DNA from: Gimesia alba
GTDB lineage: Bacteria; Planctomycetota; Planctomycetia; Planctomycetales; Planctomycetaceae
Direction of reading: 5' to 3'
DNA length: 64,000 nt
Assembly (NCBI RefSeq): GCF_007744675.1
Contig: NZ_CP036269.1
Span: 6,747,046-6,811,045, forward strand
The position numbers and the translations under genes were made by a program. The notes under the pieces are model-generated. The model was not told the DNA's origin. It did no database searches and saw only the letters and a list, made by a program, of their open reading frames with translations. Positions 1-64,000 of the stretch are shown in pieces; the stretch's first letter is position 1, and each line of letters opens with the position of its first letter.

Positions 1-710
1 CAGTCACCGAGCATTGCCCCGGTCCGGTTGTTGAAAAATGTGTCTGTGAACCAGGAACCTGGGAATACGATTGCAGCTCATGCTGCCCGATCTACAAGCC
101 AGGTTGCTGCAAAACAGTCAAAGTACAGTGCCCCGGCACAACAATTTGCCGACGAATCTGGTGTCCCAAGACGGTCACCCGAAAAGTCTGCTGCACAACT
201 TATCAACGCGAGTGCAAAACCGAACGGGTTCCTTACACAGTATGTGAGCGAGTTCCCTGCACGATTACCAAACGTGTACCTTACACCTGCGTTCGTTATG
301 AGTGCGAAACCCGAACCAAGAAGGTTCCTTACACCACCTGCAAAATGGTCCGTGAGTGCCGCACCCGCAAGGTACCTTACACCACTTGCTGCTGGAAAGA
401 AGAATGCGTAACGAAACAGGTTCCTTACACCACTTGCACCATGGTTTCAGAATGTCGGACCCGCAAGGTTCCTTACACGACCTGCAGCTATGAGCAAAAA
501 ACCTGTACCCGTAAAGTTCCTTACACTACCTGTCAGCAGGTTTGCTGCACACGGTATGTTACGCGAACGAAATGTGTACCACGAACGGTTTGTGTTACCA
601 AAACACGATGTGTGCCGAGACAAGTATGTCGGAAAGTACCAGTCACTGTCTGTTGCCCCGCGCCAAAGACATGTACTGCTCCTGCTCCCAAGACTTGTGT
701 CAGCAACTAG
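1..710 (+). CDS. Cysteine-rich YTV-repeat protein, 5' end outside window
   Basis: The reading frame is open from base 3 to the TAG at 708-710 and runs off the left edge, so only the C-terminal 235 residues are visible. They carry at least seven imperfect repeats of the form [C]xx[K/R]VPYTTC, with very many Cys, Lys, Arg and Thr residues, ending in a Pro/Ala/Cys-rich tail (CCPAPKTC, APAPKTC). This matches the YTV repeat family known almost only from planctomycetes, usually seen in secreted or cell-wall-associated proteins; disulfide crosslinking in the envelope is inference. A hairpin terminator follows directly. An overlapping ORF at 28-411 in another frame is a by-product of the repeats. Confidence 0.85.
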   Translation, partial: VTEHCPGPVVEKCVCEPGTWEYDCSSCCPIYKPGCCKTVKVQCPGTTICRRIWCPKTVTRKVCCTTYQRECKTERVPYTVCERVPCTITKRVPYTCVRYECETRTKKVPYTTCKMVRECRTRKVPYTTCCWKEECVTKQVPYTTCTMVSECRTRKVPYTTCSYEQKTCTRKVPYTTCQQVCCTRYVTRTKCVPRTVCVTKTRCVPRQVCRKVPVTVCCPAPKTCTAPAPKTCVSN

Positions 711-760
711 TCAAAGTGAAGCCAGAAGAGTTTTCAGCAACTGAAAATTGAAACTGCGAG

Positions 761-795
761 AGGGCGGTTGATCTTGGATCAGCCGCCCTTTTTGT
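761..795 (+). terminator. Rho-independent terminator of the YTV-repeat gene
   Basis: AGGGCGG-T-TGATC pairs with GATCA-G-CCGCCCT around a TTG loop and is followed by TTTTT. It lies about 50 bases after the stop codon of the repeat gene. Confidence 0.85.
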
Positions 796-1168
796 ATTGC
801 CAGGTAGCATTAATTGATTGTTTTGAATGTGATTCCCAAGACCGCAACCTAACCCAGTTTGGTTCGAACCGCGGCCAACGCCGTGCGACTGATCTTGTTT
901 TAAGACTATGCCAGCCGAAATGACTGATTAGCCGAAGGGCGTTAGCCCCGGTTTCTCACCATTTGAAAAGACCTATTCGAATTAAGAAACGCGACCTGGT
1001 AAGAAAGCCAGAAAGCGAACCCATCCAGGTATTCGGAAATCAACTGGTATCTTTCGCGAACTCTCCCATAAAAAGTTAGATGGCTCTGGTTATCACCAGT
1101 CATTTTCTGCGTTACAGGCGTAGTGAAAAGCAGGCAATCTTTTTTCGAGAACTTGTCGGGAGGCATTG
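796..1168. other. Intergenic region without a recognisable gene
   Basis: I find no convincing coding sequence or RNA here. It must contain the promoter of the downstream methyltransferase. A reverse-strand ORF at 942-1301 overlaps the methyltransferase start and has no family resemblance. Confidence 0.5.
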
Positions 1169-1981
1169 ATGGACAATTCGAAGCACTATGTGATTCGAGG
1201 CGGTATTGAAGGCCGGGAGCGTTTACGAATTTTGGCGCGCGTGATGCATGAAAGTACGGGATCGCTGCTCGATCGGCTGGAACTGACTGGCGGTCAGACA
1301 TGTCTGGACGTCGGTTGTGGCGGCGGTGATGTTACCCGTGAGCTTGCCAGCCGTGTCGCGCCGGCGGGAAAAGCCGTGGGGACTGATATCGATGCCACCA
1401 AAATCGAAATCGCCCGCGAAGAATCGCAACAGGCAGCGATTAAAAATATCGAGTTTCGTTTGTCGGATCTCTGTGAAGCCCTGAGAGCTCCTGAATTTGA
1501 CGTTGTCTATTCACGGTTTCTGCTGACTCATCTGAGTGATCCGCTCGGTGCGGTCAAATCGTTCTTGCGGCAACTGCGTCCTGGCGGCATTCTCGCTCTG
1601 GAAGATATCGACTTCAGTGGCTCCTTTGCTTACCCTGAATCCCGAGCCTTTCAAAAGTTTTACGATCTCTATTGTACGGTCGTGCGAAATAGAGGCGGTG
1701 ATCCGAATATGGGGCAACGGCTGCCGCTGATTATGAAAGAGTGCGGCCTGGAAGCGATTCAGGTTTCCGTTGTCCAGCCAACCGGACTCACCGGCGATGT
1801 GAAACGGCTCAATGGCCTGACGATGGAAAACATCGCCGACACAGTACTGGCAGATCAGCTCGCGACTACAGAAGAAATCGCTCAGATTGTCAGAGAGCTT
1901 AACGAGTACGCCGACGACGAACGAACCCTGACAGGAGTCCCCCGCGTCGTACAGGCCTGGGGACGATTACCCTTCGTTTGA
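1169..1981 (+). CDS. Class I SAM-dependent methyltransferase
   Basis: A 270-residue protein with the Rossmann methyltransferase core: motif I LDVGCGGGDVTRELA (about residues 47-61), the acidic end of strand 2 (VGTDIDATKI), and a motif like DVVYSRFLLTHLSDP, followed by LRPGGILALEDIDF. The fold binds S-adenosylmethionine; the methyl acceptor cannot be told. I start at ATG 1169 rather than the TTG three bases earlier because the Shine-Dalgarno GGGAGG (1158-1163) is better spaced from the ATG. It is transcribed convergently with the next gene, so it appears to be a single-gene unit. Confidence 0.85.
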   Translation: MDNSKHYVIRGGIEGRERLRILARVMHESTGSLLDRLELTGGQTCLDVGCGGGDVTRELASRVAPAGKAVGTDIDATKIEIAREESQQAAIKNIEFRLSDLCEALRAPEFDVVYSRFLLTHLSDPLGAVKSFLRQLRPGGILALEDIDFSGSFAYPESRAFQKFYDLYCTVVRNRGGDPNMGQRLPLIMKECGLEAIQVSVVQPTGLTGDVKRLNGLTMENIADTVLADQLATTEEIAQIVRELNEYADDERTLTGVPRVVQAWGRLPFV

Positions 1982-2007
1982 AAGCTTCCTTTATTTTAAT
2001 ACAAGGT

Positions 2008-3069
2008 TTAACTCTCGCGTTGATTCTTGTTACAGCCCGGATCCATGGGAACCGGTTTGCCTGTCTTTTCGATCGGGTGCGTGAAGAGATACTTCCAGAC
2101 ATCTTCGTGAATGTACTTGCCTTTCGCATCTTTGCCGGCATTACCTCCGGGAACGACGGAGGAATGGGCGCGGCGAGTATTCTTTTTCACATCAAAGTCG
2201 GTGATCAACCGCCGTGTGTTTCCATAGGGAGGCTTTGCTTGATCGACGTTGACGATTGGGCCAAATTCATGCAGGCCGATCAGTTCCCACGAACGGCAGT
2301 AATGATCTGCGGTCCAGCCGCCATCCAGTACGTGTGAAAAACCGAAGTAACGATTATTGGGTGTCGCGGAAGGAAGTGACTGCCAGTTCTGCAACTGATC
2401 CCGCGGACCACAAAACATGACGACGCGACCGACCTTCTGATGTTTGGCAAATCGGGCCGCAGTCGTGGAACCATGCGAACTGCCTGCCATAATTACGTCT
2501 TCCCAGCGAAGGTCCTTGCCATCTGGCGTCAGATAATAATCCCATTTGCCTTGCGGGTTCTTTTTCGCCAGCCACTTCACAAACTGCAGTGCGCGTTCTT
2601 TCATGCCATCCGGTTTAGGAATCTCCACCTGGTCGCTGAAATCTTCACCGGTTGCTGCTTCGAGCCTCACGTTACCCCGGCACGTTTCTCCCACAGGTTG
2701 CTCGCGACAGATCTTGGAGAACCAGCGGTTGGCGTAATGCACCTGAATTGCATGCAGGCCGTAGCTGGAAAGGCGATCGAACAGTTGGCTGTTATATCCC
2801 ATCAGCCAGATCACCAGCTTGCCTCGCGGTTTGACGCGGGTATCAACGACGGCATGTTCCAGATCCTGAACTTTGCCTTTCGCTTCGAAAACAAAATCGA
2901 TCTCCGGATGCTCTTTGGCCTTCGGATCAATTTCACTGGCGCGAGCTGTTAACTTGTATTCCTGCCGCTTGGGTCCTGAATAGCGAAGCTGCCGTTTGTT
3001 ATCTGCCTTGAGCGGGCCGACAGTGACCAGAGACAATAACACGAGAAGACAAAGCGATTTCGAATGCAT
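2008..3069 (-). CDS. Secreted alpha/beta-hydrolase-fold protein
   Basis: 353 residues starting with a clear Sec signal peptide (MHSKSLCLLVLLSLVTVGPLKA). The middle contains a nucleophile elbow GSSHGS preceded by a hydrophobic strand and followed by AARFAKHQKVGRVVMFCGP, as in alpha/beta hydrolases such as the BPSS1187-like family. Other hydrolase-like parts are KLVIWLMGYNSQLFD near residue 85 and several HxH or DxxH stretches toward the C-terminus. Two Cys pairs in the mature region could form disulfides, consistent with export. The substrate is unknown. It faces the methyltransferase tail to tail across 26 bases. Confidence 0.7.
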   Translation of the reverse strand: MHSKSLCLLVLLSLVTVGPLKADNKRQLRYSGPKRQEYKLTARASEIDPKAKEHPEIDFVFEAKGKVQDLEHAVVDTRVKPRGKLVIWLMGYNSQLFDRLSSYGLHAIQVHYANRWFSKICREQPVGETCRGNVRLEAATGEDFSDQVEIPKPDGMKERALQFVKWLAKKNPQGKWDYYLTPDGKDLRWEDVIMAGSSHGSTTAARFAKHQKVGRVVMFCGPRDQLQNWQSLPSATPNNRYFGFSHVLDGGWTADHYCRSWELIGLHEFGPIVNVDQAKPPYGNTRRLITDFDVKKNTRRAHSSVVPGGNAGKDAKGKYIHEDVWKYLFTHPIEKTGKPVPMDPGCNKNQRES

Positions 3070-3226
3070 GATCTTTCACCAGAATTAAACGGGGAGAACA
3101 AGAAGGTAATACGTCGCGAGGGTTTTATTATATAGTCGCAGGCTGCACGATTCCTTATTCCCATCCATCCATCTGATGAGAACTTAAAAAAAGAGTAAAT
3201 TCCAGCAAATGAAATGAGACGCGCGC

Positions 3227-3268
3227 AAAAAAACGCGACACACATCCAGAAGAGCGTATGTCGCGCTT
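3227..3268 (-). terminator. Rho-independent terminator after the acidic HTH protein gene
   Basis: Read on the minus strand, CGCGACATAC pairs with GTGTGTCGCG (one G-T wobble) and is followed by seven T residues. It lies about 30 bases after the stop of the 500-residue gene. Confidence 0.7.
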
Positions 3269-3296
3269 ATGATTATGAATGTAGATTTACCAGGAC

Positions 3297-4799
3297 CTAG
3301 AACAACCCGCCAAAAGTATCCAGGAACATTGAGCTGACACTGGAGGGATCGTCGTAATGCCACATGGTGCGAATCAAGTCGTACATCATGATGGAGCAGA
3401 CGAGCATCAATCCCGTGGAAACGATCAGCGCCGCGAAGGTGCCTGCCCCCCACTCTGGTTCTGGTGCTGCCATGGCTGCAGCGCCTCGACCACCAAATGA
3501 GGCAGGCGCGACAAACTCGGCGTGACTTTCGCCACTCTGGAACGAGTCATCGAAATCATCGTCGTCTGCGTCGTAGATATCGTCGAAGTCATCTTCGTCT
3601 TCATCATCAAAGACATCCGAGATGGCATCGTCACTGGCGAAATCATCATCATCCTCGAACATCGCAGACTCGCTGTCTTCGTCGTCGGAATCCAGAATGA
3701 CCGAACCAGAAGAGCCTCCCATGTCGTCGTCTTCATTCAGCATTAACACACTGGTATCTGCACTTGAATCGGACAGATCAAAACTACTGTCTGCATCATC
3801 GTCCAAGGCGGGAATTTCCAGAGTGGCGTCTTTATTAGCAGACATCATCGGAACGGTCTTATCGACGTCTTCCACATCAAATGGTTCGAGAGAAATCCCG
3901 CTATCTGCGGTGATGGAAATATCACTGCCAGTGTCGTCTTCCAACGAGATACCGCTCGCATCATCATCTACCAGGGAAATTCCACTTTCATCTGCTGCTT
4001 CAAGTGAAATACCACTATCCAGAGGACCGGCGAGTGAAATGCCACTATCCGATGCCAGCGAGATGCCACTGTCTTCTGCCAGAATGGAAGAGTCGTTCGC
4101 TTCATCAGAAACCAGAGCAACATCACTATCGCTGCCGAGATCAAAGTCTTCATCAGCGATCAGAGCCACGTCGCTTTCACTACCTGCGATATTGGAATCA
4201 TCGGCGACCAGCTTTACATCGCTGTCACTGCCGGAATCCAGGTCAAGCATATCAAATTCAGGTTCTGAATCGGCATCGACCAGTTTCACGTCGCTGTCAC
4301 TACCAAGATCGATACTGGAGTCTTCGGTCAAACGAACATCGCTATCGGAATCTTCTCCCACAGCAACCAGTTCAGGTTCGCTATCCAGAGTCAGGTCATC
4401 ACCATCATCAACGACGAGACGCACATCGCTGTCGGAACTGCTCAGTTCAACAGGCTCATCATCATCGTCATGGACACTTCCTCGAATCACAGTCGCCTGC
4501 TCACCGACTTCATCTTCATCGATGACACTTTCCGCGTTTTCATCCAGTTCATCCCCTTCCAGGATCGCGGAACCGAACAAATCATCGTCGTCTTCCTCTT
4601 CAGAAAACAAGGGAATCGCGGGATCGGAATCAGCCTGACGGGATCGACCTAATTCCTCGATATCTTCCATGCGAAATTTCCATGCACCTCGGTCTGCAAA
4701 TCCGCGAATGTCACCCGCTTCTCTCAAGCGGTTTAATTCGTCTTTTTCCATTCCCAGCTGTGCTGCTGCTTCTTCGAGGTTGAGATATTTTTTGGCCAT
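3297..4799 (-). CDS. Acidic SDSDV/SGISL-repeat protein with N-terminal HTH and C-terminal membrane segment
   Basis: 500 residues in three parts. Residues 1-50 look like a MerR/excisionase-type helix-turn-helix (LNLEEAAAQLGMEKDELNRL, then a wing ending in WKFRMEDIEEL). Residues about 60-440 are extremely Asp/Glu/Ser-rich and built from short repeats: SDSDVKLV/SDSDVALV/SDVRLV about eight times, then DSGISL about eight times, then Asp runs. Near the C-terminus (about 455-485) is one hydrophobic segment, LIVSTGLMLVCSIMMYDLI. Proteins of this layout are known from planctomycetes without assigned function. The HTH plus membrane anchor suggests a membrane-tethered DNA- or partner-binding protein (inference). 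The long Ser-rich ORF on the opposite strand (3622-4638) is a repeat shadow. Confidence 0.8.
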   Translation of the reverse strand: MAKKYLNLEEAAAQLGMEKDELNRLREAGDIRGFADRGAWKFRMEDIEELGRSRQADSDPAIPLFSEEEDDDDLFGSAILEGDELDENAESVIDEDEVGEQATVIRGSVHDDDDEPVELSSSDSDVRLVVDDGDDLTLDSEPELVAVGEDSDSDVRLTEDSSIDLGSDSDVKLVDADSEPEFDMLDLDSGSDSDVKLVADDSNIAGSESDVALIADEDFDLGSDSDVALVSDEANDSSILAEDSGISLASDSGISLAGPLDSGISLEAADESGISLVDDDASGISLEDDTGSDISITADSGISLEPFDVEDVDKTVPMMSANKDATLEIPALDDDADSSFDLSDSSADTSVLMLNEDDDMGGSSGSVILDSDDEDSESAMFEDDDDFASDDAISDVFDDEDEDDFDDIYDADDDDFDDSFQSGESHAEFVAPASFGGRGAAAMAAPEPEWGAGTFAALIVSTGLMLVCSIMMYDLIRTMWHYDDPSSVSSMFLDTFGGLF

Positions 4800-5260
4800 T
4801 GTGGCGCGACTCCGACATCAATGATGTAAATTGAGAATTGAGGATGTGTTTATCGTCATCGGACGCTGGCCTGTGAAATTTCAGTCGTATCAACCCTGAA
4901 ACTCAGTAGACGAACGCCTTTGCGAAGAACGTACGGGTTCTTTTAATAATGTCAGCGACATTCAGCACTTCTTTTTGAATCCCGGTGAGAACCAGAATTT
5001 AGGATCAAGAAGTTTTTCAGAACCCCTTTGTTTATCTATTTTTATTCTAAATTAGAACTGGTCTGTTGCAAGTACCTTCTTGCCGAATCGAACGTTCTTA
5101 TGCAACAATTCTTGAGCGAACCATTTGTTCAGATTTATCCGGTACTGATTCCCTAAAACAGACCGATTAAACAGGTTATACGGAATATGGCTGGACCGTC
5201 CTCGGGGAGAGGGCAAAATCGATCATTTCACTTAGCATCGGACCAGGACAGGCAGGACAC
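4800..5260. other. 460-base gap between two minus-strand genes
   Basis: No gene or RNA was recognised. The right part follows the stop of the PspA-like gene; the left part should hold the promoter of the acidic HTH protein. It is A+T-rich, with several TTTATT-type runs near 5025-5055. Confidence 0.4.
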
Positions 5261-5815
5261 TTATTGCCCCAGTTCCCGCTTCAATGCGGCTAACTCAGAT
5301 TCAATTTGTTCGGAGCGGGAGGGAGCGAGTGTGGGGTCTTCGTCGGGTGTCTCAATGGTGGCTTGTGAGGAAGTTTCTGACAGTCCTGCTTTTTCCGTTA
5401 ATTCCAATTGCTTGCGTTTTGCTTCCGCTAATCGTGCCTGCAGGGCATGCAAAGTGGTTGTCAAATGTTCGCAAGTCGCCACGGCAGCCTGATGTTGCTG
5501 TTCGAGACCCGCCATCAGATCTTCGATTTCCTGTTTGCGAACGAGTGAATTTCTGGCTTCTGCCTCATCCCCTGTGGCTAACGCATTTTTGGCTGCTTCT
5601 TTCCAATGAAAAATCTGCTGTTGATGCTCCTGCAATTCTTTCTGAATTGTCTGTTCATTGGCGGTTGCTGTTTTGACACTTCGATTGGCGCCTGCGAGGC
5701 CTTCTTTCATCTCCGCAATAATCTGCTCAATCTCTTTGACAGGATCAGCGGCATTATCAAGTAAATGAGTCAGATTACAGGTTACAATGTCAGTGAGCCG
5801 ACTAAAATAGCTCAT
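5261..5815 (-). CDS. PspA/IM30-family protein (short)
   Basis: 184 residues, nearly all helical and coiled coil. The start MSYFSRLTDIVTCNLTHLLD, followed by DPVKEIEQIIAEMKEGL, is the typical opening of PspA/Vipp1 proteins, which coat and stabilise stressed inner membranes. It is shorter than usual (about 220 residues), with the last helix trimmed. The position beside an ECF sigma-factor gene on the same strand, 131 bases downstream of it, suggests but does not prove a shared envelope-stress role. Confidence 0.7.
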   Translation of the reverse strand: MSYFSRLTDIVTCNLTHLLDNAADPVKEIEQIIAEMKEGLAGANRSVKTATANEQTIQKELQEHQQQIFHWKEAAKNALATGDEAEARNSLVRKQEIEDLMAGLEQQHQAAVATCEHLTTTLHALQARLAEAKRKQLELTEKAGLSETSSQATIETPDEDPTLAPSRSEQIESELAALKRELGQ

Positions 5816-5946
5816 TCCCCTCTTCTCCGTACTGTAGTAAATGGTTCATGAAAAGAACGCGAATTCGAAGGCCCTGGCTGAGTCAACGCAATTCGCGACT
5901 GTCGGGTTCATTTATTTCTTGAGATCTCAATAATTAAATTAATTGA

Positions 5947-6534
5947 TTAATTCCGCTGCGGCCCCGTCACTCCCAGCAGCTTCAATTTTTCTCGTAATTT
6001 CTCTCGGGCCAGCCGTAAGCGGCTTTTGGCGGTCGCCAGATTGGTCTCCATCACATCCGCGACTTCGTTCAGTGTCAGTTCAGAATAATGGTGTAAGGTA
6101 AAGGTTAAACGTTGGTCTTCCGGAATTGTTCCCAGCAGTTCATCTACAATCAATGCCAGTTCTTTGATATTGGCTTTCTCTTCCGGCGAAACCACTTCAC
6201 TGGCCAGTCGATTCAGCGAGTCGTCTTCATCCGCTTTTTTACCGGTATAAGCCTTGATCAGCGCATCGTGTGATCGGCGGCGAATATTGTCAATCAACAG
6301 ATTTCGCGCCACGCGGTACATCCAGCCCCGGAAGCGCCCCTGAGGCAGATAGTCCCACGATTGATTATAAACCCGTAACAGCGTTTCCTGAGAAAGGTCT
6401 TCGGACAGCTGGGAATCCCGCGTATTACGGAAAAAAAAGCCGATCAGAGGGCCCTGATATTTCTCTACCAGTTCATCGAAGGCGCGCAGCTCACCACTTT
6501 GAATGCGAATCATCAATTGATCGTCTTCGTTCAT
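5947..6534 (-). CDS. ECF-type RNA polymerase sigma factor
   Basis: 195 residues with sigma region 2 (FDELVEKYQGPLIGFFFRN, then LSEDLSQETLLRVYNQ and FRGWMYRVARNLLIDNIRR) and region 4 with its HTH (LTLNEVADVMETNLATAKSR). This is the minimal two-domain ECF layout. It directs RNA polymerase to a specific promoter set, usually under an anti-sigma factor; no anti-sigma gene is adjacent, which is common in planctomycete ECF groups. The start ATG at 6532-6534 has GGAAAG upstream. Confidence 0.9.
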   Translation of the reverse strand: MNEDDQLMIRIQSGELRAFDELVEKYQGPLIGFFFRNTRDSQLSEDLSQETLLRVYNQSWDYLPQGRFRGWMYRVARNLLIDNIRRRSHDALIKAYTGKKADEDDSLNRLASEVVSPEEKANIKELALIVDELLGTIPEDQRLTFTLHHYSELTLNEVADVMETNLATAKSRLRLAREKLREKLKLLGVTGPQRN

Positions 6535-6761
6535 GGTGTTCTTTCCGTTGGAAACACGGCGGTCTTAAATGCAAACCGGCGCATCACTGCTTTCTAGAAT
6601 GATATTCTAATATTGTGATCAGATATCCTGTAGAATTCACCTCTAAACCGCTAACATTTCAGTGTTGAATTACTTTTCACTCAAATCAGTAGCAAAATCA
6701 GCAAAACTTCTACACGTCACGGACTATTGTGAGCAGCTATTGAGTACCGCAGGATATTGTT

Positions 6762-8003
6762 GTGTCGACTACGGAAACTGTCAAAATCGAATTGAACTAC
6801 GGCTTTACCGGGGAATTTCGCTGTGAAATCGATCCAGAGCGGCTGATCTGGTACCATCAGGCACCAGAGCCGTTAGCAAACGTATTACAGGCAACAGAGC
6901 AGGTGCTGAAAAATCCTCTGGAACTTCCCCCACTTGATTTAGCCGTCGTTCCGGGTGACAAACTCACCATCGCCATTGATTTCCAGGTTCCCGCGATCAG
7001 CGAAATCATCAATGCCGTCTGGGAGTTCCTCTCCGACTGTGGCATAGAAGCTGGCGACGTCACCATTCTGCAAACGCAATCCGGCGATCCTGAACTGCAT
7101 CAAACATTAAAAGGCGCCATCACAACAGAACTCCAGGAACAGGCACAGTGGATCATTCACGATCCCGAGGATCAGGAGGCACTTGGCTATCTGGGGACTT
7201 CGGCCGGGGGCGAGCGGATTTATCTCTCGAAACATTTACTCGAAGCCGATTTCATCCTCCCCATTGAACTGGTGAGCTTTGATCCGCTGATTGGCTATGC
7301 CGGCGGAGGCAGTTCCATCTATCCCGGCTTTTCTTCACAGGAAGCCATCGTCAAAAGCCGAGGACAATCACACCGAGAGCTCACTCCCAAAGAAAGTCGT
7401 CCGCTGCGTCAGCTCATTGACGAAGTGGGCTGGATGCTGGGCTTGCAGTATAGCCTGCAGGTCATCCCTGCTGGCGGATTGCAGATTTCCAAAATCATTT
7501 TTGGCAGCCTGGAAGCTTCCTTCCGAAAAGCGAAGGAGCTTCTGGATCAGTCCTGGAAACTGGAACCAGAATACAAATCAGAAATGGTTGTGCTTGCCGT
7601 TGAAAATGGTCCGGCGGGACACCAGTGGAATCAGTTAGGCCGAGTTCTGGAAACAGCTCGCAATCTGGTCACGCAGGATGGTCGCGTTGTTCTGCTGACT
7701 CAAATCGAAGCCGAATTCGGTGAAGGCATGCAGATTCTTTCCAGCTGCCATGAACCACTGGATGCAATCAAGCCACTGCGCGATAAACAGCCCGGCGATC
7801 TCGTGGCGGCAACGCAAATGGCGCTCACCGGGGACTGGGCTTTGATCTGCCTGTTGAGTCAAGCCAGCAGCGATGATGTCGAAGAGTTGTTTATCATACC
7901 GCTCGAAGATGAAGCCGAAGTACAACGGCTGCTGCAGACAGACGAAACCGTTTCCTTCATCGCCTCAGCGCAACATGCCTACGGGCAACTCAAGCAGGAA
8001 TAG
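6762..8003 (+). CDS. LarA-like (DUF2088) nickel-pincer racemase-family protein
   Basis: 413 residues starting at GTG 6762, with GCAGGA upstream. The N-terminal half matches the lactate racemase N-terminal domain: LPPLDLAVVPGDKLTIAIDF, then an alpha/beta stretch with GDPELHQTL, HDPEDQ, GTSAGGERIYLSKHLLEADF and LIGYAGGGSSIYPG. The C-terminal half carries the second LarA domain. In characterised LarA enzymes the equivalent glycine-rich loop carries a Lys that binds the nickel-pincer cofactor; here GGGSS has none, and the loop has no His. It may act on another substrate or be non-catalytic (inference). It is convergent with the oxidoreductase gene. Confidence 0.7.
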   Translation: MSTTETVKIELNYGFTGEFRCEIDPERLIWYHQAPEPLANVLQATEQVLKNPLELPPLDLAVVPGDKLTIAIDFQVPAISEIINAVWEFLSDCGIEAGDVTILQTQSGDPELHQTLKGAITTELQEQAQWIIHDPEDQEALGYLGTSAGGERIYLSKHLLEADFILPIELVSFDPLIGYAGGGSSIYPGFSSQEAIVKSRGQSHRELTPKESRPLRQLIDEVGWMLGLQYSLQVIPAGGLQISKIIFGSLEASFRKAKELLDQSWKLEPEYKSEMVVLAVENGPAGHQWNQLGRVLETARNLVTQDGRVVLLTQIEAEFGEGMQILSSCHEPLDAIKPLRDKQPGDLVAATQMALTGDWALICLLSQASSDDVEELFIIPLEDEAEVQRLLQTDETVSFIASAQHAYGQLKQE

Positions 8004-8026
8004 GACAAATAAGCGAACGCTCTGTT

Positions 8027-9010
8027 TTAGGTTACGGGTAAGCCTGCTGCTTTGAGGACCGTTTCCTGCACGTGATAGTCGTGGTCGTACGAAAAATCGA
8101 TGTCCTTTTCGCGGCGGATGATCCGCGCCATATCAGCCACGTCGTCAATGTAGCGCGTATAGCCGTCAAACTTGATGTCCTGCTGTCCTTTGCGGAATTT
8201 TCCTTTCGCGTTGGACAGGGTTAAACTGGCAGCCGGCCTGCCGAATGGCTGTAGATGAAAGGTACCTTCTGAGCCACACACGACAATGTGTCTGCGATCA
8301 AAGCCGTTGACTTCATTGCAACTCGATTTGACTGTCGCCAGTGCTTTCGGATAGCTGAAGACCGCCAGCATGTTATCCTGCAACGTGTCATCAATGTCAG
8401 AAGCATGCTGTGAGAACGCCGTGACTTGTTCCGGCCTGCCGAGAATCTGGACCACCAGATCAATCACATGGCAACCCAGCTCAAACATCATGCCTCCCGG
8501 CTGTGGTTCCAGTTTTGCACGGCTGTGGGGATCCATTTTTTTGCTGATCACCGTATGTACCTCAAATGGTTCGCCGAGCCAGCCTTTTTTCAGCAAGTCG
8601 CGGAGCAACACCATCCCGGGATTGTAGCGATACATGTACCCCATCTGCAGCAGCAGATGTTTTTGGGCAGCCTGATCCAGAATTCGTTTGAAGTGCGGCA
8701 ACGAGAGGCCTGCGGGTTTATCCAGGTGAATATGCTTACCCGCGGCGATGCAGGTTTCAGCTGTGGTCAATAGATCGGGCACCAGTGTTTCTACAGCGAC
8801 CGCTTGCAAGCCATCGATATTCAGCAGTTGTTCCTGCGTCAGAAAAGGGAGCCCCTGATAAATGCCCGTCGATTCTGCATACTTACGCAGCTTGGGATCA
8901 GGTTCAACCACCCCCACGACTTCGTATTCGCCCGACTTGCGAAAGGCCTGCATTTTTCCGCCTGCATGCGGATGACCGACGCCAATCTGCCCGACTTTGA
9001 TTTTCTTCAC
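8027..9010 (-). CDS. Gfo/Idh/MocA-family NAD(P)-dependent oxidoreductase
   Basis: 327 residues. The N-terminal Rossmann fold has a modified dinucleotide loop, VGQIGVGHPHAGGKMQAF, followed by VVGVVEPDP. The family's active-site motif appears as HLDKPAG (EKP-type, here DKP), with the substrate-binding C-terminal domain after it (MGYMYRYNPGM, FELGCHVIDL). Members oxidise or reduce sugars and inositols with NAD(P); the substrate here is unknown. It lies 30 bases downstream of the ceramidase-like gene on the same strand, so the two are probably co-transcribed. Such pairs of a secreted hydrolase and a cytoplasmic oxidoreductase are common in planctomycetes. Confidence 0.88.
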   Translation of the reverse strand: MKKIKVGQIGVGHPHAGGKMQAFRKSGEYEVVGVVEPDPKLRKYAESTGIYQGLPFLTQEQLLNIDGLQAVAVETLVPDLLTTAETCIAAGKHIHLDKPAGLSLPHFKRILDQAAQKHLLLQMGYMYRYNPGMVLLRDLLKKGWLGEPFEVHTVISKKMDPHSRAKLEPQPGGMMFELGCHVIDLVVQILGRPEQVTAFSQHASDIDDTLQDNMLAVFSYPKALATVKSSCNEVNGFDRRHIVVCGSEGTFHLQPFGRPAASLTLSNAKGKFRKGQQDIKFDGYTRYIDDVADMARIIRREKDIDFSYDHDYHVQETVLKAAGLPVT

Positions 9011-9040
9011 GATACGATTCCTTTGAGGGAGTGTCCCAGA

Positions 9041-10501
9041 CTATTTGGATTTCACTTCACGGAGTAACCGGATGGTTTCGGCCACCATTTCTTCGCCCCC
9101 TCCCGGCTGAATAACCGAATTCATCGGCTCGTAGCCACCTCCCTGATAAGAGAGTCGGGTTGGTATGTAAACCGGATCATTACTGTTGGAGAGTTCAATG
9201 ACAATCGTCTGACGATAAGGAGAGAGACGTTTGATCGTCAGCCCCAGATCCACAAAGACCTCGCCCGGCAATCCAACGATGGCCGTGTCTTCACCAATCT
9301 GAAAGACCTGGATTTCAATCGGAATCGTTTTCCCCGCTCCAGCAAGACTCACGGAAGGTTTTCGTTGCGGATCGGTAAACAACGTTTCTATAGAACCCTG
9401 TTGCAGCAGGTCCAGATATATGATTTTAAACGCTTTGACTTTTTCCAGCGTCGGAATTTTCTCGTTGTTTTCAATGCGTTTAATGGTGGCTCGTGCTTCT
9501 GCTAAATCGTCACGGGAATAGGACTGCATCGGAATCTGCAGCACAGACCGTCCAAAGGCCAGATCGGGTTTGACTGGCTGCAAATCTTTCATCGCCGTCA
9601 GAAATGCTTTGCCTAACTGACTGCCGATAAAGTCCGGCCGGTTGCGTTCCTTCGCACGCGGGTTGACATGGTTGATATCGCCGCAGGTTCCCGCACCGAA
9701 GGCGGAAAAGAATTTGGGATCCAGTTCCGATTTCAACATGCGTTCCAGATAAGCGGGAAAGTCGGCGCTGCATTTGTCTCCACCCGTCGTATCGAGGTGC
9801 AGGGCATAGACACTCAAAGCACCAACGGGTTTTCCTTCCGGAGAACGAAACATCAGAATGTCCAGCTCCGGATCGATGGGACCTGCAGAACGAACGACGT
9901 TCTTGTTTCGAAAGTTAGCCCAGGTGCTGATGGTTCCATCTTTCATGACAAACCGGCGATTAAAGGCCACGTTTGTTTCTTCACCAGAACCGGTTGATAA
10001 CTGGAGTAATTTCAGATTTTGACTCGCATCCACGGCCGACTGGGCAATCGCTTCCACCAGTGCTGCCGGATAAGAGGTGGGCTTTGTCTTCGGTGTTTTA
10101 CCCTGCTGAGAAAGAATAAAGCGGCAGAGATCATTGGCATAATCGGGGCCGGTATGCGTATGCGTACCGCAGATCAGAACCTGTTCGCCGGGAATTCCGG
10201 TTTGAGATTCGATCTGGTTTCGTACCAGTCCCGCCAGATCTGCCGAGATGCCGAGGATGTCGCAGGCGATGACAGCCAGTCGGGTCTCACCTTGTGCAAA
10301 GACCATCGCCCTGGCTTGCAGCGGGTCAAGCGCGCCTGTATTTTTTCGTTCGTGATAATAACCGCTCAGGGGATAGCCGACAGGCGGCGTGATTTCCACA
10401 GAAGCCAGACCGACTTTGAACTCATCCGTCTCCGCGGCAAACATGGTGCTGGAAACGGAAAGCAGTACGATAGAGAGAATATGCACGATTCTGAACATCA
10501 A
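9041..10501 (-). CDS. Neutral/alkaline ceramidase N-terminal-domain protein, secreted
   Basis: 486 residues with a signal peptide (MFRIVHILSIVLLSVSSTMFA). The mature part opens with FKVGLASVEITPPVGYPLSGY, the signature of the neutral ceramidase N-terminal domain family. Zinc-ligand-like motifs follow: ICGTHTHTGPDY (HxH) and FGAGTCGDINHVNPR. True ceramidases are longer (about 650-700 residues) and have a C-terminal Ig-like domain that is missing here. Planctomycetes hold many such short paralogs of unknown substrate. The gene is divergent from the sulfatase, with a shared 112-base control region. Its start could be ATG 10501 or 10498 (MMF). Confidence 0.8.
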   Translation of the reverse strand: MMFRIVHILSIVLLSVSSTMFAAETDEFKVGLASVEITPPVGYPLSGYYHERKNTGALDPLQARAMVFAQGETRLAVIACDILGISADLAGLVRNQIESQTGIPGEQVLICGTHTHTGPDYANDLCRFILSQQGKTPKTKPTSYPAALVEAIAQSAVDASQNLKLLQLSTGSGEETNVAFNRRFVMKDGTISTWANFRNKNVVRSAGPIDPELDILMFRSPEGKPVGALSVYALHLDTTGGDKCSADFPAYLERMLKSELDPKFFSAFGAGTCGDINHVNPRAKERNRPDFIGSQLGKAFLTAMKDLQPVKPDLAFGRSVLQIPMQSYSRDDLAEARATIKRIENNEKIPTLEKVKAFKIIYLDLLQQGSIETLFTDPQRKPSVSLAGAGKTIPIEIQVFQIGEDTAIVGLPGEVFVDLGLTIKRLSPYRQTIVIELSNSNDPVYIPTRLSYQGGGYEPMNSVIQPGGGEEMVAETIRLLREVKSK

Positions 10502-10613
10502 TTAACTCACTGGAATGACAGGAGGCAGGGGGGAGTCTAGAATAAACACTACGTTTCATCGTAAACAATCGTCTGAAGAAAAACCACTCATTTTCTCTGT
10601 GGAAGGGAACAAG
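10502..10613. promoter_or_regulatory. Shared divergent promoter region
   Basis: 112 bases separate the starts of the ceramidase-like gene (minus strand) and the sulfatase (plus strand). Promoters for both must lie here or just inside. I cannot name specific boxes. The sulfatase Shine-Dalgarno is GGAAGGGAA at about 10601-10609. Confidence 0.45.
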
Positions 10614-12014
10614 ATGCGCCGTTTCCTGGTTCTCGCCTTGCTGTTCTGTTGGAATCTGACTCCGGCTGTCGCCTCTACCGACAGACCGAATGTCGTGCTG
10701 TTCTTTATCGATGATCTGGGCTGGAGAGATGTCGGCTTTATGGGCAGCGATTTCTTTGAGACGCCCCACATTGATCGACTGGCGCAAGAATCGATGCGAT
10801 TTTCATCCGCGTACTCAGCAGCCCCCAATTGTGCGCCCAGTCGTGCCTGTCTGATGTCAGGTCAGTACACGCCCCGGCATGGAGTCTACACGGTCGGAGA
10901 TCCCGCACGCGGAAATCACCGTTATCGAAAGTTGGTCCCTGCCAAAAACAAAACGGTACTGGACGATAAATTTATCACGATCGCTGACACGCTTTCCCAA
11001 GCCGGCTATCGTTGTGCCAGTGTCGGGAAATGGCATCTGGGAAAGTCGCCACTCTCGCAAGGCTTTCAAGTCAATATCGCCGGCAACCCGACGGGCAGCC
11101 CGCGCGGCGGTTACTTCAGTCCTTATAAAAACCCACAACTCGCCGACGGAAGGAAAGGGGAGTATCTCACCGATCGTTTGACTGATGAAGCCTGCGAATT
11201 CATCAAAGCCAATGCAAACACTCCCTTCTTTCTCTATCTGACACATTACGCCGTGCATACGCCGCTACAAGCCAAACAGGCGGACGTCGAATATTTCCAA
11301 TCCAAGCCCGCAGGAAAACTTCATCAGCATGCAACCTATGCTGCAATGATTAAGAGCATGGATGAAAGTATCGGTCGCGTTTTGGAAACATTGAAAGCAC
11401 AACAGCTGGAGCAAAATACCATCATCATTTTCACCTCTGATAACGGCGGCTACGGACCAGCGACCAGCATGCAACCGTTACGCGGTTCCAAAGGCATGTT
11501 GTATGAAGGAGGCATTCGCGTTCCCCTGGTCGTGAAGTGGCCCGGGGTCACAAAAGCGAATAGCGCCAGTGAGGAACCAGTCATTAACGTGGATCTTTAT
11601 CCCACTCTGCTGGAAATGACAGGAATACCCCAGCCGGAGGAATATGCGTTGGACGGTACAAGCCTGGTTCACCTGCTGAAAGATCCACAAAGTCAATTGA
11701 AAACGCGATCATTGTTCTGGCACTTTCCCGCTTATCTGCAAAAATACAAAGGCATGCAACAACGTTTTCGAACAACACCGGTTTCTGTGATTCGACAAGG
11801 CGACTGGAAATTGCTGGAGTTCTTTGAAGACGGACATCGGGAACTCTATAATACGCGGCTCGATATCAGCGAAACGATGAATTTGACAGACAGCCATCCC
11901 GAGAAAGTAAAGGAATTAGCAACGGCGCTGCATGACTGGCAGAAACAGGTTCGAGCGGCAATCCCTTCAGAACCCAATCCTCAGTATCGTTCGGGGAATG
12001 AATCCAACGATTAA
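10614..12014 (+). CDS. Secreted arylsulfatase-type sulfatase (formylglycine, Cys type)
   Basis: 466 residues from ATG 10614, chosen because a good Shine-Dalgarno precedes it and the signal peptide (MRRFLVLALLFCWNLTPAVA) starts exactly here. The frame is open 33 codons further upstream without a signal peptide. Sulfatase hallmarks: metal-binding FFIDDLGWRDVGF, the activation site NCAPSRACLMSGQY (C-x-P-S-R, where Cys becomes formylglycine), VGKWHLG, and FTSDNGGYGP. It removes sulfate esters from sugars or lipids outside the cytoplasm. The large sulfatase sets of marine planctomycetes are tied to algal polysaccharide use; the substrate here is not determinable. Confidence 0.93.
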   Translation: MRRFLVLALLFCWNLTPAVASTDRPNVVLFFIDDLGWRDVGFMGSDFFETPHIDRLAQESMRFSSAYSAAPNCAPSRACLMSGQYTPRHGVYTVGDPARGNHRYRKLVPAKNKTVLDDKFITIADTLSQAGYRCASVGKWHLGKSPLSQGFQVNIAGNPTGSPRGGYFSPYKNPQLADGRKGEYLTDRLTDEACEFIKANANTPFFLYLTHYAVHTPLQAKQADVEYFQSKPAGKLHQHATYAAMIKSMDESIGRVLETLKAQQLEQNTIIIFTSDNGGYGPATSMQPLRGSKGMLYEGGIRVPLVVKWPGVTKANSASEEPVINVDLYPTLLEMTGIPQPEEYALDGTSLVHLLKDPQSQLKTRSLFWHFPAYLQKYKGMQQRFRTTPVSVIRQGDWKLLEFFEDGHRELYNTRLDISETMNLTDSHPEKVKELATALHDWQKQVRAAIPSEPNPQYRSGNESND

Positions 12015-12038
12015 TAGAAACGGAAGTCGAGATAGAAC

Positions 12039-12674
12039 ATGATGTGGGAAGATATTCTTAAGGATTTTATATACCTCTGGGCCGTCATCGATCCGATTGG
12101 GTCCATCCCGGTGTTTATCGCCGTCACTTCCGGGACGAGTCCTGCAGTACAGCGACATATTGCATACCGGGCCATTCTGACCGCAGCCATTGTTTTGATT
12201 GTATTTATCCTGGGAGGCCAGTTATTACTCGACGCATTAGAAATTCCACTGGCCGCCTTTCAGATCGCCGGCGGGATGGTACTGTTTCTGTTTGCCTTGA
12301 CCATGATCTTTGGTGAGAGCAAGCCGGAAGCGGAAATCGAAGAATCACATAAAGTGGATGCTCATCAAAGTAAAGCCATCTTCCCCCTCGCCATACCGTC
12401 GATCGCCTCTCCCGGCGCAATGATGGCGGTCGTCTTAATCACAGACAACCATCGTTTTGACATCAGTCAACAACTGATTTCCACACTGACCATGTTAACC
12501 GTCTTGCTGATTACTCTAGGCTTTCTATTATTAGCCGGTCCCATTCAAAAATTGATCGGCGATTCGGGCGCCAGCGTCGTCAGTCGAATCGGAGGCCTGA
12601 TTCTGGCTTCCGTAGCCGTCGATAGTGTTTTGAGCGGAATTAAATCGTACTTCGATATTCAAATACCTGGTTGA
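12039..12674 (+). CDS. marC: MarC family (UPF0056) inner-membrane protein
   Basis: 211 residues with six membrane segments. MarC markers: LWAVIDPIGSIPVFIAVT near the N-terminus, FQIAGGMVLFLFALTMIFG in the middle, and IPSIASPGAMMAVV. The function of the family is unresolved; the old link with multiple antibiotic resistance has not held up. The gene ends in a four-base overlap with the next membrane protein gene, so the two are probably translated together. It starts 24 bases after the sulfatase stop. Confidence 0.85.
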   Translation: MMWEDILKDFIYLWAVIDPIGSIPVFIAVTSGTSPAVQRHIAYRAILTAAIVLIVFILGGQLLLDALEIPLAAFQIAGGMVLFLFALTMIFGESKPEAEIEESHKVDAHQSKAIFPLAIPSIASPGAMMAVVLITDNHRFDISQQLISTLTMLTVLLITLGFLLLAGPIQKLIGDSGASVVSRIGGLILASVAVDSVLSGIKSYFDIQIPG

Positions 12675-14311
12675 ATCTGAAAATCCAACCCGGAACCAAG
12701 GGGACGCTCATTCGAAATTCGCATCATTTGAGTATGATTCTGCTGCCCGCTCTGGCGATGTCGGTTGGCTGGGGGTTCCGAGGTAATTATGGTCACGAGG
12801 CCGGTGCCATGGTCCCCGGTGCTCTGGTCGCGTTAGCTGTCTGTCTTACTTCCCGCCGTCCCGACTGGTGGAACCGGGCCACGATCATGGCATTTCTCGG
12901 TGCGATCGGCTGGGCGTTCGGCGGCCAGATGAGCTACGGTCGCGTGATTGGATACACGGCTGGTTCAGAGTTGATTGATGTCACCTATGGTTATGCCAGC
13001 CTGTTTTTAATTGGCGCCCTCTGGGGCGGCATCGGAGCCGGTATTCTAGCGTTAGCGCTCACGCTGAAACGTTCAGAGCTGGAACGTTTTTCCTTTCCAC
13101 TCGGCTTTCTCTGGGTCTTCTGGCTGGCGATGGATTTGAGCGGACTGTCAGGATACCTGCATGAACTCGGGAACTCCTACGATGTCGACTGGGTTGCCGC
13201 AGTTTCCGCGGCACTGTTATTCCTGATGCTGTATCGCACCAAGCCAGACTTTCACCGCCCCTGCCGGTTTCTACTCTTGCTTTCACTTGGCTGGTTAGCC
13301 GGTTTTTTCATCCTAACACCTGTTCTGGGTTTAAGAATGACTCCCCCGCGCGGTGATAACTGGGCGGGATGCATCGGCCTTTATCTCGCACTCGTTTTCT
13401 ATTTGAAACGAGAACAGAATACTGTCGCGCTGCGTTTGTCCGCGTATGGGTTTCTGTTTGGCGGGATCGGTTTTCTGCTCGGAGACTTTATCAATATGCT
13501 CGGTCGCGGCCAGTGGTCGATTCTGGGAAGCTGGCCGATGCTGCAAGGTCTTGATTACTGGAAATGGATGGAACAGTTTTTCGGTCTGGTCATGGGGGCC
13601 GGCATCGGCTGGGGCGCGCAAAGCCTGCTTTCCCAGCAGTCAGACCAGGACCGGCAACCGAATGTAGCTGACTCAAAAGAAGTATACTCACGAGTCCTCG
13701 CTGCTCCCGAAGAAGATTCCACCGCACGGGGCATGAATTTCGTCGGACTGATTTTTCTCCTGGTGATTCTCCCCTGGAAAAATCTCCACAAAAATGTCAT
13801 TCAGTGGCAGAAAGAAAAATGGATTCCCGAAGAGTTCTGGAATCTGCCCGCGGGGTTCTGGTTTCTGATCGTGGGCTTGCTGCTTTCGTTGGCAATCATC
13901 GCTGCGATCTGGGAAGCCAGAGGTCAGAAGCTGGCATTGGTCCCCGATTCGAACCTGGGTCGCGCGCAGTGGCTGTTCTTATTAATTCTCTGGATGTCAC
14001 TCGCAGGCGATTTCAGTAAAGCGTTGCCTCGCCTGGCAGAAAGATCCGTGTTCCTCGTCCAGACTTCTTTTTGGATCACCGGGGCGCTCTGCACACTGCT
14101 TGCGGTGAGACTGAAAGAAAGCGATCAAGGGCTGCCCGAACAAGGACTCCCCTGGTCTGATCGACGCTGGTCACTCAGCCCGCTTACAAAACTCGCTTCA
14201 ATCATTCTGATCGCTACGCTAATTACTTCGGTCGGCTGGCTCACCATTCAGACACATGATGAGCCATTACCGGGAAGTCATTTACGTTTTGAAAATCGGA
14301 ACACCGATTAG
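12671..14311 (+). CDS. Polytopic membrane protein of unknown function
   Basis: 546 residues with about twelve hydrophobic segments. The start shown is TTG 12671, overlapping the marC stop (TTGA); ATG 12734 is an alternative that would begin just before the first membrane segment (MILLPALAMSVGWGFRG). Conserved-looking glycine-rich motifs sit near the N-terminus (GWGFRGNYGHEAGAMVPGA, GWAFGGQMSYG). I recognise no named family; it resembles uncharacterised planctomycete membrane proteins. Its stop overlaps that of the convergent OmpA gene. Confidence 0.75.
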   Translation: MNLKIQPGTKGTLIRNSHHLSMILLPALAMSVGWGFRGNYGHEAGAMVPGALVALAVCLTSRRPDWWNRATIMAFLGAIGWAFGGQMSYGRVIGYTAGSELIDVTYGYASLFLIGALWGGIGAGILALALTLKRSELERFSFPLGFLWVFWLAMDLSGLSGYLHELGNSYDVDWVAAVSAALLFLMLYRTKPDFHRPCRFLLLLSLGWLAGFFILTPVLGLRMTPPRGDNWAGCIGLYLALVFYLKREQNTVALRLSAYGFLFGGIGFLLGDFINMLGRGQWSILGSWPMLQGLDYWKWMEQFFGLVMGAGIGWGAQSLLSQQSDQDRQPNVADSKEVYSRVLAAPEEDSTARGMNFVGLIFLLVILPWKNLHKNVIQWQKEKWIPEEFWNLPAGFWFLIVGLLLSLAIIAAIWEARGQKLALVPDSNLGRAQWLFLLILWMSLAGDFSKALPRLAERSVFLVQTSFWITGALCTLLAVRLKESDQGLPEQGLPWSDRRWSLSPLTKLASIILIATLITSVGWLTIQTHDEPLPGSHLRFENRNTD

Positions 14312-15144
14312 TGGAGTAGTGTGGGATTTGGGTCCCAGCCTGCTACGACGGCATCCGGAGCGAGTACGAAGATTTCGACGCGGCGATTTTTCTGCCGGGC
14401 AGAATTATTTGCGTTAGGTACAACAGGTTGGAACATGCTGTAACCAGCAGAACCCATCCGGCCCTGTTTCACACCAAATTTGGAAAGTGAAAGAACGACT
14501 GAGTTCGCCCGGTTCGTGGATAAATGCCAGTTTGTAGGATGGCGACGTTGCGTATTTGCTTTCGAAATCGGCTTGTCATCCGTATGCCCCACAACCAGGA
14601 CATTCAGGCGTGATGCATTGCCGTCATTCATGATTGCGGCAAACTGATTCAGGATCTCTTTGGCCGAAGGCTTGAGAACATCACTGCCGGAATCAAACAG
14701 AATGTCTGAGTGAAATTTGCTGACGCCGGTATGCGGATCGAATTCGAAATCAGGATATTTGTTTGCGAGTTCCTGAAAGCGACGGGTTGCTTCCCCATCC
14801 AGTGGGCTCGGCTGGCCTTTTGCTTTTTTCATCAGGCTTACATAGCGCTGCTGCATTTCAGAACGTTCAGAATTCAAATTGTCGAGCCGCTTATTGGCGA
14901 TGTTCAAATTCGATTCCAGCGACTGGGCGCGCATTGCCAGCTGATCGCGTTCGTGCTGCAGTGCGTTCGCCGACTGCTGAAACTGATCACGCTGCATGGA
15001 CAGTTCCATGTTTTGATCGTAAAGCTGTTGCGAACGATACATGCTCTGACGCAGCTGCGCATTCGGTCCGCGTTTACAGGCTGTCTGAGTCATAGTAAAT
15101 AAACACACTGCACTAAGCAGGCATACCCGTACGATGATGGGCAT
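14308..15144 (-). CDS. OmpA-family peptidoglycan-binding lipoprotein
   Basis: 278 residues. The N-terminus is a lipoprotein signal with the lipobox QTAC (mature Cys at about residue 23). Next comes a coiled-coil stretch rich in Gln/Arg/Leu (about 35-110), then an OmpA-like domain: FHSDILFDSGSDVLKPSAKEIL, VLVVGHTDDKPI, LSTNRANSVV, and ARQKNRRVEI with the Asp and Arg that hold diaminopimelate in OmpA. This places it as an envelope anchor bridging membrane and cell wall, like Pal or MotB C-termini. It is notable because planctomycete walls were long disputed. Confidence 0.88.
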   Translation of the reverse strand: MPIIVRVCLLSAVCLFTMTQTACKRGPNAQLRQSMYRSQQLYDQNMELSMQRDQFQQSANALQHERDQLAMRAQSLESNLNIANKRLDNLNSERSEMQQRYVSLMKKAKGQPSPLDGEATRRFQELANKYPDFEFDPHTGVSKFHSDILFDSGSDVLKPSAKEILNQFAAIMNDGNASRLNVLVVGHTDDKPISKANTQRRHPTNWHLSTNRANSVVLSLSKFGVKQGRMGSAGYSMFQPVVPNANNSARQKNRRVEIFVLAPDAVVAGWDPNPTLLH

Positions 15145-15549
15145 CTTCGGTGCTCCTTTATCTCACTCTGAATAGAATCACGATTCCAGTTGCGCAAGTC
15201 TTCATAAAAATGTCATCGCAGATTGAGTGCAGACATTCCATGAAAATTCACACAGTCTTGAAAAGCCAGGCTGATTCAAGGAAAGATGAATGGAATAAAA
15301 ATCAATTTTAATGGGTTGGTAGGTTTTTGAGATGTGACATGCGATTGCATATCCTGCTGGGCAATTGAATTTGTAGTGTGAAGTGAGAGAGGTTTACTCA
15401 TTCAAAAGCCAACAGAAGCGGATTTATAACGCGTCTGTTTTTTTATGCCAAGAGCAACATGATCAAAAAAAGACAGATTTTAAGAGTTTGAAATATCTAC
15501 AAAGAAAGCCCAGATTCAAGCTGCGCCTGGTGGAAAAACAGGAGTAAAA
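15145..15549. other. Intergenic region, no gene seen
   Basis: About 400 bases, A+T-rich, upstream of the OmpA lipoprotein gene and downstream of the pilin-like gene terminator. I see no conserved coding signal. It should contain the OmpA gene promoter. Confidence 0.4.
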
Positions 15550-15597
15550 AGCAAAAACAGGTGAGGCCTGACAACGAGCCAGACGCCACCTGTTTTG
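15550..15597 (-). terminator. Rho-independent terminator of the pilin-like gene
   Basis: On the minus strand, AAAACAGGTGGC pairs with GCCTCACCTGTTTTT (one bulged base), with T-rich sequence after it. It lies about 50 bases downstream of the pilin-like stop codon. Confidence 0.65.
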
Positions 15598-15642
15598 TTG
15601 GAGAGTATATTCAATTGCAGTAACGAAAACCGTTTCCGCAAA

Positions 15643-16227
15643 TTAAGGCTCTGATTGAAGCCGTTTCAAATCCTGTTCCAGTAGCTTAATCGCCTCTACC
15701 ACATTTCTTCGGGCAACGAGGGAAGCCTTGTTTTGAGACAGATCCAGCTTGAAATTTTTCAGAGCCCGTTTTGTCTTGCGGATTTTTTCTGCTTTCGTTA
15801 ATTCTGGAACTCCCTCTACAGCAAGATCTTCTGCCTGCCAGACTGGGTCTTCCACGGCGACACCATCGACAGGTGCTGAGGTAAAAGCAGGTTCAGTTGA
15901 AGAATCAGTTTCTGCCTGTAACGCCAAGGCGTTTTCTTTTTGCTCCTGTTTTAAATTGATCGCATACATATCCAGAATTTCCTGGAGTGAATGCTTATAG
16001 GTGCCTGATATTTCGGAAATGACGGGGCCACCAGCATACTCATATTCACGGTAGACCCAATAAGGACCTTCTTGCTGTTTGTGCTTCAAGGAGGCGTCCT
16101 GTGCCTTCTGAATTTCAGGTAACAACAAAGCGATGAGAACGGCTATTGTTGCAATAGCCACCATTAATTCGATTAGGGTAAAGCCTCTTTTCATTCCTCT
16201 CTTCTTAGATGGGAAGTCACTCACCAT
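15643..16227 (-). CDS. Type IV pilin/pseudopilin-like protein with prepilin cleavage site
   Basis: 194 residues. The class III signal is clear: [30 protein letters not shown], cleaved after Gly and leaving an N-terminal Phe with Glu at +5. The remainder is charged and helical ([19 protein letters not shown]), with no disulfide loop, so it is more likely a minor pseudopilin of the general secretion or type IV pilus machinery than a major pilin. The start is uncertain: ATG 16227 has AAGGAG only two bases upstream, and GTG 16224 would be better spaced. Confidence 0.75.
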
Positions 16228-16784
16228 CTCTCCTTATTAAACAGATTGACAATATGCTCATCAAACAGTTTCGAGCACATACTTTGAACGCCCGGAGTTA
16301 TAAGGGCACATGTTTAAGAGAATGTTGCTGTTTGATGATTATCGTGATTTAGAATCGAAGCGAATCACGTGCCAAAGCGGATATCTGACTGACCCTGGCG
16401 TTCTTACAAAACACCTATGTTGTGAATGTACCATGAGATAAGAGCATGGATTGACTGACGGTTTAACCAGAATTTATTTTTTGACTCATCAAACAATCAC
16501 AGCCAGACTTTTGGGATGCCCGATTCTTGTGCAATCTGATTTCCGGGAAATATCAACCGGCAATGTTTGACTGGTGTAAGGCTGAACCCGACCTCACCGG
16601 AATCACCGTTTCAGCCGGAGATTGACAGTAGACGGATCATTTCGCGCACAAACTCACAGACAGAAGACAGGCTTACTACTGTATTGTTTCGGGTTCCTGT
16701 AATATAAACTGTTTTCAGTGCATACCAATCAAACCGGCGAAAGCCGGTAAGATTCTTCTATTTGATCGCGATGAGGAGACAGAC
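16228..16784. other. 557-base intergenic region between divergent genes
   Basis: It separates the pilin-like gene (minus) from the HlyD operon (plus) and must hold both promoters. No ORF of substance and no RNA fold was recognised. A short repeat, ACCGGCGAAAGCCGGTAA, forms a small hairpin at 16732-16749, 35 bases before the HlyD start. Confidence 0.4.
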
Positions 16785-17918
16785 TTGAAACGAATTCTGG
16801 GATTAGTAGTCTTAGCGGCAGCGTTGATCGTCGCCTTGATTCTGAGTCAGAATCGGCATGTACCTTTGAAAGTCTCTGGCTTTCTGGAAGCAGATGACAT
16901 CCGTCCCGGTTCCCGCGTGGGAGGACGAGTCAAACAGGTCCTGATCGAAGAAGGCCAATCCGTGTCCAAAGGTGAATTGCTGTTTGAACTGGAACCCTTT
17001 GACTTACAGGAGCGACGCGCCGAAACAGTCGCAGGACTCGCCGAAGCAAAGGCCAATTATGAAAAGCTCGTCGCAGGCTTTCGAACCGAAGAAATTGCCA
17101 AAGCCCAAGCTCAGGTTGACCAGCTCAAAGCACGGCTAACATTATTAGTGAACGGCCCCCGACAACAAGAGATCGATTCTGCAGTCGCAGAATTGCAACT
17201 GGCGGATGCAGAGTACCGACTGGCAAAAGCAAAACACATGAGGATTGAGACACTCTTCGCCAAAAAATCGGCCTCGAAAGACGAGTTAGATACAGCGAAC
17301 ACGGAACTGCAGGCAACCGCTGCCAGAAAAGAGGTCCGACAGAAGGCCCTTGATTTATTAAAAGAAGGAACACGGATAGAAGAGATTGATGAAGCCCGCG
17401 CCCAGTTAAAACAGGCTGAAGAGGCCTGGCAATTATTGAAAAATGGAAATCGCCGCGAAGACATCGCACAGGCTGAAGCCGCTGTGAACAAAGCGGAAGC
17501 GGCGTTAAAGGTCATCGACGATCAGATTCTGGAATTGAAAGTGTTTTCTCCTCTCGATGGAACAATCGAAGCGGTCACTTTACAGCCAGGGGACTTGGTC
17601 GGCAGTAATGTTCCTGTCATTTCGATCCTGGACTGGAATCATTTATGGGTGCGTTGCTATGTTCCCGAAAATCATCTGGATATTCACGTCGATCAGGAAG
17701 TGGATGTGACGATCGACAGCTACCCTGACAAAGTCTTCAAAGGACGTGTGACCTTTGTGTCACGTCAGGCTGAGTTTGTGCCGCGCAATGTACAGACTCC
17801 CGAAGAACGTTCCAAACAGGTGTTTCGCATCAAAGTCAGAATCAAAGATCAGGATAAATTGCTCAGACCGGGGATGTCGGCGGATGTCTGGTTAGACAAA
17901 AAGGATTCCAGACCATGA
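16785..17918 (+). CDS. HlyD-family periplasmic adaptor (membrane fusion) protein
   Basis: 377 residues from TTG 16785, preceded by AGGAG about eight bases upstream. One N-terminal membrane anchor (LGLVVLAAALIVALIL) is followed by a split biotinyl-lipoyl domain (GGRVKQVLIEEGQSVSKGELLFELE ... FSPLDGTIEAVTLQPGDLV) around a long coiled-coil hairpin. The hairpin carries a repeated GxRxEEIxxAxAQ pattern about four times. A beta-barrel domain closes the protein. It links an inner-membrane ABC pump to an outer-membrane channel. It overlaps the ABC gene by four bases (ATGA), so the two are translationally coupled. Confidence 0.9.
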   Translation: MKRILGLVVLAAALIVALILSQNRHVPLKVSGFLEADDIRPGSRVGGRVKQVLIEEGQSVSKGELLFELEPFDLQERRAETVAGLAEAKANYEKLVAGFRTEEIAKAQAQVDQLKARLTLLVNGPRQQEIDSAVAELQLADAEYRLAKAKHMRIETLFAKKSASKDELDTANTELQATAARKEVRQKALDLLKEGTRIEEIDEARAQLKQAEEAWQLLKNGNRREDIAQAEAAVNKAEAALKVIDDQILELKVFSPLDGTIEAVTLQPGDLVGSNVPVISILDWNHLWVRCYVPENHLDIHVDQEVDVTIDSYPDKVFKGRVTFVSRQAEFVPRNVQTPEERSKQVFRIKVRIKDQDKLLRPGMSADVWLDKKDSRP

Positions 17919-20134
17919 GTTCTGTGATCCAACTCAATCGACTGACGCGCGATTTTGGTTCACTCCGCGCCGTCGATCAGGTGAGCTTTGAAGTCGAACG
18001 GGGCGCTATCTTCGGCTTACTCGGCCCGAACGGGAGTGGCAAATCGACGATCATCCGCATGTTGTGCGGCGTGCTGCAGCCCACAGGAGGATCGGCGCAC
18101 GTCTTAGGATTTGACGTCGCACATGATGCAGAACAGATCAAACGCCAGATTGGTTATATGTCGCAGAGTTTCAGTCTGTATTCCGATTTGAGTGTGCGGG
18201 AAAATATTGAATTTTATGGTCGCATCTATGGACTCAGTCCCGAGAAACTGGAACAGCGATTTCAGGAAATCATCGAATTGACATCGCTGGGCGATCGGCT
18301 GGATCAATTGGCCGGCAGTTTGTCCGGCGGTTGGAAGCAACGTCTGGCGTTAGGCTGTGCCCTGATCCATGAACCGCAGGTCCTGTTTCTGGATGAACCA
18401 ACCGCAGGTATCGATCCGGTCGCGCGGCGAGATTTGTGGGACCTCCTGTTTGATCTGGCCGGGCAGGGTGTCACGCTGTTTGTCACTACACATTATATGG
18501 ATGAAGCCGAACGCTGCAGCGATGTCGGATACATTTACGATTCACGCTTGATTGTCTGCGGCAAACCGGATGAATTAAAACATCTGCCCAGCGTCACCCC
18601 CGAGGGGACCTCGCGATTTGAAATTGAAACGGTTGACCCCGCCACGAAACTGGCCACCTTTCGCGAATTAGAGGGCGTGCGGGATGCAACACTCTTCGGA
18701 CAAACTATTCATGTGCTGGCAGACCAGCGTTTATCAGAAACGGACTTGATCGAGCAGATACAGAAAGAAGATAAATCCGTTCAGATCAGACCGATTACTC
18801 CGTCACTGGAAGATGTCTTTGTCACGTTAAGCCGGGCAGAAGGACTCAATCATCACGATATAGATCGCTCGAAACAGACACCAGTAGAAGTTTGCCCGAA
18901 ACCGAAGAGCCCCGAGCCGACAGAATCGAAAGACGTCTCGGAAGACCAACTCGTCAGGAAAAAGCCGGCTCCTGCGCGCGCAGGTCTCATGGCAGGCTTC
19001 TGGGCGATTCTGGTCAAAGAATTTTCGCACGTCCGTCGCGAACCGGCAACGCTTCTGTTCGTGTTTGCTGTTCCGGTGTTACAGACGATCATTTTTGGTT
19101 TTGCCATTGATACGCAAATCGAAAATATCCCGACGGTCATCTATGACCTGGATGGACGCTCCAGTGCGCGCGAATTAAGAGACGCGTTTGCCAATACGCG
19201 TACATTTGAGATTATCAAACGCGTGTTTGATGAGGATGCCTTTCACTACGCGCTCCAGTCGGGTAGAGCGAAAGTCGGAGTCATCATTCCTCCCGATTAC
19301 TCGGATCGACTGCTACGAGGGGAGCAGGTCTCTGTCCAGGTACTGATTGACGGCAGCGATTCACAGGTCGCAACAACCGCGTTGAACGCTTCCAATCTCC
19401 TGGGGCTGAATCTCTCGACCCAAATGGCGAAACAGTTTGCCGAGACTCTGCCCAGGGTCCCTGCCCGCGATGCACAAGGCGCAGCGGCGCTACCGCTCGA
19501 AGTCAGGCCGCGACTGTTGTACAACCCGGATCTGGAGAGTTCACACTTCTTTGTGCCCGGGCTGGTGGGGATCATTTTACAGCTGGTCACGCTGTTTCTG
19601 ACCTCATTCGCAATCGTCAGAGAGCGGGAACTGGGAACGCTGGAGCAATTGTTTGTGACTCCGGTCAGTAAATCCGGGTTGATGCTGGGAAAACTGGTTC
19701 CGTATGCGCTGATTGGTTTTGTCGAAACGTTGATCGTATTAACCGTCATGGTCTTCTTTTTTGGCGTTCCCATTCATGGATCTCTCTGGGAATTATTAGT
19801 GCTGTCCCTGTTGTTTCTGGTTTGTGGCCTGGGACTGGGAATGTTAGTCTCCACCGTTTCCCGCACACAACTGCAAGCGGTTCAGTTCGCGTTTCTGATT
19901 ATGCTGCCTTCCGTTTTGTTATCGGGCTTCATGTTTCCGCGTTCACAGATGCCACTCCCTATTTATCTCTTTACCTTCATTATCCCCGTCACCTATTTCC
20001 TGGAAATTCTAAGGGGGATTGTTTTGCGTGGTGCCGATATCACCGATTTACTGCCGCATATCATAGGACTCACTCTATGCTGCATTGCAATTATTGGCAT
20101 CAGTTTAAAGAGATTCCAAAAGCAGCTATCATAA
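17915..20134 (+). CDS. Fused ABC exporter: ATPase plus ABC-2 permease in one chain
   Basis: 739 residues. Residues 1-310 are an ABC ATPase: Walker A GPNGSGKST, Q-loop YMSQSFSLYSDL, signature LSGGWKQRL, Walker B VLFLDEPTAGID, switch TTHYMDEAERC. A linker (about 311-360) leads to an ABC-2 type permease (about 365-739): a first membrane helix (LLFVFAVPVLQTIIFGFAI), a large external domain, then five helices including VRERELGTLEQLFVTPV. This is the YbhF/YhhJ-type arrangement with the half-transporter fused into one gene. With the HlyD protein it forms an efflux system. A second permease is not seen, so it probably works as a homodimer. Confidence 0.9.
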   Translation: MSSVIQLNRLTRDFGSLRAVDQVSFEVERGAIFGLLGPNGSGKSTIIRMLCGVLQPTGGSAHVLGFDVAHDAEQIKRQIGYMSQSFSLYSDLSVRENIEFYGRIYGLSPEKLEQRFQEIIELTSLGDRLDQLAGSLSGGWKQRLALGCALIHEPQVLFLDEPTAGIDPVARRDLWDLLFDLAGQGVTLFVTTHYMDEAERCSDVGYIYDSRLIVCGKPDELKHLPSVTPEGTSRFEIETVDPATKLATFRELEGVRDATLFGQTIHVLADQRLSETDLIEQIQKEDKSVQIRPITPSLEDVFVTLSRAEGLNHHDIDRSKQTPVEVCPKPKSPEPTESKDVSEDQLVRKKPAPARAGLMAGFWAILVKEFSHVRREPATLLFVFAVPVLQTIIFGFAIDTQIENIPTVIYDLDGRSSARELRDAFANTRTFEIIKRVFDEDAFHYALQSGRAKVGVIIPPDYSDRLLRGEQVSVQVLIDGSDSQVATTALNASNLLGLNLSTQMAKQFAETLPRVPARDAQGAAALPLEVRPRLLYNPDLESSHFFVPGLVGIILQLVTLFLTSFAIVRERELGTLEQLFVTPVSKSGLMLGKLVPYALIGFVETLIVLTVMVFFFGVPIHGSLWELLVLSLLFLVCGLGLGMLVSTVSRTQLQAVQFAFLIMLPSVLLSGFMFPRSQMPLPIYLFTFIIPVTYFLEILRGIVLRGADITDLLPHIIGLTLCCIAIIGISLKRFQKQLS

Positions 20135-20284
20135 AGGGACCTGAGAATTGGTCTGCTGCAAAAAAATCGGTAGGATAATAATGAAATCAACGCCCGTGGA
20201 TTGGTTCCACGGTCTCGCAGCAAATACGATTGTCCCTCATCCATTCACACCACTTTGATCTCTCCCTACAGGAGCCTGCAAATT

Positions 20285-21217
20285 ATGAGATTATGTCGAT
20301 ACCAGATTGAAAATACGATTTCTTGTGGGTTCTACTCGGAAGACACGATCATCCCACTGAGTGCTGCTGCAGAAATGGCAGGAGTCGACGTGGACGAGCA
20401 GGCAGGCCTCATTCCATTCCTCCCGGGAGGCACACAACACGAAACAATATTGACCATCGAACAACAACTGAAGCAATCGATGGATGAAGAACTGTTTCCA
20501 ATGTCCATTCCGATCGAAGATGTTGAGCTGCTGGTTCCCGTTCCCAATCCGTCCAAACTCCTGCTGCTGGCGGGCAACTACTCCAAACATATCGAAGAGG
20601 GGGGCGGCAAAGCAGAGGAACGGCAAAAAACATTTCCCTATGTATTCATGAAACCGCCCACCACAACGCTGACGCATCCCGGACAGCCGGTCAAAATTCC
20701 CGCAGTCTCTCCCGATCATATTGACTGGGAACTGGAACTGGGCATCATCATCGGCAAAGCCTGCAAAGGCGTCTCGGAAGCAGAGGCACTCGACTACGTC
20801 GCCGGTTATACCGTCATCAATGATATCTCCGATCGAAAATTCCGACCGAATCCGGAACGCACCCAGCGCGAAAAAGATGGCTTCTTTGACTGGTTGCACG
20901 GAAAATGGCACGACACGTTTTGTCCGATGGGACCGTGCGTCACTCCTGCCAACGAAATCGAAGATCCGCAGACACTCAAAATGAAACTGGCAGTCAATGG
21001 AAATGTAGAACAGGATTCCTCGACAGCAGAAATGATTTTCCCCGTCGCCGCCATCATCGAATTCATTTCCAGCTTTGTGCAGCTTGAACCAGGTGACATC
21101 ATCTCCACCGGAACCCCCAGTGGTGTTGGCGCTTCGAAGAATAAGTTCCTCAAAAACGGCGATGAACTGCACGCTGAGATTGAACAGATCGGCGTCTTGA
21201 AAAATCCGGTCGTCTGA
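20285..21217 (+). CDS. Fumarylacetoacetate hydrolase-family protein
   Basis: 310 residues from ATG 20285, which has AGGAG at a good distance; the upstream extension to 20201 lacks support. The C-terminal two thirds is the FAH fold: LLLAGNYSKHIEE, metal-binding DWELELGIIIGKAC, YTVINDISDR, and LEPGDIISTGTPSGVG. The family cleaves or isomerises beta-diketo acids in aromatic catabolism, or acts as oxaloacetate decarboxylase or tautomerase. Nothing nearby fixes the substrate. It stands alone, about 150 bases after the ABC gene. Confidence 0.88.
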   Translation: MRLCRYQIENTISCGFYSEDTIIPLSAAAEMAGVDVDEQAGLIPFLPGGTQHETILTIEQQLKQSMDEELFPMSIPIEDVELLVPVPNPSKLLLLAGNYSKHIEEGGGKAEERQKTFPYVFMKPPTTTLTHPGQPVKIPAVSPDHIDWELELGIIIGKACKGVSEAEALDYVAGYTVINDISDRKFRPNPERTQREKDGFFDWLHGKWHDTFCPMGPCVTPANEIEDPQTLKMKLAVNGNVEQDSSTAEMIFPVAAIIEFISSFVQLEPGDIISTGTPSGVGASKNKFLKNGDELHAEIEQIGVLKNPVV

Positions 21218-21537
21218 ATGTCGTTTCTACATCACGGCACGAAGCATCATGTATCATGAGAGTTACTGGCAGTAGAACGGCTTGATTGTTCTCCTTTCGA
21301 CCACACCTTTCTCATTTCTACAACAGGTTCTGCGCGCTGGTTTTTAGAACTTGAGAAAAATTTGCTTTTTAAGCCTAATCTGAGACATGATTTATGTCGT
21401 TTCACCTTAAATGCTGCGCAAATGGCACATCTGTTGCATTTCTCCTGAGATAAGACAAACGAAAAAATATGGGTTGCTGCTTTCGTTCAATCGGGAATGC
21501 AGGCAGACAACACGGTTCTTATCAAGGAGACAAGACC
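21218..21537. other. Intergenic region upstream of a small secreted protein
   Basis: 320 bases without a recognised gene. A strong AAGGAG at 21525-21530 belongs to the next ORF. The frame is open upstream to 21469, but the residues there have no signal-peptide character. Confidence 0.4.
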
Positions 21538-21825
21538 ATGAAACGTGCACTGACGATCGCCACGCTGGCGTGTAGTGTTTTACTTGTAGGCGCAATGAAT
21601 ACCAGTGAGGCCAGACCGCGTTACCGAAGTTATCAACGACACTTTGAACGGAATTACCGTCAGGCAAGACGGGATTACCGCAACGCAGGTCGACGTTATA
21701 GAAACTACTACAACCGATATTCCAACAGGTATGACAGATACAACCGCCGGTATAACAACTACTATTACCGCGGGAATGGTGCCGGTTTTTATACACCCGG
21801 CTTCGGTTTCTATTATGGATGGTAA
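21538..21825 (+). CDS. Small secreted Arg/Tyr/Asn-rich protein
   Basis: 95 residues from ATG 21538 (AAGGAG upstream). A Sec signal peptide (MKRALTIATLACSVLLVGAM, cleavage probably near SEA) leads to a mature chain of about 70 residues made almost only of Arg, Tyr, Asn and Gly in RYRxYxxRY patterns, ending in GFGFYYGW. It is strongly basic and aromatic. I do not recognise a named family. Such chains suit binding to envelope polymers or self-assembly (inference). It is followed by a hairpin terminator. Confidence 0.7.
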   Translation: MKRALTIATLACSVLLVGAMNTSEARPRYRSYQRHFERNYRQARRDYRNAGRRYRNYYNRYSNRYDRYNRRYNNYYYRGNGAGFYTPGFGFYYGW

Positions 21826-21919
21826 TCCATGTTTTTAATAATTCCGCCTCGATCAGGTTTTAGCTGATCTTGTCGGGCCGGTTCCTGTTCTCAGGAACAA
21901 ACAAATTGGCACGTTTTCT

Positions 21920-21976
21920 CAAGTCTCTCATTCATTTGGTTTGGCCCGATCATTTGATTGAGAGGCTTGTTTTTTT
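21920..21976 (+). terminator. Terminator after the small secreted protein
   Basis: CAAGTCTCTCA pairs with TGAGAGGCTTG (one wobble) around a loop of about 28 bases, followed by at least six T residues. It lies about 95 bases after the stop. Confidence 0.55.
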
Positions 21977-22317
21977 ATTTCCCCTCCTTCGGCAGTTCCT
22001 GCCTGACGTCTCGATTTTCCTGTCCTCAGTTTGATGTCAGTTGATGCGTTTTCGGGACGGTTTTCAGCTCTCGTTGAGCAGACCTGAAAAAGCTTCGCAT
22101 CTTAAGCTTTTATAACTTAATGAGTTATGTAAATGCTACTTAAAAGGCATCGTTCTGGCACGATTCTCGCGTTTCTTCTCATTACGGCAGACGGATAAGT
22201 AGGTGATGAGTGATGGAATCTCAACCGTACTGCAATCGAGTGTCTGACACGAAGCGAGGACGCTTTTCAGTAATAAGCCAGCACTCAGTTTGATTCATTT
22301 TTCCAAGGAGAGAAACG

Positions 22318-22716
22318 ATGCAAAGCAAAACAGATGCGGTTGACCAGGCTCAGTCAAAACCGAACAAAAAATCAAAGGCCTTGAAACTGGTTCTCTGTAT
22401 GGGGCTGGTAATGGGGGGCACCCTGTTGTTAATGCCAACTCAACAGGCCGAGGCAGGTGGCTGCTATTCAGGCTACGGATATGGTGGCTACGGTTATTCC
22501 TATCCGAGTTACGGCGGCTATTATAATTCCTATCCCTCATATGGATCGGGTGGCTTCTATTATAGCAGTCCCTCATTCGGGATCGGAATTTACAGTGGCG
22601 GCCGCGGATACGGCGGCAGGTACTATGGCGGATACCGAAGCGGCTACAGAAGTGGTCACCGCGGTCACGGCCATCATGGCGGACATCGCGGCCATGGTCA
22701 TCACGGCCATCACTAA
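22318..22716 (+). CDS. Small secreted Gly/Tyr/His-rich protein
   Basis: 132 residues from ATG 22318 with AAGGAG upstream. A long n-region (MQSKTDAVDQAQSKPNKKSK) precedes a membrane or signal helix (LVLCMGLVMGGTLLLM), with probable cleavage at QQAEAGG. The mature part is low-complexity: GYGYGGYGYSYPSYGGYY, then a GGRGYGGRYYGGYRSGY stretch, then a His tail (GHGHHGGHRGHGHHGHH) that could bind metal ions. No family was recognised. It is similar in style to the neighbour at 21538, so the two may be related envelope components. Confidence 0.7.
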   Translation: MQSKTDAVDQAQSKPNKKSKALKLVLCMGLVMGGTLLLMPTQQAEAGGCYSGYGYGGYGYSYPSYGGYYNSYPSYGSGGFYYSSPSFGIGIYSGGRGYGGRYYGGYRSGYRSGHRGHGHHGGHRGHGHHGHH

Positions 22717-22758
22717 ATTCGGCTTCGACTCCGATTTCAATACGGTTTGAAAGTGTTC

Positions 22759-22790
22759 AGGCTCTGTTCTTCATGAACAGAGCCTTTTTT
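22759..22790 (+). terminator. Rho-independent terminator
   Basis: AGGCTCTGTTC pairs perfectly with GAACAGAGCCT around a TTCAT loop and is followed by TTTTTT. It terminates the Gly/Tyr/His-rich protein gene. Confidence 0.9.
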
Positions 22791-23024
22791 ATTCTGCTTC
22801 CGGGAACCAGAGCACTAACCCGGGTGTCTTAAAGAATCAAAGAGAGCCCCTGATCTTAAAAAAAGGGGAGACAATCCAGCCAGAACCGGTTTTCAGGCGA
22901 TTTGAAACCCGGTTTGAGGCCCCAAATCTGGCCTGGAGCTACGAAAAAGATTCAAATCCTGCTTGCGAAAGGCTTTAAAAGGGAGAACCGCCTCGCTAGA
23001 ATACCCTTTCCCCATCGGGGATAG

Positions 23025-23098
<74 letters not shown>

Positions 23099-23135
23099 CT
23101 TCTTATCTCACGCTGAGAAAACCACTTACAACTAC

Positions 23136-23166
23136 AAGGCCTTCGTCACCCCGGCGAAGGCCTTTT
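23136..23166 (+). terminator. Terminator downstream of tRNA-Arg
   Basis: AAGGCCTTCG pairs perfectly with CGAAGGCCTT around TCACCCCGG and is followed by TT. It lies 37 bases after the tRNA. Confidence 0.75.
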
Positions 23167-23444
23167 GCATTCCCCCCACTTATCCCCCCACTAATGGGAA
23201 GTTTCAATTGTCAGGTATTTTCAGATTTGAGTTTGATTTGTTAAGCGATCAAATTTTGGTTTGCTGATTGAAAAACATAATAGTAATCAAACGTAGCTTG
23301 ATTCGCTCATTTCTCTGTGCACAATCAACTTTTATCTCTACTTCAAGCCCGGGTATCAAATTTACAGATGCAGATTGAACTTGTATGATTATGTCTACTA
23401 ATTTTTCAGTTATGGTTTTATGAAGAAACAAGGTGGCTGTGATC
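23167..23444. other. Junction between tRNA and the accessory region
   Basis: About 280 bases. The left part has C-rich tracts (CCCCCCAC); from about 23200 the sequence turns A+T-rich. It must hold the promoter of the GTPase operon. No coding sequence was recognised. Confidence 0.4.
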
Positions 23445-24773
23445 ATGGTAAATTTTTTGCATTTGTCAGATATCCATTTTCGAGAATACAGCAATGATAA
23501 TTTTGATACTGATGGCGATCTCCGAAATGAAATTGAATTGGATGCAAAAAGGTTTGCAGAAACCCACTTTGTCCCTGACGCGATTCTAGTCAGCGGTGAT
23601 ATTGCATTTAGCGGTCAAGAAGATGAATACTCCATTGCGAAAGACTGGCTTAGTAATTTAGCTAGTCTTGTAAAGTGCGAGGAAACATCTGTCTGGTGTG
23701 TGCCTGGAAATCATGATGTTGACCAAAGCGTTATTAAGAAAAGTAAGGTTCTAGAAAGCACACAGGCTGAAGTTCGCAATGTTGCCAACACTCAATCAAA
23801 TGAATTAGACAGCTATCTGAGATCATTGATAACAGATGAGTTGGCAACCGAATTCTTGTTTAAACCGATAGAACAGTACAATAAATTTGCAGCTACATTT
23901 GGTTGTGAAATTCTACCTGAGAAACAGGTGTGGCAGGAAAAGTTTATACTTGACGATGGTTCAGAGTTAAGGCTGAACGGTTTGATGTCTACTCTCTGTT
24001 CTAACCATCTTGATAATGAAAAAGGATTTATAGTAGTCGGAGAATATCAAATTCCAGAGAGAGAAGATGGAGTAGTAGACGTGATTATGTGCCACCATCC
24101 TCATGATTGGATTCGGTCTTCGACTGGTTTTTTTAATAAAGCAAATTCCAGGGCACATTTACAGCTCTTCGGGCATAAGCATATTCAATCAATGGACAGA
24201 ATGAATGACTCATTACATCTAGTGGCAGGTGCAGTTCATCCCGACAAACGAGAGTCCAATTGGGTGCCTCGATATAACTGGATTTCGATTTCAATAGAAG
24301 TAGATTCTAGTAGAAAATTAAAAATCCGTGTTTATCCGAGAATTTGGTCAGAAGATAAAACACAATTTCAGACGGACCACAACAGATGTGAAGGAAGAGA
24401 ATTCCTAGATTATGTTTTCGAATTGCCAATGTGGGAACGTCAATTAAGTGAAAATATTGTTGTAGATGTATCTGGAAATCAAGCTAATGATGAAAATGGA
24501 ATGAGCACATCAATTGACCATGTACCTGAGGGTAAGGCTATGGACCCAGCTCGAACTCTAGCATATCGTTTTTTTGGCCTTTCGCATACACAACGGATTG
24601 AAATAGCGATTCGGCTAAAACTTCTGAATGATACTGATGAAGGTATTGAAGACCATGAATTATATAACCGAATTTTTGATCGGGCGAAAACTGGTGATGT
24701 ATTAAGCCAACTATGGGATGCTATCGAACATGAATATTCGGACGGTAAGCATGATCAAAATCCATTTGATTAA
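23445..24773 (+). CDS. Calcineurin-like metallophosphoesterase of the GTPase defence operon
   Basis: 442 residues from ATG 23445 (GTG 23433 is possible). Metal-binding motifs are in the normal order: HLSDIHF (9-12), VSGDIAF, VPGNHDVD, CHHPHDW and FGHKHIQ. All ligands for a two-metal phosphoesterase are present, so it probably cleaves phosphodiester or phosphomonoester bonds. After the catalytic domain comes a separate helical tail of about 75 residues (LAYRFFGLSHTQRIEIAIRL ... LSQLWDAIE) that looks like a protein-interaction adaptor. It is the first gene of a five-gene operon, nine bases before the next. It is probably the effector or a nucleotide-signal eraser (inference). Confidence 0.85.
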   Translation: MVNFLHLSDIHFREYSNDNFDTDGDLRNEIELDAKRFAETHFVPDAILVSGDIAFSGQEDEYSIAKDWLSNLASLVKCEETSVWCVPGNHDVDQSVIKKSKVLESTQAEVRNVANTQSNELDSYLRSLITDELATEFLFKPIEQYNKFAATFGCEILPEKQVWQEKFILDDGSELRLNGLMSTLCSNHLDNEKGFIVVGEYQIPEREDGVVDVIMCHHPHDWIRSSTGFFNKANSRAHLQLFGHKHIQSMDRMNDSLHLVAGAVHPDKRESNWVPRYNWISISIEVDSSRKLKIRVYPRIWSEDKTQFQTDHNRCEGREFLDYVFELPMWERQLSENIVVDVSGNQANDENGMSTSIDHVPEGKAMDPARTLAYRFFGLSHTQRIEIAIRLKLLNDTDEGIEDHELYNRIFDRAKTGDVLSQLWDAIEHEYSDGKHDQNPFD

Positions 24774-24782
24774 CACAAAACA

Positions 24783-25913
24783 TTGAGGAGCATAATGGAT
24801 ATACACTTTGCAGATTGGTTGCGTCTAGCAGATATTGAAGATTGCCAAGGAGATGGCGATAGGCTTCAACTACGTTGGTCAGGATTAGAAAATAGCATTC
24901 AAGATATCTCGTCAGATCAAATATTAAACTTAGCATTGCTTTTTTATAGACTGCCGATAGATGATGAAGTTGCAGATGAGTTTGCTGGTTTCTTTAAAGA
25001 TGAAGATAATACATTTCCAATGATTGATAATCGGCTTTATCTTTCATGTCTAGCTGGAGCAGCTCTTGGAGAAGTGATTCAAAGTCAACCTGAGACTACC
25101 GAAGCACGATTGTCTGCACTAGCAGTAATATGCCCAAATTGTATGGGCAAGAATAATATTTCTGCTATTGAAGAGATCGTTAGGCGCTCTTGGAATGCTC
25201 TTCACTCTGAAAGTGCATCGCTGCGTGATCTGACGAAACACTCACTTAATCGTTCAAGCGTTCCAAACATCTCAACTAGCTTAAATTCAATTAAAGAGAA
25301 TTTTGAAGTACAGACGCAGTTACCACAGGCTTACGCACCACTTGACAAGATACTCAATGGTCTTGCTAAGTCGATCAAGCAAACTAATCAAAATAATAAA
25401 TACTTAAATTCTCAGTTAGAGTTATTTAGAGAAGAATCAGATATCTTATGGTGGCTGACCACAGCAGTCAGTAAAAAACTTTCTGTAGTATTTGAGGATC
25501 TTAACTGGCCAGCGACTACAGTTATACTCGGGGTCGAGCTAGCAGAAATGGTAAGAAGGTTTCCCGGCCCGCTTTCCTATAAAGAGCTGTTGGCTAGAGC
25601 GATCCAGCTTTCAGGAAAAGAAGAAAATGAAATGATTAAGATTTCGTCCGTAGTGTCAAAATTGGAAAAAGAATTTTCTTCAGAATTAGAGTCTCTCTAC
25701 TCAGAAAATCCAGCTTTATCTTTATGTCCGTTGATCAAGTCATTGGTTAGGTCAAGAGGAGCTAAGAGGCAAGCAGAGTGGTTGCAACCCTTGAAACAGG
25801 AGTTTTCAATTTCTAACACTACTCAATTTAATTGCGTGGATTTTGCAATGCAGATATATTTAGAGACACTTTTGCTTCGTCAATTTAATGCAATTCAAAT
25901 CGAGGGGGAATAG
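24783..25913 (+). CDS. GTPase-associated helical-domain (GASH-like) protein
   Basis: 376 residues, almost entirely alpha-helical, with no enzymatic motif. The N-terminus HFADWLRLADIE ... DRLQLRW and the C-terminal WWLTTAVSKKLSV followed by AVILGVELAEMV-type helices match what I recall of the GTPase-associated system helical domain, a scaffold found next to double-GTPase genes. The start could be ATG 24783 or the internal ATG 24795 (MDIHFADW), which has GAGGAG just upstream and is more likely. Its position between the phosphoesterase and the GTPases suggests it connects them. The family assignment is from memory and context. Confidence 0.65.
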   Translation: MRSIMDIHFADWLRLADIEDCQGDGDRLQLRWSGLENSIQDISSDQILNLALLFYRLPIDDEVADEFAGFFKDEDNTFPMIDNRLYLSCLAGAALGEVIQSQPETTEARLSALAVICPNCMGKNNISAIEEIVRRSWNALHSESASLRDLTKHSLNRSSVPNISTSLNSIKENFEVQTQLPQAYAPLDKILNGLAKSIKQTNQNNKYLNSQLELFREESDILWWLTTAVSKKLSVVFEDLNWPATTVILGVELAEMVRRFPGPLSYKELLARAIQLSGKEENEMIKISSVVSKLEKEFSSELESLYSENPALSLCPLIKSLVRSRGAKRQAEWLQPLKQEFSISNTTQFNCVDFAMQIYLETLLLRQFNAIQIEGE

Positions 25914-25915
25914 TT

Positions 25916-26866
25916 TTGTCTAAGGAGTTAGAGGAAACGCAAGAGGTTGATATAGACGATGGAGTAGAAGCCGAAGATGATTCGTTAATTGATTTTTATA
26001 GTGGAGATGCACTTTCAGTTGAAGAAAGTCGGTCAATAAGTATGTCGTCCCGCGTTCAGTTGATTCTTTTGGCAGGGGCTGTGGATTGTGGAAAATCTTC
26101 TCTAATTGCAAGTTTATTCCATTGCTTTCAAAATGGCCCGCTAGGGGGGTATTTATTCGCCGGTTCACGAACACTAGTTGGATTTGAACGAAGGTGTCAC
26201 AAAGCTCGTGTCGCATCAAATCGAGATACACCCACAATGGACCGAACTAGCTTTGGTGAAAAAAGGAAGCTTCTGCATCTCAAAGTTGCCCAAAAATCTA
26301 ATCCAAGTACACCAAAACATTTGTTTTTCGCTGATGTTTCAGGAGAATCTTTTGAAGATGCAATCAATTCTGTAGATGATTGCGCACAGGTACCGTTGCT
26401 CCGTCGCTCAGATCATTTTGTTTTATTGGTTGATGGTAGCAAAATGATTGATTTGGCATTTCGTCAAAATGCAAAGAAAGAAGCATTATTGTTGCTTCAA
26501 AGTTGTATTGAATCGAATCGGTTGGGAGAACGTTCGCTGGTAGATGTTATATTCTCTAAGTATGATTTATTTGTGCATGATGATACTGCCTTAAATTTTA
26601 TTGAATCAATCAAATCAGCAATAAAAGGCCGATTTGGAGATTTATTGGGGCGAATTAGATTTAGCAACATTGCAGCTATTCCGGAAACTGGGACTAAAGC
26701 GATTAAGCTCGGATACGGTTTGAATGAAATTTTTCCATCTTGGGTAGAAGATAACCCAGGTTCATACTTTCCAATAGAGCTCTATAATGAAAATCTAGAG
26801 GGGTGTTGTGAATTCGACTATTTTGGTCGGAACTATGCTAGACGAGAAAGCGGAATTAATGAATGA
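25916..26866 (+). CDS. Double-GTPase-type P-loop GTPase (DO-GTPase2-like)
   Basis: 316 residues from TTG 25916, preceded by a GAGGGGGAA Shine-Dalgarno. After an acidic N-terminus (1-40), the GTPase core shows Walker A GAVDCGKSS (54-62), a DVSGE switch II motif (140-144) in place of the usual DxxGQ, and a SKYD specificity motif (214-217) in the place of NKxD. The insert between G1 and G3 holds a conserved-looking TSFGEKRKLLHLKV. Its signature matches TRAFAC-type GTPases that occur in pairs in predicted bacterial immune operons. It overlaps the next gene, implying coupled translation and probably a heteromeric GTPase pair. Confidence 0.75.
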   Translation: MSKELEETQEVDIDDGVEAEDDSLIDFYSGDALSVEESRSISMSSRVQLILLAGAVDCGKSSLIASLFHCFQNGPLGGYLFAGSRTLVGFERRCHKARVASNRDTPTMDRTSFGEKRKLLHLKVAQKSNPSTPKHLFFADVSGESFEDAINSVDDCAQVPLLRRSDHFVLLVDGSKMIDLAFRQNAKKEALLLLQSCIESNRLGERSLVDVIFSKYDLFVHDDTALNFIESIKSAIKGRFGDLLGRIRFSNIAAIPETGTKAIKLGYGLNEIFPSWVEDNPGSYFPIELYNENLEGCCEFDYFGRNYARRESGINE

Positions 26867-27722
26867 GAGACATTCACAACAATTTCTAATTGGGCTTCCA
26901 GAATCTGGTAAAACGACTTTTTTGGCAGCCTTATGGCATGTGCTGTTTGAAAAAGATGTAGACGGTAGTTTGCAGTTTGCCAATCTCACTGGAGATAAAA
27001 CATATCTAAATAATATTTGCAAAGAATGGGTAGGAGTACAGCGTCTTGAACGCACCAAGTTGGGTATGGAATCGACTGCATTGATTCAGCTACGAGACCC
27101 AAAGACAGAGCTTTTGACTGATATTTCAATACCTGACTTGTCCGGCGAATCATTTGAGCAACAATGGACAGAAAGATATGCCGAAAAAGGATATTCTGAG
27201 ATTATTGACCAATCTGAAGGAGGTCTTTTATTCATACATCCTGATATCCGTGAAAGTGAATTGATAACAAACGCATCGCAACTAGCGAATAGAATCAAAT
27301 CACCTGAGTCCAATGTTGAAGATAATCATAGTAATGAGCCAATAGAATGGGATCCTCATAAATCGCCCACCCAAGTTCAACTTGTTGAATTATTGCAGTT
27401 CATATCTGTTTTAAATAGACGAAGCTCGATTCGATTAGCTGTAATAATTTCTGCGTGGGACCGGGTACACGAAAATCAATCCGATCCTGATAAGTGGTTA
27501 GGTAAACGAGCCCCTTTATTAATGCAATTTCTCCAAGCAAATTCTGAAAAATTCGAGTGTAAATGCTTTGGCGTTAGCGCTCAGGGGGGAGATATAGAAA
27601 AAAACAAGGATGAACTACAATCAATCGAGTCACCCTCGCAACGCATTGAATTGATATCAACAGGGCACAAAAAAACAAATGATATCACATTACCTTTGCG
27701 ATGGACGATTCGATGGGATTAA
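26808..27722 (+). CDS. Second double-GTPase-type P-loop GTPase (DO-GTPase1-like)
   Basis: 304 residues if it starts at GTG 26808 (GAGGGG upstream); ATG 26859, overlapping the previous stop by eight bases, is an equally good start and begins only nine residues before Walker A. Walker A is GLPESGKTT, followed by FLAALWHVL. Switch II is PDLSGESF, sharing the DxSGE variant with the preceding GTPase. The base-specificity motif is SAWDRV, lacking the usual Lys, so nucleotide preference may differ. It is unlike the previous protein in sequence outside these motifs. The two GTPases probably act as a pair. Confidence 0.75.
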   Translation: MNSTILVGTMLDEKAELMNERHSQQFLIGLPESGKTTFLAALWHVLFEKDVDGSLQFANLTGDKTYLNNICKEWVGVQRLERTKLGMESTALIQLRDPKTELLTDISIPDLSGESFEQQWTERYAEKGYSEIIDQSEGGLLFIHPDIRESELITNASQLANRIKSPESNVEDNHSNEPIEWDPHKSPTQVQLVELLQFISVLNRRSSIRLAVIISAWDRVHENQSDPDKWLGKRAPLLMQFLQANSEKFECKCFGVSAQGGDIEKNKDELQSIESPSQRIELISTGHKKTNDITLPLRWTIRWD

Positions 27723-29779
27723 GCATAAGAGGCAGCGAAATAATTGCTGACCAAGCTGTGCATGGTTACTCCAATGGGCATCGCCTACTTGCTGCATCCA
27801 AATCTTTTGGAAAGCAGGTTGAACGACAAATGAGAATGTTGAGCGACTTGTCTGGTCCGACTATTAGTGAAGGTTTTGAAAAATACTGGACTGCTTACCC
27901 CCTCATACAAAATAAATATTTTGCAATTGCAAAAACATGGATAGCAACAGAATTCTCACGTCCAGGGTGTGTATGGACCCATACGCTCATTTTTCGATAT
28001 ACAGACTTACTGAAATTGAATTCCATCGAAGATCTCCTCGATGCTTTTATTCATCCAGAGTCCATGGGTTTAGAGCGTTATGAAGAGCCAGTTTCTATTA
28101 GAAGTAGCCACAATAACATTCGTTCTCAACATTTATCTTCCATCTCATTTCAAATTGCAGAAGATTTTTATAAAACTGAGGATCCAGTTTGTGTTCGAGT
28201 AAAAAACTCGGAGCTCTTTGAGAGAGACGTATTTGAACTATGGTTATTTCACGCAAGACTTACTGCTAAATTGTTTTCTTTTTGTACCGGTGCGATCAGA
28301 TTACGTCAAATTGAAAATCAATATCTTGATGTTCAATTATCAACATCAGAGGGTATAAGAGATGCAATACGATCACATTCTCAAGTTAAAATTTGTGATA
28401 TTTCTACATCCCTTACCACTGATAAAAAGGAGAAGAAGGAGGAGGAAGGCTTTGCCTTTGTGTCTAAATATTTAAGTTCTGACTCAAGAGCAGAAATTGG
28501 TCAATTATATTCTGTTGCGAAAAATATTGCAGATGCGGAGTCTGGAGGAATTCCTATCTCAAATGTTGCTGAAAAGATTGCATCTAATTGGCCCAGTTCG
28601 AAAGAAGCACAAGGTATAAAGACAAGCGTATTTGGATCATCAGAAGTCCGAGAGTATTTTCTCAAAAACGACGAACTAGTAATTGTTGAATCAATAATTT
28701 CTCCCAAGGTCAGCCATGCATTTGATTTAAAAGAACTAAAAGTCGCAAATACATTAAAAGGAGCTAGTGTTACAAGAAGTCAAGAAGTATGCCGACTTCT
28801 ATCGCGAGGAATTACAAAGAACAAGAAGGACTTTGTTTCCGTAGCATTAGATACTATTGTTTTATTGAGAGAACGAGTAAGCACTGATATTCTGGAAAAA
28901 CTGTCTGAGAATGAGATATGCCAATTAATTAAACTGCGTCCCGATTACCTAATATGTAAAAAAGTCTGGGAATTGGCAGATAGACAAAAGCTCAACAAAA
29001 TTCTAGAAACTGCAAATATCGAAGCAACTTGGGTGAATAGCTTAATTGAAACTACTATTGAAATTTCAGAGTTCGAAGCGATATCTCATATAATAAGTAC
29101 CAATCCTGAATTGGGTATCCGAGCAATCCTAGATAAGGGTAATCAGGATACAAGGCTGGCTAGTCGGATAATGTCGATGCTTAGTAGTCGATCTGATCTG
29201 GTTTGCGAGTGGCTCGACAAAGAGAAAAGTATTTCAGTCGAATTTCTCGGTAGCTTATTTTTGAATTTAGATCCAGCTAGTGAGGCATTTCTGCATTGTA
29301 GTTCGTCCTCTTTGGAAAATATCTCAAACTTTGATCGCAATAATAGTAGTGACTTAAACCAGTTCCTTGATGCATTTCTTTTCTCTATTGCGCTCACGCA
29401 TTCTGAGAAAGAATTGTCCTGCATGGTTTCACGACAGTTCCCATCCTTATATTCTTCTGTTTGTAGGTCTAGTCTCGCGAGACAGGCGTGGAGTTTGTTG
29501 GATCGCTTTTTGCCACGTGGCTTTTTTTGGAGCCCAGCAAAAAGATTTCGCATAGGACTCGTGTCTGTATTCATAAATAACGAATGGCCTGTCAATGACT
29601 TTTTACGTGCGATTCCAGATGAACAATTTGTTACTGATGTGTGCGGAATGTGGGGATGGGATGAGAAAGAAATGGAGTTTCTGACGAATGTAGTCAGTTA
29701 TGCATTGGAGAGTGGTCAAGACATCATTTCGCGGAAAATATACAAGAGGTTTCGAAAGTACTCTAAATACTTTATTTGA
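27701..29779 (+). CDS. GTPase-associated protein 1 (GAP1-like)
   Basis: 692 residues from ATG 27701 (ATG 27713 possible), overlapping the GTPase by 22 bases. The N-terminal 150 residues carry the family hallmark QAVHGYSNGHRLLAAS, then LSDLSGPT, WTAYPLIQNKYFAIAKTW and RPGCVWTHTLIF, typical of the GAP1 N-terminal domain. The rest is helical and Leu/Ser/Glu-rich, consistent with the middle and C-terminal GAP1 regions. In the published comparative-genomic picture this protein always accompanies the double GTPases and is thought to control or sense through them. No experimental role is known to me. It is the last gene of the operon. Confidence 0.75.
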   Translation: MDDSMGLSIRGSEIIADQAVHGYSNGHRLLAASKSFGKQVERQMRMLSDLSGPTISEGFEKYWTAYPLIQNKYFAIAKTWIATEFSRPGCVWTHTLIFRYTDLLKLNSIEDLLDAFIHPESMGLERYEEPVSIRSSHNNIRSQHLSSISFQIAEDFYKTEDPVCVRVKNSELFERDVFELWLFHARLTAKLFSFCTGAIRLRQIENQYLDVQLSTSEGIRDAIRSHSQVKICDISTSLTTDKKEKKEEEGFAFVSKYLSSDSRAEIGQLYSVAKNIADAESGGIPISNVAEKIASNWPSSKEAQGIKTSVFGSSEVREYFLKNDELVIVESIISPKVSHAFDLKELKVANTLKGASVTRSQEVCRLLSRGITKNKKDFVSVALDTIVLLRERVSTDILEKLSENEICQLIKLRPDYLICKKVWELADRQKLNKILETANIEATWVNSLIETTIEISEFEAISHIISTNPELGIRAILDKGNQDTRLASRIMSMLSSRSDLVCEWLDKEKSISVEFLGSLFLNLDPASEAFLHCSSSSLENISNFDRNNSSDLNQFLDAFLFSIALTHSEKELSCMVSRQFPSLYSSVCRSSLARQAWSLLDRFLPRGFFWSPAKRFRIGLVSVFINNEWPVNDFLRAIPDEQFVTDVCGMWGWDEKEMEFLTNVVSYALESGQDIISRKIYKRFRKYSKYFI

Positions 29780-29934
29780 TCGAAGATATGTTATACGCCT
29801 TTCTACAATGCCAAGATCTAAAAAATGAGTAGCTATGATAAATAAAATCTAGCTGTCTCCCAAAATAGGTTCGGCTGACAAATAAACGTCACATTAATCG
29901 AATAAATCTGTGTGAACTTAGGAGAAAATCTCCA

Positions 29935-30210
29935 ATGAATGATCTCGAACTAACAAATGATGAACTTCGGCAGATTGTCCACTATGCCGAAACAGCTCAG
30001 AGTGATCAATCTTCTGACCCTAAACTTCTCGCCCTCGCGCTTCAGGTAGTCGCACTTTGCATGTTACGATTGCAATCAGGTGATCCACCGTTAACCGGAC
30101 CGGGAGTAGATAGATGGTATGACGAAATATTCGGCTTTGATATGCGCCCTATTGCTGCGCGACTTGATCCCGCTGTGCAGAAGCTACGGGCTGCTAAAAT
30201 CATTAAATAA
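29935..30210 (+). CDS. Small hypothetical protein next to the GTPase operon
   Basis: 91 residues from ATG 29935 with AGGAG upstream. It is helical, opening LELTNDELRQIVHYAETAQS; the C-terminal half has DRWYDEIFGFDMRP. There is no signal peptide or known motif. It lies 155 bases after the GAP1-like gene, so it may be a separate transcript; it could be an accessory protein of the defence operon or of the integrase remnant that follows. The ribosome-binding site and codon use make it look real. Confidence 0.5.
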   Translation: MNDLELTNDELRQIVHYAETAQSDQSSDPKLLALALQVVALCMLRLQSGDPPLTGPGVDRWYDEIFGFDMRPIAARLDPAVQKLRAAKIIK

Positions 30211-30341
30211 AAAATAGAGTTGAATGATGAAGTGAAGGCGTCTTTGAGTATTGGTAAGAATGGTGAAGGCAAAGACGAAGTGCTGTGCATGGATTCTAAG
30301 CTACGGTCAAGAGTGCAATTCATTCCTGAATGATTTGTCGC

Positions 30342-30971
30342 TCACATTGAATTTAGTATAAGCTTTAGCTTCTGTATCTCTTCAGGGGAAAGTAGAGACT
30401 TTGTTTCTGTGGGTTCATTTTTGGAGCCCTTACTCTCGAGCTTCTCGTGGATTTCACCTGCAGCAGCCTGAGCCGCCTTAGTCGCACCATAAAACTTCTC
30501 CGTCGTCGAAAAATCTCGGTGCCGTAAAATGACTTTGAGGGTTTCTGCCGAGATTCCGGCGTTGATCAGCCGGTGAGCACAGCCCCGTCTCAGATCGTGG
30601 GCAGTGGCATACTTCAGACGGCGTCCCGTTTCTTCATCTGGCTGCTGAACGATAATCCTGGCTTGCTCTCCAATCTGAGCAATGATTCGGCTGACTCGGT
30701 CCGTTGACAGCCGTTTCTCCGTTCTCTGAGCCTGTCTGCTGGATAGTTTCTCAGCCCGTTTTCTGAGTTTTGCAATAGCATCGGAAGTAATTTCCCCCTG
30801 ATGTTGATTGAATTCGACCTTGCGTTTGATCTTCGCTTTGCCAAGCCAGTTTCGAATGGTGGTATCAGAAACCCCACAGGCTCGGCCGATGGCAGTATTG
30901 CTGTACTGTTCTGCCAGCCTGGCAAGATCCCGGTTAGTTGGTCTGAACCATTCACTATGAGTTTCGATCTA
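30342..30971 (-). pseudogene. 5'-truncated tyrosine integrase (C-terminal fragment)
   Basis: Reading the minus strand, the frame is open to a TGA at 30342-30344 and encodes about 207 residues closely matching the last 205 residues of the intact integrase at 48360-49991 (WFRPTNRDLARLAEQ, HDLRRGCAHRL, LRHRDFSTTEKFYG, ending EEIQKLKLILNSM). Base identity to that gene is visibly high through this block and stops abruptly at about 30971. No in-frame start codon remains, and the first 340 residues, including the catalytic Arg of box I, are gone. It is a remnant of a related element. Confidence 0.9.
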
Positions 30972-31454
30972 ACACTTCAGGAGTCATTCTGATCATATTT
31001 TTCCATTTTGCTATGAAATCGCTAATACGTCTGTCTTTCAAACATACACACCGAGTCCGCGAATAAGGGCTGTATAGATTACTGCCTGGCATTCATCGAG
31101 TTTAGCGAACTAATTCGAGTCCAAACGACGAGAGGTGTTTCGGATGACTTTCGCCGCTGATCAATCGCGGCTACATCTTGCTGAAATGAATTGACAATTA
31201 TATGTGGCCACCCTTCACTAATTACTCATTTCGAAAACAGTCTGAGTGCGATTCACCTAATGATTTGCATCACAAGTCTTCTTCCACGAGTTGTTTGTTG
31301 TCAAGAATCAGATCGGTCCGACAATTAAATTGTGTCATGACGCCACAAAAGGAACGCTCTTGTGAGACCTGTTGTCACAACTAACTGTTTTCGACGCATT
31401 TTGTTGACAGTTTCACCCTATAACCTACTCTTCCTATACACTCGTCTGACTGAC
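30972..31454. other. About 480 bases of non-coding or decayed DNA
   Basis: It lies between the integrase remnant and the IS element. I found no ORF with protein-like composition and no clear repeat. The promoter for the GGDEF-EAL gene may originally have lain here before the IS insertion. Confidence 0.35.
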
Positions 31455-31538
31455 TAGAGGTTGTCTCATAACGTCAAAAAAAGTGAACGGTTTGGCGCGT
31501 CTTTTGCATGAAGTGTTCTCCTGAAAGGAGAATTTCTT

Positions 31539-31985
31539 ATGTATATGACGCTGGTCTGGTGGCCCAAACGAAAACGGGTTTCCACAAAAACAGCGTCCAG
31601 GACGGAACGCCCGGTCGTTTTGACCGATAAACAATGGTCTTTAGTCGCAAAACTGTTTCCCTGGACTCCCCCTTCCAAAAAGGGAGGACGTCCAAAAGCC
31701 CATCCACGAGATTGCCTGGAAGGCATTCTCTGGATTTTGGTGACAGGAGCACGATGGAAAGATTTACCAAGAGAGTATCCCTCAAAAGCGACGTGCCATC
31801 GACGTTTCCAGCAATGGACGATCGAAGGGCGGCTCTTATCTGCCTGGCAAATCATCTTGGAACGAATGGATGATGCTGGCCAGATTGATTTCTCGGAAAC
31901 CTTTGCTGATGGCACTTTTGCCTCGGCAAAAAAAGGGGTAGAAGAGTTGGCCCGACTCGTCGTGGCAAAGGCACAAAGGTCATGA
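31539..31985 (+). CDS. IS5-family transposase, first frame (orfA)
   Basis: 148 residues if read to its own stop. The N-terminal half, LTDKQWSLVAKLFPW ... GGRPKAHPRDCLEGILWIL ... GARWKDLP, is the DUF4096-type transposase N-terminus, followed by WTIEGRLLSAWQIIL and the first catalytic Asp in TFADGTFASAKKG. At the run of seven A (31928-31934), slipping back one base would continue as RGRRVGPTRRGKGTK into the second frame, giving the complete DDE enzyme. The orfA product alone may act as a regulator. Confidence 0.85.
   Translation: MYMTLVWWPKRKRVSTKTASRTERPVVLTDKQWSLVAKLFPWTPPSKKGGRPKAHPRDCLEGILWILVTGARWKDLPREYPSKATCHRRFQQWTIEGRLLSAWQIILERMDDAGQIDFSETFADGTFASAKKGVEELARLVVAKAQRS
31928..31934 (+). 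promoter_or_regulatory. Slippery A7 site for programmed -1 frameshift
   Basis: AAAAAAA followed by GGGG. Reading GCA AAA AAA and slipping one base gives AGG GGT AGA, which leads in frame into the second transposase frame with the conserved RRGKGTKVM motif. The sequence is a classic A-AAA-AAG-type signal. Confidence 0.75.
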
Positions 31986-32383
31986 TTTTTGTCGATCGTC
32001 ACGGGACACCTGTGGCGATCGACACAGAATCGGCCCGTCGTAGCGAAGTCAAGCTGATCGAACCGCTGCTTGAAAAAATCACATTGCAAAATCGACAACC
32101 CGAGCGACTTGTTTATGACAAAGCCGCCGATTCGGACTCGTTGCGCAAACGGCTGATGGAAAAGAATATCGATCTGATCTGCCCGCATCGAAAATCGAGA
32201 GTCAAACCGCCGACGCAAGATGGTCGAAAGCTTCCACGCTTCAAACGACGTTGGATTGTGGAACGCAGTATTGCCTGGCTCCACAACTATCGTCGCATTG
32301 TCACGCGCTGGGAATATCACGATTACCTCTACGAAAGCTTTGTAATTCTTGGGTGTTTATTTACACTATTAAAAAGGTTTTGA
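31982..32383 (+). CDS. IS5-family transposase, second frame (orfB)
   Basis: 133 residues from ATG 31982, overlapping orfA's stop (ATGA), though the natural product is probably the frameshifted fusion. It holds the second Asp (LVYDKAADSDSLRKRL), then DLICPHRKSR and the C-terminal RWIVERSIAWLHNYRRIVTRWE block with the catalytic Glu of the DDE triad. The end LGCLFTLLKRF is complete. Confidence 0.85.
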   Translation: MIFVDRHGTPVAIDTESARRSEVKLIEPLLEKITLQNRQPERLVYDKAADSDSLRKRLMEKNIDLICPHRKSRVKPPTQDGRKLPRFKRRWIVERSIAWLHNYRRIVTRWEYHDYLYESFVILGCLFTLLKRF

Positions 32384-32415
32384 GATGCCCTCTAGTTTCA
32401 AATGTGAGAGTACAA

Positions 32416-35400
32416 ATGAAGAAACACAACAATGAAAGAATTGTTGACAACCGACAGTTCCCAACAATCGAAGAAATCGATCTTTTGAATACGATCCGAT
32501 TGATACAGTCGCAGTTTACTTCTGATGAGCCACCACTCAAGTTTTACGACAAGCTGCTTTCGCATCTTATTAAATCAAGTCAAAGTTCATATGGTTTCAT
32601 CGGAGATCTTCTTTACACAAATGCAGGCGATCCGTATTTCAAGATGCGGGCCGTCTCCAACATTGCCTGGAACCAGAAATCTCTTGAGTATTTTGTAGAA
32701 CATTCGCCAAACGGTCTTGATTTTTTCAATCTCAAGAATCTGTTTGGTGCAGTACTCACGTCTGGCAAGTATGTACTGACAAACGACACGGCGAATGACG
32801 TGCGTAGCGGAGGCCTGCCTCTCGGTCACCCGTTGATCGAGTCGTTTCTAGGAATGCCTCTGTTTCACGATGGCAATCTGATTGGTATGGTTGGCATGGC
32901 AAATCGTACTGGTGGATATGACGAATCGCTGGCGAAGAATCTGGAGCCACTGTTTACCACTTTCTCGACCATCATCGCTGCGTACTGGAATGCTCGAAAA
33001 TATAGGGAGTCAGAGAAGAAATATCGAGGGCTGCTGGAGTGCGCTCCTGATGCATTGGTGATTTGCAACCAGGATGGAAATATAATCCTAACGAATACAC
33101 AGGCGACACATATATTTGGTTACTCACAAGAAGAATTGATTGGGGAGCCTGTCGAAGTTCTCATTCCTGAAGATATTCGTGCCATCCACAAGAAAAAACA
33201 TGTTGGGTATTTCTCGAACCCCAAGGTACGCCCCATGGGAAAATCGGCGGATCTCTACGGGTTACGGAAAGATGGTAGTCGGTTTCCCATTGAGGTCAAC
33301 CTAGGGCCTCTGCGGACAGACTCTGGAGTGCTCGTCACCGCCTCCATTCGCGATGTTAGTGAGCGTAAGCGTGCAGAAGAAGAAATAATACTCTTTCGGA
33401 CAGCCCTGGATTGTTCGGCCGATGCCGTCTTTCTTATCGACCGGAATAAGATGCGATTCATTGATATGAACGCAACCGCCTGTGCGAGTGTGGGCTACTC
33501 TCGTGAGGAACTACTCACCATGGGGCCAGGGGACATCAAAACTAATATCACCTGTGATGAGTTGGCGCTTCAGTTCGACAAAGTGATTTCCTCGAAACAA
33601 GAGAAAAAGGGGGTGATTGAAACTGTGCACCGCCGCAAAGATGGCTCAGATTTCCCCGTCGAAATACTTTTCCAGGCCTTGGATTCCTCAACTGATAAAC
33701 CGATTCTGATTGCGACGGCTCGTGATATCACCGATCGTAAGCGCGCAGAGCGACTGAAGGATGGTCAGAATGAAATAATCCATCAGATTTACTCTGGCAA
33801 TTCGTTACTCAGCGTGCTCACGCTTCTGTGCCAGATTGTGGAGGAACAAGTTTCTGAGATACGGTGTTCGGTCATGTTGATTGATGAAGATACTGGACGA
33901 TTGCAAGTCTGTGCTGCTCCAAACCTTTCAGAGAAGCTGCAACGTGCGCTCAACAATCTTGAGGTTAAACCCTGCGCGGGAACAAATTTTACCTCAACTG
34001 ACGTTCGAGAAACCGTGGTTGTGAATGATCTCACGAGCGCCCCACTTTGGGGTGATTTCCACAGCCTGGCGCTGGCGGATGGGCTGAGGGCCTACTGGTC
34101 TCAACCGATTATTGAATCAGAGGGCAAGGTGCTGGGAGCTTTTTGCATGTTCTGCGAGGAGCCACGTGGTCCTCTCACTGGCGAAGCGACGTTGCTAGAA
34201 TCGTCGGCACAAATGGCTGGCGTCGCCATTGAACGTAAGCAGTTGGAGCAAAAGCTACGACATGATGCCTTGCATGATCCTCTGACAGATTTGCCTAACC
34301 GAGCATTGTTCGTCAAGCAACTTGAGCTGGCAATCCAGCGATATAAGAGAAACAATGATTATTCGATTGCAGTTCTGTTTCTTGACTTGGATCGCTTCAA
34401 GACCATCAATGACAGCCTGGGGCATCTGACTGGAGACAATCTGCTGGTGCAGACGGCTCAAAGGTTACAGAAAGCGATACGAGAAACAGATATCGTAGCG
34501 CGTCTTGGTGGAGACGAGTTTGCCGTGCTGGCTGAGCATATTACTGATGTCAATGATGTGATTCTAATTGCCGAGCGTATTCATGAAGCTTTGCAGCAAC
34601 CGTTCAATTTGGAAGGTGAAGAGGTCTTTACGAGCACCAGTATCGGAATTGCCGTGAGTACTGTTGAACACCATAGCGCGGACGATATCCTGCGTGACGC
34701 TGACACGGCCATGTATCGAGCCAAGTCGCAAGGGGATTCACGCTTCGAGCTGTTCACCTCCGAGATGTCCACCAATTCTAAAATAACCCTGACATTAGAA
34801 AATCAACTGAGACAAGCCCTCAATCGCCAAGAATTTCGGGTATTCTATCAGCCTATTATATCGCTGACGACGATGACGATTATCGGTTTCGAAGCTCTGC
34901 TGCGTTGGGAGCATCCAGAGCGTGGGATCATACCACCATCGGAATTCCTCGACGTAGCGGAAAAATGTGGATTGATGATCCCGGTTGGCTGGTGGGTAAT
35001 GCAGACAGCATGCGGCCAACTGTGTGAATGGCAGAATCAATTTCCTACTGCCACGGCACTGACTCTCAACGTGAATTTCTCACCCAGACAAATTATACAG
35101 CCTAACGTTATCGAAAAAACTCTTCGAATTATTGACGAGACCGGCATCAAGGCAGACAACCTGTACCTGGAAATCACGGAACACGCTGCCATTGAAAATA
35201 CCGCACTAACATTAGCTGTTTTGACAGAGTTGCATGAGCAAGGGGTTCGCCTGGTAATAGATGATTTCGGAACGGGCTATTCGTCTCTGAGTCACCTCCA
35301 GTTGTTTCCCTTTAGCTCTCTGAAGGTTGACCGTTCATTTATCAGCGGTACCGACCTACACAAGCGGAACTCGCACATTGTACACACTACTATTGACCTG

Positions 35401-35607
35401 GCCCACAATCTGGGGATGACCGTCGTTGCTGAAGGCGTGGAAACGAAAGACCAAATGTCACGACTCATAGCTCTTGGGTGTGATTTTATGCAGGGTTACT
35501 TTATTGCGAAGCCTTTGCCACCTGACAAGGTGCACACATTATTGCTTAACGAATCACAAATTGATCAACATGAATTGATGGCTACTGCAACTCTGTCGAA
35601 TCTTTGA
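32416..35607 (+). CDS. GAF-PAS-PAS-GAF-GGDEF-EAL c-di-GMP enzyme
   Basis: 1063 residues from ATG 32416 (the frame continues back into the IS, which is not part of the gene). Order: GAF (about 30-190), PAS (about 200-320, ending SIRDVSERKRAEEE), PAS (about 325-445, ending ARDITDRKRAE), GAF (about 460-610), GGDEF (about 615-780) with RETD I-site and intact GGDEF, and EAL (about 790-1050). The EAL domain keeps EALLRW, NVNFS, LEITE, DDFGTGYS, KVDRSF and AEGVET, so both synthesis and breakdown of c-di-GMP are chemically possible. The IS lies only 23 bases upstream and probably replaces its promoter or supplies one. Confidence 0.92.
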   Translation: MKKHNNERIVDNRQFPTIEEIDLLNTIRLIQSQFTSDEPPLKFYDKLLSHLIKSSQSSYGFIGDLLYTNAGDPYFKMRAVSNIAWNQKSLEYFVEHSPNGLDFFNLKNLFGAVLTSGKYVLTNDTANDVRSGGLPLGHPLIESFLGMPLFHDGNLIGMVGMANRTGGYDESLAKNLEPLFTTFSTIIAAYWNARKYRESEKKYRGLLECAPDALVICNQDGNIILTNTQATHIFGYSQEELIGEPVEVLIPEDIRAIHKKKHVGYFSNPKVRPMGKSADLYGLRKDGSRFPIEVNLGPLRTDSGVLVTASIRDVSERKRAEEEIILFRTALDCSADAVFLIDRNKMRFIDMNATACASVGYSREELLTMGPGDIKTNITCDELALQFDKVISSKQEKKGVIETVHRRKDGSDFPVEILFQALDSSTDKPILIATARDITDRKRAERLKDGQNEIIHQIYSGNSLLSVLTLLCQIVEEQVSEIRCSVMLIDEDTGRLQVCAAPNLSEKLQRALNNLEVKPCAGTNFTSTDVRETVVVNDLTSAPLWGDFHSLALADGLRAYWSQPIIESEGKVLGAFCMFCEEPRGPLTGEATLLESSAQMAGVAIERKQLEQKLRHDALHDPLTDLPNRALFVKQLELAIQRYKRNNDYSIAVLFLDLDRFKTINDSLGHLTGDNLLVQTAQRLQKAIRETDIVARLGGDEFAVLAEHITDVNDVILIAERIHEALQQPFNLEGEEVFTSTSIGIAVSTVEHHSADDILRDADTAMYRAKSQGDSRFELFTSEMSTNSKITLTLENQLRQALNRQEFRVFYQPIISLTTMTIIGFEALLRWEHPERGIIPPSEFLDVAEKCGLMIPVGWWVMQTACGQLCEWQNQFPTATALTLNVNFSPRQIIQPNVIEKTLRIIDETGIKADNLYLEITEHAAIENTALTLAVLTELHEQGVRLVIDDFGTGYSSLSHLQLFPFSSLKVDRSFISGTDLHKRNSHIVHTTIDLAHNLGMTVVAEGVETKDQMSRLIALGCDFMQGYFIAKPLPPDKVHTLLLNESQIDQHELMATATLSNL

Positions 35608-35829
35608 TGCTCTTGGAATGTCTGGAATTCTCGATGAAGTATTTGAAGGCCAGATACTGCGTGGCTCAACATTCTGATGGTGATCCCGAATGTCACGTTT
35701 TCTTTTTTAATTCACAAACCATCTCGCCGAGCCTTCTAACTGAACTTCGTTTGCGAAATGCTTTTGACATAAGTTCTCTCTGCTAAGGCAGAGTCAATCT
35801 TATAATTCGGCACCAGAAAGAAAACAATT

Positions 35830-36582
35830 ATGTTCTGCACTCATGCAAATAATTCGGAACGAATTACATTATCAACTCTAATCGGCTGGTTCAGCCTGTG
35901 TCTATTAGCAGCAGGATGGGGACCACAGCTAGATTCAACTCTCACACAGCTTTGGACGAACGTCGGTCTGTTCGGCTTAGTTTCGGCAGTCGGGTTGGGA
36001 GTTGGGCAGCAGGCGAGAGAGGCAAATCGCCAACGAAAGCAGCGAATAATCACGGCCCGGCATATCGAACGCTACCTGAATAGGTTCGCAGCTGAAAACG
36101 GAGCGATTAAGGACCTCATCAATACTGCGTTACGTAGAATAGCCGAAGACGGAGAGGGCCATCACAATAGAGAGAGAAAAGGAGTCGAACAACGCGACGA
36201 AACGCGACTGCCGTTTTATCACCCGGTCCAAGTGCAACCTCTAGATGACAGTGAGAGTCTATCAACCGAACACGGACAAACTACGTTCACTGCCTACATA
36301 CGGGACATCTCCTCAGGCGGCGTAGGGTTGATCCACGACCAACCGATCCCGCCGGGGCTTGTGATGTTAACGTTCAATCTGCGGAATGCTAAAACAGTTT
36401 CGATATTCGCCAAATTATTATGGCAGCACCATCAGCCAGATGGAAAGTTTTCGAGTGGAGGTAAATTGATTAAAGTGAGAACTCCCGTCAATCTCCGAGA
36501 ATCGGTGTCAGAGGGAGTCGGATGTCAAAATTCCATTTTGCATGAGGAGACGCACCATGACGACAACTTAGCCTGCGAATAA
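35830..36582 (+). CDS. PilZ-domain c-di-GMP receptor with N-terminal membrane anchor
   Basis: 250 residues. Residues 14-60 hold two membrane segments (LIGWFSLCLLAAGW; LWTNVGLFGLVSAVGLGVG), then a basic helical linker, then a PilZ domain whose c-di-GMP-binding motifs are complete: RDETR (122-126; RxxxR) and DISSGG (159-164; DxSxxG). It is a membrane-bound c-di-GMP effector, sitting just after the GGDEF-EAL gene. The first 60 residues are closely similar to the protein at 41136, which lacks PilZ, showing the region has been duplicated. Confidence 0.85.
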   Translation: MFCTHANNSERITLSTLIGWFSLCLLAAGWGPQLDSTLTQLWTNVGLFGLVSAVGLGVGQQAREANRQRKQRIITARHIERYLNRFAAENGAIKDLINTALRRIAEDGEGHHNRERKGVEQRDETRLPFYHPVQVQPLDDSESLSTEHGQTTFTAYIRDISSGGVGLIHDQPIPPGLVMLTFNLRNAKTVSIFAKLLWQHHQPDGKFSSGGKLIKVRTPVNLRESVSEGVGCQNSILHEETHHDDNLACE

Positions 36583-36661
36583 TCAATCCCTAGCGTGCCT
36601 CAGGCTGATACCGGTGGCGAGAATTTAGCAGCATTTTCATCAGTCACTGGAATAAACGCTG

Positions 36662-37183
36662 CTATCCCCAGACAACACAATTGGGATCTATCTTAAATCT
36701 ACACTTGTCACATACTGGATTATTCATTGATATTATTCCGTCTTTGCAGTGGGGACACACATCTGAATCAAGAAGAATCTTACATTCCTCTCCTAATTTA
36801 ATCCCACATTCCGGGCAGGTCCGTTTTTTCCATTTGAAACCCCAGTCACTCCAACAGTTTGGACAGTAGTCTTGTGGAACGACATGGATATCACCGTTAA
36901 CCACATACTTCTGCGGTAATGCGTCATTCCAGGTGCGAAATACATCTCCACTTTCTTCAGTCGATATTCCAGTATTTAAAAGCGGTAAAATTCGTTCCTT
37001 TTCCCAGTCTATCACATCTATAACACAGTTAATGGTAACTCCGTATCGTTTATCCAGACTTTGAATAAGACTCATCAACTGAGACTGAATAACTCCAAAT
37101 TCAGATGATTCCATTAAAACGGTAATGTTATCGGAAATCAGGTTTATAAATTCTTTAGATTTCTGCCACGATTTTGGGTTCAT
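36662..37183 (-). CDS. Zinc-ribbon protein of unknown function
   Basis: 173 residues, AGGAAA upstream of ATG 37183. The N-terminal 100 residues are helical and carry no known motif. The C-terminal 65 residues have four CxxC pairs (CPNC, CPEC, CPHC, CDKC) plus a single Cys in between and one near the end, forming two zinc ribbons. Such ribbons usually bind nucleic acid or proteins. It lies between the PilZ gene and an NtrC-like regulator, transcribed with the latter's strand but 496 bases away. Confidence 0.65.
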   Translation of the reverse strand: MNPKSWQKSKEFINLISDNITVLMESSEFGVIQSQLMSLIQSLDKRYGVTINCVIDVIDWEKERILPLLNTGISTEESGDVFRTWNDALPQKYVVNGDIHVVPQDYCPNCWSDWGFKWKKRTCPECGIKLGEECKILLDSDVCPHCKDGIISMNNPVCDKCRFKIDPNCVVWG

Positions 37184-37679
37184 AAGTATTTCCTGGTAGA
37201 ATTAGTAATTCTCGAGAAATAAAAAAAATGAATACATCACGAAATAATAGACTTTTTATAAATTACCATTGTCTTATTTAGGTATTATTACCTATATAGT
37301 ACCAATATATTGCTGATTGTTAAGGATAATTTGATCTAAAAATAGTCTTTGAAAATCAACATGGACAAGTGGCCTGAAATCATAATTAGATGGAGCCATC
37401 TGTTTCGTGTATTCTATTGTTCTAGTGTAAGTATGGGTCATCCAGGACCTTTCGAATCAATCCTGAAATACAAACCAGCAGTTTGACGCGACACAATATG
37501 AAAACGCGGAATCAAAACAAGTCTGGAAGATTACTCTACTGCTTTACGATGAGTGGAGATATGTCAATCGTTGTGTGTGTCAGAGTGTATCGTGAACTGT
37601 GAAAAGGGACTCGTAGACTCAAACTCGCTCAAAGAATTCAGTTCTAGAACTGGAAATGAAAGTTGATCAGTTTAAAGGT
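37184..37679. other. 496 bases, A+T-rich, no gene
   Basis: I see no protein-like ORF. The region includes the promoter of the zinc-ribbon gene and the end of the NtrC-like gene transcript. Confidence 0.4.
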
Positions 37680-39050
37680 CTAATCCAGACTTCTGTTATT
37701 TTTTTTATCATCGAGAATTCGATATAGTGTTTTACGTTGTAGTCTGAGCAATCTTGCAGCAGCAGCCTTATTTCCTCCGCAGCGTTTGATGACTTCTTTA
37801 ATTATATGTTGTTCAATCGATTTCAAGTCGCCATTCATGGGGACTGAGATTGTATCGTTGTTCTGGGTAGACTTAGGTTCTTGAAGCTGCTGTAGTTCGC
37901 GTGTGATAACACCGCTCTCATCCAGAAATACAATTCGCGATAGCATCGTAGCCAGTTCCTGAACATTTCCAGGCCATTCATATTTAATTAGTAATTCCCA
38001 GACATTATTGTCAACTCGATGTCGGTACGTTTCCAGATTCCAATTCCAAGCATAACTAAGCTGTTCTAAAAGATGAATTCCTAATGCTTTGATTCCATCA
38101 CGTCTTTCTCTAAGAGGAGGAACTCTGATGGGCATAAAACTCAAACGATCATAAAGACTTCTGTGAAAGTTTCCTTTTGAAACTTCTTCCTTAATGTCAA
38201 TAGTAGTTGATGCAATCAATCTAAATGAATCATTGTTTGAGTGAACCGACCAGGGGGTCCTTATATAACCATCATCGATCATTCCTACCAATAGTTTTTG
38301 TTCTATAATTGGCAATTGCTCAATGTCTTCTAGATAGATCGTTCCGTTCCGAATCTTTTCTGGTGAATTATTTTGTAAAAGCGTTTTCAAAACGATATTA
38401 TCAGATTCTTGAAACGGCTCGCTGTTGACTACTGTTGGACAATTGATGTGTATAAAAGTCTCATTAACATTTTGACTCTTTTGATGAATGAGTCTTGCTA
38501 ATGTTTTTTTGCCGACTCCAATTTCTCCCTCCAGCATAATTGGAACTTCAAAGAGAGAGATTTTCTTTATTTGCGAAAGAACTTTCTGCATGGAAGCACT
38601 AACAGCAACGAAATTTTCATGTGGAAACTCGCTTGCTATCTCATCATGCGCGTTTTTTTGTTCCAATATTTTGTTGGCTAGGTTGATATTAATCGCTCGT
38701 TGCAGGGACTTGATAATTTGTTGTTTTCTGAACGGCTTTGTGATGTAATCACAGGCCCCTAAACGCATCGCTTCGATAGCAGATTCGAGTGTACCAAATC
38801 CTGTCATTATTACTGACGCGATATTTGGGTGAAGCTGAATTGCTTTACGGAGTAAACTGATACCGTCTTCATCGGGAAGTTGTAAATCAATGAATAAAAC
38901 ATCAATCAAATCAGTTTTTAAATATTCCAAACCTTCACCAGAACTGGACGCTAGCAGGATCCTCTTTCCTTCATTCAGGATAAAATCCCGAACAAGATTT
39001 CTAATATTTAAGTCATCATCAATAATCAGGACGGTTTCCAGATTCGACAT
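37680..39050 (-). CDS. NtrC-like response regulator lacking the GAFTGA loop (copy A)
   Basis: 456 residues from ATG 39050, chosen for a perfect AGGAGG upstream. Receiver domain: acidic DDD (11-13), phospho-acceptor Asp in FIDLQLPDE (55), Thr in IMTGF, Lys in ITKPF. AAA+ domain: Walker A GEIGVGKKT, Walker B-like IYLEDIEQLP, WPGNVQELA. The Fis-type HTH at the end is GGNKAAAARLLRLQRKTLYR. The GAFTGA loop that contacts sigma-54 is absent, as is the usual ESELFGH segment, so it is unlikely to activate sigma-54 promoters. Paralogous to the protein at 41656. Confidence 0.87.
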   Translation of the reverse strand: MSNLETVLIIDDDLNIRNLVRDFILNEGKRILLASSSGEGLEYLKTDLIDVLFIDLQLPDEDGISLLRKAIQLHPNIASVIMTGFGTLESAIEAMRLGACDYITKPFRKQQIIKSLQRAININLANKILEQKNAHDEIASEFPHENFVAVSASMQKVLSQIKKISLFEVPIMLEGEIGVGKKTLARLIHQKSQNVNETFIHINCPTVVNSEPFQESDNIVLKTLLQNNSPEKIRNGTIYLEDIEQLPIIEQKLLVGMIDDGYIRTPWSVHSNNDSFRLIASTTIDIKEEVSKGNFHRSLYDRLSFMPIRVPPLRERRDGIKALGIHLLEQLSYAWNWNLETYRHRVDNNVWELLIKYEWPGNVQELATMLSRIVFLDESGVITRELQQLQEPKSTQNNDTISVPMNGDLKSIEQHIIKEVIKRCGGNKAAAARLLRLQRKTLYRILDDKKNNRSLD

Positions 39051-39467
39051 CAGCTCCTCCTGCAGGTAGAAGAGAACCACTGGAAAATTAATCGAAAAAA
39101 TGAACGAGTATTTGGGTGTGCCTGCAAAAAGTAAATAAGAAACAAAAAATCCAGATCTCATGCATAACACTTAGGTGTTATCACCCATCTAGCTGGTGTT
39201 CTCGTTTACATCTCACGCTAATAATAATATCTGGAAGTCCAATTTGTATCTAGTATTTATCATTTAAGATAGGGGTTTTTAAGGAAATTATTTACTTTGA
39301 CAGCCCAGTAATTACAGCATGATTGAGGACGAATTAAGGCTGAGCCAATGATATGACCGTTTTTTGTTGTTTGGGATGAAAAAGCTCAAAAGTGATTGGA
39401 TAAAATATCAATCGGTTCAAAATTTTAAGAACAGGGTATGCAAACACACTTTGGTGGGTAATCTCTG
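39051..39467. other. Intergenic region between two minus-strand genes
   Basis: 417 bases with the promoter of the NtrC-like gene; the AGGAGG near 39055 is its ribosome-binding site. No other feature was recognised. Confidence 0.4.
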
Positions 39468-40706
39468 CTAATGATGTGTTAACTCGACTACCTGAGTAAC
39501 AACCTGGTTTCTTCCACCGTACTTTGCTTTGTATAATGCGGCATCTGCTTCCGAAATTAGCTGGAGGGGATCATGATCATTTTGTGGCTTCATCGTCGCC
39601 ACTCCAGCACTGATTGTTACGACGTCCGCATCCAATGATTCACGATGTTCTATGCTTAGATCTTGGATTCCATTTCGTATTCGCTCAGCAATTTCTTGAG
39701 CTGCGTTTATTCCTGTTTCTGGTAACAGTACAGCAAATTCCTCTCCGCCGTAGCGAGCGATCAGATCGCCAGGTCGTTTTATAATACTTGCAATCGTTTC
39801 AGCTATTTTTTTCAAGCAAATGTCACCAGCAACATGCCCGTATGAGTCGTTGTAATTTTTAAAATAGTCCACGTCGATCATGATCAACGAAATCGCTGTC
39901 TCATGACGGATAGCACGAAACCATTCTTTATATAACATTTCATTAAATATTCTCCGATTACATACACCAGTGAGGTCATCGTATGTAGCCAGATTTTCCA
40001 GGCGAGCATTTGCTCGTTGTAATTTTATATTCAATTGATATAGCTCTTCATAAACTTTGCCTTTTTCGATGATTGACGCAAGTTGATTTGATATTTGCTT
40101 GAATATACTGATGTGTGACTCTTTGTAGGCGTTTGTCAAAAAACTGGAAAAGAAGATAAATCCGATCGGTTGATCCTGAACGATTAAAGGGCAAGTTAAA
40201 CTGGAACGTATTCCCTCCTTAACGATCAATTTTGTCGATGTCGACCCTGGATGTTCAAGGAGATATTTTTTGAGATTGTTTATAATTCGAGGGTTTCCCG
40301 ATTCGAGTATTTTTTGAAGGCTGCTTCCCGCCATTTGAGCCTTGAATCCTACTCTGAGACAGACCTGTTTAGCTTCGGACCGTTCCCATCGAGCTCGTAG
40401 TGTACTCCCACCTTTTTCCAACATCGCCAGACCAATTCTCTCATATGGGATGATATTGCGAAATGAATCATACAATTGGTCTAGTATTTCATCTAAGAAA
40501 TATCCTGCATTAATGTGAGTAGTAACTTCACTCAGCTTTTGCATCTCATCAAATTTATTTTCAAGGTTTCTTGAAAGTTCTAACAGCGCGGTGCCCAATC
40601 GTCCTATGTCATCAACATCCATTTCACTTGAAAATTTTCGTGGAAAGTAACCTTCAGTCATTTTCTGAATGACCGTTTGATATTCTTGAATTCGAGAATC
40701 ACTCAT
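39468..40706 (-). CDS. GAF-GGDEF diguanylate cyclase
   Basis: 412 residues. A helical N-terminus (1-60) leads to a GAF domain (about 65-225; DSFRNIIPYERIGLAMLEKG, SSLTCPLIVQDQPIGFIFFSS), a short coiled coil, then GGDEF (about 245-405) with YDDLTGVCNRRIF, active site ARYGGEEFAVLLPE and the upstream RPGD I-site. It should make c-di-GMP and be product-inhibited. The N-terminal 230 residues are closely similar to the protein at 45962-46675, which has lost the cyclase part. Confidence 0.9.
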   Translation of the reverse strand: MSDSRIQEYQTVIQKMTEGYFPRKFSSEMDVDDIGRLGTALLELSRNLENKFDEMQKLSEVTTHINAGYFLDEILDQLYDSFRNIIPYERIGLAMLEKGGSTLRARWERSEAKQVCLRVGFKAQMAGSSLQKILESGNPRIINNLKKYLLEHPGSTSTKLIVKEGIRSSLTCPLIVQDQPIGFIFFSSFLTNAYKESHISIFKQISNQLASIIEKGKVYEELYQLNIKLQRANARLENLATYDDLTGVCNRRIFNEMLYKEWFRAIRHETAISLIMIDVDYFKNYNDSYGHVAGDICLKKIAETIASIIKRPGDLIARYGGEEFAVLLPETGINAAQEIAERIRNGIQDLSIEHRESLDADVVTISAGVATMKPQNDHDPLQLISEADAALYKAKYGGRNQVVTQVVELTHH

Positions 40707-41135
40707 AGTAAGTATCCTATCTGAATAATGTTCGTAACCAGTTCATAATCTGACTATCTCAATCGTGAATATAGCCCATAACTATCTGCTTACTGGGAAC
40801 GGATTCAGATTCACTAAAAGTGTGGCCAATGGTCTCAACTATGTAGTCCAAATGTCTCAGAATTGATTTTTCCTTTACTGATTTTAGAGAATTTTCGAGT
40901 ACTATACTCAGCGTGTTTTATACTCAATTTATGCAGAGTTACTGCAGGGACAGATGATCGCTCATTTTCTGGAATGAATTGATTTAGTGTATGGAACTTA
41001 TAGTCAAAACATCTGTCTCAATAGAACGTGAATTACTATGGTGAATCGATAAATATAAGATTCATGAAACTAACTCCTGACGAAGAAAAGTGAGATAATT
41101 CACTACGCAATGCCAAGTTTACGAAAGGGAAATAA
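40707..41135. other. Divergent intergenic region
   Basis: 429 bases between the diguanylate cyclase (minus) and the small membrane protein (plus). It contains both promoters. AAAGGGAAAT just before 41136 may serve as the ribosome-binding site. Nothing else was recognised. Confidence 0.4.
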
Positions 41136-41555
41136 ATGTTTTTCAATCTTTTGTTTGAACCCGGTAGAAACTCGCTGACAAACCTGATTGGCTGGCTCAG
41201 TTTGTGTCTCGTGGCAGCAGGATGGGGGGCGGAATTGGATACCACAATCCGGCATCTGTGGGCAAATATCGGGTTGTTCGGATTAGCTTCAATGATTGCA
41301 TTGAAAGTTGTACAATGGTCAAGATTGAAGAATCAGCAGAAGGTCACCGAGTCACGTGTTACACATGACTTGAGAAGAATCTCAAATGGAAAAGAAACGA
41401 CGGCTTTGCTCAATGCGGAGTTAGACCGTCTTGCTTTTGAGGAACATTGCCCCGAGAAGACAGAAATGGAAACATATTCGTCCGATGATGAACTTATTTC
41501 ATTGATAAGCTGCTGGGTTCAAATCAAACCTCAATTAGAGCCTGAAAGAAGTTGA
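41136..41555 (+). CDS. Membrane-anchor paralog of the PilZ protein, without PilZ
   Basis: 139 residues. The two membrane segments (LIGWLSLCLVAAGWG; LWANIGLFGLASMIALKV) align closely with the first 60 residues of the protein at 35830. After a helical cytoplasmic stretch it ends in ISCWVQIKPQLEPERS; there is no RxxxR or DxSxxG, so it cannot bind c-di-GMP through PilZ. It may be a truncated copy or a partner subunit that forms mixed complexes with the full protein (inference). Confidence 0.65.
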   Translation: MFFNLLFEPGRNSLTNLIGWLSLCLVAAGWGAELDTTIRHLWANIGLFGLASMIALKVVQWSRLKNQQKVTESRVTHDLRRISNGKETTALLNAELDRLAFEEHCPEKTEMETYSSDDELISLISCWVQIKPQLEPERS

Positions 41556-41655
41556 TAGATAATAATTGAGTTGAAGCAGATCCCAAAATAATAGTGGGAT
41601 CTATTCGCGTCACAATTCTTTATTATGTGCTGGCAGCTTGAACCCTTTTCAAGTT

Positions 41656-42999
41656 CTATTTTTCATTATCTAAAATGCGATAGAGAGTTTTACGATGCAT
41701 TTCGAGTTTTCTGGCAGCTGCAGCCTTATTCCCACCAAAGCGTTTGACAACTTCATTAATCATGTGGCGTTCCATCGATTTCAAATCACCAATGAAGGGT
41801 ACACAGATTGCTTCCTTATTCTGGGCAAGATTTTGTGTTGATTTGAATTGTTTTGTGAGGATCATGTCGTCCTCAAGTAATACCAGCCTGGAGAGCACAC
41901 TAGCAAGCTCCTGAACATTGCCCGGCCATTTATAATTAAGTAGTTGTTTCCACACATCTTTTCCGATCCTTTGCCTGCATTCCTCATAATTTAAATTCCA
42001 GGAATGACTGAGCTCTTCCAGAATATAGGATGCCAGGGGAATAATATCTTCTTGTCGATCACAAAGTGGAGGAATATTAATCGGCAATACATTCAAATTA
42101 TCGTATAAATTTCTATGGAACTGATTCGTAGCGATTTCTAATTCAAGATTAGCACTCGTTGATGCAATGAGACGCGTTGAACTTGTTCTGGAAGATGCAT
42201 TCCAGGGAGTCCGAATACGGCCTTCTTTCAGCAGTTTCAAAAGTTGTTTTTGTTGACACTTTGGAAGTTGCTCAATATCTTCCAAAAATAATGTTCTCAC
42301 TTGTGATTTATTTGGCAATTCTTTCGATTGGAGACTGTCAAACAGATTACTTTTTTGTTGGTCATGTCCATGATTGTTTTCTATGATTGCTGCGCAATTG
42401 ATATGAAAAAACGGACCTTCTGCAAATGGGCTAAGATTATGAATGAATTTCGCCAGAGTTCTTTTTCCAACACCAATTTCACCCTGAATTAAAACAGGTA
42501 CGTCCAAATGTGAGTGTTTTTTTACCTTTGAAATAACTTCAGTCATAGTTTTACTGACAAAGACAAATTTTTCTTGTGATAATTTCCCTTTTAGAGTGAG
42601 TAAGGATCTTTGCCGCATTGGAGATATATTGATTTGATTCAGGGCACGATTGAGGGAATTGATGATTTGCTGTTGGTTGAATGGTTTAGTGATGTAATCG
42701 CAGGCTCCTAAACGCATCGCTTCGATGGCAGATTTGAGAGAGCCAAATCCTGTTACAACCACCGAAGCGATGTTCGGGTGGATCTGAAGTGCTTTTTGAA
42801 TTACATTAAGCCCGCCTTCGTCTGGGAGATGGAGATCGATAAATAAGACATCAACTTGATTGTATTCGAGGTGCTCTAAGCCTTGTTTTGCATTCGAAGC
42901 GAATAACACTCGCTTTCCATCTTTAAAGATGAAATCTCGAATGAATCTCCCTATGCTTAAATCATCATCAATAACCAGGACCGTTTTATTGCTTCTCAT
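41656..42999 (-). CDS. NtrC-like response regulator lacking the GAFTGA loop (copy B)
   Basis: 447 residues. Receiver (IDDDLSIGRFIRDFI, FIDLHLPDEGG, VVTGFGS, ITKPF), AAA+ domain (GEIGVGKRT, FLEDIEQLP, WPGNVQELA) and Fis-type HTH (GGNKAAAARKLEMHRKTLYR), all in the order seen in copy A, with the sigma-54-contacting GAFTGA loop missing. The two proteins are clearly paralogs over the whole length. The AGGGAG before the ATG supports the start. It probably acts as a DNA-binding regulator independent of sigma-54. Confidence 0.87.
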   Translation of the reverse strand: MRSNKTVLVIDDDLSIGRFIRDFIFKDGKRVLFASNAKQGLEHLEYNQVDVLFIDLHLPDEGGLNVIQKALQIHPNIASVVVTGFGSLKSAIEAMRLGACDYITKPFNQQQIINSLNRALNQINISPMRQRSLLTLKGKLSQEKFVFVSKTMTEVISKVKKHSHLDVPVLIQGEIGVGKRTLAKFIHNLSPFAEGPFFHINCAAIIENNHGHDQQKSNLFDSLQSKELPNKSQVRTLFLEDIEQLPKCQQKQLLKLLKEGRIRTPWNASSRTSSTRLIASTSANLELEIATNQFHRNLYDNLNVLPINIPPLCDRQEDIIPLASYILEELSHSWNLNYEECRQRIGKDVWKQLLNYKWPGNVQELASVLSRLVLLEDDMILTKQFKSTQNLAQNKEAICVPFIGDLKSMERHMINEVVKRFGGNKAAAARKLEMHRKTLYRILDNEK

Positions 43000-43120
43000 T
43001 AGCCTGTCTCCCTACAGATGCTAAATCACGAAGAATCTCCAATCAAAAAGTGCTTACGTTGAACCCAATACGATCGGAATGTCGGACTACCCAATAATAT
43101 TCATTAACTTCGGTATTTCA

Positions 43121-43381
43121 CTATCCGGAATAGATCCGAGACTGATCCACGGACTTATTGAACCTAGTTCTTAAGAGTTTTAGGAACTCACTCTCTGGTA
43201 TGATTTGCGTGTTCTTGATGTTATCCGGAGTTACTGTTTTAGATTGATTACTTTTTGAAAGTTGCATCAAAATGTCGATTCCAGTCAAGTGGTCAGACGA
43301 TTTGGGTGGTATCCCGAAAGGCAATCTTCCAAATAAGTTTTCGTGGCCGATTCCTGTTCTCATGACCTTTTCCTTTACCAC
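43121..43381 (-). CDS. Small hypothetical protein
   Basis: 86 residues if started at GTG 43381, 80 from the internal ATG 43363 (MRTGIGHENLFGRL), which has AAGGAAAAGG upstream and is preferred. It is hydrophilic, without membrane segments or known motifs; Ser/Lys-rich in the middle, ending FNKSVDQSRIYSG. Real-gene status is plausible but unproven. Confidence 0.4.
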   Translation of the reverse strand: MVKEKVMRTGIGHENLFGRLPFGIPPKSSDHLTGIDILMQLSKSNQSKTVTPDNIKNTQIIPESEFLKLLRTRFNKSVDQSRIYSG

Positions 43382-43755
43382 ATTGACCTATGTCTTGAAA
43401 TAACCTCTATGCTTATTCGGATCAGAGGCTATTCGGTTAATGCAACTATCGTCGCGCTATATCACTTAAATGACTGAATATATATAGAACGAAAAACTTG
43501 TAACCACTTGACACAGAGTCGCGCATATGGTGTGTCATCTTGACACAGTTCTTCCAATTCAATGGATCGGGAATGGATGGATAAGGATTTGCCAACGATT
43601 CTGCCGTCCTGTTTCACCAAGTCTCCCCAAAGTGAAATTCAAGTTAAAAGTGAAGTTCCCCAGAAATGGTGGGCACGCTTGTGGTACAACATGCTCGTCT
43701 TTCCGACTGTTATTTACAGCTAGTTCTGTTTCTTCTAACTTTTGGAGATGATTCC
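43382..43755. other. Intergenic, no gene seen
   Basis: 374 bases. An ORF at 43527-43751 overlaps another frame and has no family character. The right part leads into the dead cytochrome-type gene. Confidence 0.35.
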
Positions 43756-44139
43756 ATGTTAATCAAGTTAGCGATAGCTTCTGCTCAAATGAAGCAAGAA
43801 AAAACACGTCCGGCAGTGACGAAGTATTTGATACGTGGGATGATGCAACCAAACTGTGCTGGCTTGGGCAAATTGCTCATTGGTGATAGTCCAACCGACG
43901 AAAAGGCATGGGACACAACTGCTTGTCAGGTTTCGTATTTAAACGAGATGAGTGTCCTCATGATGCCTGATGGTCGTTGCCCAGACGGGACATGAGCTAG
44001 TGCATCAAAGGTACTGCGCGATGAGAGCTCTGCTGTTCTTGCAGCATGCGAGAAACAAGATCTGAAATTAGCAAATGCCGCCTTCAAGAAAATAACTCAA
44101 TCTTGTGCCGTTTGTCAAAAAGCCCATAAAGGGAAATAG
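43756..44139 (+). pseudogene. Broken cytochrome c-type gene (stop codon, heme motif lost)
   Basis: From ATG 43756 the frame encodes ATTENTION-worthy cytochrome-like text: RPAVTKYLIRGMMQPNCAGLGKLL, then LNEMSVLMMPDGRCPDGT, a TGA at 43993-43995, and in the same frame SKVLRDESSAVLAACEKQDLKLANAAFKKITQSCAVC-type sequence ending QKAHKGK at 44139. This resembles planctomycete cytochrome c-prime-like proteins whose tail is CxxCHKAHKG. Here the TGA probably replaces a Trp codon, and the heme His is Gln (CAVCQ), so no heme could be attached. Two independent lesions mark it as dead. Confidence 0.7.
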
Positions 44140-44228
44140 TTTAGAATCTCAATCTCACAGATTGTGAGTTAATTGGGATTGAGCAGGGTTATTCCTGCAA
44201 TGATCGCAAGGGGTACCTTTACTTGCTG

Positions 44229-44480
44229 AGGCTACGTTTGCTTCGACAAAATAGAGCGTAAGCTAGTTAGCCTGACTCATCGTGGCAAAGATACAAAGAT
44301 TATGATTTTCTTTGATTGCCACGAGACTAAGGAATCGATCAGTCACCGTAAGCTCAAAATGGTTAAACTGTTGCTTGCAATAACATTGCAAGGTCATCCC
44401 CAACTGACAGATTTATGATCGAGTTTCTGATTCAGAGGAATTGCGGAGATAGCTCCGTGGAAAATATAGATCTGAACTGC
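44229..44480 (+). pseudogene. Degenerate IS5-family transposase fragment
   Basis: Translation in shifting frames gives ATFAST, then THRGKDTKIMIFFDCHE, matching ADGTFASA and TRRGKGTKVMIFVDRHG of the intact element at 31457-32392, and further DNA-level similarity continues to about 44480 (AGTTTCTGATTCAGAGGAATTGC, equivalent to the DSDSL part). Several stops and small deletions interrupt it. It is an old remnant of a related IS. Confidence 0.75.
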
Positions 44481-44498
44481 GCTATGAATGAATTCAGA

Positions 44499-45077
44499 TC
44501 AATTAATCTTTAGATGTTTCTTTAGGTTGTCGATTTCTTCCTGCAAAATTTTGAGGAACTCAGCTCCCGCCTCTTTGTTTCCTGCTGTGACAATTTCCTT
44601 AACTGACATTCTGAGTTTTTGAACCAAAGAGTATAGGTCAAGAGCCGGTTCACTTGTGGATGACTGAATGACATTTAAAGCCAGATCATTCAGTTCCTGT
44701 TTCAGTTCTTTATAATCCACTGGCTTCAACATGATTTTGGAAAATCCCAATTTTCTGGCAAGTTTTATTCTTTGCTGATTTCGATCCTGTGAATCTTCTT
44801 CAAGTCTGAGGTCAGTCATTAGAATAAAGTGAGGAGATGGTAAGATCCCCTGATCTGAGTAACGTTCGACGAGTTGTGCCTGTTGGAATAAGTCCACTCC
44901 ATCCATGCCACTCATCATAAGATCTGTGAGCACAACATGAATGTCTTTTTCCGTCTTCAACACCTCTAGAGCTTCAAAACCGGACGATGCTCTCATTGGA
45001 GTGAACCCAATTTTTTCCACGAGACGTGCATAATAGTGGCAGGAATATCCAATATCATCGACTACAAGAACTTTCAT
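44499..45077 (-). CDS. Response regulator receiver protein
   Basis: 192 residues from ATG 45077. Receiver domain residues 1-130: acidic VVDDIG, phospho-acceptor Asp in VVLTDLMMSGMDG, Thr in LMTDLR, Lys in MLKPVDY. The C-terminal 60 residues are helical (LVQKLRMSVKEIVT ... LQEEIDNLKKHLKIN) with no DNA-binding motif, so it is a signalling relay or an output through protein contact. It lies in the same strand group as the NtrC-like, GAF and BLUF genes. Confidence 0.85.
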   Translation of the reverse strand: MKVLVVDDIGYSCHYYARLVEKIGFTPMRASSGFEALEVLKTEKDIHVVLTDLMMSGMDGVDLFQQAQLVERYSDQGILPSPHFILMTDLRLEEDSQDRNQQRIKLARKLGFSKIMLKPVDYKELKQELNDLALNVIQSSTSEPALDLYSLVQKLRMSVKEIVTAGNKEAGAEFLKILQEEIDNLKKHLKIN

Positions 45078-45961
45078 AATTCTGTCTGACGATTTAAAAA
45101 AATACCTCGCCAACCAACAGAGATCAGGTGACGAGTTTTTTTCAAATAATCCCTAAAGAATAGAATTCAATAATAATTTATCTGTGAGTCCAGATAAGTT
45201 ATCGGCGTGAGGAGGTATTTACCTCAATATGAAAATGGTAAAATATCAAAGCAGGGACATATCAAGGATTATTGGGCTTAAAAAGTTTGAATTTAACCTC
45301 AGAATCTGCAAAACAGAGTGCATAGAAAACCTTCAACACATGCCCCGATGAATACAAACGCTAATGTCTATGTTTCGAGTGACAATGCACTAATAATCAA
45401 ATCGATTCTCACATTAAATTAGTGCACACTACATTCTAATAATGACGACTCATGGTATCGACGGTCCGGGCCAAGAACACTGGCATCAGGTCGACTCCCC
45501 TCAGGGGCTTCGGATTATCCGCTGGAGAAATACTTGTGAAATGCGAAAGCCTCCGGCACTATGCGATCCATGAGTAAGGCTGACATAGAACTGGCCAGAA
45601 AAGCGGACATACAGGCGATTCTCTCGAAGTAAGATGGTATGGCAACAAAGGATGAGCTTTCTGAGATCAATCGTCGCTTGGATCGTCTCAATGAATCAGT
45701 GCTCATTATTATCATCAATTTAGTAAACAACGTGAATAGATTAGATGTGAATATCAGAGATCACGAAAAACTCCTGCAAAAACCAGGTGCGTGATGATCA
45801 ATTCTTCTATGAAACACAAATTCCTTATATTCCATCAGCGTTTTAGGAATGATGCACTGACTATGTGCCCTCACTGAGGCTTCCTGGTGAGGACACTGAG
45901 AACTTCTGACTGCAGGCAGTGAAACAGATCAGCAAGTCGTGTTATCGTTCTCGGAAACACA
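45078..45961. other. Long A+T-rich region with one possible tiny ORF
   Basis: 884 bases. At 45639-45794 an ATG ORF of 51 codons (MATKDELSEINRRLDRLNES then VLIIIINLVNNVN) looks like a real coiled coil. An upstream in-frame-looking piece (MSKADIELARKADIQAILSK) ends in TAA just before it. It may be a broken small gene. I see nothing else. Confidence 0.35.
45639..45794 (+). CDS. Possible 51-residue coiled-coil protein
   Basis: Starts ATG 45639, ends TGA at 45792-45794. Heptad-like DELSEINRRLDRLN and NRLDVNIRDHEKLLQ flank an Ile/Val-rich stretch. No strong Shine-Dalgarno is seen. It could equally be the surviving end of a larger, broken gene. Confidence 0.35.
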   Translation: MATKDELSEINRRLDRLNESVLIIIINLVNNVNRLDVNIRDHEKLLQKPGA

Positions 45962-46675
45962 TCATTCATTATCTCGATGCAATTCACATTTGGCAGCCAA
46001 AACCCCCTCATATGTTTTGCCTTTTTCGATAAGTGATGCAAGCTGATTGCCAATTTGCTCCAATAGGTTGATATGAGTGTCTCGATAAGCATAGGCTACG
46101 AAACTGGAAAAGAAGATAAATCCGATCGGTTGACTCTGAACGACGATTGGACAAGTTAGACTCGATCGAATTCCTTGCTGATAGATCAGCCGAGTTGACT
46201 TTGAATTTGGATGTTCTTGCAGATATTTTTTGAGACAGTTGATGATGCGAGGGGTTTCAGATTCAAGTATCTGTTGAAGGCTGCTCCCTGCCATTGGAGC
46301 CTTAAATCCTGCTGTGAGGTAAACATGATTTGCTTCAGACCGTTCCCAATAAGCTCGCAATATACGTCCATCCTCTTCTAGAACCGCAAAACTGACTCTG
46401 TCGTATGGGATACTGTTACGAAATGAATCGTATAACCGGTTTAGCGTTTCGTCTAAAAAATACCCTGAATTGAGGTGGATTGCATCATCATTGAGTTTTT
46501 GCATCTGAACAAATTTGTGATCAAGGTTTTGAGAAAGTTCTGATAGAGCCAAGCTTAGTCGGCTTCTATGATCACTACTTTTTTCTCCTGGTATTCCTGA
46601 TAACTGACTGTGAAGGTAGGCATGAATCATTTTCTCAACAAGGTTTTGAGATCCTTCAGTATGTGAATCATTCAT
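45962..46675 (-). CDS. GAF-domain protein, truncated paralog of the GAF-GGDEF cyclase
   Basis: 237 residues. It aligns over its whole length with the first 230 residues of the protein at 39468 (LDETLNRLYDSFRNSIPYDR, GSSLQQILESETPRIIN, SSLTCPIVVQSQPIGFIFFSS, LIEKGKTYE). It then stops after KCELHRDNE, exactly where the cyclase linker begins, and no GGDEF sequence follows in any frame. It could be a sensor-only partner that competes with, or dimerises with, the full cyclase, or just a decayed copy. Confidence 0.75.
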   Translation of the reverse strand: MNDSHTEGSQNLVEKMIHAYLHSQLSGIPGEKSSDHRSRLSLALSELSQNLDHKFVQMQKLNDDAIHLNSGYFLDETLNRLYDSFRNSIPYDRVSFAVLEEDGRILRAYWERSEANHVYLTAGFKAPMAGSSLQQILESETPRIINCLKKYLQEHPNSKSTRLIYQQGIRSSLTCPIVVQSQPIGFIFFSSFVAYAYRDTHINLLEQIGNQLASLIEKGKTYEGVLAAKCELHRDNE

Positions 46676-47075
46676 TATTCAATTCCAGCGTGTAAATATG
46701 ACACCCTTACCTGCAATTGTAGACTACTGTTTTCGAGATGTATGAACAGTTCCATTTTTTTCTTAGATATGTGTCCTGTAGCCTCAATCTTAATGATGGT
46801 TTAACCGGTTCCCCTCCAGATCGATAATGATGAGGGGTGATTGCCTTGATGCTCCTGTTACTCTTGATAAAAAACACAAAATGTCCGTTTTACAAACATA
46901 AGAATCTTGATACCATTATCCAAAAGTGTACTTTAATATATTGATTCTAAGTTGAGTTCCAGAAAATCTTCGCAGTCCAGTGGCAGTCGGGCCTCCTTAT
47001 AGCAGGCACTAAGGCAGGCATGAGATCCCCTTCCTTTCATGTTTGAGAGGGAGGGGGTATTCATTCTTCATCAGT
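46676..47075. other. Intergenic region, no gene
   Basis: 400 bases with promoter sequence for the GAF gene and the 3' end of the BLUF gene transcript. No ORF of note. Confidence 0.35.
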
Positions 47076-47540
47076 TCAGTCTAGCTGGATCTGGTCTTCT
47101 GATTGATCCGTTCTGTGCTTTTTTAGTTCCATAAATAATCTTAAGGCGTACTTTGCCAAAGCTCTCTTTTCACTCACGGTAGTTTTTTCGTGGAGTGACG
47201 TCATACATCTTTTCAGTTTATAGAAGTCAATCTTCTTACAATCGTCCATATTGTATAAACCCATATTCCAGTTAGGAAAGAACCGCTTTTTGATCGTATC
47301 GGAAATGATTCGGTTGATTTGATAATGTCGGTTGTCCTTTTGAATCTTGGAGAACACAGACTCTACGTCATCGCGTTCCCCCTCCAGTACTTGGAAAAAA
47401 TGACCACGATCATAGACCAATACTCCGGTAATTTCCTGGGTTGCATTATTGCGACAGGCAACGCCCAAGATTTCATTTAGTCCCTCTTTTGACATCGGAA
47501 CGACACTCTTACTGACATAGATAAGTTGATAGAGTTTCAT
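47076..47540 (-). CDS. BLUF-domain blue-light sensor
   Basis: 154 residues. BLUF domain (1-100) with the flavin-contacting residues in place: Tyr8 (LIYVS), Asn31/Asn32 (ACRNNA), Gln50 (GHFFQVLEGE), and the FPNWNMG loop with Trp91 and Met93. It should bind FAD and switch state under blue light. The C-terminal 50 residues are helical (LKRCMTSLHEKTTV ... LRLFMELKKHRT) and have no enzymatic domain. As a stand-alone BLUF it must act by protein contact; nearby GGDEF/EAL proteins are plausible partners (inference). Confidence 0.85.
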   Translation of the reverse strand: MKLYQLIYVSKSVVPMSKEGLNEILGVACRNNATQEITGVLVYDRGHFFQVLEGERDDVESVFSKIQKDNRHYQINRIISDTIKKRFFPNWNMGLYNMDDCKKIDFYKLKRCMTSLHEKTTVSEKRALAKYALRLFMELKKHRTDQSEDQIQLD

Positions 47541-47989
47541 TGCAGATCAGCCAGGAGATCTAAATTTAAAATTCTCAAATACCTGATTTGGCTTATCGGT
47601 TTCAAATGGAGGTAAAAGCCTCAAAATTCGATGACATTAAATACAATCAGATAAAATTATCGAATAATTGTCGGACCAGATTAACAAAATAGCATGACTC
47701 TATTTCAATTTAGGTTATTGTTAATGCACTATATGTGATCTCATGGCCATTATTCGTTGCAAGGTTACTCCATCCACTCATTGAGTTCCGCCCAAGCGTT
47801 TCCAGATCACAATCCTGAATATGCCTCTGGAAAAAGACAGCTGGTTCTACGCAGACCGCATTACCGATCAGTATTGGGACAACGCGTCTACAACCGTCAA
47901 TTTCAACAGCGCCAAGCATGAAAGAGAACCCCTGGGCCGACACTATCGACCGCAGCTTGGGAGCGAAATATTAGAGAGATACCAAGAAG
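47541..47989. other. Intergenic region with decayed coding sequence
   Basis: The left part is A+T-rich. From about 47820 short frames look protein-like on either strand (for example NNASTTVNFNSAKHE), but none is complete. I read this as the left part of a broken gene whose tail is the next entry. Confidence 0.35.
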
Positions 47990-48169
47990 TTGTTTCTCGA
48001 AGGGTTAACGCTTGCTGAAGCGAATGCCATTCGTCGTACTTTCAAAATCGCCCCTGGACTGCTGTGGAGAGCGGTCCGTGGTAAAACATTCCGGAAATTG
48101 CCACCATGGGAAGTACAGTTGGAATTCCCATTTATGGATGACGATTGGGATGAGTGTGCGGGGAGTTGA
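47990..48169 (+). pseudogene. Probable C-terminal remnant of an unidentified gene
   Basis: 59 residues, TTG start at best, with protein-like text FLEGLTLAEANAIRRTFKIA, then KTFRKLPPWEVQLEFPFMDD and a natural acidic end (DDDWDECAGS). There is a stop codon just upstream in frame. Composition and G+C are closer to the chromosome than to the surrounding island. I do not recognise the family. Confidence 0.35.
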
Positions 48170-48359
48170 CCACTGACTCAAGTCCGAATAATGTCTATTT
48201 CTTGGACATCACACGTTTTGCTCTATCGATAGGCAAGGTTTACTCTTCAATCAGCTCAGTATATTATGACATTATGGCACTGCGCTCCATGATGCCTTTG
48301 TCGTGTGGATGAAAAGTCCGATATATTTGAGAAAGCCGATCAAAAATAAATTGATCCTC

Positions 48360-49991
48360 TCAAATTGAATTAAGAATGATCTTGAGCTTTTGGATCTCTT
48401 CAGCAGAAAGCAGAGACATTGATTCTGCGGGCTCATTATTAGAGTTCTTATTTTCCAATTTCTCACGAACCTCAGAAGCAGCAGCCTGGGCAGCTTTGGT
48501 CGCACCATAAAACTTCTCAGTCGTTGAAAAATCTCGGTGCCGTAAAATGACTTTGAGTGTTTCAGCAGAGATCCCGGCGTTGATCAGCCGGTGAGCACAA
48601 CCCCGTCTCAGGTCATGGGCAGTGGCATACTTCAGACGGCGTCCCGTTTCTTCATCTGGCTGCTGAACGATAATCCGGGCCTGCTCTCCAATCTGAGCAA
48701 TGATTCGGCTGACTCGGTCTGTTGACAGTCGTTTCTCCGCTCTCTGTGCCTGCCTGCTGGATTGTTTCTCAGCTCGTTTTCTGAGTTTCGCAATGGAATT
48801 GGGAGCGATTTCCCCCTGATGCTGATTGAATTCGATCTTGCGTTTGATTTTCGCTTTACCGAGCCAGTTCCGGATGGTGGTATCAGAAACCCCGCAGGCT
48901 CGGCCGATGGCAGTATTGCTGTACTGTTCTGCCAGCCTGGCGAGATCCCGGTTAGTTGGTCTGAACCATTGACCGTCTGCTTCGATCTGATATTCCATCG
49001 GCTGAGGATTTACCACCCAGCCCCGTCGCTCTTTTTCAGGAACCTGTTCGAGCAAATCTTGCAGACCTGGCAGCATCGGAATTTCCTGGTTTTTGCGGTT
49101 CTTCTGTGTTGAGGGAATCACGATTGTGGGATGCAAATCCTGACGGTCCGGCCAGACGGGGTGTAACTTTCGTTCATCATCCCAGGAAAAGTTCATCACA
49201 TCACTGATGCGAAAGGCACTTTCCCAAAGTATCTGTAAAACGAATTTCCAGGAATCTGCCGGTTGCTTACCTACGACTTCAGGAGTGACCTCTAGCATTT
49301 TTTCAAATTCTTCACTGCTAACCGGCCGCCCTTTCATCACATCATCCACACTCAGTTTGGTGAGAGGAGGGATCTTCCGGATCCAGTCGTGACGATAGCA
49401 GTACCGCACGAATGCCATAATTGCCCCCATCGAAGAGTTGACCGTCGTCGGAGCCCGGTAATCCTGCCGGCTTTCTTCACCAGCGAGCAGCCGATCCTGT
49501 AAATACTCCAACGCCGTCAGAGTGGTGTATTCTTCGATGTTTCCATTCTCCGGAAGTTCCTGCTCCTTCCGCTGATTTTCCAGGATCCGGCCAGCTATTC
49601 CGATTCGCGACATGGAATTATCTAATGATTTATTCCGGAAACGCTTTTTGCAGTGTTCATAGTAGTGTTCCACACAATCCTGCCAGTGCATATCGCTCAG
49701 ATATTCAACCTGTTCCTGGGGCTCTGGGGCAGGGGGTGGAACGTGAGTCTGGATTTCCAGAGCTTCCGTGATCACGCCTCCAGACTCAATATAGCGACCG
49801 TTCAATAATCGCTCACGACACTCGCGCATGATCCGGCGGGCTTCACGCCGATCCCGGGTGCCGCAGTTTTTCCGGATCCGTTTCTGATGCAGCGGACAAT
49901 AGAATTTCAGAACATACCCGTTCTTATCTTTCTCTTTGAGAGGCCGATTCGGGTAGAGCTGGACATTTCCGATTTCAGGTTTGCGAGGCAT
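48360..49991 (-). CDS. int: Tyrosine recombinase (integrase) with HTH-like insertion
   Basis: 543 residues. N-terminal arm-binding part (1-100), core-binding SAM-like domain (100-215), catalytic domain with Arg261 (SAFRISDVMNF), a Lys in the strand TQKNRKNQEIP, HDLRRGCAHRL (His459, Arg462), LRHRDF (His485) and nucleophile Tyr495. Between box I and box II there is an extra segment of about 120 residues holding a helix-turn-helix (NRDLARLAEQYSNTAIGRACGVSDTTIRNWL), unusual for integrases. An excisionase-like gene is 20 bases upstream. A second, truncated copy lies at 30342-30971. Confidence 0.92.
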   Translation of the reverse strand: MPRKPEIGNVQLYPNRPLKEKDKNGYVLKFYCPLHQKRIRKNCGTRDRREARRIMRECRERLLNGRYIESGGVITEALEIQTHVPPPAPEPQEQVEYLSDMHWQDCVEHYYEHCKKRFRNKSLDNSMSRIGIAGRILENQRKEQELPENGNIEEYTTLTALEYLQDRLLAGEESRQDYRAPTTVNSSMGAIMAFVRYCYRHDWIRKIPPLTKLSVDDVMKGRPVSSEEFEKMLEVTPEVVGKQPADSWKFVLQILWESAFRISDVMNFSWDDERKLHPVWPDRQDLHPTIVIPSTQKNRKNQEIPMLPGLQDLLEQVPEKERRGWVVNPQPMEYQIEADGQWFRPTNRDLARLAEQYSNTAIGRACGVSDTTIRNWLGKAKIKRKIEFNQHQGEIAPNSIAKLRKRAEKQSSRQAQRAEKRLSTDRVSRIIAQIGEQARIIVQQPDEETGRRLKYATAHDLRRGCAHRLINAGISAETLKVILRHRDFSTTEKFYGATKAAQAAASEVREKLENKNSNNEPAESMSLLSAEEIQKLKIILNSI

Positions 49992-50011
49992 GACAGTTCA
50001 GAGGGGAGAGG

Positions 50012-50227
50012 CTATTCTGCCTCACTCGATTTTGTTTGGGAATGACTTTCGAAAAATTCGAGCAGGCTCTGGCCGGTAATCCAACGCGTGTGCCCTACCG
50101 TGACATACGGCAAGCCGTCATCCAGCATCTTGTCCCAGAACCGCTGGGAGATACCGAGGCGTTGCATCACCATCGCCTTACTGTAGGCTTCTGCTGCGTG
50201 AATGATCCCACTACTATTTTTATTCAT
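50012..50227 (-). CDS. Excisionase-like HTH protein
   Basis: 71 residues, AGGAAC upstream of ATG 50227. A MerR/Xis-type winged helix is visible: SKAMVMQRLGISQRFWDKML, then a wing with VTVGHTRWITGQSLLEFF. Such proteins bend att-site DNA and steer the integrase toward excision, and often repress it. It lies 20 bases upstream of the integrase gene on the same strand, so it is co-transcribed. Confidence 0.75.
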   Translation of the reverse strand: MNKNSSGIIHAAEAYSKAMVMQRLGISQRFWDKMLDDGLPYVTVGHTRWITGQSLLEFFESHSQTKSSEAE

Positions 50228-50312
50228 CGTACTGTTCCTGGAATTAAAGAATCGAAAAGCAGGACGGCGATCGAATGATCAATCACCGTCCAGAAACGAA
50301 TCTGCCGAAGTT

Positions 50313-50588
50313 CTAGTCCAGAAAGATTTCGGCTTCAGCCCGTTCGACGTATCCCTGTGCCATCTGCAGCACGCGGATGGCCTGGGGCAATTCCGCCAGA
50401 TTAAAGGACGACGTATATTTAACGTCCTCTCCATCCTTATACCGTTTCTGCACATTGACGCTGCGGACCGTGATGGGGCCTTCGTCTGTTTCGATCTCAT
50501 GTCCGAAAACGGAAGCCGAGATGAATCCAATCCGGAACACTTTTTCCGGAGGATTACTACTGCTTCGCTTTGCACTTTTCTTAGCCAT
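50313..50588 (-). CDS. Conserved hypothetical protein, paralog of the 51727 gene
   Basis: 91 residues with a basic N-terminus (MAKKSAKRSSSNPP) followed by a beta-rich domain FRIGFISASVFGHE ... VRSVNVQKRYKDGEDVKYTSSFNLAELPQAI. The same pattern recurs at 51727 (FRLRGITASVFEN ... VTLQRSYKQGEEWKSTNSFGRDDLP). The alternating beta strands plus basic tail resemble small single-stranded-DNA-binding modules, but this is not established. It is part of the mobile element, in the int/xis strand group. Confidence 0.6.
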   Translation of the reverse strand: MAKKSAKRSSSNPPEKVFRIGFISASVFGHEIETDEGPITVRSVNVQKRYKDGEDVKYTSSFNLAELPQAIRVLQMAQGYVERAEAEIFLD

Positions 50589-50919
50589 CGATTCAACCTT
50601 TCTGTGGAAGGAACAGTGTTAGATTGCTTCTCCAAATGAACCAGCAACCCGTTAGATTCGCTTGTGCCTGCACGATGCAGACAGAAAGCAACAATGCCAG
50701 CTGATCTCTCACTGCGCAAGAAGATCAGGACAGAATTGAAAAAGGGGTATTGGTGTTCCGAGAGAGGGAATCCAGGTCAGAAAGGGATTCAGCTACGAAA
50801 TCCATCATGTACAGCCAGTGATTATCGGCAGGTCTTCCAGATAGAAGACTCAACCAATCATCGCCTGGCAGAGATAAAACTGGGGGAGCCCCAGGGAATG
50901 GCTCCCATCAATTCGCTGT
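50589..50919. other. Gap of about 330 bases in the mobile element
   Basis: Several short ORFs overlap on both strands here, none with protein-like composition. It holds the promoter for the 50313 gene. Confidence 0.35.
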
Positions 50920-51228
50920 TCATAGCAGGAAGTAAATAACGCCGCAGAGCAATGTGAGACCGCTGATCGCGACATCCAATCCTGCCCCAGGTATCTGAGT
51001 AGGACGGATATCTCGTTTTGGCGGTCTCAGCATTTCAACATAGACGAATTTACCAGCCCGTAAACAACGTCTTCTGCAGTATCGAAAGAAGCGTCTCAAC
51101 AAAATCCAGAACCTGCTGATCCAGTTCATTAACGACCTGCAAAACGCTTGAATGATTTGGTTAATCATAGAAAAGAGGGGAAAGAAATTATGTCGATCTG
51201 CCCAGTGCAGAATCGAATCATTTATCAC
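50920..51228 (-). CDS. Possible small membrane protein
   Basis: 102 residues if the first ATG is used, 83 from the internal ATG 51171. The middle is Arg/Cys/Phe-rich (WISRFWILLRRFFRYCRRRC), and the end is a good membrane helix (LDVAISGLTLLCGVIYFLL). No clear ribosome-binding site. It may be a real small membrane protein of the element or chance coding. Confidence 0.3.
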   Translation of the reverse strand: MINDSILHWADRHNFFPLFSMINQIIQAFCRSLMNWISRFWILLRRFFRYCRRRCLRAGKFVYVEMLRPPKRDIRPTQIPGAGLDVAISGLTLLCGVIYFLL

Positions 51229-51294
51229 CTCAACATCGGATTCGACCGTTCCTACATCCCTGTGTGCAGGACCAGTAAAAAAGATGAAAGGTTT

Positions 51295-51507
51295 TTAGTT
51301 CGATTTATTAACAGGTTTTGTCTCCGATTCAGCAGATTTGGAGCCAGCCTGCCTGCTACGTACCTTGATGGCCTTCTGCAGACAGCTCCAGCATAAAGGG
51401 GCCTTGCCGATGAATCCGTCGTCAAAATCAGTGGTGACGCATTCCTTATTCTTTTCGCACCAGGTACATGTTTCTGTCGAATGATACTGCGTAATTGTGA
51501 CATTCAT
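51295..51507 (-). CDS. Small zinc-finger-like protein
   Basis: 70 residues, AAAGG upstream of ATG 51507. Two CxxC motifs (CTWC and CWSC) 25 residues apart could hold one zinc ion. The C-terminus is Lys/Ser-rich and basic. It lies in the mobile element between the paralogous beta-rich proteins. Small zinc-ribbon proteins of this kind often bind nucleic acid. No named family recognised. Confidence 0.55.
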   Translation of the reverse strand: MNVTITQYHSTETCTWCEKNKECVTTDFDDGFIGKAPLCWSCLQKAIKVRSRQAGSKSAESETKPVNKSN

Positions 51508-51726
51508 GATCCGGACCTTTCCCGATTAAATGGATTTGAGAAAACGAAGTTGAGTTCAGTACAGGAAAGGTCTGCCTGTCTCGGAAAAGATGATTTGAAA
51601 TCCGGTTGATCAGCCGATGATATTAAGTAGGTTCAACCTGGGCTGAACACAGTCAATCTCACTCAGCTTCCCTTCCCAGATGGAAGGAGGGAAACGGGCA
51701 ATCAGGGTCACCCGTTTCCAGTACGA

Positions 51727-52149
51727 TCACTTGTTCTCCTTCTGACCGTTAGTTTCGGTGTTAAGAATGAACTCCCAGGCCTGCTTGGTTAGCAAACTGA
51801 CAATAGGTAGATCATCCCGACCGAAACTGTTGGTCGATTTCCATTCCTCGCCCTGCTTATAGGAACGCTGGAGCGTTACCTTATAGAAGGTCGTTTTGCC
51901 GTCTTCGGATTGATTTTCGAAGACACTGGCAGTAATGCCGCGCAGCCGGAATGACTGCACGGGTTTTTTGGAATCGGTCTTATCAGACATCATAAAAAGG
52001 GGAACAAAACAAAAATGGGGTTCATCAGCTTTTGTGAATGAACCACCGTAAAACTCCACACCCTGTTTTCTGGCTTGCTGACGTCCCTGAACGTCGTCAA
52101 ACTCGGTCACAGTGGTTTGGTGTGGCTGCTTAGTAACGGTTACTGTCAT
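51727..52149 (-). CDS. Conserved hypothetical protein coupled to the replication-relaxation gene
   Basis: 140 residues if started at ATG 52149, which overlaps the stop of the upstream replication-relaxation gene (ATGA), so translation is probably coupled. Internal ATGs at 51993 and 51990 (MMSDKTDSKK) are possible but lack a ribosome-binding site. The C-terminal domain (SFRLRGITASVFEN, VTLQRSYKQGEEW, NSFGRDDLP) is paralogous to the protein at 50313. Confidence 0.6.
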   Translation of the reverse strand: MTVTVTKQPHQTTVTEFDDVQGRQQARKQGVEFYGGSFTKADEPHFCFVPLFMMSDKTDSKKPVQSFRLRGITASVFENQSEDGKTTFYKVTLQRSYKQGEEWKSTNSFGRDDLPIVSLLTKQAWEFILNTETNGQKENK

Positions 52150-53018
52150 GGAGTTTCTAATTCTGTTTCCAGGGGATTGACCAACGGCGCCCGTTCCCCC
52201 TGGCAATTCAGTGTAATCGGTTCGTGTAAAAATGCTTCCGGCGTTAATTCGTGTTGTTCGATGCAGAGCCATAAATCGGGGCGTGGGCGTGTCTTGAGTT
52301 TCTCTGCCGTCGTTTTACAGCGATACGCATTGGTAGTGACAAACAAAACACTGAAAACATCCAGTGTGGTATCCGGAAAATGCTTGCGATGCAGCCTGCG
52401 ATTGGCCAGTTCCGCGTACCCTTTCGTTTTCCGGGCCGCGATCTGTTTCGGTGAACTGGTTCCCAGATCCTGTTCCAGGTAAAAGACTTTCTTATGTCCC
52501 CGTAATGAGAGCACGAAACCGGCATCAGGCGAACAGGACAAGGGAGGCTGTTCGTTGAGTTTGGTCTGTAAAAAGAACTGTTCTTTGGCGTGATCGGTTT
52601 TGTTGACAGTCTCCCACTCGTTGATCCAGCGATCGAGTTTGACTTCACTCTGTAATGCAATTCCCTGTTCGATCACTGTCCGGGTTTTGTTCATCGCAAT
52701 CCAATGATTTAAACGATCTGCACGGGGCTGGCGCGTACTGACAGACAGATACGTCTCATCATCATAATAGGAAGCCAACAATTCCGTGGCCGGTTTTGTG
52801 AGATAATAGACAGGAGCGGCCCCATTCGCCCCAGGCAGTGTGACCTGCATCGCATGCTTGGTGAGATAACCAGCTTGACGCAATTTGGTCAAACGTTTCC
52901 GCAGAGAACGCCCTGAAGCCAAGTGGGGAGCGCAAAGTCGCTGAATCTGTTCGCGTGTCAAAACGTAATAGCGAGCCAGCGTGGCCAGAATCTGGATATC
53001 CGCTTCGGTAACGGGCAT
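52146..53018 (-). CDS. Replication-relaxation family protein
   Basis: 290 residues with GGAG upstream of ATG 53018. N-terminal winged helix (DIQILATLARYYVLTREQIQ, RSLRKRLTKLRQAGYL), then a domain with PDAGFVLSLRGHKKVFYLEQDLGT and KTKGYAEL, typical of the replication-relaxation family found on plasmids and integrative elements. The role is DNA binding in replication or mobilisation control; the D-x-G/E-x-D pattern hints at a nuclease-like core (inference). It supports reading this region as a mobile element. Confidence 0.8.
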   Translation of the reverse strand: MPVTEADIQILATLARYYVLTREQIQRLCAPHLASGRSLRKRLTKLRQAGYLTKHAMQVTLPGANGAAPVYYLTKPATELLASYYDDETYLSVSTRQPRADRLNHWIAMNKTRTVIEQGIALQSEVKLDRWINEWETVNKTDHAKEQFFLQTKLNEQPPLSCSPDAGFVLSLRGHKKVFYLEQDLGTSSPKQIAARKTKGYAELANRRLHRKHFPDTTLDVFSVLFVTTNAYRCKTTAEKLKTRPRPDLWLCIEQHELTPEAFLHEPITLNCQGERAPLVNPLETELETP

Positions 53019-53299
53019 ATTTCACTCCGATGATCGTTCTGAATTCTCATCTCTTCACAGCAACCGGGCCAGGAGCCCTGTTCTGTAAAAACAGTGTACC
53101 TCTCAGGTACCAAAAAGAGCACCGAGCGAAACTTCGAAAATGGAAGCAGCTCGGTGAAACGATCCCGAAGGATGAATTTACAACCGGGCGAAATGGCTTC
53201 ACAGCCTTGCGACTGTGTCAGACAATCCGTCAACCGGAGGCAACCTTGAAAAGGTCAATGCATCATTTATAAACGTGGAGCTTCAAATGTCAAGAAGAA

Positions 53300-53614
53300 T
53301 TATTTGGCATCAAACAATTTTCTGAATACGGCAGGTATGTCACGTGCCCCATGAATGATGGCAACCAGTAAGATTCCCTTTTCAATGGGACGGTAAAAAA
53401 TCACATAGCTGCCCACGGGAAAGCAACGGATCTCCTCGCCCAATTCGGATCTCAGCTCTCCCATTTCAGGCTGGCGTGCATAGGCCTGACATTTTTCACC
53501 GATTCGAAGTAAAAAATCAGTGGCGATTTTCCGGCTGCCACTCTCCTGGGCAATATACTTTCCGATCTCTTTGATCGCAGACCGAAACTGATCTGTTCGC
53601 AGGACTTGGCTCAT
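53300..53614 (-). CDS. RelE/ParE-family toxin
   Basis: 104 residues. ParE-like fold: FRSAIKEIGKYIAQES, ARQPEMGELRSELGEEIRCFPVGSYVIFYRPIEKGILLVAIIHGARDI. The end strand VAIIHGARD is typical of ParE toxins, which poison gyrase, or RelE RNases. It overlaps its antitoxin by four bases (ATGA). The pair probably stabilises the mobile element. Confidence 0.88.
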   Translation of the reverse strand: MSQVLRTDQFRSAIKEIGKYIAQESGSRKIATDFLLRIGEKCQAYARQPEMGELRSELGEEIRCFPVGSYVIFYRPIEKGILLVAIIHGARDIPAVFRKLFDAK

Positions 53615-53871
53615 GAGATCGGCTGGCCTGTTTCGTCCACTTCTGATTCCAGCTCTGAAATAATCTCATCAACATCAAAGGGGGCCACCCGACCTGCTTT
53701 TTCTTCATCGAGTGACTGTTGAATTTGCTGTCTTAGCTCAGCGTGTCTTTGCTTCAACTCCCGAAAGACTTCCAATGCTTCCGTCACCAGGGCTGTTTCA
53801 TCTTCATAATTACCGGTAGACATCTCTTCTTCGATGAACTTGATGATCTCCGGGGGATAAGCGGTTGACAT
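53611..53871 (-). CDS. ParD-type antitoxin
   Basis: 86 residues from ATG 53871 with GGAGA upstream; the extension to 53907 is not supported. A short ribbon-helix-helix-like N-terminus (PEIIKFIEEEMSTGNYEDETALVTEALEVF) is followed by a long acidic helix (RHAELRQQIQQSLDEEKAG, then DEIISELESEVDE) that would wrap the toxin. This is the usual ParD/CopG arrangement, with the antitoxin first in the operon, and it should autoregulate the promoter just upstream. Confidence 0.85.
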   Translation of the reverse strand: MSTAYPPEIIKFIEEEMSTGNYEDETALVTEALEVFRELKQRHAELRQQIQQSLDEEKAGRVAPFDVDEIISELESEVDETGQPIS

Positions 53872-54095
53872 TAGTGTCTCCAGACAAAGAAAGTAATTAC
53901 GGAACAATTATACCATGAATATTGTGAATGTGTCAAAAACTGATTGTTTCGTTGATCGGCAAATTCCCTGCAACAAAGGGGGGGAGGAGCCGTTTAGACT
54001 CGGCCCCGCCGAGATCGCACCCGGCGATAGAACCGGTCGTTTTGCCCTCTTTCCTGTTATCGATCAAATAAACCTTATGTCGATCGTCGTGCGAT

Positions 54096-54260
54096 GGGTC
54101 GCCAGGGTCGCAACCCTGGCTATTATTGGGGGAATCGCGGTGTGGAACGACCGACCAATGGTGGGAAAACCAGTGTGAGAAATCGAACACTGGATACCAC
54201 CCCCACGCAGCAATAATAGCCAGGGTTTGATGAGGCCACGAATCACGACCCTGGCGACCC
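54096..54260. repeat. 165-base inverted-repeat element (MITE/REP-like)
   Basis: Outer arms GGGTCGCCAGGGTCG and CGACCCTGGCGACCC are perfect inverted copies, and inner arms AACCCTGGCTATTATTG and CAATAATAGCCAGGGTT are also perfect. They enclose an 82-base centre with its own small hairpins. The right side has a 17-base insert between inner and outer arms. The element is non-coding and looks like a miniature transposable element or an extragenic palindrome. Confidence 0.8.
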
Positions 54261-54415
54261 CTAAACGGCTGGGTGGGAATACATTAGAAAATCGTAGCTG
54301 GGGCCAATGCGAAGACCCGGCCTGGATCCCCTTTGGCCCCCTTATCTGGCCCCGGTGGAATTCCTTGGAAATCAAGTTGTAACATTTTTTCAGATTGGAG
54401 AAAGCTACGGACTTG

Positions 54416-57400
54416 TTACCGATCAATCCGGTTCAGCTCATCACCGATTCCTAAATAACCGACTTTTTCCATTTGATCAATTAAGTCCAAACAGTGAGAT
54501 TTGATTGCGCTATCCGTTGTCTGCTCATACTGACGTACGACGAGCGTTGAAATATCATGAGCAATCATCGAGCCGTGATAGGCAATATGTGTTCCTTCCT
54601 CACCAAGAAATTCCAGGATGCGTTCGGCTGCACGACAGATTATCTGTGGAAGTTCGACGTTCGACTCATCAAGAGCATGGAGAAGCCGCTGAGGCTTATT
54701 CTCAAAGCATTTACTTTCAATGAATTGAGCGATAAATCCTCCCAGTTGAAGGAGGCGATCACCCGAAACGTGGAAGAAGGCGCTGGATACTTCCTGTTGC
54801 ACGGATTCAGCATTATCACTGAGGAATTCTCGTAAATGTTCGGCACACTTATCCCCGACAATATCATGTGAAAGGTGTCTTGCATACACATCTGCCGCTG
54901 CCTGCCTCATCGTTTCATTCCCAGCACGAACTTTAGATGCATCTTCTCCAGTATCGACTTCAAACAGTTCTGCCAGAATAATTGCTCCAGCAGCATTCTC
55001 TATTGCTTTGGTATTTTCACAACTAAGTGCGAATTGCAATAAATCACGCAACTGCTCGTAGTGAGAATAAATCGCATAGTGAATAAAGTGATTGAAAGGA
55101 CGTGTAGCACATATTGCTTCAGAACCGTTGCACGCCTTAAAAAATAAATCAACGGCTATGTCTCTTGAGAAATTAAGCAAGGGGCAAAATGCATTGATCG
55201 CACAAGTTCTAACGGAAATGATAGGGTCTTGTGATAGGGCTTCGAGCGTCGGCAATAATATTTCGAAACGCGTCTCGTCGTTGAAAAGTAGAGATGAGAT
55301 TGCTTCAGCAGCTTGCCCTCGAACACAATTAATACCGTGCTGATAAGGGTCACCCCCGTGATAATAATTACCTCCTGAAGTCTGCTGCCACATTTCCGTG
55401 TCTGGATTCGGATCACTTGTAGCGTAATACATTACAATCTCTAGAATTTGCTTGGGAAGTTGCCGCGAAGACAACAGGCCGATGCAATTAGTGATAGAAG
55501 ATCCGCATGGTCGCTTTGGCAATTTGTGAAGGCGATCGATTACTTTTAAGAAGGTAGCCGTTGGTGTCTCTTCGAAGACCTTTTGATCAGCTACTTTTTC
55601 TTCTTTATTGAAGTTAGTATACCTCCCGCATAGCCCATCAAGAATGGCCGAGAAATACGTAGGACTAAGGTTCTCAGGCATCCGATCAGCGAGTGAGGCA
55701 AAGCGACCACGGTCCTTTCTCGCGAAGTCTGCGAGAAGCCAAGAGAGCTCAGCTGGCCCACCTTTTAAGCGATCGGTCGAGCCGTCATATTTCTGCATTG
55801 CCGAAATCCACTGCTCGTCTGTCATGAGTTTGGCTGTTTCCGGCGGTATTGGTGATCCCACCTGCTTCATAAGTTCTGTATTATCCTCTTCTACGATTGC
55901 ATCTGTTAGACTAGGAAACTTTCTTTCGAGTTCCTCAATCCTCAACGCTGTTTGTTTAGAGATTCTGGACACGTCAAGAGAACGAAGCACGAGCAACTCT
56001 GTGGAACCACGCCACCTGGGTGTACCTTTCTCGTACTCATCGCAATAGCCAATAATCAGTGATTCCATTTGCTTGAATAGTTTATTCGAGCAGTGTGGAG
56101 AAATTGCCCTTAACGCAGTCCGGCTTATTGCACTCTCTCCAGTTCCTTCACCATCACCCGTATAAATTCCATAACCAATATAGAATCGACGTTGATCAGC
56201 AATGAGATATTTGGCGCACTCATCAGCAAATTCTTTTGGATTATCGGTCCATGATCGAAGTAGTAAATATCCAAAGGTCTGATATGGGTATGGCATAATA
56301 GTCGCCATATATTTGCGAAAGCACTCGACATCTTGTTGAGCCAAATATTGGAGCGCCTTTCGCAAATGGAGTAAGATTGCTTCGTCGATGTAAAATGGAT
56401 CACCATTATTGTAAAGATAGGGCCACATCCGATTGAGTGCATCTTCTTTGCTCAAATCGCCCGTGTTCAGGACAGTAGTAGCTGCCCGAGGAAGCATTTG
56501 CGCAATGAAATACTCTGGTTCATTAGAAGCAACCTCGCCAACCATCATCGCACCCGCGTGAGAATGATTCTGCTTGCAGTTGTGCAGAAAGCTCCACGAT
56601 TTACCATCGTCATACTGTTCTATAGCATGGTCAAACCACGTTGCTAAAACATCAATGAAAAATGTAGGAGAGTTTTTCCCTGCATCGAAATACTGACTCC
56701 AAAAATCTCCGCCACTAACACTACTTTCGTAGTCGTCATACGCGCCGCTCGCGATGAGGCGAAGATCTATCGTTGCCATCTCATTACTAAGATGAGATTT
56801 TCCCCATGACATGACCCTCAAAATTCGCTCTCGCCAGTTGTTGTCTTCGCGATCCACATATGGTGAAATCAGTTCGGCAATTTGTGCGGATCTATAATCA
56901 TGTAATCCATGGGATTCTAGAAACCAGATTGCAGCATTAATCAGTTGAGCATTGTCAGATTCGAGCCAATTATTGAATACTTGTAGCAGGTTCAGTAAGT
57001 CGAACCACCCTTCATGGTCACGCAAAGCTTGAGAAATATAACGCGAAAGTTCTCCATCCAAAACGTGTGGCTCTATCACCTCCCACTCTTTTTGTGTTGG
57101 CTTCTCAATTCGTTTAAGTTCTGACGCTACCATTTGCTTTATATGAAAACGAACCTTGGGAGACTTAAGGATCTCATATAAGTCAGAGATATATAGATCA
57201 AATTCATTTTCTCTCCGGTAAGCAAGAATTTGACGGACTTGCGCTCGACGGAACAGATGTTGTTCCGTCGATTCTAGGAAATCGACTACACCTCGCCCCG
57301 AAATGCAAAAACGCCTAGCATATGCATAATCAAAAAATGACTCATGAAAAAAGCGATATTGATGCTGCTCCTGTATTTCAACAAGCACGTGCTCAGAGAC

Positions 57401-59005
57401 CATTGCTTTGGCGTCGTCTTCCCAATCATCTGTAACTATCTTTGGAGCAAATAAAACCTGTTGTTGACTCATTTTTTGCGTCAGGGCATCAATAACCTGA
57501 TTCCAATAAGGATCGCGCCCAAGGTACCTTCGAACATTCTGCCGCTTACGTTCCCAGTATCGATCATACAATTCACCAACGGATGCGAAACTTCGTGTCG
57601 GATCGCCTTCCAGGAACAATAACAGGTGAAAGGGAACTGCCAGTATCTCAATTTGCTTGGCATCGGGGTTGAGTTGTCCATACCCAGCCAAGTCTAGGGA
57701 TGCCAAAATATCGGCTTTGCATAATTTATCTAGAGTGCATTTTGTATAGCCAGATTGTGCGTCTCCTAGACTCCGCAAACGATGATCATGTTTTAGATCG
57801 AAATCTCTGCATGCGAGAATCATCTTCATATGAGGATAGGATTGCACCTCGTCGCATAGCTCACTAAATACTTCCCACATGCGAGGATTTCGACCTGAGA
57901 CAAGACTCATTGCATCCAATTGGTCCACAACGAGAACTGAAGGAGCGTTATTAGCAATTCCTGCAAGTACAACTGCAGGAGATGTCGGTAGATCAAGTTG
58001 CTTACCGAGTTGCCTAGAAGTGTTGCAAAGTTCAAGTGAGTCCATTCGCAAGCATAAGTAAGGTGTGCTATTTTTTGAAAGATGAGACAGGCATTGAGCT
58101 AAAACACAACTTTTTCCGAATCCTCCTGGTGCCACCAGTAGAGCTCCGCGTGAAGCATCATCTGTCAAAGTGTCAATAATCTGTTGGGTGGCTTCCCGAG
58201 AAATTTGAGCCGAGTTAATGAGCTCGTTTTCAGCCACTGAAAGGTAACGATTGTTGATCGCCTTCACAGTTTCATTTATAGATTTGTCGGACTTCCAATC
58301 ACGTAATCCTATCTGATTTTCCATAAGGACTTGGGTCAAGTCATCATGGTCAATCCTCCGCCCAAGGTTATTTAGGATGTACTCTGCAAGCATTCTTCGT
58401 ACATCGCCTGGCTTCAAATTAGAACCATCCGTACTATAAAAGAGCTCGTCAATTCTTCGGTCTACGGTTCGAGTTAGATCACGATGTCCTCGTGGGATTA
58501 CTTCTAATGCCTTCAATGCTTTGAATGCAAATTCCTGATAATCATCGAACATTGGAATGATGTGTTTTATAAATTCAGATTGTAGTTTCGCAGAAGAAGA
58601 AAGAGCCGTTCTGAATTCTTGAACGTTAGTTGGAACATCTGCTCGCTCCGACAATTCACGAAGTTCGTTAGCACCAGTTGATGAAATGAAGCATATTCGC
58701 GCATTTGGACACTTACGACATTTTTCAAATAAGTCTCCAAGAATGCTGCGCCCAGTTGATTTGTCTCTTCGACATAAGTCCGCAATTGACCAATCACCAC
58801 CTTGTTTCTGCCGCTTGACGGAATGAAACTGAGAAGAGTCATCATGATTTGTTAGGTGGAATTCGACCCCCATCGAATCGTTGCCGAACGCTTCGCAGGT
58901 GATCGACTTAAATGTTCCAACAACGACATCAATGACTGCTTCAACAGTCCAAATCGCTTCGTACTGGTTTCCAAGTTTGTCAGATTCACCACCGGGTCGA
59001 GGCAT
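54416..59005 (-). CDS. Avs-like defence protein: nuclease-like domain, NTPase, long repeat sensor
   Basis: 1529 residues. Residues 1-170 resemble the Cap4/DUF4297 type of PD-(D/E)xK nuclease domain (LGNQYEAIWTVEAV, GVEFHL with Glu48, FHSVKRQK with Lys64, and ICFISSTG). Residues 285-580 form a STAND/NACHT-type NTPase: Walker A APGGFGKSC (292-300), Walker B VLVVDQLDAMS (357-367), a sensor-like MKMILACRDFD, and the winged-helix motif RFFHESFFDYAYARRF. The remaining 950 residues are helical and repeat-like, suited to pattern recognition. The order effector-NTPase-repeats is that of antiviral STAND (Avs) proteins. It stands alone between a repeat element and the coupling-protein genes. Confidence 0.8.
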   Translation of the reverse strand: MPRPGGESDKLGNQYEAIWTVEAVIDVVVGTFKSITCEAFGNDSMGVEFHLTNHDDSSQFHSVKRQKQGGDWSIADLCRRDKSTGRSILGDLFEKCRKCPNARICFISSTGANELRELSERADVPTNVQEFRTALSSSAKLQSEFIKHIIPMFDDYQEFAFKALKALEVIPRGHRDLTRTVDRRIDELFYSTDGSNLKPGDVRRMLAEYILNNLGRRIDHDDLTQVLMENQIGLRDWKSDKSINETVKAINNRYLSVAENELINSAQISREATQQIIDTLTDDASRGALLVAPGGFGKSCVLAQCLSHLSKNSTPYLCLRMDSLELCNTSRQLGKQLDLPTSPAVVLAGIANNAPSVLVVDQLDAMSLVSGRNPRMWEVFSELCDEVQSYPHMKMILACRDFDLKHDHRLRSLGDAQSGYTKCTLDKLCKADILASLDLAGYGQLNPDAKQIEILAVPFHLLLFLEGDPTRSFASVGELYDRYWERKRQNVRRYLGRDPYWNQVIDALTQKMSQQQVLFAPKIVTDDWEDDAKAMVSEHVLVEIQEQHQYRFFHESFFDYAYARRFCISGRGVVDFLESTEQHLFRRAQVRQILAYRRENEFDLYISDLYEILKSPKVRFHIKQMVASELKRIEKPTQKEWEVIEPHVLDGELSRYISQALRDHEGWFDLLNLLQVFNNWLESDNAQLINAAIWFLESHGLHDYRSAQIAELISPYVDREDNNWRERILRVMSWGKSHLSNEMATIDLRLIASGAYDDYESSVSGGDFWSQYFDAGKNSPTFFIDVLATWFDHAIEQYDDGKSWSFLHNCKQNHSHAGAMMVGEVASNEPEYFIAQMLPRAATTVLNTGDLSKEDALNRMWPYLYNNGDPFYIDEAILLHLRKALQYLAQQDVECFRKYMATIMPYPYQTFGYLLLRSWTDNPKEFADECAKYLIADQRRFYIGYGIYTGDGEGTGESAISRTALRAISPHCSNKLFKQMESLIIGYCDEYEKGTPRWRGSTELLVLRSLDVSRISKQTALRIEELERKFPSLTDAIVEEDNTELMKQVGSPIPPETAKLMTDEQWISAMQKYDGSTDRLKGGPAELSWLLADFARKDRGRFASLADRMPENLSPTYFSAILDGLCGRYTNFNKEEKVADQKVFEETPTATFLKVIDRLHKLPKRPCGSSITNCIGLLSSRQLPKQILEIVMYYATSDPNPDTEMWQQTSGGNYYHGGDPYQHGINCVRGQAAEAISSLLFNDETRFEILLPTLEALSQDPIISVRTCAINAFCPLLNFSRDIAVDLFFKACNGSEAICATRPFNHFIHYAIYSHYEQLRDLLQFALSCENTKAIENAAGAIILAELFEVDTGEDASKVRAGNETMRQAAADVYARHLSHDIVGDKCAEHLREFLSDNAESVQQEVSSAFFHVSGDRLLQLGGFIAQFIESKCFENKPQRLLHALDESNVELPQIICRAAERILEFLGEEGTHIAYHGSMIAHDISTLVVRQYEQTTDSAIKSHCLDLIDQMEKVGYLGIGDELNRIDR

Positions 59006-59163
59006 ATCACTTTCAAGTATTTGATTTTATAACCAAGGAGCCAGTTACTGATTCACAAAATTAAATTATACCGTTGCCAATGTGCCTAGGAAATGCAAAC
59101 TACACCATAGTTAAGCCCTTCGCACAAGTGACAATAACTATGATTGGGGCATAAAATCCCTGC

Positions 59164-59586
59164 ATGCGCAAGACTTCTCGTCACATCAGAGAGGACAACC
59201 CGCTCGATAGCTACGCACCCAAGCTGTTTGAACAACATCCGGCGAGTTCGGATATCGGTATCGCGATCCGTCGTGGTGATGCACGGCTCCGCCTTCAGGA
59301 AATCAGGCAAGCTGAAGCGGCTGTAAAACATCAGGAAGCACTCAATACACAAATTAACGATAACATCGCACATGAACAGGCAGAACACCAACTCAATATG
59401 CAATATCTGATTCAATTCGGCGTTCGCGCTGATGAACGGTCTCAGTTTCAGCAAGTACTGGAGCAGATCACCGAACATGGAGGACTCTCGCTCCGAGAAG
59501 CAGCGAACCTGACACACGCGATCACTCAACGGAACGGATCAGAGGATTTTTCTGGATCATCACTGGTCACTTCCGGTTTGACCTGA
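59164..59586 (+). CDS. Possible coiled-coil protein
   Basis: 140 residues from ATG 59164, without a strong ribosome-binding site. Gln/Glu/Ala-rich helical sequence (LQEIRQAEAAVKHQEALNTQ, HEQAEHQLNMQYLIQFGV, ERSQFQQVLEQITEHGG) looks protein-like and unlike a shadow ORF. It overlaps the end of the coupling ATPase gene by 61 bases in opposite orientation. No family recognised. Confidence 0.5.
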   Translation: MRKTSRHIREDNPLDSYAPKLFEQHPASSDIGIAIRRGDARLRLQEIRQAEAAVKHQEALNTQINDNIAHEQAEHQLNMQYLIQFGVRADERSQFQQVLEQITEHGGLSLREAANLTHAITQRNGSEDFSGSSLVTSGLT

Positions 59587-61286
59587 TAATCCTGATCGGA
59601 CAGCTGTATCGGTGGCACTTGCAGGAGTTGTTTACGGTACTGTTCGATTTCCCGATCTGCTTCGGAGGCTGAGATGAAAAAATCTGACTCAAAGTTCTTT
59701 TCGATGAGTGCATCGACAGCCTCCCGCAGCTGAGGAGAGTCGTATATCGGCAAATAATCGACATTCACGAAATGCACATCAGGGTCACCGGCAAACATGC
59801 CAAACGCTTCCCCCGTCTGCAATCCACGTATCTGCTTGCCCCATTGCAGGGACTGCTCTTCAAAACTTTCGTAGGTGATGTTGCTGATCTCCTCGAACGT
59901 ATCATGGATCGGTACATTCGACTCACTGCGTCCGGAGGTGTTCCCTGTACTGTCAGCGTGCGTATGACCTTTTGAAGTAGAAGAGTTCCTGCCATCTTTT
60001 TTAGATTTTGTCGGGCGATATGTTTCTGGTGGAATTGATTCGCCGCTGGACTGACTGTAACCGGTTGAATTTTGTTCCATATTGGAAGTCGATCTGGTAC
60101 TGGTGCTCGATTCCGTTTCGAGCCATTCTTTGCGGTAACCGATAATCAACTGTTTTTTGCTCTTGAGTATGTCTTTGATTTTTCTGGATTCATACGTCAG
60201 TTTGGTCAGTTCATCCGCAATGATGTCGGCATCCCGGGCATTGTTGGCAAACATCAGCCGGCTACGGGCTTGCCAGATCATCTGCGTCAAATCCACGTCT
60301 TCCCGATCCAGTTGTGCAAAAGATTGATGGGCCAGAATCAACCTCAGTCCCATTTGCCTGACAGTAGGGAGGGCATCCTCAATATCAACGGAGACATACT
60401 TTTGGAACTCATCCATTACAACATAAGTCGGATCAACGGCCTGTTTTCCTGCATTCGTTGAAAGTCGACTGGCAGTCTCCACGATTTCATTGAGAGCCAA
60501 AGCACCAATCGTATCAGCAACGAATCCAGGAAGCCTTCCGTATTTTCCCAGGTTGAGAATGACGATCCTTCGTTCTTTGATAAAACGCTCGCAATCAAAG
60601 AGGCTTCGTGTACAGCCAAACATACGACGCAGGTTGGTGGATTCAAAAAACGGGTCCAGTCGATTGCGTGTCGATTCCAGAATCCGTACCGCTTCACTGC
60701 CACGTGCTCCCAGAATATCATTCCAATGAAAGCGGATATCGCCAGGGATCCGGTTCAGAATGGCTTCATGCTCCGGAGATCCAGGATGCAACAGATGTTT
60801 GCACATCGCTATGGGTAGCCCCATCATCGCTGCCGCACAAAAGGCCTTGTATGTCCACTGCAATAAACGGGGTTGCTGAGAAACATCCTGAGCTGCCCAG
60901 GCCCGCAGCACAATGTCGACTGAGCGCATGGTCTGGTAATAGCGGTTCGCTTCAGACGTATGCGAAAGTGGATTGAATGGCATAATGATGTCTTCCCGCG
61001 CTGGCTCGATATAAACCAGGCGATCCCGCACATGCTGTGGACAAATTCGTTCATTGGCCATCCAACCGAGTAAATCCCGGGACAAATTGCCCATGGGATC
61101 AATTAGAAAGAGAGCACACATCTCTGATCGTGGCTGCATCAAAATCGGCCGTAATAATGTCTGAATGGCGGTCGACTTTCCTGAACCGGTAGCTCCAATT
61201 AAGTGAAAATGCGTACGAAACTGATCCGGTTCAATATTGATCTGAGAATCAGTCAACCGGTCTACTCCGAGCTGAATAGGAATCAT
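59526..61286 (-). CDS. VirD4/TraG-like coupling ATPase (conjugative transfer)
   Basis: 586 residues from ATG 61286 with AGGAG upstream. Walker A GATGSGKST (31-39), ALFLIDPMGNL, then the second ATPase signature YVVMDEFQKYVS, VRQMGLRLILAHQSFAQLD and ARSRLMFANNARDADIIADEL, as in TraD/TraG/TrwB and HerA-type motor proteins. The C-terminal 180 residues are Ser/Thr-rich and less conserved. No N-terminal membrane helices are present, so it may dock to a separate membrane subunit; the next gene upstream encodes one. It would pump DNA to a transfer channel. Confidence 0.8.
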   Translation of the reverse strand: MIPIQLGVDRLTDSQINIEPDQFRTHFHLIGATGSGKSTAIQTLLRPILMQPRSEMCALFLIDPMGNLSRDLLGWMANERICPQHVRDRLVYIEPAREDIIMPFNPLSHTSEANRYYQTMRSVDIVLRAWAAQDVSQQPRLLQWTYKAFCAAAMMGLPIAMCKHLLHPGSPEHEAILNRIPGDIRFHWNDILGARGSEAVRILESTRNRLDPFFESTNLRRMFGCTRSLFDCERFIKERRIVILNLGKYGRLPGFVADTIGALALNEIVETASRLSTNAGKQAVDPTYVVMDEFQKYVSVDIEDALPTVRQMGLRLILAHQSFAQLDREDVDLTQMIWQARSRLMFANNARDADIIADELTKLTYESRKIKDILKSKKQLIIGYRKEWLETESSTSTRSTSNMEQNSTGYSQSSGESIPPETYRPTKSKKDGRNSSTSKGHTHADSTGNTSGRSESNVPIHDTFEEISNITYESFEEQSLQWGKQIRGLQTGEAFGMFAGDPDVHFVNVDYLPIYDSPQLREAVDALIEKNFESDFFISASEADREIEQYRKQLLQVPPIQLSDQDYQVKPEVTSDDPEKSSDPFR

Positions 61287-61309
61287 GACAATCTCCTGAT
61301 CATTGCAGG

Positions 61310-62161
61310 TTAGTGATTACGTGATAAAAATGCTCGAATCAGTCCTTCCTCCTGTGCACTGAGCGAAGCTTGAATCGTCTGAAGAGTGATTGGATCGTAT
61401 TCGAGTTTTTCAATCTCGATTCTCTGTTCTCGAAAATAGAGAGCAATTTCCTGCAACGAGTTAAAATTAGTCTGGCCATTTGGTTCTCTGCCGAGTGACT
61501 GAGCAATCATCTCCTTGAGTAATTCACCCCGTTTCTCCACCATTTCTGCGGAATACTGGTCGGAGAGATATTCATGAAAATAAGCTTCCAATCGTTCCGG
61601 CTTGAGCTTATCTCTCAATTCCAGGGCATGTTGGTCGTATAGTAATTGACATTGAAGGCGTACTTCCTCCCGTCGACGCTGCTGATCCTCTTGATATTGT
61701 TTCCTGCGTTCTGCTTCTTGCTGCTGTTGTTCTTGTTCGGGCTTTCTCCGTCTTAATTCAGCTTCTCTCTCTTTTTGACTTCGCTTCCGTTCTTGTTCCA
61801 GTTTCTTTTCTTGTAAACGCTCACGTCGTTTTCTCAGGAAAGATCTCAAGCGTTCTACACCAGCCCCAATTGTTTGTTCATAAAGCGAAAAGAGTATGGG
61901 AAGCAAGATCCAGCAAAGTCCCAGTGCCATGCCAGCGACTACCAAGGCCGTGGTCACCGTCCCACCAAACTGATAGGGATCAATCACATCTCCAGTAAGA
62001 ATTTCTACACCAATCATCAATACAAACAGGAAAGAGGCGATCCGTTTGCTCCAGAGGTCAGCTTTTGAATTCGACTTCACGCACAGCTGTCCGACATAAA
62101 GAAAAATCAGTGCCGGAAACAACAAACTGAATAAGTCGGTATCACTGAATAATGAGTCCAT
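61310..62161 (-). CDS. Membrane protein with long charged coiled coil, partner of the coupling ATPase
   Basis: 283 residues from ATG 62161 (AAGG upstream). Three membrane segments at the N-terminus (LFSLLFPALIFLYVGQL; IASFLFVLMIGVEILTG; VVAGMALGLCWILLPILFSL), then a run of Arg/Lys/Glu/Gln coiled coil (about 120-195) and a helical C-terminal domain (YFHEYLSDQYSAEMVEKR ... LSAQEEGLIRAFLSRNH). It lies 23 bases upstream of the ATPase gene, so the two are co-transcribed. It may supply the membrane anchor that the coupling ATPase lacks (inference). Confidence 0.6.
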   Translation of the reverse strand: MDSLFSDTDLFSLLFPALIFLYVGQLCVKSNSKADLWSKRIASFLFVLMIGVEILTGDVIDPYQFGGTVTTALVVAGMALGLCWILLPILFSLYEQTIGAGVERLRSFLRKRRERLQEKKLEQERKRSQKEREAELRRRKPEQEQQQQEAERRKQYQEDQQRRREEVRLQCQLLYDQHALELRDKLKPERLEAYFHEYLSDQYSAEMVEKRGELLKEMIAQSLGREPNGQTNFNSLQEIALYFREQRIEIEKLEYDPITLQTIQASLSAQEEGLIRAFLSRNH

Positions 62162-62251
62162 CTTTATCGCCTTCGATGAAAGATTCCCAAGCGTAAAAAA
62201 AATGCTGCCGATATCTGATTCGAATATTGGCAGCATTTCTGGTTCAAAAAG

Positions 62252-62728
62252 TTATTTTGAAATCGAATCCTTCGTTTTCTTCTGGAATCTCATTTTTTGA
62301 TTCACAGGCCATCCAATCAGGTTTTTCACATCGTCACTGGTATAGTAAATTTCCAGCTCTCCTGAGCGGGTCACTTTTGCGTGAAATACGACTGTATAAT
62401 CAACATTTCGCTTGCTGGACTCCTTTCCCCTGTTTTCAAAAAGTTCGGTCAGCCGTGCAAATTCACAATAGATGAGTTTTTCATCTCCTTTCTGCTCGAC
62501 CGAATACAGTCCTCCAAGTTGCTTGATCTCAAAATAAGGCTTTCCAGACGGATTTTTACCCACTCTAGTAAACATAAACGAAACCGTTTTCAATTTTGAA
62601 TTCCGTCCAAACAACTGCATGTTGAGCTGCAGATACTGATCATTACTTTTGTGAACCCAGTTCCCTGGCTCTATTTGATCAAGTCCTTGAAAATTCCCCA
62701 GAGCAACGGCGATGATGATGGCATACAT
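62252..62728 (-). CDS. Hypothetical exported or membrane-linked protein
   Basis: 158 residues, AAGGAAG upstream of ATG 62728. The N-terminus (MYAIIIAVALGNFQGLD) is a weak signal. The mature part is beta-rich: WVHKSNDQYLQLNMQLFG, TVSFMFTRVGKNPSGKPYFE, and DYTVVFHAKVTRSGELEIYYTS. No named family. It lies upstream of the membrane-protein gene in the same strand group, within the mobile element. Confidence 0.6.
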   Translation of the reverse strand: MYAIIIAVALGNFQGLDQIEPGNWVHKSNDQYLQLNMQLFGRNSKLKTVSFMFTRVGKNPSGKPYFEIKQLGGLYSVEQKGDEKLIYCEFARLTELFENRGKESSKRNVDYTVVFHAKVTRSGELEIYYTSDDVKNLIGWPVNQKMRFQKKTKDSISK

Positions 62729-62795
62729 GGTAACTTCCTTTCTTGGTTCTAATTCTCTATGGAACGTCTGTAACAGGTATGAAGCTTTGGATGGT

Positions 62796-63584
62796 TTATT
62801 TACTGAGATGCAGCTTGCAGCCAGTGGGAAGAGAATTGAGTAGTCCGGTTGATTTCAGAAGAACCTCGACAGGAACATCTTTCATCACAACGGTATCACC
62901 CAATCCGATAAATCCGGTGGAATAGACCGTTTTAATATCCCCAACGCCGGAAAGCTTTTGCAGAAAACCATAGGGTTCGTGCCGGACGATAGTCGGCTCT
63001 CCTTGAGAATTAACAAAAAAACCTTCTACCACTGAAAGGGTGATTCGATTTTTGGGGACAGTCCGTCCATCCAAAGGAATGAAAATGTCAGCTCCCTTTT
63101 TCTCATAGCGGGTATCCAGGGACCATGTAATACCGTTAAGACTTTTCTTACCGGAATATTTTCTGGTAAAACCAAGACGCAAAACCAAGTTCTCATCATC
63201 GTCCGGATCCCCCAGAAACTGATAAAAGCCCTTCCAGGATTCATAGGTGGTTTGATTTGTGTTCCCGTCATTTTCAGTTGCTTTGAGAATCCATGCTTTT
63301 CCTTCATCCCAAGCCTCTACTGGTTTTAACGAGAGAATCGTGGAAACTGTTGAATTGTATTTCGAAGGCTGAGAAGCTCCGTAGCGAGTTGTACGACGGT
63401 TTGTTGATTGATCGTTATCTGCAAAGGTTGATCTGTTGTAATCTGTATGGGTGATGCTGTAGGCGCAAGCCCAGTCTCGATCGACCAATGATCTGGCATT
63501 GTAGATCGGCTTACTCTCTGCAAAAGCGATAAGTGACTGTGATGCAAATGAAAATACTACTGTGATAAAAAAGAATCGTGACAT
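62796..63584 (-). CDS. Secreted protein of unknown function
   Basis: 262 residues from ATG 63584, chosen because AGGAGA precedes it and the signal peptide (MSRFFFITVVFSFASQSLIAFA) begins there. The mature part is beta-rich with Trp and Tyr (DRDWACAYSITHTDYN, YESWKGFYQFLGDP, ITWSLDTRYEKKGADIFIPL) and holds two Cys that may pair (WACAY near the start, TGCKLHLSK at the end). No family recognised. Confidence 0.65.
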   Translation of the reverse strand: MSRFFFITVVFSFASQSLIAFAESKPIYNARSLVDRDWACAYSITHTDYNRSTFADNDQSTNRRTTRYGASQPSKYNSTVSTILSLKPVEAWDEGKAWILKATENDGNTNQTTYESWKGFYQFLGDPDDDENLVLRLGFTRKYSGKKSLNGITWSLDTRYEKKGADIFIPLDGRTVPKNRITLSVVEGFFVNSQGEPTIVRHEPYGFLQKLSGVGDIKTVYSTGFIGLGDTVVMKDVPVEVLLKSTGLLNSLPTGCKLHLSK

Positions 63585-63715
63585 TGTCTTCTCCTGTTTT
63601 GAATCGATGTTGTTGTGAAATGGGTATGTCATAAACTGAGTTGTTTCAGTCAAACCTGATTCATTTTCTCTTGCCAGAAAGGGAGCCAGTTGAGCTCACT
63701 TGTTTTAACATCGAG

Positions 63716-63844
63716 TTAAATCCTCAGTTTCAGGCTCCCGAGAACTAACTTGACGACGGGTAAGGCGACCGTTTCTCGATTGAATAGTTCGGTTTCGGTG
63801 GAAAGAGTTCTCACGAAAGCAGCTGTAATCAGGATCAATGGCAT
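63716..63844 (-). CDS. Possible 42-residue protein
   Basis: ATG 63844 with GAGGAAAG six bases upstream; short hydrophobic start MPLILITAAFVRTLS, then FNRETVALPVVKLVLGSLKL. It lies upstream of the secreted-protein gene on the same strand, like the similarly short-signalled gene at 62252. It is too short for certainty. Confidence 0.35.
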   Translation of the reverse strand: MPLILITAAFVRTLSTETELFNRETVALPVVKLVLGSLKLRI

Positions 63845-64000
63845 TGTTCTTTCCTCTTTCTTGGGACAAAATGTTCATCATGGAGCCTTAGGTTCATTTC
63901 CAAGGTCTCCCCCTATTTGACCAATTGGAGGAACAGTTTTTTTGAGGACAGTAAAACATGGCTTTTCACAAATTTTCTGAAATAGTTTCTGGATGTTGAT

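Follow-up and report, generated by a model that had tools for sequence, protein, structure and literature searches.

The window analyzed here, a stretch of 64,000 nucleotides of the Gimesia alba chromosome, contains a compact operon of five genes (6.3 kb) on the forward strand, at positions 23445–29779. All five open reading frames of the original prediction were found in the ORF list on the plus strand, and the tRNA-Arg(acg) that it had placed beside the operon ends at 23099, 345 bp upstream. The family names first proposed from the letters alone agreed with profile searches against Pfam, including its double-GTPase, GAP1 and GASH families, in which all five proteins matched above the curated cut-offs and none was left without a family. 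The features are as follows.

23025..23099, + strand: tRNA-Arg(acg), predicted by ARAGORN; an island site in the genus
23445..24773, + strand: effector, a calcineurin-type metallophosphoesterase with a C-terminal GAAD adaptor, 442 aa (PF00149, 1.6e-10; PF12850; PF19976)
24552..24728, + strand: GAAD domain, effector residues 370–428 (PF19976, 6.3e-14)
24759..24767, + strand: NPF tail, effector residues 439–441 of 442, 10 residues past the last one covered by the Pfam GAAD profile
24795..25913, + strand: GASH, all-helical, 372 aa (PF19994, 4.7e-24; AlphaFold2 pLDDT 94.2)
25916..26866, + strand: DO-GTPase2 (DO2; PF19993, 2.6e-39), with G1 GAVDCGKSS, G3 DVSGE and G4 SKYD
26859..27722, + strand: DO-GTPase1 (DO1; PF19975, 7.5e-71), with G1 GLPESGKTT, G3 DLSGE and G4-like SAWD
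27713..29779, + strand: GAP1 with a GAP1-N1 domain, 688 aa (PF20012, 6.2e-30; AlphaFold2 pLDDT 91.5)

The expectation that all genes overlap or lie less than 10 bases apart held for three junctions (+2, −8 and −10 bases) and failed for that between phosphoesterase and GASH, where the likely ATG at 24795 leaves 21 bases and a gap of 9 bases is obtained only with a TTG start of GASH. An alternative GTG start of DO1 is possible at 26808, and GAP1, whose gene lies downstream of DO1 with a 10-base overlap, would measure 692 aa if it started at 27701.

This gene content corresponds to the GAP1-N1 type of the GTPase-centric conflict systems predicted by Kaur et al. 2020 (PMC7159879), with which the operon shares two DO-GTPases, GASH, GAP1-N1, and a calcineurin-type phosphoesterase carrying GAAD. 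The DO-GTPases are a homologous, paralogous pair (hhalign probability 99.1) with Walker A and a conserved Glu by Walker B, the GAP1-N1 protein is encoded downstream of a DO-GTPase, GASH is part of the operon, and the variable effector, which in this type is coupled via GAAD, EAD1 or fusion to GAP1, is represented by Metallophos plus GAAD. According to the available part of that text, the calcineurin-type phosphoesterase is the commonest effector and GAAD a frequent coupling (PMC7159879). The window differs from the published system in that its GTPases lack a zinc ribbon, a usual but non-defining trait placed on 60% of DO-GTPases, and its host is probably outside the commonest phyla, both as far as the available part of the paper goes (PMC7159879). 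Specifically, no Cys precedes the P-loop of the window DO2 and neither GTPase has an N-terminal zinc ribbon; among 68 loci where Cys residues before the DO2 P-loop could be counted, at least three were present in 38 and none or one in 30. The identification as a GAP1-N1 "GTPase-centric" conflict operon is secure. We found no experiments on these families in the open-access full-text literature, where their names and accessions occur in Kaur et al. and in passing mentions only (PMC11237479, PMC8998981).

The DVSGE and DLSGE sequences, initially noted as an unusual switch motif shared by the two GTPases, proved to be real and conserved, with the G and E of DxSGE present in 73/73 DO2 and 75/75 DO1 sequences and the Asp in 64 of the 73 aligned DO2 and all 75 aligned DO1 (both alignments include the window, which is counted twice in the DO1 set, through locus L001). 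DO2 residues G59, K60, G143, E144, and D217 were likewise found in 73/73 aligned sequences, as were G29, K35 (numbered from the GTG start), P109, D110, G113, and E114 of DO1 in 75/75, again with the window twice. The G4-like SAWD of DO1 (215–218), whose four letters occur in 69–75 of 75 aligned sequences, stands where N/TKxD is expected, so that the motif does not fix the nucleotide preference of DO1. When 51 phosphoesterases, that of the window and those of related loci, were aligned, the metal-ligand motifs D9/H11, G51-D52, G88-N-H-D91, H217/H218, and G243-H-x-H246 were each present in 50 or 51 sequences, and the window protein has every metal-binding residue (D9, H11, D52, N89-H90-D91, H217, H218, H244, and H246). 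The catalytic motifs are intact.

Database searches with GAP1 recovered 110 relatives among 7996 candidates scored, the best full-length ones being 27–28% identical. A locus scan with the single conserved peptide RPGCVWTH, using one genome per species, yielded 132 relatives, and the 80 best of these were retrieved. All four core genes plus an effector-slot gene followed the order effector-GASH-DO2-DO1-GAP1 in 68 of these 80 loci, including three with a split GTPase gene and one with an extra upstream DO1-like gene; given that the same five-slot order recurs in other genomes, the arrangement is not due to chance. Several of the remaining 12 loci lie on short or cut contigs, two (L057 and L081) have no recognized GASH, and one (L071) has GAP1 alone. 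In a quick core-gene tree of 69 rows with some long branches, the window stood alone on its branch, the most similar row (L005) reaching 30% identity; a closer relative off the tree, from a Planctomycetaceae bin on a cut contig (L004), had 31% identity in GAP1 and 52% in DO1, and the best database relatives of the window phosphoesterase were 50–51% identical. Divergent GAP1-N1 matches over the cut-off also occurred at four loci (L124, L125, L126, and L127) of one family of the phylum, in genomes without GAAD, possibly representing another branch of the system. Weak GAAD-like matches were seen inside frames of 1007 and 2014 aa (L131 and L132) in two genomes that gave no GAP1-N1 match.

Within the genus, sequence conservation extends slightly beyond tRNA-Arg; one congener matches at 91% through base 23187. 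The operon is set apart by its composition, with a GC content of 0.38–0.39 and GC3 of 0.28–0.32 in all five genes, against a GC content of 0.51–0.52 and GC3 of 0.57 in the two backbone genes just upstream. Other genes of this region, namely a sensor gene (GC3 0.49) and the intact integrase (GC3 0.53), have values close to those of the backbone, so that the operon stands out within its own island as well. No GAP1-N1 match passed the cut-off in 58 relatives, a set with 16 congeners, two of the more distant members matching weakly; across the phylum, 6 of 392 genomes had a match above it, that of the window among them. Rather than being housekeeping genes of all relatives far from mobile DNA, which would have spoken against the original prediction, the five genes were found in none of the 16 congeners searched and sit in foreign-looking DNA beside mobile elements. 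The operon is, judging from composition and distribution, foreign, horizontally acquired and accessory.

Around related loci, 6 of 102 nearest flanking proteins were phage integrases (61 loci; ORFs of 150–700 aa), and restriction enzymes, DRT, AbiEii, ToxN, and DrmD appeared as single flanking proteins among the matches listed (25 of 83 and 25 of 64 families); both are raw counts without a control set. An ordinary-physiology regulatory GTPase module, serving signalling or nucleotide turnover instead of immunity, would be consistent with the resemblance of the phosphoesterase to the solved phosphohydrolases 2dxl and 2zo9 (E ~6e-4 over 90 residues) and with there being no known defence phenotype, but its absence from the congeners, the low-GC3 foreign DNA, the swapping of unrelated enzymes in the effector slot and the sometimes mobile or defensive neighbours make this explanation unlikely.

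The surroundings of the operon are a mosaic of integrase copies, an insertion sequence and duplicated segments, including the following.

30341..30970, − strand: tyrosine integrase remnant, 88% DNA identity to the intact integrase
31453..32396, + strand: insertion sequence, transposase split over two ORFs, with at least 15 further near-identical chromosomal copies
48360..49991, − strand: intact tyrosine integrase of the island, 543 aa (PF00589, 2e-13)

The tRNA 3′ end and its flank (23057–23199) recur as an inverted 143-bp copy (94%) ∼69 kb downstream on the same chromosome. In two congeners the tRNA-end copies measure 121 and 142 bp and lie, in the orientation of the tRNA, at distances of ∼22 and ∼38 kb from tRNA-Arg; the DNA enclosed by these repeats gave no blastn match to the island of the window, integrase included. 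The island at the same tRNA-Arg in one congener (L120, 6858–17768) carries type I restriction-modification with TIR/ThsB-like genes among its subunits, and PADLOC assigned 6 of 8 of its proteins to type I M, S, or R subunits or to TIR/ThsB-like proteins; none of two proteins matched on the island of the other congener. The insertion sequence interrupts a segment whose second copy (83–95% identical, ∼55 kb downstream) is uninterrupted. Between 36657 and 50229, the integrase is among the genes with 79–90% identical inverted copies 30–50 kb away, together with several genes of response-regulator and diguanylate-cyclase-like type, and with these copies the island looks as if built from repeated element fusions plus inversion. 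In such a mosaic, no boundaries could be assigned to the element by which the operon arrived.

The adjoining integrase remnants, the mosaic region with tRNA-end repeats and the effector-plus-regulator layout would also suit an addiction or toxin-type module that stabilizes the island, in which the phosphoesterase would be the toxin and be held back by the GTPase complex. This seems quite improbable, considering that no small antitoxin-like partner was recognized and that the slot is also occupied by enzymes that are not necessarily toxic by themselves. To our knowledge, a five-gene, two-GTPase switch is also far larger than known addiction modules, which counts against this alternative.

The core genes remained constant while the enzyme in the first slot varied between loci, as checked with Pfam. 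The 71 effector-slot proteins, window included, comprised 53 phosphoesterases, 6 GNAT-like proteins, 5 nucleoside phosphorylases (PNP), 5 SEFIR/TIR proteins, and 2 that were GAAD-only or cut. Effector class changed four times on the core tree. Within a single, Bacteroidota-rich core-gene clade, SEFIR and PNP effectors alternated, which is the pattern that a plug-in effector would produce. For this type, Kaur et al. give the following effectors: calcineurin-type, PNPase, TIR, SLATT, trypsin, caspase, alpha/beta-hydrolase, and DNA-glycosylase (PMC7159879). GNAT-like effectors are not in that list, the word acetyltransferase occurring twice, for vWA systems and in a reference; we found a GNAT-like domain fused to GAAD as GAP1-N1 effector at six loci (L007, L008, L009, L014, L020, and L046). 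The L009 protein had 222 database relatives (E up to 0.001), with PF19976 in 109 of the best 120.

That the phosphoesterase is the output, as originally proposed, gained comparative support, since it occupies the one slot where unrelated enzymes swap and since homologous domains of DS-8 and DS-9 require their catalytic residues for phage defence (DefensePredictor, PMC13092281, available part). Whereas GASH and GAP1 had no match in a PADLOC search and the DO-GTPases reached 18 bits at best, the phosphoesterase matched the candidate-defence model PDC-S60 (9.5e-13). It also matched the NCBIfam DS-8 antiphage model over residues 6–300 with 103 bits (9.3e-30), far below the whole-protein cut-off of 790. 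DS-8 and DS-9, which share the homologous metallophosphatase domain and lost phage defence as catalytic mutants, are the nearest tested relatives of the effector domain that we found, going by the available part of the paper (PMC13092281). In that same part, DS-8 is described as one protein with a NACHT domain and DS-9 as paired with a HAD phosphatase, and GTPase, GAP1, and GASH do not occur, in contrast to the DO-GTPases, GASH, and GAP1 of the window operon (PMC13092281).

Effectors often terminate in NP[F/Y] a few residues past GAAD, as in the HDQNPFD of the window. NPF lay within the last 14 residues of 27/71 effector-slot proteins, namely all 16 GNAT, PNP, and SEFIR proteins, 11 of 53 phosphoesterases, and neither of the 2 GAAD-only proteins, compared with 1 of 1172 other six-frame ORFs of at least 150 aa and 0 of 321 core ORFs or pieces. 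Within the last 16 residues, 78 of the best 120 of 2533 relatives of the window phosphoesterase had NPF and 116 had NP followed by F, Y, W, L, I, or M; the corresponding numbers for the best 120 of 222 GNAT-GAAD relatives were 108 and 110, at a chance expectation from the same proteins of ∼0.003 each. Three of the 12 GNAT relatives without NPF are 206-aa proteins ending ahead of GAAD (P0332, P0347, and P0349), 61–62% identical to the effector GNAT and possible stand-alone or broken forms. Although 42 of 53 phosphoesterases in the wider species sample lack NPF, the nearest relatives of the window protein mostly have it. The tail is missing from a 25-row, mainly proteobacterial clade and also from a Firmicutes-rich clade of 13 rows, where a single spirochaete has it, and its state changes seven times on the core tree; these counts are not independent, the rows being related by descent. 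The tail may simply travel with GAAD. Its strong point is that it is common to four unrelated enzyme types, and the effector would dock on the complex through it.

The AlphaFold2 model of GAP1 consists of two parts.

27731..28480, + strand: GAP1 residues 7–256, a longin-like and an alpha/beta portion, alignable with DENN modules and TagF (a structural lead)
28550..29776, + strand: GAP1 residues 280–688, a helical HEAT/ARM-like solenoid, with middling structure matches and a common arrangement

The TagF match could point to a regulator related to type VI secretion control, which we consider highly improbable given that the genome itself has no TagF_N match (34 of 246 genomes searched have one) and that hhalign of GAP1-N with 25 TagF proteins gave a probability of 0.2, not above that of unrelated controls; DENN proteins score the same as TagF. 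Residues 5–265 of the GAP1 model align with the longin-DENN regulators DENND1A/B and DENND10 over 220–235 residues at 5.2–5.3 Å, and here GTPase genes adjoin GAP1; no DENN chain was among the 17 PDB profile matches of GAP1. A tentative reading, which we consider possible though doubtful, is that GAP1 is a bacterial DENN-type regulator whose head would load or unload the DO-GTPases while the solenoid or GASH would read GAAD-NP[F/Y], giving one switch with interchangeable effectors (phosphodiesterase, SEFIR/TIR, PNP, and GNAT). The original idea that the two GTPases form a switch sensed through GAP1 is itself a published inference, going by the available part of Kaur et al. (PMC7159879), and the DENN-like model makes it somewhat more plausible. 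The terms NPF, GNAT, DENN, and longin do not occur in the Kaur et al. text (PMC7159879), and relative to the part of the published description available, the NP[F/Y] tail, the GNAT-like effectors and the DENN-like head appear to be additions, in falling order of certainty.

Taken together, the operon probably represents a GAP1-N1-type GTPase-centric conflict system that is intact, was acquired horizontally and most likely acts against phage, with a GTPase switch driving the phosphoesterase. We infer its GTPase pairing, GAP1 control, tail docking, trigger, substrate, and immunity; the switch mechanism and immune role are likely. In the proposed working, GAP1 and GASH would be the constant platform and the paralogous DO-GTPases would form a GTP-dependent pair, controlled by GAP1 via its N-terminal, possibly DENN-like, module. 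Both the C-terminal GAAD domain and the NP[F/Y] tail would tether the phosphoesterase to this complex. Infection would alter the state of the GAP1/GASH/DO-GTPase complex, upon which the phosphoesterase would be released or activated. Its cleavage of a nucleotide or some other phosphodiester would then halt either phage growth or the infected cell.

The prediction of this family dates from 2020. The copy in G. alba is complete, compact and foreign, with intact motifs. The tail motif, the swappable effector slot and the fold of the GTPase regulator are concrete leads to how the switch might reach the effector. Longin-DENN GTPase regulators are described as eukaryotic in the available part of the literature on them (PMC3521125). 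If the DENN reading were true, bacterial immunity would include a GTPase switch of an architecture hitherto regarded as eukaryotic and would be linked to that class of GTPase regulators.
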